Source: Picocystis sp. L7 (Eukaryota; Chlorophyta; Picocystophyceae; Picocystales; Picocystaceae). Taken from it: 64,000 bases of DNA. The stretch's first letter is position 1, and every line of letters starts with the position of its first letter. The DNA lies in assembly GCA_020975725.1 (NCBI GenBank), contig QXJR01000011.1, positions 1-64,000 on the forward strand. Reading direction: 5' to 3'. Position numbers and translations under genes: made by a program. Shown in pieces: positions 1-64,000 of the stretch. The notes under the pieces were generated by a model. The model was not told the DNA's origin. It saw only the letters and a list, made by a program, of their open reading frames with translations, and did not search any database.

Positions 1-720
1 AAACGCTGGCAGTCAGGCGTCGGGATGATTGCGTCTTGGATCCTTTATCAATCGTAGATTCAGGCATCGTGGGTGCCTGGAAGACTCGTCGGAGTGATTT
101 TGGACGAATTGGTCGTGCGTCCGAAGGGGTCGGGGTTGTTCCGACAGCTCGTTCGCACAGTACCCGAGGGGTTCACGAAAGTGGGAATTCCCCCCTTTTT
201 CTCTCTGTCTTCGTCTCATTCGCGCTCCTGAATACCCCCCTATGGTTCCTTCATCGTGATTGGTCCGAAGTCGGATGTCGTCCTCGGCGGGCATGGATAC
301 TTGCTCGGGATGTCCAATGGCAAATCTGCTACCCAAGGCATTTCCTTTACAGTCCCCGCTGAGTCGCCCCAAGTATCGGGATTCCTTGCTTCTGAACCCA
401 AATCGAGGGACAGAGCTTGGGAGGACCGCGAACTTTTGCAGCCGAACAGGGGACGGGAATCCCGGGTCTTCGCGTCGGAATTACACATTCTTACCGTACC
501 GAGTTTCGGGGGCTTCGATACGGCTCCTCTCAAACACGGGGAAGGTGTCCCGTGGGGGCAGTTTTGTCCCGTGGGGGCAGACCCCAATTCGACCCCTAAT
601 CCCTGTTTCGGCACGGGCATTTTGGGGTACCCCTTTTGCCCCGCGCCCCGAAATCCACCAATCAGAAGCAAGTCCTAAACCATTACCCCCCCCCCATCGC
701 AATCGCAAAAACTGTCTACC
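1..720. other. Unassigned sequence before the minisatellite
   Basis: Several overlapping open frames exist on both strands, but none resembles a known family or shows protein-like composition. The stretch ends in a C-run followed by a CATCGCAATCGCAAAAAC-type sequence (about 684-716) that recurs at about 3776-3812. It may be subtelomeric or repeat-flanking DNA. I see no supported gene. Confidence 0.4.
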
Positions 721-1500
721 TGAGGCCCAGAGCGTGGGCCAGCGGCCCAGAGCGTGCGCCTGAGGCCCAGAGCGTGGGCCTGCGGCCCTGAGCGTGGGCT
801 TGCGGCCCAGAGGGTGGGCCGGCGGCCCACGGGGGGGGGTGAGAGGCAGTGAGGGGTGGGCCTGCGGCCCAGAGCGTGGGCCTGAGGCCCAGAGCGTGGG
901 CCTGCGGCCCAGAGGGTGGGCCGGTTTAGGACCAGAGGCTGGGCCTGCGGCCCACGGGGGGGGGTGAGAGGCATTGAGGGGTGGGCCTGCGGCCCAGAGT
1001 GTGGGCCAGCGGCCCAGAGCGTTGGCCTGAGGCCCAGAGCGTGGGCCTGCGGCCCAGAGGGTGGGCCTGAGGCCCAGAGGGTGGGCCGCAGGCCCATGGG
1101 GGGGTGAGAGGCAGTGAGGGGTGGGCCTGCGGCCCAGAGCGTGGGCCTGAGGCCCAGAGCGTGGGCCTGCGGCCCAGAGGGTGGGCCGGTTTAGGACCAG
1201 AGGCTGGGCCTGCGGCCCACGGGGGGGGGTGAGAGGCATTGAGGGGTGGGCCTGCGGCCCAGAGCGTGGGCCTGAGGCCCAGAGCGTGGGCCTGAGGCCC
1301 AGAGCGTGGGCCTGAGGCCCAGAGCGTGGGCCTGCGGCCCAGAGGGTGGGCCTGAGGCCCAGAGGGTGGGCCGCAGGCCCATGGGGGGCTGAGAGGCAGT
1401 GAGGGGTGGGCCTGCGGCCCAGAGCGTGGGCCTGAGGCCCACGGGGGGGGGGGGGGGGGCGCGGCCGAGAGGGTGGGTCTGCGGCCCACGGGGGGGGTGA
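721..1500. repeat. GC-rich 20-bp minisatellite with higher-order period
   Basis: The array is built from variants of the 20-mer GGCCCAGAGCGTGGGCCTGM, where the variable base gives 'cctgcggccc' or 'cctgaggccc'. Longer interludes carry a G-run followed by GTGAGAGGCATTGAGGGG or GTGAGAGGCAGTGAGGGG. The insert GGTTTAGGACCAGAGGC occurs at 923 and again at 1188, so a higher-order unit of about 265 bp is itself duplicated. A run of 17 G lies at 1443-1459. Because 20 is not a multiple of three, long stop-free frames appear on the minus strand (coding for GPQAHALG-like repeats). They are a composition effect and are not called as genes. Confidence 0.93.
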
Positions 1501-2340
1501 GAGGCCGTGAGGATTGGGCGTGAGGCTCAAGGCTTGGGTTGTGCGGAAAGAATGGAGGTACCAAGATTGTTGGAGAAGTACGCGTCGCATTAGCGTGATC
1601 GATTAGGACGCAATGTCGGTACAAGTCTTTGTTGCATGGTAAAGGGGTAAAATTTGTTTGAGAAAGATTGGTTGGTGAATGGGCAGTGATGATGCTTCGT
1701 GAAGTTGGTTTTGAAGTGCATGGAGCGACGATACCGTCCATTTTTGAAGCGTTTGTAGTTCTTGAAAAGATCGGTAATGGATGGGAGAAGCAGCCATCAG
1801 TATTTTTATCTAGTGCGCAGTGCGATCGATTCTCTTTCGTCCTCCCTCGCGAAGATTCGCTCCAAGGGGAACGAGGGGAATGGGCATGAGCCGAGAGGGA
1901 TGCGAACCGATGCGAAGCCAACATGTATCATACGAGCCAACAATCGTCACAAGAGATGACCCTCCGATTTTTCAAGGAGTGTTCTACCTAATTGCATAAA
2001 AAAATACTTGTTTTAAGACGTAGGTACTCCGTACGAGTGCGCGTAAATCGACCCATCCCTTGTGGGAGGAACCCATGACGAGAATCCTCATTGTCTTCAA
2101 AGCGTCTAGGGTGCGTGCCGGCTACGTTGTAAATGCGGATAGGACATAAGAATTTTTGCTTGCTTCGATGCTCTCAACCACACCAAGTTGTTTGAATTCA
2201 TAAGTACACAACATACGGCTGCCACCTCAGCCAATCAAGGCACCTGTACCCCACTCACTTCTAACACATCCCCACCAGACACATTCAACCCAACCAAACC
2301 CAACAGCACCCGTGTCACGACGAGTTGCACATGCTCGTGT
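1501..2340. other. AT-richer spacer, no gene seen
   Basis: This 0.8-kb stretch is visibly more AT-rich than its flanks. Only short open frames without family resemblance are present. I see no RNA gene or clear regulatory element. Confidence 0.4.
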
Positions 2341-2344
2341 AAAT

Positions 2345-2800
2345 ACAAGCCTACTTGTAGCGATTCGAGTTCCCTCATGGTCCTGCCTTCGTCGATCCAG
2401 GTGCAAGATGTTGACGACCCACCAGCAGGGTAACCATTTCGTCGTTTCGACTTGGATGGAGCTGTATTTTCGCGTGCGTCCATTTCAGACCCATCCAACG
2501 AAGCTGGCATGGTCCGTTCGTCCCGTTCGCATCGCTTTCGCTACCGACTCGAGGTCCGTCCTGGCCCGCCTTCCTCGGTCGAGGTGCGGGATGTCGACGA
2601 CCCATCGGCAGGGTAACCATTTCGTCGTTTCGACTTGGATGGCGCTGAATTTTCGCGTGCGTCCATCTCAGACCCATCCAACGAAGGTGGCAGGGTCAAG
2701 TTGTCCCGTTCGCATCGCTTTCGATACCGACTCGAGGTCCCTCCTGGTCCTCCCTTCGTCGCTCCAGGTGCGGGATGTCGACGACCCACCTGCCCTCCTC
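2345..2800. repeat. 183-bp tandem repeat, about 2.5 copies
   Basis: The segment TAACCATTTCGTCGTTTCGA starts at 2431 and again at 2614, 183 bp apart. The neighbouring GACGACCCA landmark occurs at 2413, 2596 and 2780. The third copy is truncated after this landmark. Copies differ by scattered substitutions, so the duplication is not recent. Long open frames cross the array on both strands, but the encoded residues look like shadow translation of a GC-rich repeat. Confidence 0.88.
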
Positions 2801-3839
2801 CAATTCTTTCGCCACCGCTCCAACGACGCTGAATTTCTGCGTCCATCCGTTTTCGAGCACGTAGAATCGAGTGGTAGCGTTCGTTTGGCTCATCGCATCG
2901 CCAGTCGAAGCGTACGCGATGCCTGCTGGTCGCTCCATCGGATGTTTCGCCGACGAGGGACCAGGAGTCCACCGAAACCCGTCGAACGGACGAGGCGGGA
3001 TCGAATTTCGTTTCGAAACATGCTCTTGTATTACAAAGAAAAGATCCCGACGTTCGAAGCTCGAAAAACGATCGCCCTTATGTCCCTTCGATCCCGTCGG
3101 TCGCGGTCGGGCCGACCTCCGTGGCGTCGGCCGTCCGTGGCCCTGCGTCGCACGGGTCGTACGCGGTGCCACGGGCGCGCGAGACGCTCCGCACGCACGC
3201 GTCGAACCCCCACGGAGGAGGATCGACGGCGCGTGCGCGTCGCCCGCGTCCGTGGGACCGCGTCTGTCGGTGTCGCGTTTACGCGCTGGTTCGGTCGCGC
3301 TACCACTACCGCCTCTCCCCCTGTCCCTCTCGCGCTCGCGAATGCCCCCCCTGGCCCTCTCAAACCCCCACCCCGTCCCCCGACCCCCTGTACCCCCCTT
3401 TCCCCCCCCCCACCCCCACGCGCGCCCGACGGGGTGGGATGCGCCCCACGCGCGATGGCGATGGAGAGGCCCCGCCGACGCCCCCACCCCGCCCCCGACC
3501 GAAAGCACGCCCACGAACGAGGTCCCGGGGCGATGGCGGGTTCCGCGCCCCCCAACCCGAATCCCCCACGCCCGAAAAAAAAAGGAACGAACGAAGGACG
3601 GGGGAGCTGCCCCACGAGAAGCGGAAGAAAAAAAGGGGGGCACGGACGATTTCAAAAAGGGGGGCAAGCATCTACTTTGCGCAACTCAGCTTAGCTCGAC
3701 CTCCAGCAACTACTTTGCGCAACTCAGCTTAGCTCGAACCGTTTTGGAGAGGAAATGCTAACCCCTAACCCCTACACCCCCCCAATCGCATCGCAAAAAA
3801 CTTCTACCTAAACCCTGCCTTGCAAAGTACAGAGCCAAC
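2801..3839. other. C-rich low-complexity spacer with a short direct repeat
   Basis: From about 3100 to 3540 the plus strand is C-rich with many CCCC runs, giving long low-complexity frames rich in Pro and Arg or Gly that I do not accept as genes. A 27-bp sequence beginning TACTTTGCGCAACTCAGC lies at 3673-3699 and is repeated at 3711-3737. After it comes a telomere-like stretch, CTAACCCCTAACCCCTAC (about 3759-3776), and then the CCCCCC-AATCGCATCGCAAAAAAC sequence shared with about 684-716. Confidence 0.5.
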
Positions 3840-4256
3840 ATGGCAATTGTTTTAATTTTAGCAGCAATCCATCAACAACAAACCAACTTGAAGGACTCGT
3901 TGTCCAACTCTTCTGCAAGCAACACTAGCCTTGACACCATCAATCGGAACAGTTTGGGGTACGTATCTCTATCATGTAATCGAGAATTGCTTTACTCGCT
4001 ACATAACAATCAATTTGACCTTTGTTTCAGTGTATGCTGTCAGGAGCGAAGCTCCTTGCTCTTGAACGCCACCGGTGCGGAGGAAGTTGCCTCGGAGGTC
4101 GAGGAGGCGCTTAGGAGACGGCTCCACCTTCGAGGTCAAGATCAACTTGATTACAAGGTGTGTGGGGAGGAGGTAAGTACTCCTCCCCATCGAGGTTTAA
4201 CCACCCATTGTAGTGGTTCAATGGGTGAGGAATCAAGGGTGGGCCCTGGTTCCTAA
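3840..4256 (+). CDS. Possible small spliced gene, unknown product
   Basis: The frame starting at the ATG at 3840 crosses a good candidate intron, 3959-4030 (72 nt). It begins GTACGT and ends in the pyrimidine-rich TTTGTTTCAG. The second exon would encode CCQERSSLLLNATGAEEV and then a charged helical stretch, EVASEVEEALRRRLHLRG. It then reaches a second strong donor, GAG followed by GTAAGT, at 4173. The frame is the same with or without the first intron. The product resembles nothing I recognise. Further exons may lie downstream, so the true end is uncertain. It could also be a chance frame in spacer DNA. Confidence 0.25.
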   Translation: MAIVLILAAIHQQQTNLKDSLSNSSASNTSLDTINRNSLGYVSLSCNRELLYSLHNNQFDLCFSVCCQERSSLLLNATGAEEVASEVEEALRRRLHLRGQDQLDYKVCGEEVSTPPHRGLTTHCSGSMGEESRVGPGS

Positions 4257-4523
4257 CATATGCGTAGTAAGAGCGACAAGTTACCAAATGTAAAGAAACT
4301 ACAATGTGATGCATGTTCATTACAAGTCTTGCTCTTACTCGTGAGCATTGGTGAAGCGTTCTTCCATCTCGGATGAGACGGTGGGCATCTTCCCGACCAG
4401 GTGAGCAATCTCGCTCGCTTCTGTCTCCAAGTGCTCCGGCACGGCTCGCAGAGCGCTTGCTTCGCGTGGCCCTAGATCCGAGGTAGCGTCAAGAAAGGCC
4501 TTCCATAGCTTGTACTCGCGTGT
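4257..4523. other. Short AT-rich spacer
   Basis: No gene is seen. The right end of this stretch is the 3' flank of the decayed minus-strand coding region. Confidence 0.35.
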
Positions 4524-5516
4524 TCACTGAGCCTTTGCATTCGTCCTTGCCGCTTGCAAGGAAAGGTGACGGGCCGCGTGGTTAAACTCATCAAGCTTTG
4601 CGCGGAATTCCTTCGCAACTCCTTGCAAGCCTCCGGCTGACTTGTTCCATGCAGAGGACCTCCTTCGCTTCGCCCTATGCACGTGTGTATCCATTTGACG
4701 AAACGTGTTATCCTTCCCTTGCTCGTTTAGCATTGTAAAGTGTTTTGCTCGTCCTTCGCTCGCCATGTCTCTCTCCTTCTACCGGTCGTTGTGCATCTCC
4801 ACCAAGCGCTAGAACAACTCCTCCACCTCGGCCCTTGCATGGGTTCCACCTCGGCGGATAGCCTCCCGAGTCTCCATGTTTCGTTTTCGCTCCGCTTTGA
4901 TCAAGATCCCAAGCTGGCGCCTCACAATATCCAGATTCAAGTTGCAATCGATGAAAAGTCCGTTAGGATTCAGTTCGAGAGCCATGACCAATCGTTCCCA
5001 TGCCATCATCCGTGCACTCACAGTGGGCTCGTCGAACGGATTGCATTGCTCCACACAACATTGGTCGAGGAGGGAGAATTTGCGCATTTCCGCCAATGTA
5101 TTGCGTTGCTTCCTCACTTCGATGGCGTCCAAGGCATCTGCCTTGGCCGCGTTCGCATCAATCTCCTTGAAAGGCAGCACCTCCGTGGTGGTGGCCATTG
5201 CGTTCGCCATTTGCACCGGGTAGTTGCTCGTCGTGGGGATGGTCCTCCACGGTACTTGCTGTGATGCACTTCGGAGGTCTAATGCCGTTTCAAAGGACTG
5301 CGCTGGGTGGTCTAGACATGGCGCGAAGCGGGTCCCTTCGCGGTCCCTCCAAACGACGCGGATTCCCTTCTTCGGTATTAAAGGTTGACAAAGTTGCATG
5401 TAACGCAGAGGACGCCCGGATGGACCTACGAAGTGCGTTCCAAGGGCGAAATCTGAAGTCCTCTCATAGGTCCGACGTCGGCAATCCTGCACGGGGTGAC
5501 CGCAACTGTTCAGCAT
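4524..5516 (-). pseudogene. Decayed minus-strand coding region, family unknown
   Basis: A single minus-strand reading frame keeps protein-like composition over about 1 kb but is interrupted by in-frame stops, leaving a 235-codon piece (4809-5516) and an 80-codon piece (4524-4766). The longer piece has a predicted helical, charged stretch from about residue 115 and several Cys residues. The shorter piece is basic and helical. Near the 5' end a CGHPVQDC segment is loosely like half of a zinc knuckle but does not fit the full spacing. I do not recognise the family. It may be a dead host gene or the remains of a mobile element. Confidence 0.35.
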
Positions 5517-5675
5517 GCTCCAGGGGCGGAAGTTTCTTTCGCAGCGGTTCGTCCACGAGGGTCACGGGGGTGGTGTTTGAATCGATCTGTCTTCGACCCC
5601 GTTCTCGAGTCAGATTGGAGCAAATTCGCGAGTGTCCGTCCGTGGCCAGGTTTTGTCTCACACGGAGGAACGAAG

Positions 5676-7289
5676 ATGGAAATACAGGCTTCGGAACTGG
5701 AAGAGGAAGACAGCACGAGATGGAGAGGAAGTGCGTCTGAAGGAGAAGAAACCCTATCAGGCCCGCAGTCCAACCGTTCTCGTGGCGGTAAAACTCGATT
5801 TGAAGAACCTGTGAATCGTGCCGACGATGAACACCGCCAGGCCGGTGAGAGCGGCTACTCGGCGAGGAGAGAATGGGCTAGGATGCAGACGAAACACTTC
5901 CAATACGTTGATTCCGTGTCGGATCCTGACGAACCAGTTGCGCCCTTGCGTGACAGCCGTCGTCGATCGGGCCCATTCTTTGAATACCAGTTGAAACCTT
6001 ACCAACGAGTGGTCCACGAATACGAAGGCACCAACTATCATATCGGGGGCTTCAAAGTTCTCAAAGCCAGGTGGTGGGACGAAAAATGGGTCAGAATCTT
6101 CGGAAGAAAGCCCGTGCACGAGCCTGGAAGGAAAATCGTGCGATTCAGCGAGAAGCGGCTTCTCAAGTTTGGCTGGATGAGAACCTGGAGGGGCAGCGTC
6201 TTTGCATCTTCATTTATGTGGTTGCAGTTGCTCATTGTCTACGTCATCGCCGTCACCACTTTCTGCATTGCATACTTTGTGCAGATAAGTAGCTCTGGAA
6301 GGTACCATCAAGTGTACGTTGATGGCGGCACGGATGACCGCACACAGATTGTGGAGATCTTTCAGCAGCTTACACATGTAGCACACTTCACGGAGGGTCT
6401 GGGTGTTCTTGTTGCATTTGTCCTTGGGCTGTACGTTAACAAGCAGGTCAACATTTATTGGAATTTGCGGCAAGAATTCCTGCAAAGCCTGATGAATTGC
6501 GTGGAGAGCTTGTGCTTCCGCATGGCCATATATTTTCCTCACAACAACAAAGAAGACCAGGAAATTCGTGACACCATACTACGGTATGGGCTACTGAGTA
6601 TAGCCCTACTTTTCAAGGATGCCAGTGAAATTGACTCGTGGACAGTTGGCGAACGCAAAACTCTAGGAGCCCACGATCTCTCCGACCTAGTCAGAGATGG
6701 CGTCCTTACGCCGGATGAAAAGCCTTTGCTTGACGGTTGTCCGGCAAAGTGTCAAGTTGTATGGGTATGGATTGCATCCTTCTTCACCAAACTTTGCCTG
6801 GATGGTCGACTTCCAGACCCGCTTGCAAATCAAGAGGCGATCCTGGCAGAGTGCACGAAAGCAAACAGCAACATCAACTTTCTACTCGGTCGAATCAACA
6901 CGCAGTACCCACTTGCATACAGCCATCTTGTTGTCTTCATGGTAAAAATTCTCATCTTCATGGCAGCAGTGCAAGCTGGATACATCACAGCTGTTGCCTT
7001 CATTTTTCAGTATGATTATTGGGCTTATGAACAGATCATCATGATGACAGTAATGACAATCTTCTACCAGGGATTGATCAACATCAAGGAACACATCTCC
7101 AACCCCTTCCGGGACGGTTCCACAGATTTTTCATGGAAAATGTTTCATACTCGCGTACACAATGAGTGCAAGGCTTTCTTCGCAGCTGGAAGAAGCCCAC
7201 CCTATACTCACAGTGAGAGACCAAAACCTGCTGTGCTCCCGCCGCAGCTGATTGTCCGACAGGTCATCTCCTCCAAGTTCCGCCATTGA
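5676..7289 (+). CDS. Bestrophin-like anion channel
   Basis: This 537-residue protein resembles the bestrophin/UPF0187 family of chloride or bicarbonate channels. The N-terminal 130 residues are hydrophilic and acidic. They are followed by an RTWRGSVFASSFMWLQLLIVY segment (about residues 165-185), the typical first bestrophin helix. Further hydrophobic helices lie near residues 245-265 and 425-475. The family hallmark near the last helix is visible as INIKEHISNPFRDGSTDF. Algal relatives in thylakoids are linked to bicarbonate delivery, but I see no clear transit peptide, so location is open. The frame is open upstream to 5496; I chose the ATG at 5676 because the extra residues overlap the decayed antisense region and look non-conserved. 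It is convergent with the V-ATPase D gene, 2 kb away. Confidence 0.75.
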   Translation: MEIQASELEEEDSTRWRGSASEGEETLSGPQSNRSRGGKTRFEEPVNRADDEHRQAGESGYSARREWARMQTKHFQYVDSVSDPDEPVAPLRDSRRRSGPFFEYQLKPYQRVVHEYEGTNYHIGGFKVLKARWWDEKWVRIFGRKPVHEPGRKIVRFSEKRLLKFGWMRTWRGSVFASSFMWLQLLIVYVIAVTTFCIAYFVQISSSGRYHQVYVDGGTDDRTQIVEIFQQLTHVAHFTEGLGVLVAFVLGLYVNKQVNIYWNLRQEFLQSLMNCVESLCFRMAIYFPHNNKEDQEIRDTILRYGLLSIALLFKDASEIDSWTVGERKTLGAHDLSDLVRDGVLTPDEKPLLDGCPAKCQVVWVWIASFFTKLCLDGRLPDPLANQEAILAECTKANSNINFLLGRINTQYPLAYSHLVVFMVKILIFMAAVQAGYITAVAFIFQYDYWAYEQIIMMTVMTIFYQGLINIKEHISNPFRDGSTDFSWKMFHTRVHNECKAFFAAGRSPPYTHSERPKPAVLPPQLIVRQVISSKFRH

Positions 7290-9295
7290 GAGAAGAGATA
7301 ACATCTAAGTTGTAACAAAGCATTCCCCACATGTATACATAGCTGCATGTCACGTTCGCATGCAACCAATATATTGCATCCATGCATCCTCAAATGTGGA
7401 TCGCTGGGACACCTTCGAGTGGCACTTCTTCTTCTTTGGATCATCAGTTGTTCCATCTGAGAAGACACCACTTAGAAACTTACCATCGTACGATTGTATG
7501 TCAGATGGAGAAGCGATGGCCTCTGGTAGGAGCGAACAAACTTCTATGCGTTGGGTGTTTCTGAAAATGCCCATCATCAGGCGTGGTGTGTACCACTATT
7601 CCCTGGCATTGCTAAATAGTGCTGCCGTTGGCCAGTCTGCTGTCTCATCTTGGACAAAAAGTAAAAGTGCTGATCTGCAAATACCTTTTGCCATCCCACG
7701 TTTCTTAGAGGAAGGAACTGTGCTTCACCTTCAATGACAAAGATCGATTTCCTTGTAAGGTGCATCCATGCGATAAGGGCATCTTCACTTCTGTACAGGT
7801 GTTACATGCATTTGCTTTATTATTCAGTTGATGCACTGTTTTTAACACACTCAGCAGAAGTTGCCGGAGCCTGTATCGATCCACAGCATTCAGCGTTGCA
7901 CCCTAGTTGTACATTCAACCTCTTTCTCAAACGGGCGAACTATCCCGACCGCATTCCTGACATGCCCCTTGAGCACAACCGGCTGTGAAATGGAAAGTGC
8001 AAGCCTTCTCCATCGACCATATCACCATCCTTGATCTCTGTTTGTACAGGCCAATTAGGACGGCAACACGGCCCACCATACAGCAATGGTTTCCAGCTTG
8101 GCTTGGTTTATTTGGGTCAAAAAGGGATCAACCTTGCAATGAGACATCCTTGGACATGTCACCAATTTCAGAGAGAAGCAGAATGGATGGCGCCCGATAA
8201 TTGGTTAAGATTCCTCACAAGTGCTGAAGGCCAATGGGTAGGCCTGGATTTTAAATCAGGCTACCTCACCTGTGAACGAGCACTGGAATAGATCAATCGG
8301 TAGAGAAGGCTTATTGAAGCCATTGCTACAACACAATGCAACAGAAAATTCGCAATCCGTGCCTTGCTTATATTGCTCATAGGTTTGGCCGATCGTGGTT
8401 GGTTATCCTTATTCTCAGAGTGTGCGTTCAGATTCCATGTTGTACACAGATGTCCATAAAATGTTAGGGCCAAAGACGTGCTACAACGTACGAGATTCGA
8501 CCTTGCAAACATTCCTCCGCGCAAGATAAGTTGATATTCTCACTTCCATGTATGAGGTGCATATCGTTGCAATCGCACTAGGAAGACTGACAAACTCTTG
8601 TTGACTTCCTCCCGCTTTCCTTTCACACATGCAACTCATGACGTGGCTCCTCCTGCCACAAAGATGAGCCAACGTTGATAAATTTGCAGTCCGTCTGCCT
8701 AGACCTGGACAGTTTTATCTTCGAGGGACCAACACAAGCAGTCCGGCCAGCCTTAGCTTTTCTCCAGCATGCGTCTGCATCATCCTCTGGAATGCCCAAC
8801 AGAAGACACCTTTCTCCAGCTGTTGAAAGTGGGAGGGGAGCAACTGCTCATCACACCAGGTTGCGTGCATGCACGCTTGCTCAGGTTGCGGCAAACAAAC
8901 CTTCTGACGATAAAAATGGCAACTTACTGTTCCAAGGAAGCTTGGAACTTTGCAGAGCATACCGGTCTGCTGTGAATCAAGTGATTGCCCTGCAGAAATG
9001 CAGTTTCGGACGTTGCTTTCGGCAGAGATCCTAGTGCATCGTCCAGTGATTGGAATTCACCAAGCGTCTTTGATCCATTTCTTGGGTCAATTGTGAACGA
9101 TCTCCCTTGCTGGATTGCTGCGGAGGAGTGTGGGGCCTGCGTGCTAGGCTCTGGTTCGGATTCCAATCCTTTCAATATGCCGCTGTTGCCAGTGGATCGT
9201 GCCGGTCCTTTGTCGGCGTGACCACATTCGTTCGATCGAGATGCAGATATCGTCCATGAATCCTTTGGAAACGTCGCCTTGCTTGGTATCCAGGT
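7290..9295. other. 2-kb AT-rich convergent spacer, no gene seen
   Basis: This lies between the 3' ends of the bestrophin-like gene and V-ATPase D. The sequence is AT-rich with only short frames on both strands and no family resemblance. Much of it may be 3' untranslated sequence or decayed DNA. I see no tRNA, repeat array or convincing exon. Confidence 0.45.
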
Positions 9296-10063
9296 TCAGT
9301 AGAGCAGGTCTTCGTCTTTCGAGGACGAAACCATCAGGTTGGTGCATTCTCCCGTGGCACGAGGATGCATCCCTTCGTCCTTTTTCTTTTCGTCTGCGAT
9401 CCGTTGCTTGGCGGCGAGGTCTCTTTTTTTCTTGGCTTGCACTTTTTTGAGTCGGAAGAACTCTTCCCTTTCGAGTTCGTCGAGTTCACCTTTGATGTAA
9501 GCCACGGTGTTTTCCAGTTTCGGTTTGACGACGTTTTCGAGTGCGTTCACTCTTCGATTGGTGGTTTTGAGTGCTTCGTCCAGGGTGAGGAAAGCCGTTT
9601 GCAACGAGGCCAGCTCCACCAGGAGTTCCAAAGTTTCGAGGTATGTCTTTCGACAGGCTTGGACTTGTTGTCCTCCTTTGCCCAATCCCGTGAGTTCCAT
9701 GTTGCTTTCGTTTCCTTGGTAGTCGACTTGGAACTTCGGGACTCGCACACCGGCCACGTTGTCTGCGGCTGCACGTACGCGCACTTGGGCATGGGCCACG
9801 TTGTCTCGTATGGTCAAGGCCACTCGATCTCCGGCAGCGTACTTGGCTTCGGTGAGTGCGAAGTAGGATCCTTTCATTTGCGATCCCAGTTTTTCTTTGG
9901 CGTGGTAGATCTTCTTGAGTATGGCACGGAACTGGACGGTGAGTGCGTCTGCTTTCTTCTTGAGCAACGCGTGTCCTCTGGATGCTCCCACCAGTCTCCC
10001 TTGGATGACGGCCAGCACGGTGACGGTGGGCACCACCGGCAATCTCCCCTGTTGCGACGCCAT
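9296..10063 (-). CDS. ATP6V1D: V-type H+-ATPase subunit D
   Basis: The 255-residue product matches subunit D of the V1 sector, the central rotor shaft that couples ATP hydrolysis to proton pumping across vacuolar and endosomal membranes. The N terminus is characteristic: VVPTVTVLAVIQGRLVGA followed by RGHALLKKKADALTVQFR (about residues 10-50). The middle and C-terminal parts are long helices forming the coiled-coil shaft, including NRRVNALENVVKPKLENT near residues 165-182 and a Lys/Glu-rich helix after it. Length and start agree with plant and fungal homologues. No intron is needed. Confidence 0.96.
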   Translation of the reverse strand: MASQQGRLPVVPTVTVLAVIQGRLVGASRGHALLKKKADALTVQFRAILKKIYHAKEKLGSQMKGSYFALTEAKYAAGDRVALTIRDNVAHAQVRVRAAADNVAGVRVPKFQVDYQGNESNMELTGLGKGGQQVQACRKTYLETLELLVELASLQTAFLTLDEALKTTNRRVNALENVVKPKLENTVAYIKGELDELEREEFFRLKKVQAKKKRDLAAKQRIADEKKKDEGMHPRATGECTNLMVSSSKDEDLLY

Positions 10064-12351
10064 GACGGTGGCTGGTGTCGTCCAATGCGGGCTTCACTGC
10101 GTGTGGTTGAGTCGGGGTGTCGATCCCATCTGGATCGGGGAGGGGACGGTTGGGGAACCTGTGCTCCACCATGGGCTCTCCCTTTGTGCAATCCGATGGA
10201 ATCGATCGAACCACCCCCGTTCGGAGAAGATACTCCCATGCCCAATCGAGGGTGGTTTGCAAACTCGAAAGGGATCGGAATCGGTCCACCCGTCCCAGAA
10301 GAGTATAGGTAGCATGGAGTGCATGGGACACGGTAGCACCGCCCCCACCCTGATGGATGTACCCTAGCAAAGCGGCAGAAAAGACGGGTAGAGAGAACAA
10401 CGTGGATGCTTGCGGCTGTCTTGGACCCGTGAGCCTACGAGACATCGGAAGAGTATGGCAACGGAAACCGTTGGAACATACCCAATCCAACTTGGAACCT
10501 GCTGTTTGGTGGCTCGCTCGCAGATGAGTCGGACTGCTTGATGAGGGAGTGAATTCTTGGTGATCATGATCGACCCCCCTCACCCAAAACCTGTGAGAGA
10601 GACCATTCGGACAACAACATGTCCCCTGGAGAACCACAAGCATGGAAAGGGTTCGTTTTTTCGGTTTGTTTCGAAGCATCGTATGGACAACGTAGGAGGG
10701 TAACGTAGCCAAGGAGACTGATGGGGGAAATCTCCTCTCCTCCCATTCGTTTGGATCCGACCATCGCACCCTCTTGTCCATTGCTTTCGTTCCGTTCTTT
10801 CTTTCTTTCTTTCTTTCTTTCGATGCGATGGGCCCTCTCTTCGATCTTCGACCCCTTCCAATGTTCGTGTTGGGAGGGCGCAAGAACTTACACAAGATGC
10901 CATGGAGATTCCCACATAAGCTCCATACGAGTTTTGGTCAGGGACATGAAGCATGAAAAGGGGTCGAACGCGAATGGAGTAGAGGGTGGGGCATTCATTA
11001 CCGTTGTTGGGAGCATCTTCACATGGAGAGCTTGGAAGTGACGCCATGTTCTTCTTGTATCCAATTCCGAATACAACGGGCTCCATTACGGTAGTGTAGA
11101 CCATTGAAGCTTGCACTGCACGTTGGGAATCCCAAATTTGACCGCCGGCACCGCACTCGCACCCTTCGCTTTTTGTATGGAAATTGTTGTGCAAGCCCTT
11201 GGAGTGGTTGAGCAATCCCTTGAAATGGGATATTCATGCCACGGAGTTCCAAGAAGCCATCATTCATTGACGTGGCAAAATCGAGGTACATAGTTTGTAG
11301 CCATATCCTAGACATTCTAGGGATGGCCCGCTTGGTCGCCGCTTCATGCTTTCGCGTGGCTACAGATCATCTTGTTTCTTGCAACACGGACCTCTGGTTG
11401 ATTCCTCTCTTTTGCACAAACGTCATCCCATTGATCTCCATTTCTTTCGTAGGAAATAATTGTTTTTCCCAAGGCCAGGAGCCTTTTGGTAATGGTGCCC
11501 ATGGTTGGAAACCTCTTCGGTCATTGCTGAACCAATACTCTAAACAGGCTTGCAAGGAAACATTACGTGTGCTCTTGGAACGCAACATGTCATGAAAGGA
11601 GTTTTCAATTGATGTAGTTTTGCATCATGTACCAAACAAGACGGTCCATTGTCGATGCATTGGACGCAATGGATGACTGGATTAATCATTCAACAAAGCC
11701 TCCCTCGCTACCTTTCGTCCACCATCCACTTTGTAAAAGTTTCTTCCAAGTAAGTGCGATAACCAGTACGCCTCTTCCATTTGGTTCTACTCTGCATGGC
11801 GGTCGAAAACAACAAGCAATCCACGAAATGGAACGTTCGCTTGATCTTAGGGTTGCAAGATGAAGCAAGCCACGTGTTGAGCTCGATTTGGCGTTTCCTT
11901 GGCGGAAAGTGGCCGATCTCAAGAGTGAAGTATGAAATCGCACTTGTACTCCGGAAAAAAGCTTGGCTTACATGATGTCGTCTAGAAATTCCCACATGAG
12001 CCTTTTCACAACACTTCCCAACACCCATGGGTTCTTGTCCGACCCCTCATTCACCCGAGAGAGGACCGAGACGGGCCTGTTCGTCCCCAGTCCACGACGG
12101 ATATCCCTCTTCTCCCCGATCCGCGTTCCTTTCTGTTCGGTGCTGTTCCCCTTTCACCCGGATGGGTGGATCGTATGCGTCCCCCTTCTGTGGGCTGGGT
12201 CGATTCGGCGGCGCACTCTTCCCAGTCGGTCTCCACACGTCGACGATCCAGGACTGGATCCATACAAGCGCACACACACACGCACGAGCACCCGCTCGAT
12301 CGGGACGCAAGCCTCTCCGGCAGGGAGGAGGTGGGTGAGACGTGAGGCAAC
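10064..12351. other. 2.3-kb spacer between divergent genes, no gene seen
   Basis: This stretch lies between the starts of V-ATPase D (minus) and IMP3 (plus). Several minus-strand frames of up to about 470 codons overlap or extend the V-ATPase gene but have shadow-like composition. The part from about 10.9 to 11.9 kb is AT-rich. Promoters for both flanking genes should lie at its ends. I see no additional gene. Confidence 0.4.
10796..10820. repeat. (TTTC)n microsatellite
   Basis: Six tandem TTTC-type tetranucleotide units lie in the spacer. They look like ordinary slippage sequence with no sign of function. Confidence 0.9.
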
Positions 12352-12900
12352 ATGAGGAAGCTGAAAGAACACGAAAGGAAACTGCTGAAAAAGGTGGACT
12401 TCTTGCAGTGGAAGAGAGAGAACCAACACCGAGAACTGCAAGTGTTGCGCAGATACCACATACAAAACCGGGAAGATTACACCGCGTACAACAAAATCTC
12501 CGGGATGGTGACCAAACTCGTGCACACGCTCTCCAAGATGGAAGCGGACGATCCCACGAGGATCCAACTCACCGACGCACTCCTGCAAAAACTGTACGAC
12601 ATGGGACTCATACAAGCGAAACGAAGCCTCGTGGGGCTGGAAAAATTGTCCACCTCCGCCTTCTGCAGGAGAAGACTCAGCGTCGTCATGGTGCGGGTGA
12701 AAATGGCAGAAACGTTGAAAGAAGCGTGCACGTTCATCGAACAAGGACACGTGCGAGTGGGACCGACGGTGGTGACGGATCCTGCGTTCCTTGTCACAAG
12801 AAACATGGAAGATTTCGTCACGTGGGTTGACACCTCCAAAATCAGGTCCAAAATCATGAAGTACAACGACCAATACGACGATTACGAACTCCTGGAATAA
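12352..12900 (+). CDS. IMP3: U3 snoRNP protein IMP3
   Basis: This 182-residue protein is the small-subunit processome factor IMP3. It binds U3 snoRNA and helps it pair with pre-rRNA in the nucleolus. The N terminus is nearly diagnostic: MRKLKEHERKLLKKVDFLQW. A ribosomal protein S4/uS4-like region follows, with the S4 RNA-binding domain at about residues 108-165, including CRRRLSVVMVRVKMAETL and EQGHVRVGPTVVTDPAFLV. The tail DDYELLE is also family-typical. Length equals that of yeast and animal homologues (about 183). The gene is intronless and in tandem with the downstream phosphopantetheinyl transferase gene. Confidence 0.96.
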   Translation: MRKLKEHERKLLKKVDFLQWKRENQHRELQVLRRYHIQNREDYTAYNKISGMVTKLVHTLSKMEADDPTRIQLTDALLQKLYDMGLIQAKRSLVGLEKLSTSAFCRRRLSVVMVRVKMAETLKEACTFIEQGHVRVGPTVVTDPAFLVTRNMEDFVTWVDTSKIRSKIMKYNDQYDDYELLE

Positions 12901-14587
12901 TGCTGCAGAAGCCATCCGAGTGACAATGGACACCAGGACCACGCCATACAGACCGAATGGGAAGCTATTCTGTGAAATCAAGGAGATTGCAACCGGAGCG
13001 CTTAGTGGATGGGAATGACAAGACCACGATCAAAGTCGCAACAGAACCCTTTATCCACGGAGGGAGTAGTAGGAATCTGTGCCTGCGTTTGTGCATTGTG
13101 CGGAATTGCCCCGGTGGACGTTCCATCGTCCTTTTCCTGAACCGCACTGTTCTCGAATGCAAGAATCCTTGAATTGGCACCCCGTCATGGACCTACCCCC
13201 CTTGTGACCTCTCGTTCCGACGAGGAGGATGGAATAAACATTCGATGCCATAACCTGTGTATGTTCCTCTCGGTTGGTATAGCCATCCATGTGTTTGGGC
13301 AATGGAGGGGCGTTTGTCGGCCTTCCAAGCAAGCTGCAAGATGGTCAGATTCACTTTGGTTCTCCTTCTGGACATACCTGATGAATACCATGGGCATGGG
13401 TGATGCTTGGTGCAGGGAAGCTCCAACCGCACTTTGTGTACGAATGTGTTTGACTTGCTCTGTACTCGCCCTCGTTATTGCAATCTTTGCTTGAGAATGC
13501 TGACTCCTGGGGTCTGAACCACCGGTCAGTGGATTGCTTTCATGGACTTTGGGACCTCGGAAGGTTACCTTCATCGACAGACCAATGCTGGTGCATGGAC
13601 GTGACAATTTGCTGTTGAACCTCCTTGGATCGAACATGCGGCCATTTCGTCGCCATCTGTAGAAGTCGAGCATCGGATGCCTCGGGCTCCTAGGCAGGAA
13701 GCTTGTCCGGCACGATGCCCGGGATGGGGTTGGCGAGGGTTCGCCCCTGGCCTGGTCGTGAGACTGGAAACGGCACAAGGTTGATCCACGTTTCGCACCC
13801 GTATGGTAACGAACCTGTCCGCCCATTCTGTAAAGTTCATTGCCCGTCTCTTCCTTGGTTGCTTCTCTCGACTCCTGAAGCGGGCGTACCACCATTCCCT
13901 TTACCAACCGTCACCTCCCCAAGTCGCAGCAATGCTTATTGTTAGCGCGTGATCTCGCAAGCTCTCTTTAGACCCCCTGTTCCATGGATTGGCCATGTCC
14001 AGGCGCGTCCGACGGTCCACATTGGGGTCGATCCGTGTCCTCTTTCTTCGATGGTTTCTCTGGTGAGGTTGCCGATGATCCTGAAGGTTTCCATCCCGCT
14101 ACCACGGACATCCTTGACCATCCATGGGTCTCAGCAGACGGATCGGGTGTTGGTCCATCCACGTTGGATCTGTCCCCTGCAGTGGAAGGTGCTGGATGGT
14201 ATGGGTTTGGGCTTGGGTTGGGGAGGAAAACGGGGTCTCCATCCTGAACGTTGGGTTGTTCCCATCGATCCGAGCCTCCCATCGGTCGGTTGTGGTGTCG
14301 TGAGAAGGGGGCAAAACCGATACAAGCTCCTAGAAGCTCGTACGAAGATTCCCAAGCACGGTTTTCCACAACCGACTCGGTTGGGGCTGTGAACGAAGAG
14401 AACCAAGCGCATCGGCTTTGCAAGCGAAGGACGTCAGGCGCCATCCCACACGCCACGCAAAGTGGAGGGTGGGAAGTGGACGTGTCCAAGGGTCGCATCC
14501 CACCCAGTTGGGATCGCTGGATGCAAACGATGGAAAGCAAGACGCAACGTGCCGGTTGAACCGCCGTCGGGGTCCCACAGGACGGAG
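12901..14587. other. 1.7-kb spacer, no gene seen
   Basis: Frames on both strands reach about 250 codons, the longest on the minus strand at 13185-13907 and 13968-14717, but none resembles a known protein. The 3' end of IMP3 and the promoter of the transferase gene must lie here. Confidence 0.4.
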
Positions 14588-15649
14588 ATGACGAGCGCTT
14601 CGACGTCTTCGCTGCGCGTGTGGCTGTTCCGTCCCAGCCAGGCGATCGAACGAGCCGCCATGGCAGGACGCACGAACGTGCCAGGCCTTGGAAACCTACC
14701 CCTGCACAGCACCACACCGAACCGAGAGAAGACCCTCACACGAGACCAAGAGAAAGCGTGGGCGAATCTGTTGATGCGGAGCTCCCTCAGCCGCACCTGC
14801 GAGGGCCTCGTGCCACCAGAAGCCTTCGTGTTCGCTCGCCAACACAAAGGAAAACCCGTGGTGGATTGGGAACCAACCCTTTGGCGTGCAGGATTGCCGA
14901 CCAACAGTGCCCTGCCTGGACGTGTAGCGTTCAACATGACCCACACCGAAGGCATGATGGCATGTGCCACGCTGTATCACGCCCAAAAAAGACCCGAAGG
15001 ATCGGAATTGACCATCGGGATCGACCTGGAATCGATCCAGAGGAAACCCAGGAAAGGTGTCGAGAAACTTGCCCGACGCAGGCTTGCGGGTCCGGAGGCC
15101 GAGTGGATCTTGGGGTGCGCATCTGAGAAAGAGAGAGAGAGGAGGTTCTTGGAACTGTGGACCCTGAAAGAAGCATACCTCAAGGCAACCGGGGACGGGC
15201 TCTCTTCGGGGCTTGGGCTGAAGAATTTTTGCATCCGGTTCGAGGACGACCGGACGGAAACAGGTTCACGTCGTATGCTGGCTCATGTGACCAGTTCCGC
15301 AACGGGATCGAAATCACCCAAGTATCCGAGAGGCATGAGCATCCAATGGGAGGCAATCCCAGGAAATGATGAGAATAATGGGGTGACTGCCCTGCAGACC
15401 AAGAATGAAGGCATCGATAAGTACAAGGGGGATGCAAGCGCCGAAGGATGGCGGAGTTTCCTGCTCGAGGTGGAGCAAACCCATCTGCTTGCCTTGTGTT
15501 ACAATCTCCAGTGGCGCAGGGGTACTCAGGAAGGGACCCAGCCTATGGAAGGCCATCCTCCGAATTGCAGTCTAGATCTACTGTCCACCTTTTCCTTGCT
15601 GGGCCCGGACAAGAGAGTGGATTCGCGAATTCTTGCCGCCATGTTCTGA
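14588..15649 (+). CDS. 4'-phosphopantetheinyl transferase (AASDHPPT/Sfp type)
   Basis: The 353-residue product resembles Sfp/AASDHPPT-type transferases. These move 4'-phosphopantetheine from CoA to a serine of acyl carrier and other carrier proteins, activating fatty-acid or polyketide synthesis. The metal-binding signature is present as TIGIDLESIQRK near residue 145, followed by FLELWTLKEAYLKATGDGL near residue 185. Together these give the conserved D, E and KEA residues. An upstream VAFNMTHTEG segment matches the conserved N-terminal-half motif (usually FNxSH). The frame is open 5' to 14462; I chose the ATG at 14588 because the product then starts at a typical RVWLF strand. The C-terminal 80 residues after the core are not conserved. 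It is convergent with the CBS-domain gene. Confidence 0.9.
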   Translation: MTSASTSSLRVWLFRPSQAIERAAMAGRTNVPGLGNLPLHSTTPNREKTLTRDQEKAWANLLMRSSLSRTCEGLVPPEAFVFARQHKGKPVVDWEPTLWRAGLPTNSALPGRVAFNMTHTEGMMACATLYHAQKRPEGSELTIGIDLESIQRKPRKGVEKLARRRLAGPEAEWILGCASEKERERRFLELWTLKEAYLKATGDGLSSGLGLKNFCIRFEDDRTETGSRRMLAHVTSSATGSKSPKYPRGMSIQWEAIPGNDENNGVTALQTKNEGIDKYKGDASAEGWRSFLLEVEQTHLLALCYNLQWRRGTQEGTQPMEGHPPNCSLDLLSTFSLLGPDKRVDSRILAAMF

Positions 15650-16007
15650 GCGCTTGGGCAAGTACTTAGTGCCAGGAAGCTCATCAGCTTTGCGTGATCG
15701 GCGGGCACCAAGCGAGCTAATGGGGGCACAAGCCGGGCAGAGTTGGATTGCCCGAAGCAACACCTTGTCCAACTTTCAAACCGCAGTTTTCCGTGCCTTT
15801 TCGTGGACTGGTATGGGATCCCATCACCTCGAGCGATAGCATACAAGACGGTTTTGGAAAGAGGATGATAGCACCTTTTCTTCTTCCGAGAAATGCAGCA
15901 ACGTCCTTCGGCGTAGCTCAGACGAGGTTCACGAGCTCGAAAAACGGCCAGGGAGTACGAATGAAAACGGGAACCAGCAACGCGGTGGAGTATGCATTAG
16001 CCTGTTG
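15650..16007. other. Convergent spacer
   Basis: This is 3' flanking sequence shared by the transferase and CBS-domain genes. I see no gene and no clear terminator-like structure. Confidence 0.4.
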
Positions 16008-17090
16008 TCACCACAAGGTGCGCAGTGACAGAAGGTCCAGGATATCCGATGGAGATACTACTCCCACGGCTACGCCAGCATTGCCAACAACGTACACATG
16101 ATGCACGCAGTGGAGCACCATGGACTCTATCACGTCCAGAAGGGTGGAGTCTGGAGCGCAGGTCGCTAGTACTTGTCCCGTAAAGGAGTTTCGATTCCCC
16201 TTGTTGAGACCAGATTCGGCCCGCGAGGCTCTCCTTACTCCTTTCTGAAGGAGCAAGTACTCAGAAACGGGGACCGCCAGCTTTCCGATCTGGTCAAACT
16301 TGATCGAGCGCAGATCCGCCACAGACAAGTTTCCCACAAGAACTCCCGTCTTCTTCTCCACTACTCCTGCGGCCGTCAATCCCATCTTGTACATTTTGTC
16401 AAAGGCAACGAGGGCGGACGTGTCCCCCGGAACGACAAACACGTTTTTGGGCATCCCCAAACGAAGCTCTTCCACCGTTTTATCCTTCACTTCACCCAGC
16501 TCGGCCGCATGCTGGAGCAGGAAGCGGACGACATCCGTTTGCGAGACGATGGTGGTGAGTCTACCAGCACTGTCGTAAAGCGCCAGCCTGTGCACTTTCC
16601 ATGACTTGTCCGGTGTTCGTAGGGACGGCAGCACTTTTTCTTCCGGTACTGTGCCGACATCGTGAGGCACCAGGAAGGACCTGACAATGGTTTGCAGCAG
16701 GGGTTTACCCGCTGCTTCTTGGAACACGAAGTCTCCGTCCGTTCCCCTTACATGCACCAGCTCTTTGGCTGCGATGTGGGGTGCTCTTTTCTCTAGCTCT
16801 CTCATGACGCGCAGGACCCCTCCTTTCTCCAGTTCTTTCGTGCCTACGATGTCCTCGAGCTCTTGCAGGATGGCGCCGAGGATATCGAACACGCCCGCGA
16901 ATCCTATGACGTGGGGGAAAGGTTGGTCTTCAGGCCAATCGTCTGCGAACTGGATCCGTTGGCTTCCGGCGGGCCGTCTCAGCACGGGAGCGGAGAGTAT
17001 TTTGTGCTCCGCCAGCACCTTCAGTCCTTCTTCGAGTCCCATATCATGGTGCAGGACCTTGTTTCGTTCGCGTCCGTCACCACCGGGCAA
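16008..17090 (-). CDS. Four-CBS-domain protein (SNF4/AMPK-gamma-like)
   Basis: The 360-residue product consists of four CBS repeats, the adenine-nucleotide-sensing modules of AMPK-gamma/SNF4. Repeat landmarks are EHKILSAPVLRR and IGFAGVFDILGAIL (about 28-75), RLALYDSAGRLTTIVSQTDVV (about 170-192), KNVFVVPGDTSALVAFDKM and LVGNLSVADLRS (about 215-262), and a C-terminal VYVVGNAGVAVGVVSPSDIL (about 330-350). The order resembles plant SNF4-like or CBSX5/6 proteins. Function as a kinase-complex gamma subunit is inference. The ATG at 17090 lies just before the first CBS repeat, so an upstream exon supplying a few N-terminal residues is possible. It is convergent with the transferase gene. Confidence 0.85.
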   Translation of the reverse strand: MPGGDGRERNKVLHHDMGLEEGLKVLAEHKILSAPVLRRPAGSQRIQFADDWPEDQPFPHVIGFAGVFDILGAILQELEDIVGTKELEKGGVLRVMRELEKRAPHIAAKELVHVRGTDGDFVFQEAAGKPLLQTIVRSFLVPHDVGTVPEEKVLPSLRTPDKSWKVHRLALYDSAGRLTTIVSQTDVVRFLLQHAAELGEVKDKTVEELRLGMPKNVFVVPGDTSALVAFDKMYKMGLTAAGVVEKKTGVLVGNLSVADLRSIKFDQIGKLAVPVSEYLLLQKGVRRASRAESGLNKGNRNSFTGQVLATCAPDSTLLDVIESMVLHCVHHVYVVGNAGVAVGVVSPSDILDLLSLRTLW

Positions 17091-20931
<3,841 letters not shown>

Positions 20932-21154
20932 GCTTCAGGTTTGACTTTGATTACAGGGAGGGTAGAATCTCATTGGTCCATGTACTGGCATGGTGAGTTG
21001 TGTGGGTGGAGTCTTTTTCCGGCTTGCATCTCCTCTTATCTGATCAGCTCCATTGTCCATAAAGTATCAGTGTAATGAATCGTTGCACAGGTGACCTACA
21101 GCAGTGTGATCGTGATGCCCTTTGCTTTTTTGCCCCCCACATCCCTCTTTGTTG
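20932..21154. other. Tandem spacer between ARF and thioredoxin
   Basis: This short AT-rich spacer must hold the ARF 3' end and the thioredoxin promoter. No element is recognised. Confidence 0.35.
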
Positions 21155-21994
21155 ATGCAGGCATTGAGCGTCCTGCTTTCGCATCCAGCACTGGGTTGGG
21201 CATTTATCTCGCCCAAGCCCCGGTGCAAGGGCAATCGTTGGGCCTCCTGCCCTTCCGTCGCGACCCTGGTGTGCATCCGTCCTTGTCTCATGTTGGGCGG
21301 CCAGGCCACCAGGGTTCCTGTCCACGTGGAAAGCTCCCTCCCGTTCGTACAGGGTTTGGTTTTGCCCTACACCGGGTCGAATCCGCCCTCGAAAGGATCG
21401 ACCGGGTCGACCTTCTGGACTCCCCGATCAAATGGGGGGACTGATCCGAAAGCATTCCAGGGTGCAGTACGGACCGTCCAAGGGACGTCGGTGTCGGAAA
21501 GTCCCTCCGAAAGCCTCCGCAGACCAGCGGTGTCCAGCAGAATGGCCGTCGCTGCGCTCGGAAGAACAACAATTGTCGGGAAAGGAGGGAGACGAACCAA
21601 CAACATCCATGCTTACAGGATCAAGGCGGGTGAAAAAACTGGGTACATCACCTCGAAAGAAGAGCTGAAGCAACTGACCGACACCAACCACACGCTCGTG
21701 GTGGACTGGATGGCGCTTTGGTGCAGGAAATGCATCTACCTGAAACCAAAACTCGAAAAGTTGTGCGTGAGACAGGGGGTGCCGGTTGCCTTCGTGGACG
21801 TCAACAACGCCCCTTCTGCACTGGTAAGAGAGAACGGGGTTCAACACATGCCCACTATTCAGGTCTGGAACCAGGGCGTGGTTGCAGGTGCCATCGTTGG
21901 AGGAACAGAAGCTGCGGATGTCGTGGCAAAAGTAGAAAAACTCCTCGACGAATCCCGACTTGCGAACGCGGAAGTCGACAGCCATGCTTCATAA
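21155..21994 (+). CDS. Plastid thioredoxin-like protein, WCRKC type
   Basis: The C-terminal 130 residues form a thioredoxin fold whose active site reads VDWMALWCRKCIYLKPKLEKL, followed by VAFVDVNNAPSALV and the cis-proline MPTIQVW. This fits the plant WCRKC1/WCRKC2 family of chloroplast thioredoxin-like proteins closely. The atypical Arg-Lys active site implies redox properties different from classic WCGPC thioredoxins. The first roughly 140 residues are Ser/Pro/Arg-rich with few acidic residues, as expected for a long plastid transit peptide. I chose the ATG at 21155; another in-frame ATG lies at 21122. Targets are unknown. Confidence 0.9.
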   Translation: MQALSVLLSHPALGWAFISPKPRCKGNRWASCPSVATLVCIRPCLMLGGQATRVPVHVESSLPFVQGLVLPYTGSNPPSKGSTGSTFWTPRSNGGTDPKAFQGAVRTVQGTSVSESPSESLRRPAVSSRMAVAALGRTTIVGKGGRRTNNIHAYRIKAGEKTGYITSKEELKQLTDTNHTLVVDWMALWCRKCIYLKPKLEKLCVRQGVPVAFVDVNNAPSALVRENGVQHMPTIQVWNQGVVAGAIVGGTEAADVVAKVEKLLDESRLANAEVDSHAS

Positions 21995-22771
21995 TTCAGT
22001 GCAACCCTTCGAATGCCGTTGCACCACACTGCGGCTTGGCAATACCGGCATTCCTTCCGCCCACGCCCATGATGTCATGCTCTGGGTGCAAGCAACGTAC
22101 AGTAGATGGCGCATGGAACGAATCAGATGTGCCGTGGTTTGCACGATGGATTTTCACCTTGAGTTGAATCAAGGAAAATCTTCCTGATCCCTCTGAGAAA
22201 TAGTAAACCAGGTTGTAAATGAAAGCTACTTCTTTGTACAGGCATTCATCCTTTTTCCATCACGTATGCAGCGGTTCAGCTTGGGATTTGATGCATTGAA
22301 CGCTTGTGCCAGATGGAAGATCTGCCCTTCAAGGATTCGTCTGCTCTGTGGTAGATGCGCATCGTGCACCAGAAGCGACATGGCCCATTTTGTGGCTCGT
22401 CTGAAAAGGATCCTGCCCTAGAGAGTCACGTAGGCCAGATAAATCTGATACGTGGCGCACGAATATTCGCATTATGTCTTCGGAAATTGGGCTTGGGTAC
22501 GACCCATGTAGCAACCATCAGCACACGCCGTAACGCCGCACATGGTATAGGGTGCAAACAAGCGAAAGCCGGCTGAACGTCTTCCAACTTGCATTGACCC
22601 AGTTCAAGTGAGACAGATCAGTCGTATCCCGAACAGCCATACTTCTCAAGGGGCCACACCCCCGAAAACTTCCGCGCATCCAATACTCACGATGCTGTTG
22701 GGGTGGCGGAAGCACCCATCAAACCAGGGGCGACGAGAACGGGCATCTCACCCACCCAGTATGAAAGGAAA
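21995..22771. other. AT-rich convergent spacer, no gene seen
   Basis: This is 3' flanking sequence of the thioredoxin and TrmO genes. Only short frames occur. Confidence 0.4.
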
Positions 22772-23851
22772 TCAAGAATCAGATGGATGCGTTGGCCAAT
22801 ATTCTCTTCCTTTTCGACGAACCATCTCTTTGGCTTCTAGCAAATCGTAACACTTTTGAATGGATTCCATGGTGGCATCGAACGCCCTCGCTGCCGCCGC
22901 AACCGTTGCACCGCACAGGGCGTCTTTCCCTATGCATGCGCAAATCCATTCGTAGAGTCCCGCGGCTGAAAGCGGTTTCAAAGGGTTGACGTCGACTATG
23001 GTCGCCCGCGTTCCTTCTGGTTCCAGGAGCACACCGACCTGAAAGGCATCAAACCCTAAAAAGTACAGGTGGCCAGCTTTGTATCGATTGGCATAGACAT
23101 AGGCAGGTTCGGCCCGCAGCGCTTCCTTGAGTGCTGCTTTGAGGTCGGCTACGTCATTGTAGAACTTGAAACTGTGCTTGTGCCTGACCAACGTTGCCTC
23201 GGCTGCGGCAGAAAATTCGACTTCCATGGCTGGCTCATCTTCGGAGGCCATCCAGCCGGGCGTGGCGGCTTCGGTGAAACAATCGTAGTCCGGGCAATAC
23301 GGCTTGATGTCAAGAATGGGTGTGCAATCAATCAGATCCACTCCTGACACACGGATTTCTCCTGCTTTGACGTCCACAGAATCAATGCACACGGCGGACA
23401 AACCGATGGAGCTGGGACGCAGCGGCGCCCTGGTAGCAAACACGCCGACTCTCCGGCCTTGCAGCCGTGGAGGGGACACCTTCAATGTCCTGCTTGTTCT
23501 TTGCCTGGCCGTGTGCAGGTTGTAGACGAGCCAGAGGTGCGAGAATTGATCCAGCCCTTCCAAGGCATGCACGTAGCTGTTTCCTAGCTTGGTTCGATCG
23601 AGGACGACAACCCCCTTGCTGAGCGGAGCCAATCTGCCTTGGCGTGGTGCACCGTGGCTGCAGCGGAAGCAGCTCCTGAATTGGGCGATAGGATCCACCC
23701 ACATGGATCCTTCGTGCAAGTCCTTCCGTTCGCGTTGAGGTTTGGGAGGTGGTTCCTGCGACGCATCGACCGCCTTTCCTGCGCTGCACAGGTTTCGTGC
23801 GATCCCATCACCTCCACACTTCCTCCTGAACGGTGCAGGAAGCCTCCGCAT
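22772..23851 (-). CDS. TRMO: tRNA (m6t6A37) methyltransferase TrmO
   Basis: The product (359 residues from the ATG at 23851) is a TrmO/TsaA (UPF0066) protein. The family uses SAM to methylate N6 of t6A at position 37 of certain tRNAs. Hallmarks are LEGLDQFSHLWLVYNLH, GRRVGVFATRAPLRPSSIGLS and VSGVDLIDCTPILDIKPY, which form the SAM-binding beta-barrel (about residues 60-190). The DPRP-like segment of bacterial TrmO appears as EALRAEPAYVYANRYKAG. An extra C-terminal stretch of about 70 residues (AGLYEWICACIGKDAL to EYWPTHPSDS) is helical and could be a winged-helix-like add-on. The frame is open upstream to 24214, so a longer N terminus cannot be excluded. Confidence 0.9.
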   Translation of the reverse strand: MRRLPAPFRRKCGGDGIARNLCSAGKAVDASQEPPPKPQRERKDLHEGSMWVDPIAQFRSCFRCSHGAPRQGRLAPLSKGVVVLDRTKLGNSYVHALEGLDQFSHLWLVYNLHTARQRTSRTLKVSPPRLQGRRVGVFATRAPLRPSSIGLSAVCIDSVDVKAGEIRVSGVDLIDCTPILDIKPYCPDYDCFTEAATPGWMASEDEPAMEVEFSAAAEATLVRHKHSFKFYNDVADLKAALKEALRAEPAYVYANRYKAGHLYFLGFDAFQVGVLLEPEGTRATIVDVNPLKPLSAAGLYEWICACIGKDALCGATVAAAARAFDATMESIQKCYDLLEAKEMVRRKGREYWPTHPSDS

Positions 23852-24840
23852 CGTAGCGATCCTTGGAGCAGCGTGTGTCGATCTGTTCGCCGTTGCCTGC
23901 TTCCTGCGGTCGACCGGTGGCTTCGCTGGGATGGATGTCACGAGCCACTTCGTGCTCTTGTTCCTCGTGGTCGGGAATCGATCGAAGGAAGGTCTTGGTG
24001 TCGTCGGATTCGTCCGGAACGGCTTGGTTCGGCATGCACCTGGTTCGGACAGTTCGGCTTGGACCGATGGCGATGGCCACTGGCAGGGAGGATGGAAGGA
24101 CGATGCAGGGATGCATCCTTCGTTCGCGTTCGCTTCGATGGAATTGGGATGCAGGAAGGCACGGTCGGATGGGATGTTGGTTCGATCCCTTCGTGTGGGA
24201 TGGAGTGGGTTCACGGCACCTGGCCATCTTCCATTCGATCATCCAAAGGCTTGCCATCCCTCCCTTCACAGCGGACGATGCAGTTGGACGACCTCGCGGT
24301 CCTGGCCTCGATCCTTTCCTCCCCTGGATGGACATCGCAGGACGTACGTGTCTCGTGTCTCGTGTTTCGCATCCGATCCATCGTGCTGCTTGATCCCATT
24401 CCCTGTGCATCCCATCCAATGGATCCAGAACCTCGTCCATGGATGGTTTCCCCTCGGGTTCTCCCGGTCCACTCGCTTGGATCCCCTTCCCCCACATGCC
24501 GTCTGGATGTTTCGAAGTCCATCTACAGGGTCGGGTCGGACCCTCTCCCTCCCTCTCTCTGTCTGTTCCTGTCCTCTGCCACGTCCCCGATGGATCGGGT
24601 GGGGTTCGGGGTGAAAGACGTCATGGGGTCGGTCTGACCCTGGGTTGACCGTCCCAGGGTCCCTTTGTGTCTCTCCGGGTGTGTGTGTGGGGGAGGGTGA
24701 GAGAGGAAGAGAAGGACGGGATCCAGGTCGTGGACATGTGACCGACACATGCGACCGACGAAGCGACGTGTGTGTCCAGGAAAGAGACGTCAGACGTCGG
24801 GAGAGGAGGTCCGGAGAGGAGACACAGGGAAAGGAACGTC
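23852..24840. other. Divergent promoter region TrmO / dynein p28
   Basis: About 1 kb lies between the two start codons. Frames on both strands are long but biased and overlapping. The stretch is rich in GGATGG and TTCGATC-type words. No gene is recognised. Confidence 0.4.
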
Positions 24841-25728
24841 ATGTCGGACAAGCAGAAGAAGAAAGGATGCGACGGACGGAAGGAAGAGTCGTCGATCGAC
24901 GGTCCAGCCAAACGATGTTTGGTCAAGTACGACACCCCCATGTTGGTGATCGAATCCGTCGATGGACCGAACGGAAGCACCAAGAAGAAGCAGAACCAGG
25001 TGAGACGACCGAACAAACGGACGCGCGCGTGGGCGATCGATCCGCAGGAAAGACCCACGAACAAGGATGTCAACGAAGGGGGCTGACCCAGGATCGGAAT
25101 CGACATCCAGGACCCGAACACGCGCAAGGAAAACGCGCACTTCGAAGACGTGCTGCACGTCGTGCTGCCACCCAGGGAATGGAGGAAGGACGACAAAACA
25201 TGGAGGCAGTACGTTTCGACCATGCCTTCGAATCGCCTGGACGTGCTGAACTTGCAAGATCGGCTGGACCAGGAACTGAAGGAACGACACGCTCGACCGC
25301 TCGGGATCTGTCCGGTGCGAGAAGACCTGCACTTCCAATGCTTCGATGAACTCATCCGACAAGTCACCATCGCCTGTGCGGAGAGGGGAGCCCTACTGAC
25401 CAGGGTCAGGGACGAATTGCAACTGACGATCACCACCTATCGCAATCTCTACGAATCGGCGGTGGCTTTCGGCATGCGTAAAGCGTTGAAAAGCGAACAA
25501 GGAAAGAGGATGGTCGAGGAACGGTACGAGCAGCTTGAAATCGACAATGGGAGGTTGCAAGATAGACTGGTGGCAGCAGAACAAGCGCACATGGAGCTCG
25601 AAAAGAGGACCAGCCGCGAAAAGGAGAGCGTGATCCAGAAGCACAGCGAAGAAATAAAATTCTACCGAAAGTCCATCGATCAATTGACAGCTCAAGTACA
25701 GTCATTGGTCGACATTGGAAGGAGATAA
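24841..25728 (+). CDS. DNALI1: Axonemal inner-arm dynein light chain p28
   Basis: Exons 24841-24999 and 25111-25728, separated by a 111-nt GT..AG intron with a GGCTGACCC branch-like site, give 258 residues. The product matches the DNALI1/p28 family (Chlamydomonas IDA4), subunits of monomeric inner-arm dyneins of motile flagella. Exon 1 holds the KYDTPMLV segment. Exon 2 holds LPPREW, then SNRLDVLNLQDRLDQELKER, GICPVREDLHFQCFDELIRQ and CAERGALLTRVRDEL (about residues 75-150). A long coiled coil runs to the end. An in-frame ATG at 24772 would add 23 basic residues. The gene is evidence for a flagellated stage. Confidence 0.94.
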
Positions 25729-25904
25729 AGTGCCGTCATGCATTGCATGAAAAAACAGGCATCGCCACCCTGATTTTCCCAATCGCAGTGTCGCCCCCCG
25801 GGCGGACATCCTTTGCTTGAACGTTGCTGGCCATGAGGTCGTGAATTGAGGCCAGGTTTGCAAGATTCACCCCTAACTTTCGCGGCAGAATGAAGCGAAA
25901 AAAC
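25729..25904. other. Short convergent spacer
   Basis: 176 bp between the 3' ends of the p28 and SQD1 genes. Nothing distinctive is seen. Confidence 0.4.
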
Positions 25905-27962
<2,058 letters not shown>

Positions 27963-28247
27963 ATGAGCTTCGACGTGCAAGTCAGGAAGTGGAGGGCCGT
28001 GGGGTGCTGGACCTGGGACGCAGGAGACGACGTGTGCGGGATTTGCCGCGCACCCTACGACGCGTGTCCGCCGGAAGCCAAGTTTCCAGGGGACGACAGC
28101 CCCGTGGTGTGGGGACAGTGCAGCCATGCCTTCCACCTGCAGTGCATCAACAAATGGCTCGGATCGCAAGCGGAACAAAAATGCCCCATCTGTCGCAGAG
28201 AATGGGAGTTCAAAGGAATGAACGAAGAAGACGAAGAACAAGCGTGA
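27963..28247 (+). CDS. APC11: Anaphase-promoting complex subunit 11 (RING-H2)
   Basis: The 94-residue product matches APC11, the RING subunit of the APC/C ubiquitin ligase that recruits E2 enzymes during mitotic exit. Landmarks are an N-terminal beta strand (VRKWRAVGCWTWDAGDDVCG), the zinc-binding series CGICRAPYDACPPEAKFPGDD, SPVVWGQCSHAFHLQCINKW and CPICRREWEF. The PGDDSPVVWGQCSHAFH stretch separates APC11 from the related RBX1. Length agrees with the family (84-94). The acidic tail NEEDEEQA is extra. A far longer frame runs upstream antisense to SQD1 and is not part of the gene. Confidence 0.95.
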   Translation: MSFDVQVRKWRAVGCWTWDAGDDVCGICRAPYDACPPEAKFPGDDSPVVWGQCSHAFHLQCINKWLGSQAEQKCPICRREWEFKGMNEEDEEQA

Positions 28248-29743
28248 CGGATGCGTCCGGCGAGGAGGCGAGGGTTCTGCATTCGCACCGTCCAGGTCTG
28301 CAGGTGTACGGAATAAGATGACGGCTGGAAAGCGGTCGGTTCCTTCCTCCAACTTTCCGTTCCATCCCTTGCTTCGCGATGCTGAACACATCGGTCGAAG
28401 TGCGACGGCCGAACCAGCCACAGGCCAACGAAGGACGATCCTCGAGAGCACAGGAAAAGAACGGGGAAATGAACTGGAAATCGTTCGGATCCGGGTGCCC
28501 CTGAAGTACAGAGCGCGCATAGGATGCGGGTTGGATGCATGGGGTTCACCTGGGCGGTCTCCTCGATCGTTCTGAAAAGCGTGCACCCAAGCCGCCCATC
28601 GAGTGGGGTTTCAGTCGGCACGAGGTCAGCCCGGTTCGTGTGGCATTCGACCCTGGGTGCGATCCTGGGACATCGAGCGATGGACATGGAGAAAGGAGGA
28701 CATCCAGGTACACCCTGTTGCCCGTCCCCGAGCGCCCTGACCGTGATCTCGTCCCGTTCGTGCCGTCCCCGCGACCGAACTCGTCCGGTTCGCACCGATC
28801 GAGACACACGAAGGGCACTTCCGTCCATCGAGGACCCCACCTGCCAGGGGTGTTGTTCCTCGACCTCGTCTGGACGACGTTCGAAGCGATGCCGTGTTGC
28901 CTCGACACCGCCTTGGGGTCCAATCCACGTCCTGGGGTCGCTGTGCGTGGCGCGATTCGGGTTCGGTCGTCTTTCCTCGTCCACGTCAGCGCGATCACGT
29001 GTCGTTCGCCCCAGGGGTCACGTGATGCGACGTGGGTCTCGGTTGCCCGAGGTTCGGGTGGAGATGGAAACGAAAAGGGAGAGATCTGGAACCGACCGGA
29101 TCGTCGGTTCGGGTTGAAAAGGACGAAAGGCGGGGTTCGATCCGTTTCGACGGGGGACGCGCGTCGTCGGATGGAACGGATCGGATGCATCGAGGGGGGA
29201 AAGCCCCACACGTAGGGTGGAGGATCGGGAACCTTGACGCGTGTTGTCTTTCCGACGTCGTTCGGTTGGGGGAACACACCGGTCGTGGGGCGTCTTTCCT
29301 ACGATCGTCGCACAGGACCTCTTCCGTCCTCGTCGGCATCCGTCCTTTCCATCCCCCCCCCCCATCGCACCCATCCTGTTCACGTGCTGCTGCCATCCTG
29401 GGACGGGCCACGGTCTCGGTCTCGTTCGGGGTTCCATCGGAAACCTCCCCTCCGATGGATCGACGGGATTTTCCTTATCGAACCCGAATCGTTCCCCTTC
29501 TCTGCGCTTTCGGAGACCCGAAACGGATCGGTGCAACCGTCGCCGGAAGCTCCCACTTCCCGCAGAGGAATCGACCCCGAATCTCGGTTCCTCCGGGCCC
29601 TGATCCTCGTCGGTCGATGTTCCCCGTGGTGGTACCGTGTGGGTCCAACCGATCCGGCGGCGGATGTCGGTGATGGTATCATTCCCGTCTCGTACCTGAA
29701 ACACGTGTGCGCCTTTCGCTCGCCATCCAGCGAATCGGACGTC
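28248..29743. other. 1.5-kb tandem spacer, no gene seen
   Basis: GC-rich sequence between APC11 and asparagine synthetase. Overlapping frames of up to about 240 codons occur on both strands but carry no recognisable motif. A run of 11 C lies at 29353-29363, about 380 bp upstream of the next start codon. Confidence 0.4.
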
Positions 29744-31519
29744 ATGTGTGGCATCTTGGCCGTCCTCGGGGCCAGGGACGACTCTCCCACCATGCGACAG
29801 CGGGTCCTCATCCTCAGCACCCGGCTGAGGCACCGCGGACCCGACTGGAGCGGGATACACCAACACAAGAACATGTTCCTGGCGCACGAGAGACTGGCCA
29901 TCGTGGATCCAGCCTCCGGACACCAACCGCTGTACAACGAGACCAAGGAAATCGTAGTGGCCGTCAACGGAGAGATCTACAATCACATGGAGCTGAGGGA
30001 TACACTCAAGGAGAAACACACCTTCGCCACCAACAGCGACTGCGAGGTCATCAGCCACCTCTACGAAGAATACGGCGAAGATATGCCAGGCATGCTCGAC
30101 GGCATGTTCTCCTTCGTGCTGCTGGACACGCGCACAAACGAGTACCTCGTCGCCAGGGACCACATGGGAATCACGTCGCTCTACATCGGATGGGGGAAGG
30201 ACGGATCCGTCTGGGTCGCGTCCGAAATGAAGGCGTTGCACGAAGACTGCGAAAACTTCATCCATTTCCCCCCTGGACACTACTTCTCCTCCAAAACGAA
30301 AACGTTCACGAGGTTTTACAACCCCAAGTGGGTGGCAGACAGCGAGGCAGATCCTCCGTCCTTCCCCGATGGCAAGCTGGATTTGACCGTCCTCCGAGAC
30401 GCCTTTGAGACTTCCGTGAAGAAGAGACTGATGAGCGATGTACCGTTCGGGGTTCTGCTGTCGGGAGGGCTCGACTCCTCCTTGGTGGCCTCCGTGGCTA
30501 GCCGTTACATAGAGAAGAACAGGTGGGGTACGCTTCACTCCTTTTGCATCGGCATGGAAGGCTCTCCAGACCTCAAAGCAGGACAGGAAGTGGCCGATTT
30601 CCTGGGTACCATCCACCACGAGCTCCACTTCACGCTTCAAGAAGGGATCGATGCGATTCCGGACGTGATCTATCACACGGAGACCTACGATGTGACCACC
30701 ATTCGTGCCTCCACTCCCATGTTCCTCATGGCGAGGAAGATCAAAGCGGCGGGAATCAAGATGGTCCTGAGCGGGGAAGGCAGCGATGAGGTGTTTGGTG
30801 GATATCTCTACTTCCACAAAGCGCCGAACAGGGAAGAATTCCACAGCGAAACATGCCGCAAGCTCAAGATGCTTCACATGTACGACTGCCTCAGAGCTAA
30901 CAAATCCACGTCCGCCTGGGGGTTGGAGGCGCGAGTGCCCTTCCTTGACAAGGACTTCCTCGATGTTGCCATGAACGTTGATCCCAAAGAAAAGATGATC
31001 GACCTGGAGGAGAAGCCGGACGGAAAGTGGCCGAGGATCGAGAAGTGGATGATCCGCAAAGCCTTTGATACTCCCGAGCGCCCGTATCTTCCAGACTGGG
31101 TTCTATGGAGGCAGAAAGAACAGTTCAGCGATGGGGTAGGATACAGCTGGATCGACGGCATCAAGGATTTTGTCAGCACCCAGGTGAGCGATGCCATGCT
31201 GGAGAACGCCCAGCACGCCTTCCCACATAACCCCCCGCAAACGAAGGAAGCGTACTTCTACCGGCAGTTGTTTGAAAAGTTCTTCCCGCAGCATGCTGCA
31301 CTGTCCACCGTGCCCGGGGGGCCCTCCGTAGCATGTAGCACACCTGCAGCTGTCCTGTGGGATGCTTCCTGGGCGGGGAAGGAGGATCCATCGGGCAGGG
31401 CGGCCGGTGCCCACGAACAGGGATATCACAAGAGCGTGGTCGAGATCGCCAAGGAAGCAGCGGCCGCGGCGCTTGCTGCAGAAGAAGAAGGGACCCCAGC
31501 CAAAAAAGCCAAGGTGTAG
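29744..31519 (+). CDS. ASN: Asparagine synthetase, glutamine-hydrolysing
   Basis: The 591-residue enzyme makes asparagine from aspartate, glutamine and ATP. It begins MCGILAVLG, so Cys2 is the N-terminal nucleophile of the glutaminase domain. That domain also shows RLRHRGPDWSG, RLAIVDPASGHQPLYN and VNGEIYNH (about residues 1-205). The synthetase domain carries the pyrophosphate loop FGVLLSGGLDSSLVAS near residue 240, VTTIRASTPMFLMARKI, LSGEGSDEVFGGYLYF and WGLEARVPFLD. This is the AsnB/plant ASN architecture, cytosolic by family. The last 30 residues are Ala/Glu-rich and end KKAKV, an unusual tail. No introns are present. Confidence 0.97.
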   Translation: MCGILAVLGARDDSPTMRQRVLILSTRLRHRGPDWSGIHQHKNMFLAHERLAIVDPASGHQPLYNETKEIVVAVNGEIYNHMELRDTLKEKHTFATNSDCEVISHLYEEYGEDMPGMLDGMFSFVLLDTRTNEYLVARDHMGITSLYIGWGKDGSVWVASEMKALHEDCENFIHFPPGHYFSSKTKTFTRFYNPKWVADSEADPPSFPDGKLDLTVLRDAFETSVKKRLMSDVPFGVLLSGGLDSSLVASVASRYIEKNRWGTLHSFCIGMEGSPDLKAGQEVADFLGTIHHELHFTLQEGIDAIPDVIYHTETYDVTTIRASTPMFLMARKIKAAGIKMVLSGEGSDEVFGGYLYFHKAPNREEFHSETCRKLKMLHMYDCLRANKSTSAWGLEARVPFLDKDFLDVAMNVDPKEKMIDLEEKPDGKWPRIEKWMIRKAFDTPERPYLPDWVLWRQKEQFSDGVGYSWIDGIKDFVSTQVSDAMLENAQHAFPHNPPQTKEAYFYRQLFEKFFPQHAALSTVPGGPSVACSTPAAVLWDASWAGKEDPSGRAAGAHEQGYHKSVVEIAKEAAAAALAAEEEGTPAKKAKV

Positions 31520-31956
31520 GGGTGCCTGGGAACGGGGAAGAAGCAATAACCAACTCAAATGCCTTTGGTAACAGAATCTTTTTGTTTTTTGAATGGCGTT
31601 TACATGCAAATACTCCCCTGTAGAAGGACCTTTTCAACTTGTAGTGTCGGGGCAATGCTAGCGTTCCCGCAGATGCACATATCAACTGTCACGATGGAGT
31701 TTGGTCACTCTCCATGCACCGTCAACCACTCGAAAGCGCGGCTGTGAAGGAACGAGTTTCGAACAATCCCATGTGGGATCCGGGGACCTCTTCCTGTCAC
31801 GTCATACCGATGGATGGCCCTGCGTTCCACCCGTGTGCATGGCTTTTGGCAGGGCTATCTCTACCACATGAGGATGCGACTGCAGCGGCGCGGCATCGTT
31901 TCCATGTCCTGCACTCGCCCGTTTCCTTGTCTCTCTCCCTCTGATCGTACCAGTAT
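31520..31956. other. Convergent spacer
   Basis: About 440 bp between the 3' ends of asparagine synthetase and the RbcX-like gene. No gene or repeat is seen. Confidence 0.4.
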
Positions 31957-32580
31957 TCATTCCATTCCAAATTCGTCCTCCCTTCCCGGCGGTTCCAGGA
32001 AATCTTCGGAGAAGGATCCTTCGAGGCTGGATTGCAGGGACTGTCGCAGGGTTTCGCTGAGCAGGTAATTGTTTTCATCGGTGATTCCTTGCAGGTCTTG
32101 GATGAATTCCTTGGCCAGGTGGGCGCGTATATCCATTATCCTGGTGGCGATCTGCCTGGGATCCACGGCCAGGCTCGAGCTCAAGGAGCAGTCGTACATG
32201 GCTTCTCTTCCCGGCACACCGGCCACGCTTTCGACCTGGGAGTTGAGGAGCTTTCTGAGGAACTGTTCTCCGCTGACTTCTTCCCAATTTCCTTCCTTGG
32301 GTATTTTGTTGGCTCTGTAGAATCTGAGCAGCCAGTTGTGCACTTGTGGGGTGAGTTCCATGGTGTACACGAGCAGCGTTTTGACCGCTCTTTCCGTGAG
32401 CAGTCCGATGAGTCGGTCTCGGTTCCCATCTCGCATGGGGCTATCGTCTGGATTCCTGGTCCACGCCGGTCTCCCTTTCCTTCGGTTCCTTTGGTTTTCC
32501 GGTCCGGTGGGCGAGGCTTGCACTCGCACCGTCCTCTTCCACGTTTTCCGTGGCGTCACCACGCCTGTCCTCGTTCCCAT
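31957..32580 (-). CDS. RbcX-like protein, probably plastid
   Basis: This 207-residue protein has a basic N-terminal region without acidic clusters (about 45 residues, possible transit peptide). It is followed by a helical domain with the pattern ERAVKTLLVYTMELTP, NWLLRFYRANKIP, GEQFLRKLLN, and DPRQIATRIMDIRAHLAKEF then ITDENNYLLSETL. The order (Ala-Val-[RK]-T helix, W-x3-F turn, FLxxLL, RIMxxRxHL helix, DEN-x-L end) resembles RbcX, the chaperone that assembles Rubisco large subunits, particularly plant RbcX1. A loop of about 30 residues in the middle (SVAGVPGREAMYDCSLSSS) is longer than in cyanobacterial RbcX. I am moderately sure of the fold and less sure of function. A second start is possible at 32436. 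Confidence 0.5.
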   Translation of the reverse strand: MGTRTGVVTPRKTWKRTVRVQASPTGPENQRNRRKGRPAWTRNPDDSPMRDGNRDRLIGLLTERAVKTLLVYTMELTPQVHNWLLRFYRANKIPKEGNWEEVSGEQFLRKLLNSQVESVAGVPGREAMYDCSLSSSLAVDPRQIATRIMDIRAHLAKEFIQDLQGITDENNYLLSETLRQSLQSSLEGSFSEDFLEPPGREDEFGME

Positions 32581-32973
32581 GATCGAAGGTGTTGGGCGAT
32601 GTGGGCGATTCGGGCGTGGGCCAAACCAAACGGGGTCCTCCCTGGTGGGACGGACCTGTCCTTCTTCTCCTCACCCTGGTCCCTCCCTCCCATCCACACG
32701 GACGAAAGGGATGGACGGTGGGGGTCGATCGGGGGGGGATGAAAGGGACGGTTCCACGGGTTCGAACCCGATCCACGTCCCCTACTCTCCCCGATGGAGG
32801 GAGACCCCCGCCCTTTCGACCGAGGAGGAACGGGGTGGGGGAGGATCAGGTGGACGAACCCCAGCATCCATCCCGTCCCTGTTCGTCAAGGGAACCTCGT
32901 GCCTTGGCCGCACAACCGAACGATCCAGGCGTGTTGCTCGTCCTCGTCCTCGTCCTTCGAGGGGTGCGTTCCC
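32581..32973. promoter_or_regulatory. Bidirectional promoter region RbcX-like / IMPACT
   Basis: About 390 bp between divergent starts, containing the perfect palindrome CGGGTTCGAACCCG at 32757-32770 and a run of eight G at 32731-32738. Confidence 0.55.
32757..32770. promoter_or_regulatory. CGGGTTCGAACCCG palindrome
   Basis: Perfect 14-bp inverted repeat roughly midway between two divergent start codons. It contains GGTTCGAACCC, which also matches the RNA polymerase III B-box consensus. Confidence 0.55.
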
Positions 32974-33955
32974 ATGGTGGATCGAGGGGAAGGAATGGCA
33001 TCGGAAGAAGATCGATGCAGGATCGTAGACGAAGGACAAGCCATGCAAGCCATCTACGGAGAAAAGTGCAAGAGAGGATCCGGAGGATGGGATTGGGAGG
33101 TGAGACGGATGGTGGAAGACGAGAAGGACGCGCCCCTCCGATACGATGGGATCCAAACCTGACGCGTCCAGCACCCGTCCCGTTGCGATGCATCAGGTGG
33201 AGGTCCCCGACGATCGTGGGAACCAACTGTGCTTGTTGCAAGTGCGATTGCCCGACGGTTATCCCACCCACGCCCCTCCGAACGTGGAACTGCAGGCCAG
33301 GAAGCTGGATCCAAGGCGGAAGGTGAGGCTGCTGGAATCCTTGCAGGAGGCCATGGATGGTTGGAAAGGAGAGACCTGCCTGTTCCAGATCGTGGAATGG
33401 ATCCGCGAACGTAAGGACGAGTGGTTCGAACCGGACGCAGGGGAACCGCCGACGCACGTTTCCGCAGGAACCGTTCCGACGGCGGACGAGCACGCGTTTT
33501 CGGGTTCGGGACGAACGCGCGAGGAAGGCGACGGGACGGACGTTCCGCGCAAGCACGTGCACGTGGTTTGGCACACCGGCGAACCGTTGACGGATCGCAA
33601 GTCGACGTTCCAGGCTCACCTCGTGGGGATCGACGATCCCGGTGCGGTGTCGGACGCCTTGGACGTCCTGTTTGCGGATCGCAAGATCCGCGGTGCGACC
33701 CACAACGTCCTGGCGTATCGCATATCCCTCCCCACGGGCGGTTTTTCCACGGATTGCGACGACGACGGCGAATGTGCGGCCGGCGGTCGTCTCCTCCACC
33801 TCCTCCAGGTGGTGGATGCTCGCGACGTGTTGGTGGTGGTGTCTCGTTGGTACGGCGGCACCAAGCTGGGTCCGGATCGTTTCAAGCGCATCTCCCAGGT
33901 GGCGCGTGATCTTTTGGATCGCCAGGGACACGTCCGTGGATCCCGTCGTCCATGA
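32974..33955 (+). CDS. IMPACT: IMPACT/YIH1 homologue (RWD + UPF0029)
   Basis: Exons 32974-33099 and 33197-33955, with a 97-nt GT..AG intron, give 294 residues. The split RWD domain (exon 1 DEGQAMQAIYGEKC, exon 2 LLQVRLPDGYPTHAPPNVEL) binds GCN1 in known homologues. The C-terminal UPF0029/IMPACT domain (about residues 180-290) shows DRKSTFQAHLVGIDDP, THNVLAYRI, DCDDDGECAAGGRLLHLL, DVLVVVSRWYGGTKLGPDRF. IMPACT/YIH1 restrains activation of the GCN2 stress kinase by competing for GCN1. A second in-frame ATG lies at 32995. Without splicing the RWD N-terminal half would be lost. Confidence 0.93.
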
Positions 33956-35119
33956 TCGCCAACCTCTGCTGATCGTGCGGACGAGGCCAAACGATGTGCG
34001 TCTTCCCTTTCGGGATCGCATCGTATTCCCTCGTCGCTCGCCCAACTCTCACCCCCTGGGTCCCTCCTTTCTCCCCTTCCCTTTCGGGTCGGGAACGACC
34101 CAAAGGGGGGGGGGGACGGGGATCCGAGAAGGACGTCCCCATCTCTTTTCCCCCATCCCCCCCCCCACGGGGGTGCGATCGATCCGGATGGGGACAACGA
34201 GGGGAGCACCCCACCGCCACTTTTTCTTCATAGGGAGAGAGGGGGTGTCGCTGTGGGATCCGTGGAGCCTCCGGAGGACCTCTCCAGTCGTTGCCCTTCC
34301 AATCGAAGTTGTAGAGCACTCCGTTTTGAGGGGTTTGTATCGATGGACCCCGACCTGGTTCGGCCCGTGCAAGAGCAGGGAGGCCCGTGCACGTCCCAGG
34401 GTCTTTCGGGGCTGGATCCTGCCTCGTTTCCCCTGGCGGGTTCTCCTTTCTTTCGATGCGCGTATCTCTTCGAATATGGGTTCAGATCGAGCGAACGATA
34501 GCTCGTTGGATAGGTCTCGGCGCGTTCTTTCGAACGGTGCTCTCAAAACGCCCAAATTCTGCCTGGCGCGATTTCTACAGGCGAAAGACCACCGGCAGGT
34601 GGTGGGGACCCCAAACGGCACCGCTGCTCAACACCTCCCCGAGGGCAGCCGAGCGCCCACGGGGAACCGGACCGCCAAACCCGGGGAAGGGAAAGACAGA
34701 AAGATAGGACACCTTCAGGAGAAAAATCGGATCGAGAGTCGATGATCCTGGTGCCATGAAGCGCATGTTCAACCGCCTGGCCAAAACGCCCAAAAAAAGG
34801 GTGAATTTGGTGAACTCCCCGAGCCAGCCGCACCGAGTTCACCCAGAAGACAAACGATCCAGGACTAACCAAGCTCAGATTCGGATTCTGCTCGTCGAAT
34901 CACCTGGAAACACCACAAAAAAGAACGGGGAACAGGCCTGATGTGAAGAAAAAGCCCGAGGACTCACGCTTTCCCGAAGTGGCGGTGGGGTGGAGGATCC
35001 ACGGGTTCCATCCCCCTCCTGGTGACACCGGTCTGTCCCGGGGTGGACACGGTTCGCCACAAGGGAAGTGGGATCCCCTCTGGACCCAAGAAGGTGCCAG
35101 GTGGACGGGACATGGCGGG
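33956..35119. other. 1.2-kb tandem spacer, no gene seen
   Basis: GC-rich sequence with a run of 11 G at 34105-34115. Several frames of about 60-190 codons are present on both strands, including a 61-codon basic frame at 34756-34941, but none is recognised. Confidence 0.4.
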
Positions 35120-36382
35120 ATGGCCGAAGCGTTCTGGACCGCAGGGAGGCTCTCCGCGGAATCCGTGCTCGAAGCCTTGCTGGTGGCCTTCGTGGGCGTG
35201 GTGCTGGGATGGCAAGGACACGTGGACAAAACAGGGAGGGAAGTGGTGAGCAAGATGTGCGCCAGAGCCTTCGTGCCGGCACTCGTGTTCGACAAACTGT
35301 GCCGATCCGTCACCGTCGAAGACATTGCCACGTGGTGGCCGCTGCCACTCAACGTGCTGGTGTCCATCCTGAGCGGAGGATCCGCAGGGATCCTGTGTGC
35401 CAAGCTCGCCGGAATCAAAAAACCACACCACATGATGTTCATGTGCGCCAGTGCGCTGGGAAACCTGGGAAACCTGCCGCTGGTGCTCATCCACGCCGTG
35501 TGCACCAGCGAAAGCTCGCCGTTCGGAACGGAGTGCGAAGAAAGAGGAATCGCATACGTCGCCTTCGGAATGTTCACCGCCACGCTCGTGCAATGGAGCG
35601 TCGCCAACGTGCTGCTGGCACCGCCCAAACCCGAAAACGAAGCCGGGTTCGAACTGGCTCGCAGGAACGGTTCCGACGCGCCGCGTCGACTCGGACCTCC
35701 CGACGGAAACGTGCCGGACGTGGAAGGCGAGTCGGAGAAAGACGCGCTGATCTCGCAAGGAGAAATCGAAGTGGAAGTCCTGGGTGCGGACATCCACCCA
35801 GACGAACTGGGCTGGAAGGCGGTGGAGGAAAACGGAGGAGACGCCTACCAGGATGGAAGCACAGGTTGGCGGTACTCCGTCCTCCTGAAGCAACTGCTCA
35901 CACCCCCGGTCCTGGCCACCTTTCTGGCCCTGTTCATCGGGGCGGTGCCTGCGCTGAAAGGTTTGCTTTACGGACCGGGCGCACCACTGGCGCCGCTAAG
36001 CAACGCCATCGCGGTGACGGGGGCGGGGATGGTGCCGTCCCTGCTGATTCTGCTGGGCTCCTTGCTTTCCGAAGGTCCATCGACCTCCACCTTGCAAAAG
36101 CGGACCATTCTGCTCATCGTCTGCCTCCGGGGTGCCGTTCTACCCGTCCTGGGCATGGGCTTTGTGGCTTTGTTGAAGGCAACGGGGTGCCTTCCCCGAG
36201 ATCCGTTGTTCCAATTCGTGCTCCTCATTCAGCACGCATTGCCATCGGCCATCAATCTTTCCACCATCGCCACGATGCACGATCACAATGCCCTGGAAAT
36301 GTCCTCTCTGTTGTTTTACCAGTACATAGCGGCGATTTTGTTCATGCCGGCTTTTCTGACCGTTTACCTGAGGATCCTCTAG
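35120..36382 (+). CDS. PIN-LIKES (PILS)/auxin efflux carrier family protein
   Basis: The 420-residue product has about ten transmembrane helices in two groups (residues 15-175 and 265-420) around a hydrophilic, acidic loop (about 180-260). This is the layout of PILS and fungal auxin-efflux-carrier-like (Pfam Mem_trans) proteins of the endoplasmic reticulum. Conserved-looking features include SKMCARAFVPALVFDKLC, FMCASALGNLGNLPLVLIHAVC and LIQHALPSAINLSTIATMH. The last of these matches the C-terminal PxSxNxxxI family motif. The substrate in an alga is unknown; ER transport of auxin-like compounds is inference. I chose the ATG at 35120 because the preceding 59 codons have no family match. Confidence 0.87.
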   Translation: MAEAFWTAGRLSAESVLEALLVAFVGVVLGWQGHVDKTGREVVSKMCARAFVPALVFDKLCRSVTVEDIATWWPLPLNVLVSILSGGSAGILCAKLAGIKKPHHMMFMCASALGNLGNLPLVLIHAVCTSESSPFGTECEERGIAYVAFGMFTATLVQWSVANVLLAPPKPENEAGFELARRNGSDAPRRLGPPDGNVPDVEGESEKDALISQGEIEVEVLGADIHPDELGWKAVEENGGDAYQDGSTGWRYSVLLKQLLTPPVLATFLALFIGAVPALKGLLYGPGAPLAPLSNAIAVTGAGMVPSLLILLGSLLSEGPSTSTLQKRTILLIVCLRGAVLPVLGMGFVALLKATGCLPRDPLFQFVLLIQHALPSAINLSTIATMHDHNALEMSSLLFYQYIAAILFMPAFLTVYLRIL

Positions 36383-36784
36383 GCTTTTGGCGCCTCGACA
36401 GGTTAGATATGTACAGACCATCGCTTTGTGAATCCTACGTGCCGTTTGGTCCATACGGGACGGATCTGGTTCTCTTGGAGGGCCGGGATCACGAGCCAGT
36501 TCGGAGGCACAACGAGTGGTCCACCGTAACGATTCATCGACCAGCATACGATAACGTCCAACGATGAACAAATAAATGAATAAATGCATGCTTCCTTGTT
36601 TCGATCCACGGCGTTGCTGGTCCTACAGCCACGCATGCTCTTTCCGCGTCCGAGCATGCACGTTGTGAAGAATACGCGGACCACCCTGCTCGCGACCGTT
36701 TCAATCCCCAGAGCGTGCCCTTGGCCTTATTCCTACGTACCGCCCCATCTGCTCGATACGGCAAGCTTTTGCAGTCTACCCTTG
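36383..36784. other. Convergent spacer
   Basis: About 400 bp of AT-richer 3' flanking sequence between the PILS and amidase genes. An AATAAATGAATAAATG stretch near 36570-36585 is a possible polyadenylation region for the PILS transcript. Confidence 0.4.
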
Positions 36785-38011
36785 TCATCGTTCTTCTGCG
36801 GTGGATCGGATGCTGGCTTGATACCCTTGTTCGGAGAGCAGTTCCATATGGGCCTGTGCTGTTTTCGCATTGGAGAAAGTCCCCGCATGAATTTCGTCGT
36901 GTTCGCATCCTTCTTGTTCGTGTCCCAGCATCCTCACGCACCAGGCACCCGGGGCGACCTCCTGCAACCTTTCCATATGTTTTTCATTCTGGTATTGGAC
37001 CAGCACTTTGTACCTTGGATTTTTCTTTTCCATCCAGTACTTCCTGATCCCGTCCACGACGCCTCTTGCCGCCAGTTTGGTCAATTGCGTTCCGATCCTT
37101 TCGTATCCGTCGACGGTCTGGTCATCCATGAAGTACGGTTCCACGAGGCAGGCGGCTTCCACGTCCATCGGCACGGTTCCCAGCACCCCTAGGTTTTGCC
37201 ATTTGACCCCTCTGTCTTTTTGTGCGACGCACCAAGCATCGACGCATTCGGACCAGAGCTTCCGCACCACGCCGCTTTGCACGTGATGGGCGAGTTGCAC
37301 GTCTTCGTCGGTCCCGTCCACGTCCACGAGTGTCTCGGTGCCTTGGGTCTTCCCGTCGTGCGCGTTGTGATGACACGACACGAACAGGTGGTGTCCTTTG
37401 GCCTTCTTCCCTCGCTCTGGAAGCCACAGCCTTTCCACGTGATCTTCGCCGTATCGATAGACGTTGACGTGTGCGCCTCTCCTGCGCAGCCCTTGAGCGA
37501 TCTCCTCCGAGAGCACGGAATTGAGCTGGAATTCTTCCGTCCCTCGGACGCCGCGGCTTCCCACTTCGAATCCCAGGGGATGGGCGCCGTGTCCCACGTC
37601 CAAGGCCACGCGGAGGCCGCGAAGCTCGTGTCCGCTCCTGCGCGTACGAAAGCTTCGCGTCTCCTCTTCGTCCGACCCTGGATCCGATCCATCGCTGTCG
37701 GAATGCACCGTCGATCGTCCCACGAGCTCCCTTCCGACCTCGGACGCACGCTGGATATCGCTTCCTTCCTTCTGGTGGATCCATCTCTGGTACGCAGACG
37801 CGCAATCCGGTCCGAACACGCCGTCCACCGCCAATCCCACCTGTCGCTGGAACTCCTGCACGCCTGCTGCGGTCCTGGGTCCGTACCACGCGCTGGCGGG
37901 TCCTTGGTAGGCGTTCCTGTCCGCCAGGTGCCTCTGCAGGCATGCCACGTCCTCGCCAGCCGCACCTGGTCCCAAAACACGTCGAAACTCGCACGCGCCA
38001 CGACGTGGCAT
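36785..38011 (-). CDS. Bacterial-type N-acetylmuramoyl-L-alanine amidase (PG-binding, Amidase_3, SPOR-like)
   Basis: From the ATG at 38011 the product has 408 residues. Residues 10-70 form a PG_binding_1 domain (EDVACLQRHLADRNAY, WYGPRTAAGVQEFQRQVGL, AVDGVFGP). Residues 130-325 form a zinc amidase of the Amidase_3 (AmiA/CwlC) family, with probable ligands in DVGHG (H141), RGTEE (E159/E160) and SCHHNAH (about H215), and catalytic Glu in CLVEPYF (E291). Residues 343-403 (YKVLVQYQNE to SEQGYQASIR) look like a SPOR peptidoglycan-binding repeat. Such proteins cut the amide bond between muramic acid and the stem peptide. The frame stays open to 38677, but that part overlaps the TerC gene and two promoter palindromes, so I prefer 38011. 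It may be a transferred bacterial gene. Confidence 0.9.
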   Translation of the reverse strand: MPRRGACEFRRVLGPGAAGEDVACLQRHLADRNAYQGPASAWYGPRTAAGVQEFQRQVGLAVDGVFGPDCASAYQRWIHQKEGSDIQRASEVGRELVGRSTVHSDSDGSDPGSDEEETRSFRTRRSGHELRGLRVALDVGHGAHPLGFEVGSRGVRGTEEFQLNSVLSEEIAQGLRRRGAHVNVYRYGEDHVERLWLPERGKKAKGHHLFVSCHHNAHDGKTQGTETLVDVDGTDEDVQLAHHVQSGVVRKLWSECVDAWCVAQKDRGVKWQNLGVLGTVPMDVEAACLVEPYFMDDQTVDGYERIGTQLTKLAARGVVDGIRKYWMEKKNPRYKVLVQYQNEKHMERLQEVAPGAWCVRMLGHEQEGCEHDEIHAGTFSNAKTAQAHMELLSEQGYQASIRSTAEER

Positions 38012-38231
38012 GTCGGCATGTCCGTGGTGTGGGTGTGCCGATCCGTCGGGCTCGCTTCCCTTTCCCAAGGGAGGCGAACCCGGGTTCGAAAGGGACCGCA
38101 CCGCGGGTTCGAACCCGACGTCGAAAGGGTGGACCGTATGGACCGTAGGGTCCATGCAGTCCATGGGCGGTCCTCGAGGCGTGGTGGAGTGGGCGGTGTG
38201 GCGCGCAGAGGCCAACCTTGCACCGACGAGG
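38012..38231. promoter_or_regulatory. Bidirectional promoter region amidase / TerC
   Basis: About 220 bp between the chosen divergent starts, containing two TTCGAA-centred sites: CGGGTTCGAAAGGG at 38081-38094 and the perfect palindrome CGGGTTCGAACCCG at 38104-38117. Confidence 0.5.
38081..38117. promoter_or_regulatory. Pair of TTCGAA-centred 14-mers
   Basis: CGGGTTCGAAAGGG (38081-38094) combines both half-site types seen elsewhere. CGGGTTCGAACCCG (38104-38117) is identical to the site at 32757-32770. Their presence argues that this is promoter rather than coding DNA. Confidence 0.5.
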
Positions 38232-43401
<5,170 letters not shown>

Positions 43402-43655
43402 TTCGAACGGCTGCGAAAGGAGCGGTGCACTCGACGTTGCAATAAAACTCGAGCAGCTTGCATGACAACAACAGAAGAAAAAACGGGCGGCGACAAAGGC
43501 ATCGCACGTGGGGCAGGATCAGGCCCCGGTTCCGTCCGTGCACGGAGCGAAGGGGACAGCGGCTTGGCCTGCCTCTTCACGACTCGTACAAGGTGTGGCT
43601 GGATCCCATGGACTTATTTTGCGCTGTGGTTCGATGGGCCTATTGGTGCGATGGC
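43402..43655. other. Convergent spacer
   Basis: Short 3' flank between the LacZ-type and F-box genes. AATAAA at 43440-43445 is a possible polyadenylation signal for the former. Confidence 0.45.
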
Positions 43656-44387
43656 TCATTTGCTTTCTTTATCCTTGCCCGCGTCATGCTTGGGCCTTTC
43701 GAACCGGCTCACCAGCACAAAGTCTGCATGGACCTTGCCTTTCATGGCGGGAGGCACTTTCATGACTTGCGTGTAGGGTCTTCCATGGCAGGACGTTTCC
43801 TCGTGGGGGCGTTCGATTCCTTTGCTTTTCTTCCCATCCCAGATCCCGTGCTTGATTGCGTGCAGCGTACGATTGATTCTTTTCCTGGCGAGTGCCATGA
43901 GCTTGGCGAAGCTGGCCCCGTTTTGTCCGTGGTCGAGTTCTCTGGAGGCCAGGCACCTGGTGAGCTTGGCCCCGACTTCGTGCCTTTCTTCCGCTTCTCT
44001 GGCGTGTTTTCGGGCCATGGCTTTCCCGATTCTCTTCTGGTGTGCGTAGAGTCGATAGCATTCTGCCCAGGACACGGCGGTGGGTTCAGGTTCCTTGTGG
44101 TTGCCTGGTTCCCTATGTAGGGCCATGATTTTGTTGGAGGCGATTCCTTCCTGCATGCATTTTTTCTCCCACATCCGATCGTCTTGGCACGCTCGTCTCA
44201 TGTTCGCACAGGTCCTTGCGGCTTGTGCGATGTCTTTGGGTCCCAATCTCACCAGCACTTCTTGCAGCATTTCTTCGGGCAGCTTGTGGTTCGGATCCAC
44301 TCGCACGACCTCGGCGGTTCGTTCTTCAGGAACGCGGAGGCATCCTTTCCACCCCCGTTTCCGCGCCTTGTCCCTCCCCTTCTCCAT
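43656..44387 (-). CDS. F-box protein, otherwise unknown
   Basis: The 243-residue product has an F-box-like motif near residues 33-75: HKLPEEMLQEVLVRLGPKDI then ARTCANMRRACQDDRMWEKKC. F-box proteins link substrates to SCF ubiquitin ligases through Skp1. The rest is basic and helical (AHQKRIGKAMARKHAREAEE; ALARKRINRTLHAIKHGIW) without a recognised substrate domain, so the partner cannot be named. An ATG 30 bp further upstream (44417) is in frame. The gene lies head-to-tail downstream of the NUP43-like gene's direction of transcription. Confidence 0.7.
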   Translation of the reverse strand: MEKGRDKARKRGWKGCLRVPEERTAEVVRVDPNHKLPEEMLQEVLVRLGPKDIAQAARTCANMRRACQDDRMWEKKCMQEGIASNKIMALHREPGNHKEPEPTAVSWAECYRLYAHQKRIGKAMARKHAREAEERHEVGAKLTRCLASRELDHGQNGASFAKLMALARKRINRTLHAIKHGIWDGKKSKGIERPHEETSCHGRPYTQVMKVPPAMKGKVHADFVLVSRFERPKHDAGKDKESK

Positions 44388-44621
44388 GGACCCTTTGGTG
44401 CGTGTCGATCGATGCACACGCGACGCTTCCGACGTCGAATCGCGCCGTTCTCGACGCTCTCTCTGTTTCGACGTCTGAATTGCTTCCCCATCTCCCCCGG
44501 AAAGGGGGGCATTGGAGGCGGGTCTCGCCCCCCGAGGAATCTTCGGAGCATCTACCCCCCTTTCCTCCCCCTTCCGGGTTCGATCCGATCCGATCCCACC
44601 CGAACGAGGGAAAGGGAGGGT
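44388..44621. other. Tandem spacer
   Basis: Promoter of the F-box gene and 3' end of the WD-repeat gene. No distinct element is seen. Confidence 0.35.
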
Positions 44622-45767
44622 TCATGGTGGGTCTGTCCCGATGGAAGGGTGGGTTTGACCCGGACCACGCAGGGTCACCAGGGTCTGTTGATCGGAACAG
44701 ACCACCAAGGACGGATCCTGGCGGACGTAAGGATCCCACGCCATGTCCACCAACGAAGCGCTCTCTTGATACACAAGCGTGGGAGGTGCGTCCAAACCAC
44801 CGCGAAACACCTGTCCGTCTTCCGTGCAATACCACAGGTCTCCAGCTGGAGAGGACGGCATCCAACCGCGCGGACACGCGGGAGGATGGGTGGGATCCGA
44901 CACCACGCACCACACGTCGCCGGCGTCGGCCACGTCCGTGGTGCGTATCAGACGCGGTGCACGCGGTGCACGCGTGTCCCACACCAGCACCGTCCCTTCC
45001 TGGCTGCCCGCGTAACAGAGGTGGGGATGGGACGGATCCACGTGCAAACAGCGAGCCTCCCAACGCCCAGGCGAGAGGCGAGACGGACGGGATCCGTCGG
45101 GTTGGGAACGCATCGGCAACGTGCACGTGGGATCCCGCGTCGAATGGCGACGGTCCCACACCTGCGCCACGCCGGACACGGACGCCGTGATCCACGTGTC
45201 TCGTGTGGACCAACGCACGTCCACGAAACCAAGGCCTACGCATCCGTCCACCACGGTGGTGGCACGTGCAGGTTCGTGTCGATCCCACCAACACACCCGT
45301 CCGTCCACACCGGCGCTCAACAGATCGAACGTGGTGGGATGGACGTCCACCTTGGCCACGCGTCCGCGATGGGGTGCGCCCAAACGCACCACGCGTGCCG
45401 CGTCCGATCCGTCGACGGGAAGACCACCACGCGAAGGATGGCCGTCCACCTGCAGCGTCGCCAAGCCGCCCTGGGCCGTCGCCAACACCAGGGTGGACTC
45501 GGACGCATCGTGGCCTTCGTCCCACACGCGCAACTCCGTGATCTGGGCGTCGGCTTCCCAGGCGTCGATCCACGTGAGCTGCGTGTCGTGTCGTTCGTCA
45601 TGTGGCACGTGGAGGTGCAGCACCCCCACGCGCGTTCCCACCGCCGCAGCCAAGGGCAGGTCCGTCCGTGCTTCCACCTCCCCGTCGTCTCCGAGTGCCG
45701 GTGGCGGTCGAGGCAACCATTGCACGGCCGTCAATCGATCGGCCAAGAAGTGCCTGGACACGCGCAT
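44622..45767 (-). CDS. NUP43: WD40-repeat protein, probable nucleoporin NUP43
   Basis: The 381-residue product is a seven-blade-type WD protein. Visible blades include RVAKVDVHPTTFDLLSAGVDGRVCWWDR, TWITASVSGVAQVWDRR, ARCLHVDPSHPHLCYAGSQE then GTVLVWDTRAP, and DLWYCTEDGQVFRG. The N-terminal AVQWLPRPPPALG, the TWITASVSGVAQVWDRR blade and the CTEDGQV end resemble NUP43, a peripheral subunit of the Y (NUP107-160) complex of the nuclear pore scaffold. WD proteins are easily confused, so the subfamily is tentative. I chose the ATG at 45767, although the frame stays open to 46145. Confidence 0.65.
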   Translation of the reverse strand: MRVSRHFLADRLTAVQWLPRPPPALGDDGEVEARTDLPLAAAVGTRVGVLHLHVPHDERHDTQLTWIDAWEADAQITELRVWDEGHDASESTLVLATAQGGLATLQVDGHPSRGGLPVDGSDAARVVRLGAPHRGRVAKVDVHPTTFDLLSAGVDGRVCWWDRHEPARATTVVDGCVGLGFVDVRWSTRDTWITASVSGVAQVWDRRHSTRDPTCTLPMRSQPDGSRPSRLSPGRWEARCLHVDPSHPHLCYAGSQEGTVLVWDTRAPRAPRLIRTTDVADAGDVWCVVSDPTHPPACPRGWMPSSPAGDLWYCTEDGQVFRGGLDAPPTLVYQESASLVDMAWDPYVRQDPSLVVCSDQQTLVTLRGPGQTHPSIGTDPP

Positions 45768-46409
45768 CCCGCCTCCTTCGCGTCCTGGACGAGATCTACG
45801 ATCTTCGAACTTCGAACTTCGAACCCGGTTGTGTCGGGACGTGCCCGGGTCAACGACCCTTTCACGTCCCCTTTCGATCGGAAGGAGAGACCGGATGGAC
45901 GGTCCGATCCAACCCCACCCACCCCGAATGGAACCGCTTCCTCGCCCCAGGACAAGACGTCCAAGGAGACCCCCTCCTCCCATCACCCGAGAAAAAAAAA
46001 GTATCCAGGAGGCGAAAGCGTGCACAGAAAAATAAGAAAAAACAGAAAAAGAAGCATCACCCCGAAAAACGAAACCTGACGCCAATCGAAACGGATCCAA
46101 CCATTGGATGGACGTCACACCGACCGGAATCCGGGAAACACACACGTACGCCGCATTGGTTTACTCGGGGTACAGGGAGGGCCAGCAACAGAGACCCAAG
46201 GTACACGTCCTTGGAGAACGAATCGTCGACGCATGCGTCCCGCAAAACCGACGCTCCCGGTGCGACGATGTCCAGATGAGGTCAGGCTTCGACCCTCGAA
46301 CGGCAATGCCAGGCACAGGCCACCATTGGGTTCGACAAGAGGGAAGGAACCGATCCCATCCCTAAGATGCCATGGAAAGGGCAATGGCGTACACCTTCCA
46401 ATCTTTGCC
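45768..46409. other. Tandem spacer with TTCGAA cluster
   Basis: Three TTCGAA hexamers in a row, ending TTCGAACCCGG, lie at 45804-45828, about 40 bp upstream of the WD-protein ATG. The rest is 3' flank of the AFG1-like gene, with an A-rich stretch near 45990-46060. No further gene is seen. Confidence 0.4.
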
Positions 46410-48134
46410 TCAACCGCCCCGAGCATGGACGGAGGCATGCATGGCCAAATAGCGGGACGATTGCATCTCGTACAGGCGGCTCACCGCCCGACCGAAAGAA
46501 AACTGTTCCTCTTCTCCATTCAACTGGGCGTGCTGCACGGCCGAAGGAGAATTGCCGGACAGGACCGGGGAAACGCTCGTGGACACCGTCACGTCCAGAC
46601 GAGAACGGTTGTCTTCTGCTGCAGTCTCAAACTGCAGGTCTTCCATTTCCAAACCGGGGGAGAGAGAACCGAATCCCGAGAAGATGTCTGGTGGCATGAC
46701 GGAAGCGGAGCAGATCAACTTGCATCGATGATTGTACGCTTCGTCCACCAAAGTGATGAAACGACGCGCACGATCGTGGTTGTGGAACCCAAGCCGAGGA
46801 ACGTCGCACACGTACAGCGTGTGAAAGGTACGACACAGGGCCACGTAATCCGCTGGACCCAACGGTCGACCACACAGCTCTTCGAAATTGAACTTGGCGG
46901 CGCCACCCGATGCCATGGGGACGTGCAACTTGCGACCAAACACGGTGGATACTTCCGTGGACGTGCTGTGGTGTCCGAAGCGTTCCACGCACAGCTGTTG
47001 GAATGCATCGCGTTCCTTTCGATCGGTGGAATCGAAGTACGTCCGCGTTCGTGCAGCTGTTTCCTCTCCGTTCAGGTAGAGCTCTGTGCGGTAATCGACG
47101 CCAGAATCGATCGCATGCGGTTCCATGCTGCAGTACAGCTGGTGCGTGAGGTGCAAGTAAAGGTCGTCCAGGAGCTGCGGATCGTCGGCACGCACCGGAG
47201 GACGGTTGGACGTGGCCACGATGACGCAACCTTTGTCCACGACGTGTTCGAACAATCCCTTCAAGGCGAACAGGCCGAACGGATCCATGATCTGCATCTC
47301 GTCGAAGCAAAGGACACCGGTGCCTGCGTCCTCGGGAAACTTCCGATAGAAGAAATCGTGGGCGGCCTTGCGCAGGTACTCGGCGTTCTCCGCGTGCCAC
47401 AGCGGTTGGACGTCTTTCCCGGATGGCGTTCGACTCCTTCTCCTGGTGGCCATCAATGCAGAACGAGACGCTTTGGCTCGCAAGGCCACCTCCTCGTCTG
47501 CGTTGAGCGCCTTGGCTGGTGCAGAGGCGTGCTGGTGCAGGAGCGCGTGGAGTTCCAGCATGGCTTCGTTGTAGTGCACTCTTCGCTTGGGCATCGTGTC
47601 TGGCACGGATTCGTAGAAGAGATCCATCAGCATCGTCTTCCCACTTCCCACGGTGCCGTGGAGGTACATCCCTTTCGGCGCCTTCGGTTTCTCCGGTGTT
47701 GGTCCTAGGTCCGCCAACGCCAAGGCACGTCTCCTACGTTGCGCTTGTGCGTCGGTCTCTCGCGCCATGGCTTCCAAGTCGCGCCTGGCTTCCCACACGT
47801 CCCTTCTCGCGAGACCAGGCACGCGTCGTTCCCACCACGACGCCCACGAGGATCCTTGCGTCGAAGGAGCCAAGCGACGACGCAATCCATCCGCGCGTTC
47901 TCGTTCCTCGTGTTGGAGCTGTCGGATGCGTGCTTCCAGTCGCGATTCGTGTTCGAGCAAGGCTGCCTTGTGCCTGGCTGCATCGCCTTGGAACGTTTCC
48001 AACCGATCCTGCAGGGATGCCAATGCATCGATGGCTTTCTCTTGCGTTGCGTCTGGTTTCAAGGCACGTCTTTCCAGCAGCTGACGGTAGCGGTTCCACA
48101 TCCTTGCGCCCGACGAGCCGACCATGTCGCCCAA
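46410..48134 (-). CDS. AFG1: AFG1-like AAA-type ATPase, mitochondrial
   Basis: This 574-residue P-loop ATPase is of the AFG1/LACE1 (ZapE) family, implicated in quality control of mitochondrial inner-membrane proteins. It has Walker A GTVGSGKTMLMDLFY, Walker B VLCFDEMQIMDPF, VIVATSNRPP, and the family segments FNFEELCGRPLGPADY and RRFITLVDEAYNHRCKL. Residues 25-140 are rich in Arg and Glu, a likely coiled coil. The N terminus lacks a clear presequence, so a short upstream exon may be missing. Residues around 200-240 include a basic insert (ATRRRSRTPSG) not typical of the core. Confidence 0.93.
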   Translation of the reverse strand: MGDMVGSSGARMWNRYRQLLERRALKPDATQEKAIDALASLQDRLETFQGDAARHKAALLEHESRLEARIRQLQHEERERADGLRRRLAPSTQGSSWASWWERRVPGLARRDVWEARRDLEAMARETDAQAQRRRRALALADLGPTPEKPKAPKGMYLHGTVGSGKTMLMDLFYESVPDTMPKRRVHYNEAMLELHALLHQHASAPAKALNADEEVALRAKASRSALMATRRRSRTPSGKDVQPLWHAENAEYLRKAAHDFFYRKFPEDAGTGVLCFDEMQIMDPFGLFALKGLFEHVVDKGCVIVATSNRPPVRADDPQLLDDLYLHLTHQLYCSMEPHAIDSGVDYRTELYLNGEETAARTRTYFDSTDRKERDAFQQLCVERFGHHSTSTEVSTVFGRKLHVPMASGGAAKFNFEELCGRPLGPADYVALCRTFHTLYVCDVPRLGFHNHDRARRFITLVDEAYNHRCKLICSASVMPPDIFSGFGSLSPGLEMEDLQFETAAEDNRSRLDVTVSTSVSPVLSGNSPSAVQHAQLNGEEEQFSFGRAVSRLYEMQSSRYLAMHASVHARGG

Positions 48135-48464
48135 GCGTCCTGCGACGGCGTCGGAACCCGCCTCCTAGCTTCTTTCTTGGACGGCACGTGCCATGTTCGA
48201 TCCCAGGGATTCCTTCCCGATGTGGATTCCGAGCGGTGCGGGCAGGTGTCCCGTGGCACGGTGGCTTCGCGACGTCGCACCACGTGTGCGCTTGTGGCTT
48301 CGTCCCAAGGTGGTGGTCCAATGGAGAGAAGGATCCACATCTCGAGGGGGAAACCCCGATCCCAGGATCGAACGAAAGGGAAACCCTTCCCTACACGAAA
48401 GGGATCCCGTACCCTTGGGCATGGAACCCGGGTCAAAAGGGAAATCGCAGAAAGGAAGAGACCG
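48135..48464. other. Spacer between AFG1-like gene and tRNA
   Basis: Probable promoter of the AFG1-like gene. It contains CGAAAGGG direct repeats near 48371-48407. No gene is seen. Confidence 0.35.
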
Positions 48465-48536
48465 TGCCGGCACTCGGAATTGAACCGAGGACCGCTGCAT
48501 TACAAGTGCAGCGCTCTACCCCTGAGCTATACCGGC
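48465..48536 (-). tRNA. tRNA-Thr(UGU)
   Basis: The minus strand folds into a complete cloverleaf of 72 nt. The acceptor stem GCCGGTA pairs with TGCCGGC (one G-U), with discriminator A. The D arm contains the A box TAGCTCAGGGGTAGAGC. The anticodon stem CTGCA/TGCAG encloses CTTGTAA, giving anticodon TGT. The T arm carries the B box GGTTCAATTCC. There is no intron and CCA is not encoded. Confidence 0.97.
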
Positions 48537-48859
48537 GGATGCCCAGGCTCTCCCTGAAACACACTCCACATCAGCCAAAATGAGGGAGCCGGTGGGATAT
48601 GAAAAATCGGGGGGTAGCGAAGGAACAGGGTCGCGGCATGCGACGGTCCACAACTGGGAGTGGGAGCATTAGGAGGGTGCAAGCAATCCACTGGGCAACA
48701 GGCTCCCGCCGCTCCGAGCAAGCGGAGCAAAGGAACGTCTCTTTTATTTCATGCGTGTCCATGGGATTGGTCACAAAGCGGCCAAAGGTGCGAGGAAACT
48801 ACCCCCGACGACGTGCCATACAAAATTGTGTGCAGAGAAAGTGCCTTGTTACGTGACAG
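48537..48859. other. Spacer between tRNA-Thr and transportin 3' end
   Basis: About 320 bp with short frames only. It includes the upstream flank of the tRNA gene and the transportin 3' untranslated region. Nothing further is recognised. Confidence 0.4.
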
Positions 48860-51592
48860 CTACAGGGAGTATGCCAGCCGTAGCTTCTCCTGGGCCGCAG
48901 GATCCACGGTCTGCCACGCCGATTCCCATAAAGCTTGAGAAGACAAGTGCGATTTGAAAGCGTGAAGAAGCTGGTGAAACTCGTTGTGCAGACCCTCGCA
49001 AGGGACAGTCTTCCAGCTAGCCACCGCGTGGCAAAGATCACGGAAAGAGGGCAACGCTGCGGATGCGTTCAACCGTACCACCGAACACAACCCGAGGAAC
49101 GCGCTCTCCTTCTCGTCCCCATCCCTCAAGCTGCGCATACACAAACACCAAGGGGAGATGAAATCCTGCAGACTGGGAGCCAGAACGTCCGGGGCAACCT
49201 TCGCAATGCGACCCAGAGCAATCGATGCGTTCTCTGCAACAGAACGTTTCACTTCGACATCTGCACGAATGATTGGGAGGAGCACTTGAGCGGCACTGGG
49301 GGCAAAAGCTTGGACTTGTTCTGGAGTAGCACGGATCGCTATCTCCCCCAAAGACCAGCAAGCATTGTTGCAAGCGCTCATGGTGTACTGCTGGATGTTC
49401 TGCGGTTGCAAGTTCTGAATGGCCAAGGAAACCAGGTGATCACTGCGAGGCGCAATATGTTGATAGCAACACTTTGCAAGATCCCCTACCAGAGCGAAAG
49501 CACTCTGCCTCACCGTCTGTGACGGGTTACAACAGCAAACGACCAGGATTTCACGGACAACGTCGGCATTGGAGGCAAAAAGCGGCTCGGCGCTTGGCCC
49601 CATCCCATCTGCAAAGCTGGACAGCAGGTCTAATGCACAAGATAGATAATCAGCATCTGCTTCGTATCCTCCAGTTGCGTCTTGCCCACACTCCAGCTGC
49701 ATCTGCAGCAGCATGCATGCCTGGGTGTACACGGCAGGTGCAGCGGCCTCGAAGCGGGGGCCAAGGGCAAGAGCTATCGATGTCATGCATTGTAGGATGG
49801 GCAGGATCTCTCGGTCCGTGAAAGGCGTTGACTGCCACTTGTGCAGTAGAGGGGGTAGGACGAGCTCGGCATACTGCCCGTCTCGCATGCCAGGCCCCAT
49901 GGAATCCGCCACGGTCGCCAAGAGCTCGTACGCGATGCGAAGGTTCTTCTTTCCGTACATTCCGAGTGCTGTGCTTGTGTGTTGCAAAATGGGAATCGAC
50001 CATTCTCCCAGGAGTACCGCACACTCTTCTGCCATGGTGCAGATAGCGCTGCAAGCTGCCTTCTGCACGATCTTATTCTTCTCTACCATGCGTGACAGGA
50101 TGCCGTTGAAAACCGCGCTGAGCTGGTTTTTCGCCCCCGTTGCTTCTCCGTCGGGTCGCTGCGCAACTTCAAGCATCCACCTGCTGTACCTCGAAAGACA
50201 CCAGCACGAAATGCTCCTGACCAGTGGATGGGGGTGGTTGACCTGAGGTAGAATGAACCTGACAATCTCGTTCAGGTGCGGAAAAAGGCCCATCGCACAT
50301 CCCTCCGCAACTGCCCCCAGCGCCAGTATGGCACTTTCCGTGTACCTCCAGTCGTTCTGTTGCATCATCTGTTCTACGATGGGCATCATGACGGGCAGCA
50401 GGTCGTCTCCGAATACGTTGGACAGGACGTCCAGTCCAGCGGCACTGGACTTTCGCAGGTTCCAAGATCTGAATCCCTCCTCCTCGTCCTCGTCCTCTTC
50501 TTCCTCCTCCCCCTGTGCACCACTTGGCTTTGCATCGCTCGCACTCTTTTCCGCGGGCTGCGCGATGAACGGACGAATGTCGGATTCTTTGTCTTCCCCT
50601 TCTTCGTCCATCTCTGCGGCGATGACTTCCTCGTCGTCATCCGAGTAAGCCATGTTCTTCAAGAGCACGGGTATGAGCCTCGGTATAAATCCTCCTAGCT
50701 GTGCGGTGATTTCTTCGGGTGGCAAGTCCGCTTCGCAGAAGGCAGACCAGAACTCGCAGGATTCCAGCGCGATGCTTGCGTCGCTTTCCTGGGTGGATCC
50801 CAGCATGTATTCGATCACGTCTTTCATGAAGGGCATGAGCTTATCGGGCTGCACTTCCATGAGCTGCACGAGACCGTTGCAGACGTTCTTCCTGACTTCG
50901 TTGTCCGCATCCTTGGCCAAGGCAAAGAGTCCTTGGAGGTACAGGTCTAGATTCAGTTGCAGCGCCGACGGCATGTATCCCACCACCAGGTTGACGCACG
51001 CGAGCGCGTCCCTCCTGAATTCCGCCTCTGGCGATCCGAACTTGGCCATGAGCCTGGGCACGAAGAGGTTGAGGGGCCAGTCTCCCAGTCCACGCACGGG
51101 CTTTTCGAGTTCCGCTGGAGCATCTTCGCAGAGCTTGTAGACGGTGTCGAGGGCCCCTGCGCAGGTTTCCTTGTCTTCTGCGTCGAGCATTTCGCAGAGG
51201 TGGCTGAGCAGTTCCGGCCAGTCCGCCATCCCTCTACGTGCGACGATGGCCGTGGTGGCCGTGGCGGCGGTCTGTCGTATGGTGCGTGTTTTGGCGTGCA
51301 GGCATGGCAGCAGCATGCATTTGACGTATTCCATGGTCTCTGCATCCACTTCCTGCACGCTTCCTTTCAGGTGGTTTTTGAGCAGCAGTCCCGCGCTCTG
51401 TCGCACGTCGCTCGGTTGGTCGTCGGCGGCGGCGAAGATGTAGGCCAGATACCTCGGAAACTCGGGCTGCGCGCTGCACTGCTGCAGCTGGACCAAGGCT
51501 TGGGCTTGGTCTCCCTCTGGACGTTGCGCCTGGGCCAGCATCCCGCACACCTGCGCGGTGCCGTCTGCGCGAGGCGTCCATCGTGCGCGCAT
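48860..51592 (-). CDS. TNPO1: Transportin-1 (importin/karyopherin beta-2)
   Basis: The 910-residue HEAT-repeat protein matches transportin-1, which carries PY-NLS cargoes such as hnRNP proteins into the nucleus and is released by Ran-GTP. The start RARWTPRADGTAQVCGML aligns with the family's WxPxxxGLxQ opening. The acidic H8 loop, used to eject cargo, lies near residue 345 (QGEEEEEDEDEEEGF), followed by WNLRKSSAAGLDVLSNVFGD. Further hallmarks are LVRSISCWCLSRYSRW, SVCNNATW-like SACNNACWSLGEIAI, and near the end FISPWCLCMRSLRDGDEKES. The frame stays open far upstream through the promoter; the ATG at 51592 is fixed by homology. Confidence 0.96.
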   Translation of the reverse strand: MRARWTPRADGTAQVCGMLAQAQRPEGDQAQALVQLQQCSAQPEFPRYLAYIFAAADDQPSDVRQSAGLLLKNHLKGSVQEVDAETMEYVKCMLLPCLHAKTRTIRQTAATATTAIVARRGMADWPELLSHLCEMLDAEDKETCAGALDTVYKLCEDAPAELEKPVRGLGDWPLNLFVPRLMAKFGSPEAEFRRDALACVNLVVGYMPSALQLNLDLYLQGLFALAKDADNEVRKNVCNGLVQLMEVQPDKLMPFMKDVIEYMLGSTQESDASIALESCEFWSAFCEADLPPEEITAQLGGFIPRLIPVLLKNMAYSDDDEEVIAAEMDEEGEDKESDIRPFIAQPAEKSASDAKPSGAQGEEEEEDEDEEEGFRSWNLRKSSAAGLDVLSNVFGDDLLPVMMPIVEQMMQQNDWRYTESAILALGAVAEGCAMGLFPHLNEIVRFILPQVNHPHPLVRSISCWCLSRYSRWMLEVAQRPDGEATGAKNQLSAVFNGILSRMVEKNKIVQKAACSAICTMAEECAVLLGEWSIPILQHTSTALGMYGKKNLRIAYELLATVADSMGPGMRDGQYAELVLPPLLHKWQSTPFTDREILPILQCMTSIALALGPRFEAAAPAVYTQACMLLQMQLECGQDATGGYEADADYLSCALDLLSSFADGMGPSAEPLFASNADVVREILVVCCCNPSQTVRQSAFALVGDLAKCCYQHIAPRSDHLVSLAIQNLQPQNIQQYTMSACNNACWSLGEIAIRATPEQVQAFAPSAAQVLLPIIRADVEVKRSVAENASIALGRIAKVAPDVLAPSLQDFISPWCLCMRSLRDGDEKESAFLGLCSVVRLNASAALPSFRDLCHAVASWKTVPCEGLHNEFHQLLHAFKSHLSSQALWESAWQTVDPAAQEKLRLAYSL

Positions 51593-52496
51593 CGTCGTTC
51601 GAATGGTGCTGGAGAGATCCGACCCCCTTGTCCCAGACCTTCCCCCTTTCGAAAGGGGATCGCCATCCCTTTCGAACCCCACCCCGTGTCGGGTGGGGAC
51701 GGGTCGCTTCCTTCTTTTCCCGTGGAGAAGAGGGGAGGGATCTCTCCCCCCCCCAACCCACTGCCCCGGTTCCCCGTCCCACGTGACCGGGACCAGGGTC
51801 GGTGAATGGGGATAGCCCAGGGTCGTCCCTCCCCCCTTGTAGGGGATGGGTTCGGATGGAACCAGGACGGAGAGGGACAGAAGGGAGGTGCATGGAGACG
51901 TGGAAGGCGAGGTGCACGCACGCACAGCCACCGTGCGTGGGATCCAGAGCACGTGGAACGTACCTTGGCTGGGTGTGTTCGTGTGCGTGTGTGTGCGGTA
52001 CCGTTGAGGTGGACACGCTCCTTGCTTTCCCACCCCGAAGCGGGGACACTTCCCACCGGCAGGATGGAGCCCATCGACACAATCGGCATGGAGTAGCTTT
52101 CGGAATCCATCACGTGCGGGATCGATGCGAACGTGCCAACCTCGCTTCCTGCCTGGTCCAGAACCGTCCTGGTGCACCCGTGCCGCATCGAGGTGGCACG
52201 GCGGGTGTCGCGTTTCCTTGTGCCCTTGGAGGAAGAACCAATCCTCTCCATACGACGCCTTGCGCTCCTGAATTCCATGCAGGTGCGGAATTTCCTCTTC
52301 CTTTCGACCGGCGTCTCCATCGGTGCGCCTGTGCCTGGTCCTTCCTGGTGGTGGTCGTCCCCAGGATCCCAGGTCGTGGTTGGGAGGGAGAGATCCGACA
52401 CCTCCCTTCTCGTGCCATCGTTGAAAGGGAACGTTCCCAGGCTTCCATCGAACCTTTCGGAACGCCGACGCTGGTACAAACGAGGAAGGAGACGGG
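51593..52496. promoter_or_regulatory. Divergent promoter region transportin / ZNF706-like
   Basis: About 900 bp between start codons. CCCTTTCGAAAGGG at 51644-51657 and CCCTTTCGAACCCC at 51667-51680 lie 52-90 bp from the transportin ATG. Long antisense-type frames through this stretch lack any family match. Confidence 0.5.
51644..51680. promoter_or_regulatory. Paired TTCGAA-centred 14-mers
   Basis: A perfect CCCTTTCGAAAGGG palindrome (51644-51657) and a mixed site CCCTTTCGAACCCC (51667-51680), 9 bp apart, just upstream of transportin. Confidence 0.55.
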
Positions 52497-52703
52497 ATGG
52501 TGCGTGGCAAGGCCAAGGCAGACGCACAAGCGAAGAAACAGGCCAAGATGGAGAAGGCGAAGAAGGGAGGGTCGCAGCTCGAACATCGCGTGGCCAAAGC
52601 CACCTGCCCCGTCTGCAAAGCGACCATGGCCAACGCCAACGACCTCAAAACGCACTTCGAAAGCAAACATCCCAAGCTTCCGCTGCCGGAAGAATGCGCC
52701 TAG
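52497..52703 (+). CDS. Small C2H2 zinc-finger protein, ZNF706/SERF type
   Basis: The 68-residue protein begins with a Lys/Ala-rich 4F5/SERF-like region (RGKAKADAQAKKQAKMEKAKK) and ends in one C2H2 finger, CPVCKATMANANDLKTHFES then KHPKLPLP. The HFESKHPKxPLP end is the signature of ZNF706 and plant At2g23090-like proteins. They are small, abundant nuclear or cytosolic proteins of poorly known function. The length fits the family (about 75). Confidence 0.92.
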   Translation: MVRGKAKADAQAKKQAKMEKAKKGGSQLEHRVAKATCPVCKATMANANDLKTHFESKHPKLPLPEECA

Positions 52704-52906
52704 ACGTGCGAAGGCAATGCAAGCCAGACAAGACTGGGACGCGCGAGGTCGCGGTCCGTCGATCGTTCCCTTCCGAGAAAGGCGTCCGAGGCGGCGCAGC
52801 ACGTGGAGTCGCTCTATCGAGCTCGGATGGAACGAACGACCAGGGATCGAGGACGTTCGAGAGGGTGTCAATGCACGCACTTACACAACCGATGGTTTGG
52901 ATCCCA
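52704..52906. other. Convergent spacer
   Basis: About 200 bp between the 3' ends of the ZNF706-like and SCAMP genes. Nothing distinctive is seen. Confidence 0.35.
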
Positions 52907-53833
52907 TCACCTCCCAGATCCGTTCATCTCTAGCACGACGTCTGCCGCCGTCCTTGTCGAACCACGGACGCGACCTGGACCTCCTGCGGATCGGAATTCC
53001 GACAAAGCTTGTTTCCCCATCCAGAAGCCGAGGAAGAAGACCGTCATCCAGATGACGATGTTGATGAGACTCATGATGGCAAAGGTGATGCCTTTGCTTC
53101 CACCGCTGTCCAGCTCGCGTATCATCACGAAGAAGCCTGCACAGTAGTCGGCCACGGTGGGAGCGGCCACCAGCGTCCACACCGTCCAGACCATGTGCAC
53201 CAACCAATGCAGGAAGAACTTCCCGTAGGCGAGGGTGGATCCTTGCGTCTGGGCAGCTCGATACAGTGCTCTGTACCACAAGGTGAAGGACAAAGGGATG
53301 CCGAGTGCGCTCACCAGCGTGGCGAAGAACCAGTCACCCACACCGGTGTCGGTGCCAGACACAAACATGAGGAAGATCACCAGCCAATTGAAGAGGTATC
53401 CGACGAAGGTGATGATCCAGTTCACGTACGCAACGCGCACCATGCGCTGCGTTTCCACGGGGATTTCGTCTTCGATGCTGTGGTAGAGGATGGGCTTGCA
53501 CTTGGGCCAGTTGGGCGGTCTTGGCGCCAATCGGATGGCATCTTGAAGGGCTTTTTCCCTGGCCTGGAGTTCCATTTCTTTCTTCTTGACTTCTCTCTCC
53601 CTCCTCTCCAGGTCGTAGGCCCCGGAGGTGGATGCGTACGCTTTGCTGTTGACTGCGTGGATCTCTCCGACGGTCCCTTCTCCGTCCATCTCGCCTTGTT
53701 CGTTCCCCCATCTCCCTCGCGCTTGTGCGAATGGGTTCCCACCGTCCGAGTGGTGGGTGGACGTCCTCCTGGGAACCGGCGGAGGACCCCTCGCTTGTGG
53801 TGCGAAGGGGTTGTCTTCGTCTGGCGTCATCAT
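52907..53833 (-). CDS. SCAMP: Secretory carrier-associated membrane protein (SCAMP)
   Basis: The 308-residue product is a SCAMP of post-Golgi and endocytic vesicles. The cytosolic N terminus has NPF endocytic motifs (DEDNPFAPQ, GGNPFAQ), followed by a coiled coil (LERREREVKKKEMELQAREKAL). Four membrane helices follow (about 150-285) with typical stretches: NWPKCKPILYHSIEDEIP before the first helix, FFATLVSALGIPLSFTLWYRALYRA, and the GGSKGITFAIM loop. Start: Met at 53833 precedes TPDEDNPF; an ATG 24 bp upstream is also in frame. Confidence 0.95.
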   Translation of the reverse strand: MMTPDEDNPFAPQARGPPPVPRRTSTHHSDGGNPFAQARGRWGNEQGEMDGEGTVGEIHAVNSKAYASTSGAYDLERREREVKKKEMELQAREKALQDAIRLAPRPPNWPKCKPILYHSIEDEIPVETQRMVRVAYVNWIITFVGYLFNWLVIFLMFVSGTDTGVGDWFFATLVSALGIPLSFTLWYRALYRAAQTQGSTLAYGKFFLHWLVHMVWTVWTLVAAPTVADYCAGFFVMIRELDSGGSKGITFAIMSLINIVIWMTVFFLGFWMGKQALSEFRSAGGPGRVRGSTRTAADVVLEMNGSGR

Positions 53834-54104
53834 CGTCGGACACGAGCGTCGGTCCACGCCGATCGAATGGACCCTTCTCCCTCCCCTTCCACGAGGTTAA
53901 CTTTCGCTTACATCGGGAGGGGAGAGGCGAACCGACGCAGGAACCGATAGGACCCGAAGCGACCCACCCGAGGTTAACTTCGGGTTTTACACTCCACGGG
54001 GTGGGGATGGGCATCCACCTCGAGGTAGATGACACAGAGCGGACAGGAAGGAAAGGAGGATCTGCTTGGCGTGGAGAAAGCAAATGGATCGACCGGAAAT
54101 GGAA
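53834..54104. other. Tandem spacer
   Basis: Promoter of SCAMP and 3' end of CRY-DASH. The 13-nt sequence GAGGTTAACTTCG occurs here at 53893-53905 and, in near-identical form, at 53970-53982. This short direct repeat about 77 bp apart may be regulatory. Confidence 0.45.
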
Positions 54105-55719
54105 TCAAGGGAGGGGTCGACCGCCAGGACCTGCGTTGCGCCACACCCGTTCCAACGTGTTCTGGACCCGTGGGGGCTTGCGTCCGCCTGGACCGGACTG
54201 CCTGCCACGAAAAGGCTTGCTGGGGAGGTCTGGACGTCCCAAGGTCTTGGTGGGGATGGGAGAGGGGTAATCGCGACCCACCACACAACCACAGCGTTCC
54301 TGAAGCTCCAAAGGCATCTTCCAAGGCTCAAACAAATACTTCAACGGGACCTCCCGCAGCTCCGGTACCCAACATCGAATGTACTTCCCCTCCGGATCGT
54401 AATCGTTGCTTTGCTTCGTGATGTTGAACTTATTGATACGACCGCCTGTCAATCCTGCGGCCGAATTCCAGTTCCCGTAGTTGGCAGTGACGTCATGATC
54501 CATCAAGAAGGACTCGAAATGATCCGCCCCGTACCGCCAGTCCATCCCCAAGTCGAGGCAAAGGTAGCTTGCAACGTTCTGCCTGCCCCGGTTGCTCATG
54601 AACCCGGTCGCTCTCAGCTCGCGCATGTTGGCGTCCACCAAGGGCATCCCGGTCATCCCATCCTTCCAGCGCTGGATCAGGTTTCGATCTCGCCTCCACG
54701 GCACATCCATGTCCTTGGCCCCGCCCTCGAAGAATATCTGATTGCCGTACTTCATGCAAAAAAAAACGAAAGAAGTCTCTCCAAGTGAGCTCAAAAACCA
54801 CCCAGTACGTGGACTTGTTCTTGACTCTCTGCTTCTCGTAGCGTTGGAGCTCGCTCCAGATCTGCCGCGGAGTGATACAACCATGGGCCAACCAGGGGGA
54901 AAACTTTGTGCTGTAATCCCCACCCAACATTCCGTTGCGGGTTTCGAAGTAGCGAGCAACGGCATCAGTTTCCCAGAGGTAGTGGTGCAACCGTTGGGCC
55001 GCTGCGGTCTCACCACCTGTCCACCGTGGCATGGTCTTATCTTTCCGCAAGTCCTCCTCTTGTTCCTGAAGCTTCTTCATCTCTGCGCGGACCTCCTCCG
55101 TCAGCGGCAAGCTCTCCAGATCGGGCCAAAAGTCTTTCCCTTCTGGGAAAGGTTGGGGAATTGGCAGGGAAGAGACGGACGGTGGTGTCAGGGGCTGCCT
55201 GGGCGTGCATTTGTTTTCTACTTGGTTCCTGAAGGGCGTGAATACGTCCGGCAGCATTTGTATGTTTCCCTTCGGATAGGGTAGGTCGTCCAGGTGATAG
55301 AGCGAGTACCCCCACACCAATTCCAAACCGCCACCAAGCCCCTGCATTGCTTGGTCTACTCTCTTTTCCACCTGGGTCTCCTCCCAGGTGGCTTCGGCAT
55401 GGGCCACGACCACTTGTCCTTGCAACGTCGGGAGCACTTCCTCTGGTCTTCCCACGCGCACGAGGAGGTCGGATCCGATGGCTCTGAGCTGCGTCTTCAA
55501 GTCCCTCACACTCTCCACGAGGAACCTGGATCGATGCAGGTGCGTCTTGAGGCTACCAAACGGCGTTTGGGCGAAGTGTCGTGGATCGAAGCAGTAGCAA
55601 GCAAGCACTTCGTCGGCCTCTCCCCTCTTCACCCGCTCGGCCGCCCATGCGATGGCCGCATGATCCCTCACCCTCAGGTCGTTCCTGAACCACAGCAGCA
55701 CGCGCCTCGAGGTGGCCAT
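54105..55719 (-). CDS. CRY-DASH: DASH-type cryptochrome/photolyase, with a frame break
   Basis: The N-terminal photolyase domain starts RRVLLWFRNDLRVRDH and carries the antenna-binding half. The FAD-binding half shows GGETAAAQRLHHYLW, DYSTKFSPWLAHGCITPRQI, WRDFFRFF, then MKYGNQIFFEGG, MRELRATGFMSNRGRQNVAS and DWRYGADHFES. This order is CRY-DASH, a flavoprotein that repairs UV lesions in single-stranded or looped DNA and may sense blue light. The frame shifts inside a run of nine A (coding T) at 54758-54766; the two parts overlap there and both are clearly coding. A length of about 537 residues is normal for the family. The shift is either a homopolymer sequencing error or a true recent mutation. 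Confidence 0.92.
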
Positions 55720-56109
55720 GTCCACCGCTTTCGTCCTGGATTCGTGTTCGACTCGTGTCGACGTGGCGTCCTCCACCACCACGACTGGCTCCTCCGATCG
55801 ACAAACCCAATCGTCCTTCTATCCCCTTCCAACAAAGCTCCTTTCGGAAACGAACGTCGAAAGGGGAGTGGGTCGGGTCTCGCCCAGGGCATGCGACACC
55901 TTTGGTTCGGGAAAGAGTTGGAAAGGCCATTCATGGGAGACACCAATCCATCCTGATGACAGGCCATGGAATGGGGATGGAAGAAAGGACGTGGAAGGAT
56001 GGATGGGTGGACAGGGATGGATCGGAGCAGAATATGCATGCATCTTACATGAAACGCATCAAGATGGAGAGCCAGACGCTGGCACTACAGTGAACACCAA
56101 GAGTCACGT
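55720..56109. other. Tandem spacer
   Basis: About 390 bp holding the CRY-DASH promoter and the 3' end of the PRMT9-like gene. A CGTCGAAAGGGGAG half-site lies near 55855, about 130 bp upstream of the CRY-DASH start. Confidence 0.35.
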
Positions 56110-59100
56110 TCAGGCCAAGAACAACGGTGGCTTGGTGAGCGACTCCATGGATGCCCCTGGAGAAAACTCCGGGGTGCTGTGAACAGCTTCCAAGATGACA
56201 AACTCGTGGTACACTTCGGCCAATGTGGCTGGATCCAACAACAGGCTGCCGCAGTGAGCAAGGACCATCTTCATATCCTTCTCAATGGGAGGGAAGCGCT
56301 TGCATCTGACCCGCATGAGGAAGTCTCGTACCAACAACTCGCAATAATGCACCCGTTGAAAGTGGGGGCTCTCCACCGATGCACCCCCTCCCCACTGGAT
56401 CTTCCAGGGCGACTTGCCCACCCATGAACCGACTCCCTCGCGCAAAGAGAAGCGGATCTGATTGTTCTCACGTTTGGCCAACACGGTGATCTTCTTGCCT
56501 GGTTCGACCTGGACACCCCTCTCCAGGTATTGAAGCGCTTGCCCCCAGTAATGGGGGGCCCTGGTTTCCTTGGTCGGTAGTTGGATTTCAATCAAATCCC
56601 TAGAGGTTACTGCCTCCTGGCCTGGCTCCCCAGCTGCACAGTCTGCCGGTTGCGACTGTGGACGGCCTTCTGAGCAGTGGAGGTTTTCAGCACCATCGAT
56701 GGAGCTTCCTTCTGCCGGTGGGGGAGAAGACTCTTGAAGATTCGCGACCTGTGAGAATTCCCTTGCTAGTGTGGCCACGTTCCCTTTGTTCACGACAAGC
56801 CCACTCTTGGAAATGCCTTCAGGAGCAGTGGTGATGGTATCCTCCTCGTCTAAATGCAAATCAAACCAGAAGCAAATCCCGTTCATGTATCCTGTCTCCG
56901 TCACTTCCAACTTGAGTACATTCTCTCGTCCTCTCCCCTTCTGAATCCCATCGAAAAAGTACTCAAAAACCTTCTTAGGTTTGGTCAAGCGTCGGTGCGG
57001 GACGCTTTCCATATGGACTGCTTCATAGCCTTTGTCCCATCTGTACTTGTTCATAGGACTCATATCGAACCCTCTTACTTCGTTCGTATAGATTTCCACG
57101 CCCATCGCATAAATGGTAGCAGCTGCTGGGATGACCGCGGCGTCAGGCTGTGCGACCTGCCGTTTGACTTTCTCCAGCATGTAAAGCACTCCATCTCCCA
57201 ATAGCCCTGCATCAAACATGTCACAGATGATAAGATTAACCCCCTTGGCACGGACATTTTGCCCTCGTTCTAACAAGGCAACATCCCTCTCCACTACTGT
57301 GATGCGTTCGGAGAGCCCATTAGCTGCTGCAGCTCTGCGTGCAACTTTGGCGAGGCTTTCGTGCATCTCCGCTGCTACGACTGTATCTGCTCCCGATGAA
57401 GCAGCCATTATAGACAGGAGACCACTTCCCGCTCCCATGTCAAGAGCGTGCACATCCTCCCCCCTTTCCTTTTTCCTGGTCACAGCACGATTGATAGCCC
57501 GAAAGTAAGCCTCGTTGCGACGCTCGTCTGCCAGTATGTTGAATTGGTAGTGTGGAAACGACGCATCTGCTGCCAAAAGCTGGCTGTACTCAGCATCGGG
57601 AACTTCGAATTTTATCCGCACCGTGTTGTGCAGAGCATTCAATGGCATCACGCCATCTGCCTCCACCCTCATTTCCCCATCTAGATACTGGATGGCTGGT
57701 TGAAGTGACTTGAGCCCTTCTTCCACTGCATGAGGTCCCGTACTGAGATGAATTCCTTCAGCCAAATGGAGGTCGTACCAGAACATGACTGCGTTCCAGG
57801 TGCCACTTCTCTCAAACTGCACGTCGATGGTCTTCTGATCGCATTCCTCGGGAGGGTTCAACATATCGAAGTGCCAAACTTCAAAGGGGCTTGACAGGGG
57901 CACATAAGCGTCCTTGCAAAAGGTTGGCCCCGTGGTGACATACGCCGGATGCCACCGCATCTTGTTGATCGCTTGCAGGTCGAAGCCACACACCGGCCCC
58001 GATCTCAATTCAATGGCTTGCGCATACACCGTTGCAGAAGCAGGCAGCACAATAGCATCCGAAGTCAAGAGATTGTCCAAAGCATGCCTCACGGACGGGA
58101 GAATGCCAGCTGCCAGCAGTCCCGGTTCCAGCATGTTGCAGACCAGCAGGTTGCACACAATGGGCACATCTTTTAGCAGGGAAAGATCGGTGGGGCGTTT
58201 GTACACGACTTTGACCTGATCGTCGTTGAAACCGTTGGTGAGCAGCTCCTCCTTGCAGCTCATGGCCAGGTACAGCCAGCGTTCGCAGGCGGTGACATGC
58301 CTGGCACCAGCACGTAGTGCCATCATGGTGTGGAGCCCCGCTCCGGCTCCCAGGTCCAACACACGGCAGTCCCGGTCGCTGGCGTGTATGGCCCCGATGG
58401 CCGCCACGATGGCACGTTCCATTTTCTCGTGCAGGTATTCGTCCTCCAGAAACTTCAGGTGCCGTTTGGGCAAGCGGATGTCCGCTTGCACGGTCACGTA
58501 GTTGTATGTATCTTTGATGTTGTGGTCATTTTCGGCTTGGAAGGGTGTGAGCAGTTTGTTGGGCAGCATGTCTTCCGTTTTGACCTTGTGGAGGGGGGCG
58601 GAGTACTCGTGGTAGGTGATGCGCTGTTTGGCTCCAGGAGCCGGGAGTGCTTTCTTTTCCATGCCTTTCCCTTGCAAGATATCTCCGAGCACTGCTTGTT
58701 GGGCATGTTCCATCCCTCGCTTCATTTCTTCGCTGAACGGGTCGTATTGGAGCCCTTCTTGGAACGCCTCCAGCGCCTCTCGGTTCCTGTTCATTCCCAG
58801 GAGCGCGCTCCCTTTCCTTCCGAACGCTTTGATGTAGCTGGTGGGTGCAGTGGCGCCGTTCCACCCACCATTCATTCGCATTCCTTTCCTGGTCCATGCC
58901 GCTTCGGCGGCCACCTGGCACCTCTGCGCGTCCCAGAGCGCTTCTTCGTAGAGTCCGAGGTTGAGGTAGCATGTCGATCGGTTGCTGTGCGTGATGTACA
59001 CTTCTGGATGCGTGAGATGTTCCTCTTTCATCTTGCGGAACACTTTGGCGTAGGCGGCGACGGCTTCCACTTCCATCCCATGCTTCTGAAGCTGGGCGGC

Positions 59101-59316
59101 TTCTCCGTGCAGTTGGGAGAGCGTCTTTTTCTTCCATCCTGGATCCGACTGGAAGCTTTCTTTCACGAGCTTCAAGATCCTCGTCCTGGTCCTCGTGCGG
59201 CTCTCTTCCACCTGTCCTTGCGTCGCATCTCCATCGTCGGTGGACCTCCCTTCCGTTCCTGGTTCGGTCTCCCGTTCGGGCACGTCCACGTGGATGTCTT
59301 CGGCGAGGTGGGCCAT
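56110..59316 (-). CDS. PRMT9-like protein: TPR repeats plus two methyltransferase domains
   Basis: The product (1,068 residues from the ATG at 59316) starts with an acidic region. TPR repeats follow (about 60-230; GMEVEAVAAYAKVFRKMKEE, RSTCYLNLGLYEEALWDAQR, GMNRNREALEAFQEGLQYDP). Then come two protein-arginine-methyltransferase modules. SAM motif I reads CRVLDLGAGAGLHTMMALRA (about 345) and ALDMGAGSGLLSIMAASSGA (about 665). This order is that of PRMT9, which in animals methylates the splicing factor SF3B2. The double-E loop is changed in both halves: CNMLEPGLLAAGIL and CDMFDAGLLGDGVL, where the family usually has two Glu. Activity is therefore uncertain. The frame is open to 59490. Confidence 0.85.
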   Translation of the reverse strand: MAHLAEDIHVDVPERETEPGTEGRSTDDGDATQGQVEESRTRTRTRILKLVKESFQSDPGWKKKTLSQLHGEAAQLQKHGMEVEAVAAYAKVFRKMKEEHLTHPEVYITHSNRSTCYLNLGLYEEALWDAQRCQVAAEAAWTRKGMRMNGGWNGATAPTSYIKAFGRKGSALLGMNRNREALEAFQEGLQYDPFSEEMKRGMEHAQQAVLGDILQGKGMEKKALPAPGAKQRITYHEYSAPLHKVKTEDMLPNKLLTPFQAENDHNIKDTYNYVTVQADIRLPKRHLKFLEDEYLHEKMERAIVAAIGAIHASDRDCRVLDLGAGAGLHTMMALRAGARHVTACERWLYLAMSCKEELLTNGFNDDQVKVVYKRPTDLSLLKDVPIVCNLLVCNMLEPGLLAAGILPSVRHALDNLLTSDAIVLPASATVYAQAIELRSGPVCGFDLQAINKMRWHPAYVTTGPTFCKDAYVPLSSPFEVWHFDMLNPPEECDQKTIDVQFERSGTWNAVMFWYDLHLAEGIHLSTGPHAVEEGLKSLQPAIQYLDGEMRVEADGVMPLNALHNTVRIKFEVPDAEYSQLLAADASFPHYQFNILADERRNEAYFRAINRAVTRKKERGEDVHALDMGAGSGLLSIMAASSGADTVVAAEMHESLAKVARRAAAANGLSERITVVERDVALLERGQNVRAKGVNLIICDMFDAGLLGDGVLYMLEKVKRQVAQPDAAVIPAAATIYAMGVEIYTNEVRGFDMSPMNKYRWDKGYEAVHMESVPHRRLTKPKKVFEYFFDGIQKGRGRENVLKLEVTETGYMNGICFWFDLHLDEEDTITTAPEGISKSGLVVNKGNVATLAREFSQVANLQESSPPPAEGSSIDGAENLHCSEGRPQSQPADCAAGEPGQEAVTSRDLIEIQLPTKETRAPHYWGQALQYLERGVQVEPGKKITVLAKRENNQIRFSLREGVGSWVGKSPWKIQWGGGASVESPHFQRVHYCELLVRDFLMRVRCKRFPPIEKDMKMVLAHCGSLLLDPATLAEVYHEFVILEAVHSTPEFSPGASMESLTKPPLFLA

Positions 59317-59540
59317 GGCTTGGCGATGTCCGATCTGCGTGTTGGTTTCGTCCAAACTGTTCGTCACTTCGACGTGTCTGGTGGCGATGGTGCGGTCCGA
59401 CGCGACGAAGTGGAGGAGGGAGGGAAGCAACGAGGAGACGAACCGACGCCCCAGGGAACAGGGAACGAGGACCAGGGAGGGAGGACACAACGCATCCCAC
59501 GGCCAGGTTTACAACGTGGTGGGGGTGGGGGCGTGGAGGA
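59317..59540. other. Tandem spacer
   Basis: Promoter side of the PRMT9-like gene and 3' end of the permease gene. Nothing distinctive is seen. Confidence 0.35.
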
Positions 59541-61044
59541 TCAAGGGGTGCAGCTGAAGGGCTTCTGGAAGTCGTCGATGATGTTGCGGATGCTCACGTA
59601 CGTGCCCATGACCAATGTGAACACGCTGCCCACCAAGATGACCGTGTTCAGGATCGTCTTGAACAGCTTGGAACGCAACTGACCCAGCTTGTAATTGGAA
59701 ACCAACCAAAAGAGACAAGGAAGGCCGTACGTGAACTGGGTGGAAAACAACGCCGAGATGATCCCCAACAGATCGTTGAATGAAGGGATCGAAGAACCAA
59801 CCACGTACGCCAGCAACCAAAGAACCAGCAACAAAACCATCCAATAGAACCGAAACAACCAGGTGACCTCCGGGACATGCTTGCTTTCCTCTTCGTCCGC
59901 ACGCTTGCTACCCATGCGCACATGCCTGCGAAACCACTTGTACCTCCGCAATACCTTGATGATCTGGTGAGTCAGCACGTTCGCATCGATCACCCCTCCA
60001 ATGATCACGTTCGGCAGGAGAAAGGCCCACCCAACAATGGCAAAGGCCGATGAAGGAGAGAGGTTCAGCAAGGCTGGGGAGGCAGCAGTTGAACCCAAGT
60101 ACGAGTAAAGTACAGGGCCCACAATCGCATAAACAGCGATCGCAAAACCCTGTGCTGCATACAGCGCCTTGCCAAAGTCCTCTGGACGCTGCATGATATG
60201 TATAAACTCGAAGAAAACGAGGTGACCTTTCAGAACGTGCAAAGGCGCGAGGCAGACGAGATAGGTCAGCGCCAAGAACAGAGCGTCGAATGTTCTCCGT
60301 ATCGCCAACGCTCATTAACACACCTGCGTAGGCAAATATAATATTGATGGTGGATCCAAATGCACGTGTGAGCGACGTCCCGCTCACTGGAAAGGCAACG
60401 TCATCGACCTGGCCTATGTCCAGGCGTGACACTCCAGTGATGTTCATGATAATCGCTATAATGATACAAAAGAAAGAAAGTGCAGAAAGAAGCGACACCC
60501 CTTTGAGGTAGACGGGGAAGGAGAGCAGCCATCCTCCAAGGGCACCGACCACCGCCATGATGGCCAGACACACTTCCTCTTGGGCCAACGAATATATGGC
60601 TTCGCCTGCCGTGAGTGCGGTAGCGGCGATGAAGAAAAACAGAAGCAAGGATTGTTCAATCTGCACGACCATTCCCCACTTGGGTCCGAAAATGATGGCG
60701 GCCGCTTGTCCGTAGCCTTCGATTTCTTCGTCTCGATGATCCATGTACACCTCCCAGATGAGGAAACCGGTGTAGGTGGCTAAGAGTCCGAGTCCGACGA
60801 TGAGCAAAATTCCTGGGACGTAACCCAGCACGGCAACGTTGGATGCCATGGCCAGCACTCCAAGGGACACTGTACCGGCTATGATGAGGAAGGAGGTGAG
60901 GATCCATGAGACGGGCGGTTCTTCCTCCGGTTCCACTTCGGATTCGGTGGCTTGCCACAGTTTTTCCTCTTGTTCCTTCGTACCCGGTTCGGTCTCGAAG
61001 TAGACTTCCTCGTCTCCCGTCCCTGTCCCTCCGTTCCCTTCCAT
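59541..61044 (-). CDS. Amino acid/auxin permease (AAAP/SLC38-like), two exons
   Basis: Exons 61044-60324 and 60226-59541, joined across a 97-nt GT..AG intron, give 468 residues. The splice restores FAYAG-HLVFFEFIHIMQRPEDFGKAL, the conserved AAAP segment (usually FAYxGH..FPEI...M..P.DF.KA). An acidic N-terminal tail of 45 residues is followed by 10-11 membrane helices, starting SWILTSFLIIAGTVSLGVL. The family carries amino acids with protons across plasma or vacuolar membranes; the substrate cannot be told. An amphipathic linker rich in charge (HVRMGSKRADEEESKHVPE) separates late helices. Confidence 0.92.
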
Positions 61045-61342
61045 CTCCAGGTCTTTCCGACCCCGTGAAGGCGATCTTCAGGGTTTCCTTTTTCCGTTCG
61101 ATTCCGGTTCGAACGGGACGCTCGGTCCATCTCCCTGCACATCACATGCCCCCCTTTCTCCCCCCTGGATCCCTCCCACGTGGGCCGAAGGGGGAGGTTC
61201 CTCCCCCACCCACGTGGGGGAAAGGGGGGCATTGGCGATTCGGGAGGGGATTGCTCATCCGAAGGGCTGGAAGGACCGCCAATGGATCGCAAATATGGAC
61301 TGTCTTTTGCGGTCCACGAGTGGGCAGGCGTCCAGGCGACGC
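61045..61342. promoter_or_regulatory. Spacer with promoter of the permease
   Basis: About 300 bp between tandem genes. It contains the near-palindrome CCGGTTCGAACGGG at 61104-61117, about 60 bp from the permease ATG, and an inverted repeat CCCACGTGGG... around 61175-61217 (CACGTGG cores), which could form a hairpin in the shared transcript region. Confidence 0.45.
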
Positions 61343-62449
61343 TCAACGGCGTGGCGACGCACCGCCTTCTTCCGGCGTGCCGAATCCTATGTCCCAGTAT
61401 CCCGTGGGCGTCGGAGGTGGCGCGTGACAGGCGCGATGGCGACCCACGAACTGGCGGAACGGACTCGCGTCCGCTCGACGTGGTGCACCTCCGGGATCCT
61501 GCTCCTGGTGGTGCTGGCAAGGAAAGAGGGACACCTCTTCCCCCAAAGCTTCGTAGAAACCGCGACATTGGGCGCAATCGTGTGCAGGGAGTGCCTCCCG
61601 TTCCACACGTCCACGGACCACGGTCGCGTACTTGTACCCTGGAGGTGAGGAACGGAAGACGTCCGAACCGACATGTACAACGGCTGGTGACGGTGCTTCC
61701 GTCGGCGTGTCCTCCAAGACCTCGATGGGATCCGTCCAATCGCTGCCTCCTTCGCGAAGGCGCGGCGAAGGATCCGTCCGTCTGGCGGTCGACGAAGGTG
61801 GAAACGAAGCCGAAGGGGCCTCCCCTGGTCCTGGAGGTCGCGAGGCCTCTTCCTTCACGCCTGCGCATCGCTCCAGGAGCTCTTCCGACACATTGGCTTC
61901 GAACGCTTGGTTCTCTCGGTCGTCCTCTGGCGCGGAAAGACGCAAGGAAAGTGGCCCAGGTGCGCTCTTGGCCGTTCCCAATCCCTCGTCCAAGATGTCC
62001 GGTGTGGATCGTTCGGCGGCGGATCGGCAGTGCAAGACGAGTGCATCGACTTCTTGGCTCGCAGATCCGTCTCTGGATCCAGGCTTGGATCGAGTCCCTC
62101 CTTCGCACGCTCGATCTTCCTCGCTCGCCGCTCCCGTTTCCGGTCGGTTCCGTTTGCATCCTCTCGATCCTTCGTCCAGCTTCCTCTTGATTTCCTCGTA
62201 CTTGTTCCGGTAGATGTCTTTCTTCCGCTTGAGATCCACGGCCACGCGCTTGGCGCACTCCACATCGATCCGAAGCTCGTCTCGCTCCCGCTGCAAGGCC
62301 GTGCACTTGTCTTTCCACTTCTGCACCTCCCTTTCGGCGACCTCCACGTCTCGTTCGATCCGGTCCTTGACTTGTCCACCCAGGTCCTTCAGGGCACCTT
62401 CCATCCTCTCCCAGGCCTCTCTGGCGCTCCCGAACCCGGACCCCTCCAT
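61343..62449 (-). CDS. COM1: CtIP/Sae2/COM1 DNA-end resection factor
   Basis: The 368-residue product has an N-terminal coiled coil (about 15-90; VAEREVQKWKDKCTALQRER), a long disordered middle, and the conserved Sae2/CtIP C-terminal domain. That domain reads YKYATVVRGRVEREALPAHDCAQCRGFY and then FVGRHRACHAPPPTPTGYWD followed by IGFGTPEE. The CxxC pair and the RHR..PPxTPxxYWxIGF signature are diagnostic. The protein activates MRE11 nuclease to start resection of DNA double-strand breaks in meiosis and repair. I chose the ATG at 62449; one 45 bp upstream is in frame. Confidence 0.9.
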   Translation of the reverse strand: MEGSGFGSAREAWERMEGALKDLGGQVKDRIERDVEVAEREVQKWKDKCTALQRERDELRIDVECAKRVAVDLKRKKDIYRNKYEEIKRKLDEGSRGCKRNRPETGAASEEDRACEGGTRSKPGSRDGSASQEVDALVLHCRSAAERSTPDILDEGLGTAKSAPGPLSLRLSAPEDDRENQAFEANVSEELLERCAGVKEEASRPPGPGEAPSASFPPSSTARRTDPSPRLREGGSDWTDPIEVLEDTPTEAPSPAVVHVGSDVFRSSPPGYKYATVVRGRVEREALPAHDCAQCRGFYEALGEEVSLFPCQHHQEQDPGGAPRRADASPFRQFVGRHRACHAPPPTPTGYWDIGFGTPEEGGASPRR

Positions 62450-62670
62450 CCCACGTGTCACGAACGTCGCCTGCTCATGTCCGCTTCGACACAAGGGAAT
62501 CCTCCTGCTGCGCGTGCTTTGCTCCTGTCCACCCCCTTGCGAATATTCGCAAAGGCGGGGTGACCGTTGGTCCCGGAAGGATGGGCCCTTTTTGCTGTCC
62601 TTTCACGGTCCATGGGGCGTGGTTTGGATTTGAACGGATCCTCGACAGATGTGGCTGGGAGCGACACGCC
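62450..62670. promoter_or_regulatory. Bidirectional promoter region COM1 / partial gene
   Basis: About 220 bp between divergent start codons. No TTCGAA palindrome is found here. Confidence 0.35.
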
Positions 62671-64000
62671 ATGGCGGACGTCAACGGGAAGATGGGAAGC
62701 AAAACACCCTTGCCAGAAGCCATGAGAGGGAACCTGGGCAGGTGGAAGGACAAGAAGACACCCGCCACCGCGAAAAGGAGGCTGGGAACCGCCCGATGTG
62801 CCGTGGACGCGGAGATGGAACCCATACCCGTGGACCTGCTCTCGCCCAACGTCACCTTCCGAAAGGTTCGGAAAGACGCAGGAGGAAACAAGGCAAAAGG
62901 GAACGATAAAGAGGTGGGTGGTGTGGAACAGGTAACGGATGGAAAGGAAAACCGAGGGTTTGAACCGCAAGAAGAAAATACCACGAGGCCGTGGTTGGAC
63001 GACGGCCGCCAGGAGGAGAACCAAGAAAACGAAGAAACCCTGCAGCCTACAGCGTCCGAAGAAGGCTCCGCAGGTCGCTCGAACGAGAAGCAGGGATACG
63101 AAAGCGTTGTCGACAAGTCGAAAGACATGGAGCCGGTCACGGAAGACGTGCTCAAGCGATGGGACCGTGGACTGAAACGCATCCAAGAAGGCCTTCGTTG
63201 GCTGAGAGACGATGGAGGAAAGGACGCCCACGTCGTCCTGGCTATGTTCCTGGAGGGACACGGGGCAATGGAAAACGAAACAGAAGCCAAAGTCCTTCGA
63301 AAATGTGTGGAAGCCATTGACGGTTACGTTCCTCTCTCCGCCCGATTCAGGGACAAGGTAAGCCAGGAATCCACAGAAGAAGACTACAGAAGCTGTCGCA
63401 GCTCCTTGGGGGAACAAGAATCGTCCTCTGATTCCAGAAAAGATTACGAGGATTGCGATGCCGATGTGGCAGATGAAGTCCATGAGGAGGAAGGCACGGG
63501 TCCGCCACAGCCGCGCAAGTTGAGCTTTGGATCGCACACATCCAGCCAATCAGAGGTGGCGGACGCCAAACCAGGAACGGATGCCCTGCTCGTCGACCTG
63601 GAAAAGGCATCGATTTCCTCCCACGGACACTCAGAAGATGATGCCTTTCATGTTCCATCCTCGAGGAGGCCAGGAACCAGGCGGGTCCATCTTTTGTTGA
63701 GCGACGAAGAGGCTGTCTGTTCGCCATCCGCATCGGAGGAACGTTCCCCTGCCAATCCGAAGCCATCTACTGCATCGGATGACTGGCTCGAAGGGCCGGT
63801 TGGTTTTTCTACCGCAGTTAGGTTCCAAATCAGCGAGGAAGCCAAGCGCTTTTCTCCCCAACGTACATCTGCAGCGAAGGGGCGTGGGAAGCCCAAGCGG
63901 TTGCCCAAGTCTCCCTTCATCGATGACCAGGCGACAGAAAGAAATCATTTGGTGATGGACGAGTCGGACGCCAGCGAACCATACGAAAGCAGCTTCATCA
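62671..64000 (+). CDS. 5' part of a large acidic, low-complexity protein, unknown
   Basis: A single frame is open from the ATG at 62671 through the end of the window (at least 443 residues), so the gene is truncated by the window edge. The N terminus is MADVNGKMGSKTPLPEAMR. A possible folded helical part lies near residues 155-225 (DVLKRWDRGLKRIQEGLRWL, AHVVLAMFLEGHGAMENE, VLRKCVEAIDGYVPLSARF). The rest is rich in Ser, Glu and Asp and probably disordered, with short basic patches (AAKGRGKPKRLPKSP). The end FIDDQATERN and SDASEPYESSFI recall acidic motifs of chromatin or DNA-repair proteins, but I do not recognise a family. Confidence 0.75.
   Translation, partial: MADVNGKMGSKTPLPEAMRGNLGRWKDKKTPATAKRRLGTARCAVDAEMEPIPVDLLSPNVTFRKVRKDAGGNKAKGNDKEVGGVEQVTDGKENRGFEPQEENTTRPWLDDGRQEENQENEETLQPTASEEGSAGRSNEKQGYESVVDKSKDMEPVTEDVLKRWDRGLKRIQEGLRWLRDDGGKDAHVVLAMFLEGHGAMENETEAKVLRKCVEAIDGYVPLSARFRDKVSQESTEEDYRSCRSSLGEQESSSDSRKDYEDCDADVADEVHEEEGTGPPQPRKLSFGSHTSSQSEVADAKPGTDALLVDLEKASISSHGHSEDDAFHVPSSRRPGTRRVHLLLSDEEAVCSPSASEERSPANPKPSTASDDWLEGPVGFSTAVRFQISEEAKRFSPQRTSAAKGRGKPKRLPKSPFIDDQATERNHLVMDESDASEPYESSFI

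Follow-up and report, generated by a model that had tools for sequence, protein, structure and literature searches.

At positions 36785 to 38011 on the reverse strand of the window, by which we mean the whole 64,000-nucleotide stretch of Picocystis sp. L7 DNA that was analysed, lies a gene for a predicted peptidoglycan amidase, which a profile search of the genome (20.5 Mb in 30 contigs) returned as its one Amidase_3 match. The features of the locus are, in order along the window:

34943..36382 (+), membrane transport protein of the PIN-like family, its 3' end facing the amidase; PF03547 (Mem_trans), 154.7 bits
36785..38011 (-), amidase gene, minimal frame of 408 residues plus stop; open reading frame and Pfam
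36788..37036 (-), C-terminal SPOR-like domain, residues 326-408; SPOR below cut-off, fold match to the CwlC SPOR domain (1x60)
37094..37609 (-), Amidase_3 catalytic domain, residues 135-306; Pfam 69.1 bits, E 6.2e-19, cut-off 27
37802..37957 (-), PG_binding_1 domain, residues 19-70; Pfam 44.6 bits, E 1.6e-11, cut-off 23
38010..39383 (+), TerC-family gene, divergent neighbour, start codon provisional; PF03741, 150 bits
38012..38242 (-), possible N-terminal extension and presequence candidate in open frame; a start at 38242 gives 485 residues in total

A preliminary description of this DNA had placed the amidase among normal nuclear genes and paired it with a TerC gene, and the profile searches bear this out; both neighbours are eukaryotic, the TerC gene is divergently oriented, and the ATGs of TerC (38010, +) and the amidase (38011, -) overlap within a single CATG. 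Elsewhere in the window, a tRNA gene (48465-48536, -) is the sole Rfam match at the gathering threshold, and a long tandem repeat of GPQAH/LGRRPT type, seen by eye in open frames at 481-1924 (-), is probably a minisatellite and not a gene.

The amidase start at 38011 is insecure, as the same frame stays open upstream as far as a stop at 38722-38720 and holds in-frame ATGs at 38155, 38164, 38242, 38584 and 38671. A start at 38011 leaves almost no room for a presequence, given that residue 19 already belongs to PG_binding_1. With the ATG at 38242 the protein would gain an extension of 77 residues, which looks transit-like by eye at its beginning and contains no export segment; the codon score of 38012-38281 is -0.046, indistinguishable from that of the equally scored region upstream of TerC. 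A hydrophobic export segment is absent with the starts at 38242, 38164, 38155 and 38011, for which the maximal 19-residue Kyte-Doolittle mean over the first 100 residues is 0.26-0.45. The start at 38671 reaches 1.26, similar to the 1.20 of the class A PBP described below, and lies antisense within the TerC domain. Overall, no clear transit-plus-export or secretory signal emerged from the five starts scored (38671, 38242, 38164, 38155 and 38011).

Codon use was assessed with a score trained on 13 other segments of the window. The amidase scores 0.137 per codon, within the range of the 13 training genes (0.03-0.26, which is somewhat flattering to them because they were scored by their own model), and the five other frames of the same stretch score 0.001 or less. 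With native codon use and eukaryotic neighbours, the amidase is a native nuclear gene. By comparison, it is very improbable that the gene stems from bacterial DNA that recently contaminated the assembly, or that it is a dead and unexpressed transfer. The domain set is indeed bacterial, and the homologue searches spanned bacterial, plasmid, phage and viral collections only; however, the gene is flanked by eukaryotic genes on contig C9, its codon score sits in the native range and above its five other frames, and both its frame and its active site are intact. Moreover, the best bacterial identity is about 40%, and in the tree the protein stands on a long branch, with nothing bacterial nearly identical to it. 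Contamination, a concern raised in the preliminary description, was rejected on neighbours and codon use, and the long branch contradicts it as well.

Domains, active site and fold

The two N-terminal assignments of the preliminary description, PG_binding_1 and Amidase_3, are both significant by Pfam, with the scores listed above. No AMIN domain was matched, Pfam giving three families at E up to 10 and AMIN not among them. In the amidase alignments H141, E160, H214 and E291 occupy conserved columns; the site had earlier been read as H141, E159/160, H215 and E291, of which H141, E160 and E291 stand and H215 gives way to H214. We take H141, E160 and H214 to be zinc ligands and E291 to be the catalytic glutamate, the roles that these residues have in the Amidase_3 family. 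By profile and conserved active site the protein is a member of PF01520, and peptidoglycan hydrolysis is its predicted activity. Endolysin families were matched in PHROGs, the best being phrog_435, a phage endolysin family, at 61.9 bits (E 1.1e-16), which is nearly the score obtained with Pfam; in NCBIfam there were only partial matches, far below the cut-offs.

For the C-terminal domain, SPOR (PF05036) scored 15.9 bits (E 0.017) with the full protein and 16.7 bits (E 0.0095) with the last 83 residues alone, in both cases under the cut-off of 21, and it was the only Pfam family listed for those residues at E up to 1. A PDB sequence search with this domain returned a single irrelevant match (E 0.87).

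Structural models were then compared with the PDB using Foldseek. The AlphaFold2 model of the whole protein, made with a 30-row alignment, has a mean pLDDT of 78.9; Nostoc AmiC2 heads its list of matches (5emi, E 5.6e-13), further Amidase_3 enzymes come next, and the N-terminal peptidoglycan-binding domain of SleB (6tci, E 1.2e-3) stands at rank 36. A single-sequence AlphaFold2 model of the C-terminal 83 residues (pLDDT 73.5) has a beta-alpha-beta-alpha-beta arrangement with a short further strand, and the PDB entry that it matches first is 1x60, the SPOR domain of Bacillus CwlC (E 0.028, probability 0.99, TM about 0.5, as obtained with a single-sequence model). No PDB match to this model reached E 0.001; PII-like and other ferredoxin-like folds appear from E 0.12, and the SPOR domain of DedD stands at rank 25. 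The SPOR-like C terminus of the preliminary description therefore has tentative support from the fold, the CwlC SPOR domain being the first match, and falls short of the Pfam threshold (16.7 against 21), so that "SPOR-like" appears a fair name for the modelled fold. CwlC itself has a catalytic Amidase_3 domain followed by a C-terminal SPOR domain, an order like that of the algal protein. Unlike CwlC, the algal protein has an additional N-terminal PG_binding_1 domain, and its SPOR assignment is by fold only.

These results also bear on a second way of reading the protein, as a plastid peptidoglycan enzyme for stromal recycling and turnover or for general remodelling, having no role at the division site and a C-terminal domain of another ferredoxin-like fold. 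The SPOR score below the Pfam cut-off, the PII-like and other ferredoxin-like folds close behind CwlC (E 0.12 and up) and the export signal not being seen are all consistent with it. However, the first fold match is the SPOR domain of an amidase sharing the catalytic domain type, and no other Pfam family than SPOR was listed for that region at E up to 1, and we consider such an enzyme decidedly unlikely.

Phylogenetic affinity of the amidase

With the algal amidase as query, 11 of 72,556 plasmid records matched, amidases of Leptolyngbya plasmids coming first (E 5e-11), and 22 phage records matched at E of about 1e-3. Two viral-contig scans, covering 2 and 66 stretches, gave no confirmed relative. 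Across 292 cyanobacterial genomes the best amidase match had an E of 9.5e-23; matches with an E no higher than 1e-6 occurred in 32 genomes, many of them to PG_binding_1 or to AMIN-type amidases, and in four genomes the E of an amidase match was below 1e-12. The phylum to which a Clostridia MAG (L029) belongs was searched through 398 genomes, with a best E of 9.4e-13. A scan of genome contigs for relatives covered at least 593 stretches, with at least 50 confirmed.

An amidase tree was built from 95 loci with a domain match, reduced to 84 with at least 130 residues and then to 79 distinct rows. The rows were recruited by similarity to the algal protein or to an alignment that included two Leptolyngbya amidases, and the accessory family is therefore over-sampled in the tree. 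Among these 79 rows the algal amidase has a long branch (0.97) and shares a clade, at a support of 100/95, with eight cyanobacterial rows, seven of them accessory amidases and the eighth long-branched; the bootstrap had not fully settled. Forcing the algal amidase to join the AMIN-type amidases, 18 rows in all, is rejected at p-AU 0.021 with a cost of 52 log units, in a test chosen post hoc. The closest cyanobacterial family is an accessory one and not the housekeeping division amidase. We read the placement as a cyanobacterial affinity, which may have arisen through endosymbiotic or later transfer; an ordinary transfer of AmiC, the division amidase, from the endosymbiont was considered and is unsupported by the tree and by the p-AU of 0.021.

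Among the matches listed, the best-scoring relatives are the Leptolyngbya plasmid amidases (BAY59415.1 and BAU15747.1), L088, L026-L028 and L089, all of the same 100/95 clade. They share with the algal protein the stretches RGVKxQxLxVL and E-x-x-F-x-D, and their identity to it is about 40% at best. In these cyanobacterial accessory amidases, PG_binding_1 is absent from the matched place and a SPOR-like tail was not seen, whereas the algal protein has both. Neither the plasmid nor the phage collection yielded the algal domain set as a unit, no single place in them covering 80% of the protein. In four Oscillatoriales loci (L026, L027, L028 and L089) the related amidase is a module of very large exoproteins, in which a subtilisin-like protease part and LysM/SH3-like repeats can be recognised by eye. 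The cyanobacterial AMIN-Amidase_3 enzymes, such as Nostoc AmiC2, have the catalytic fold in common with the algal protein but form a separate clade, and the algal protein has no AMIN match.

It is also conceivable that the protein is an antibacterial or prey-digesting lysin of bacterial or phage type, acquired horizontally and turned against other bacteria, either within the cell (phagosome or cytosol) or outside it. Its layout of PG_binding_1 and Amidase_3 without a signal recalls endolysins, as does the phrog_435 score (61.9 bits), and acquired amidases are known in other eukaryotes, namely Trepomonas (PMC4967989) and Braarudosphaera (PMC8679911), according to the available portions of these papers. 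Against this, the five starts give no clear secretory signal, the clade of the algal amidase contains none of the tree's five phage lysins (L135-L139), phage matches reach only E of about 1e-3, and the viral-contig scans hold no relative. In addition, the host's own peptidoglycan-synthesis genes, described below, imply an internal substrate, and we regard a lysin as unlikely. Braarudosphaera bigelowii, a haptophyte, does provide a parallel in that its algal nuclear amidases are likewise of cyanobacterial affinity; in the available part of that study, however, they group with Cyanobium, Prochlorococcus and Synechococcus, and their owner is the host of a nitrogen-fixing endosymbiont, with no green plastid wall context (PMC8679911).

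Peptidoglycan genes and plastid type

The searches covered seven of the ten core peptidoglycan-synthesis enzymes (the other three being MurA, MurG and Ddl), and all seven, MurB, MurC, MurD, MurE, MurF, MraY and PBP1A, were found, each above its curated NCBIfam cut-off. Their places in the genome, with that of a folate ligase also matched by Mur_ligase_M, are:

C25, MurE; C6, MurF; C7, MurD; C2, MurC; C5, folate ligase; all as Mur_ligase_M matches
C6, class A PBP with transglycosylase and transpeptidase domains
C7, MurB; C6, MraY; both by family searches

The frames of MurE, MraY and the PBP start with stretches rich in R, S and A that look transit-like by eye. Peptidase_M23 was matched above the cut-off at four loci, L116 (C2), L117 (C6), L118 (C21) and L119 (C8). 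The first of these has a LysM domain (46.1 bits) in the upstream stretch of the same strand, then a LysM remnant (20.5 bits, cut-off 20.9) and M23 at 118.9 bits; we take the stop codons that interrupt the upstream stretch to mark introns, and by its predicted domain content L116 is DipM-like.

The following background comes from the available portions of the papers cited. Complete peptidoglycan pathways have been described in Micromonas pusilla and in prasinophyte classes III and VII (van Baren 2016, PMC4815162), and a survey of ten synthesis enzymes and FtsZ found that several green algae keep peptidoglycan genes (MacLeod 2023, PMC10784329). There is evidence of peptidoglycan in angiosperm and moss plastids, and the GFP-tagged AMIN domain of E. 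coli AmiC gathers round chloroplasts (PMC9954125). DipM (LysM plus M23) is a plastid-division peptidoglycan hydrolase in Cyanophora and Physcomitrella (PMC4015805); the same domain pair occurs in the algal L116, and DipM is an M23 endopeptidase whereas the protein in the window is an amidase. A search for Ami, DipM/NlpD and EnvC found DipM alone in photosynthetic eukaryotes, and no DipM in green algae, within the part of that report available (Miyagishima 2014, PMC4015805). Set against this 2014 report of DipM absence, the present genome is that of a green alga with four M23 genes, one of them LysM-bearing (DipM-like). The word "amidase" is missing from the available main text of one genome paper (PMC4815162) and from the main texts of those on Prasinoderma (PMC7455551) and Cymbomonas (PMC5741210), and our searches of open-licence papers turned up no account of a plastid amidase from a green alga.

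As regards the plastid itself, the genome holds 18 chlorophyll-binding matches. For one antenna frame (L008) the score is 394 bits against chain 6kac_Y, from a Chlamydomonas structure, and exceeds 340 bits against many chlorophyll a-b binding proteins. Because the antenna genes match green-lineage LHCII, the plastid is of the green lineage, and a secondary plastid of red origin, which had been entertained, was set aside on the same ground. The plastid may be a green secondary one; the first antenna match, 9vfj, is a multi-antenna protein. At 21122-21994 (+) of the window a thioredoxin-like protein has, by eye, a signal-peptide-like stretch followed by phenylalanine, resembling a complex-plastid presequence, which is probably a coincidence; it was this plastid-type gene that had brought a red secondary plastid into consideration.

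Proposed role at the plastid wall

We propose that the gene encodes a nuclear zinc N-acetylmuramoyl-L-alanine amidase of cyanobacterial affinity that remodels or splits the plastid wall of a peptidoglycan-making green alga, a reading to which we give a probability of roughly 0.6 and in which import, export, activity and the role in division are inferred. The argument is that the genome encodes most of the peptidoglycan-synthesis enzymes, so that the amidase probably trims a thin wall that possibly survives around the chloroplast. If peptidoglycan precursors and a class A PBP are made, hydrolases are needed for the growth and splitting of that wall. Plastid division, prey digestion and defence were the three roles offered in the preliminary description, and the first is now the best supported, by the seven synthesis enzymes found out of seven and by the M23 hydrolases.

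Mechanistically, the protein would be imported into the plastid and would then pass into the space between the envelope membranes, where the N-terminal PG_binding_1 domain would attach it to the plastid wall. Amidase_3 would cleave the bond joining MurNAc to the peptide stem, and the C-terminal SPOR-like domain would possibly hold the enzyme on the resulting stem-less glycan. On the simplest account, the amidase would act on this wall in concert with the LysM/M23 (DipM-like) endopeptidases, reshaping or splitting it as the plastid grows and divides. Several observations weigh against the proposed reading: there is no assignable transit peptide and no export segment, the cyanobacterial family is an accessory one, phrog_435 scores nearly as well as Pfam, and SPOR is below threshold.

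SPOR domains bind peptide-stripped glycan, the product of amidases, which is enriched at septa (PMC9116674 and PMC6895207, in the portions available). It is tempting, if doubtful, to suppose that a septal hydrolase able to target itself has been retained, or assembled anew, in the plastid: the amidase would bare the glycan and the SPOR domain joined to it would bind there, marking the division site and amplifying its splitting as in the bacterial septum. If so, the protein would be without precedent in plastids both as an amidase and as a SPOR protein, and would operate in a green alga alongside M23 enzymes of DipM-like type; a working SPOR-like domain would offer a natural marker for stem-less plastid glycan. 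We found no description in the literature of how a green-algal plastid opens its wall to grow or divide. The candidates that this genome supplies are few and concrete, namely the amidase with its wall-binding domains and the four M23 enzymes, and this makes the question testable.

PG_binding_1 also occurs at three further places in the genome, on C27, C16 and C15. The one on C16 (L004, 126861-127037) scores 40.2 bits; the C-terminal region behind it resembles mTERF by eye, with no mTERF match in Pfam. In those on C27 (L002, 210212-210364) and C15 (L005, 95541-95705), PG_binding_1 is followed by a stretch that appears hydrophobic by eye, and it is possible that these two are membrane-anchored, wall-binding plastid proteins.
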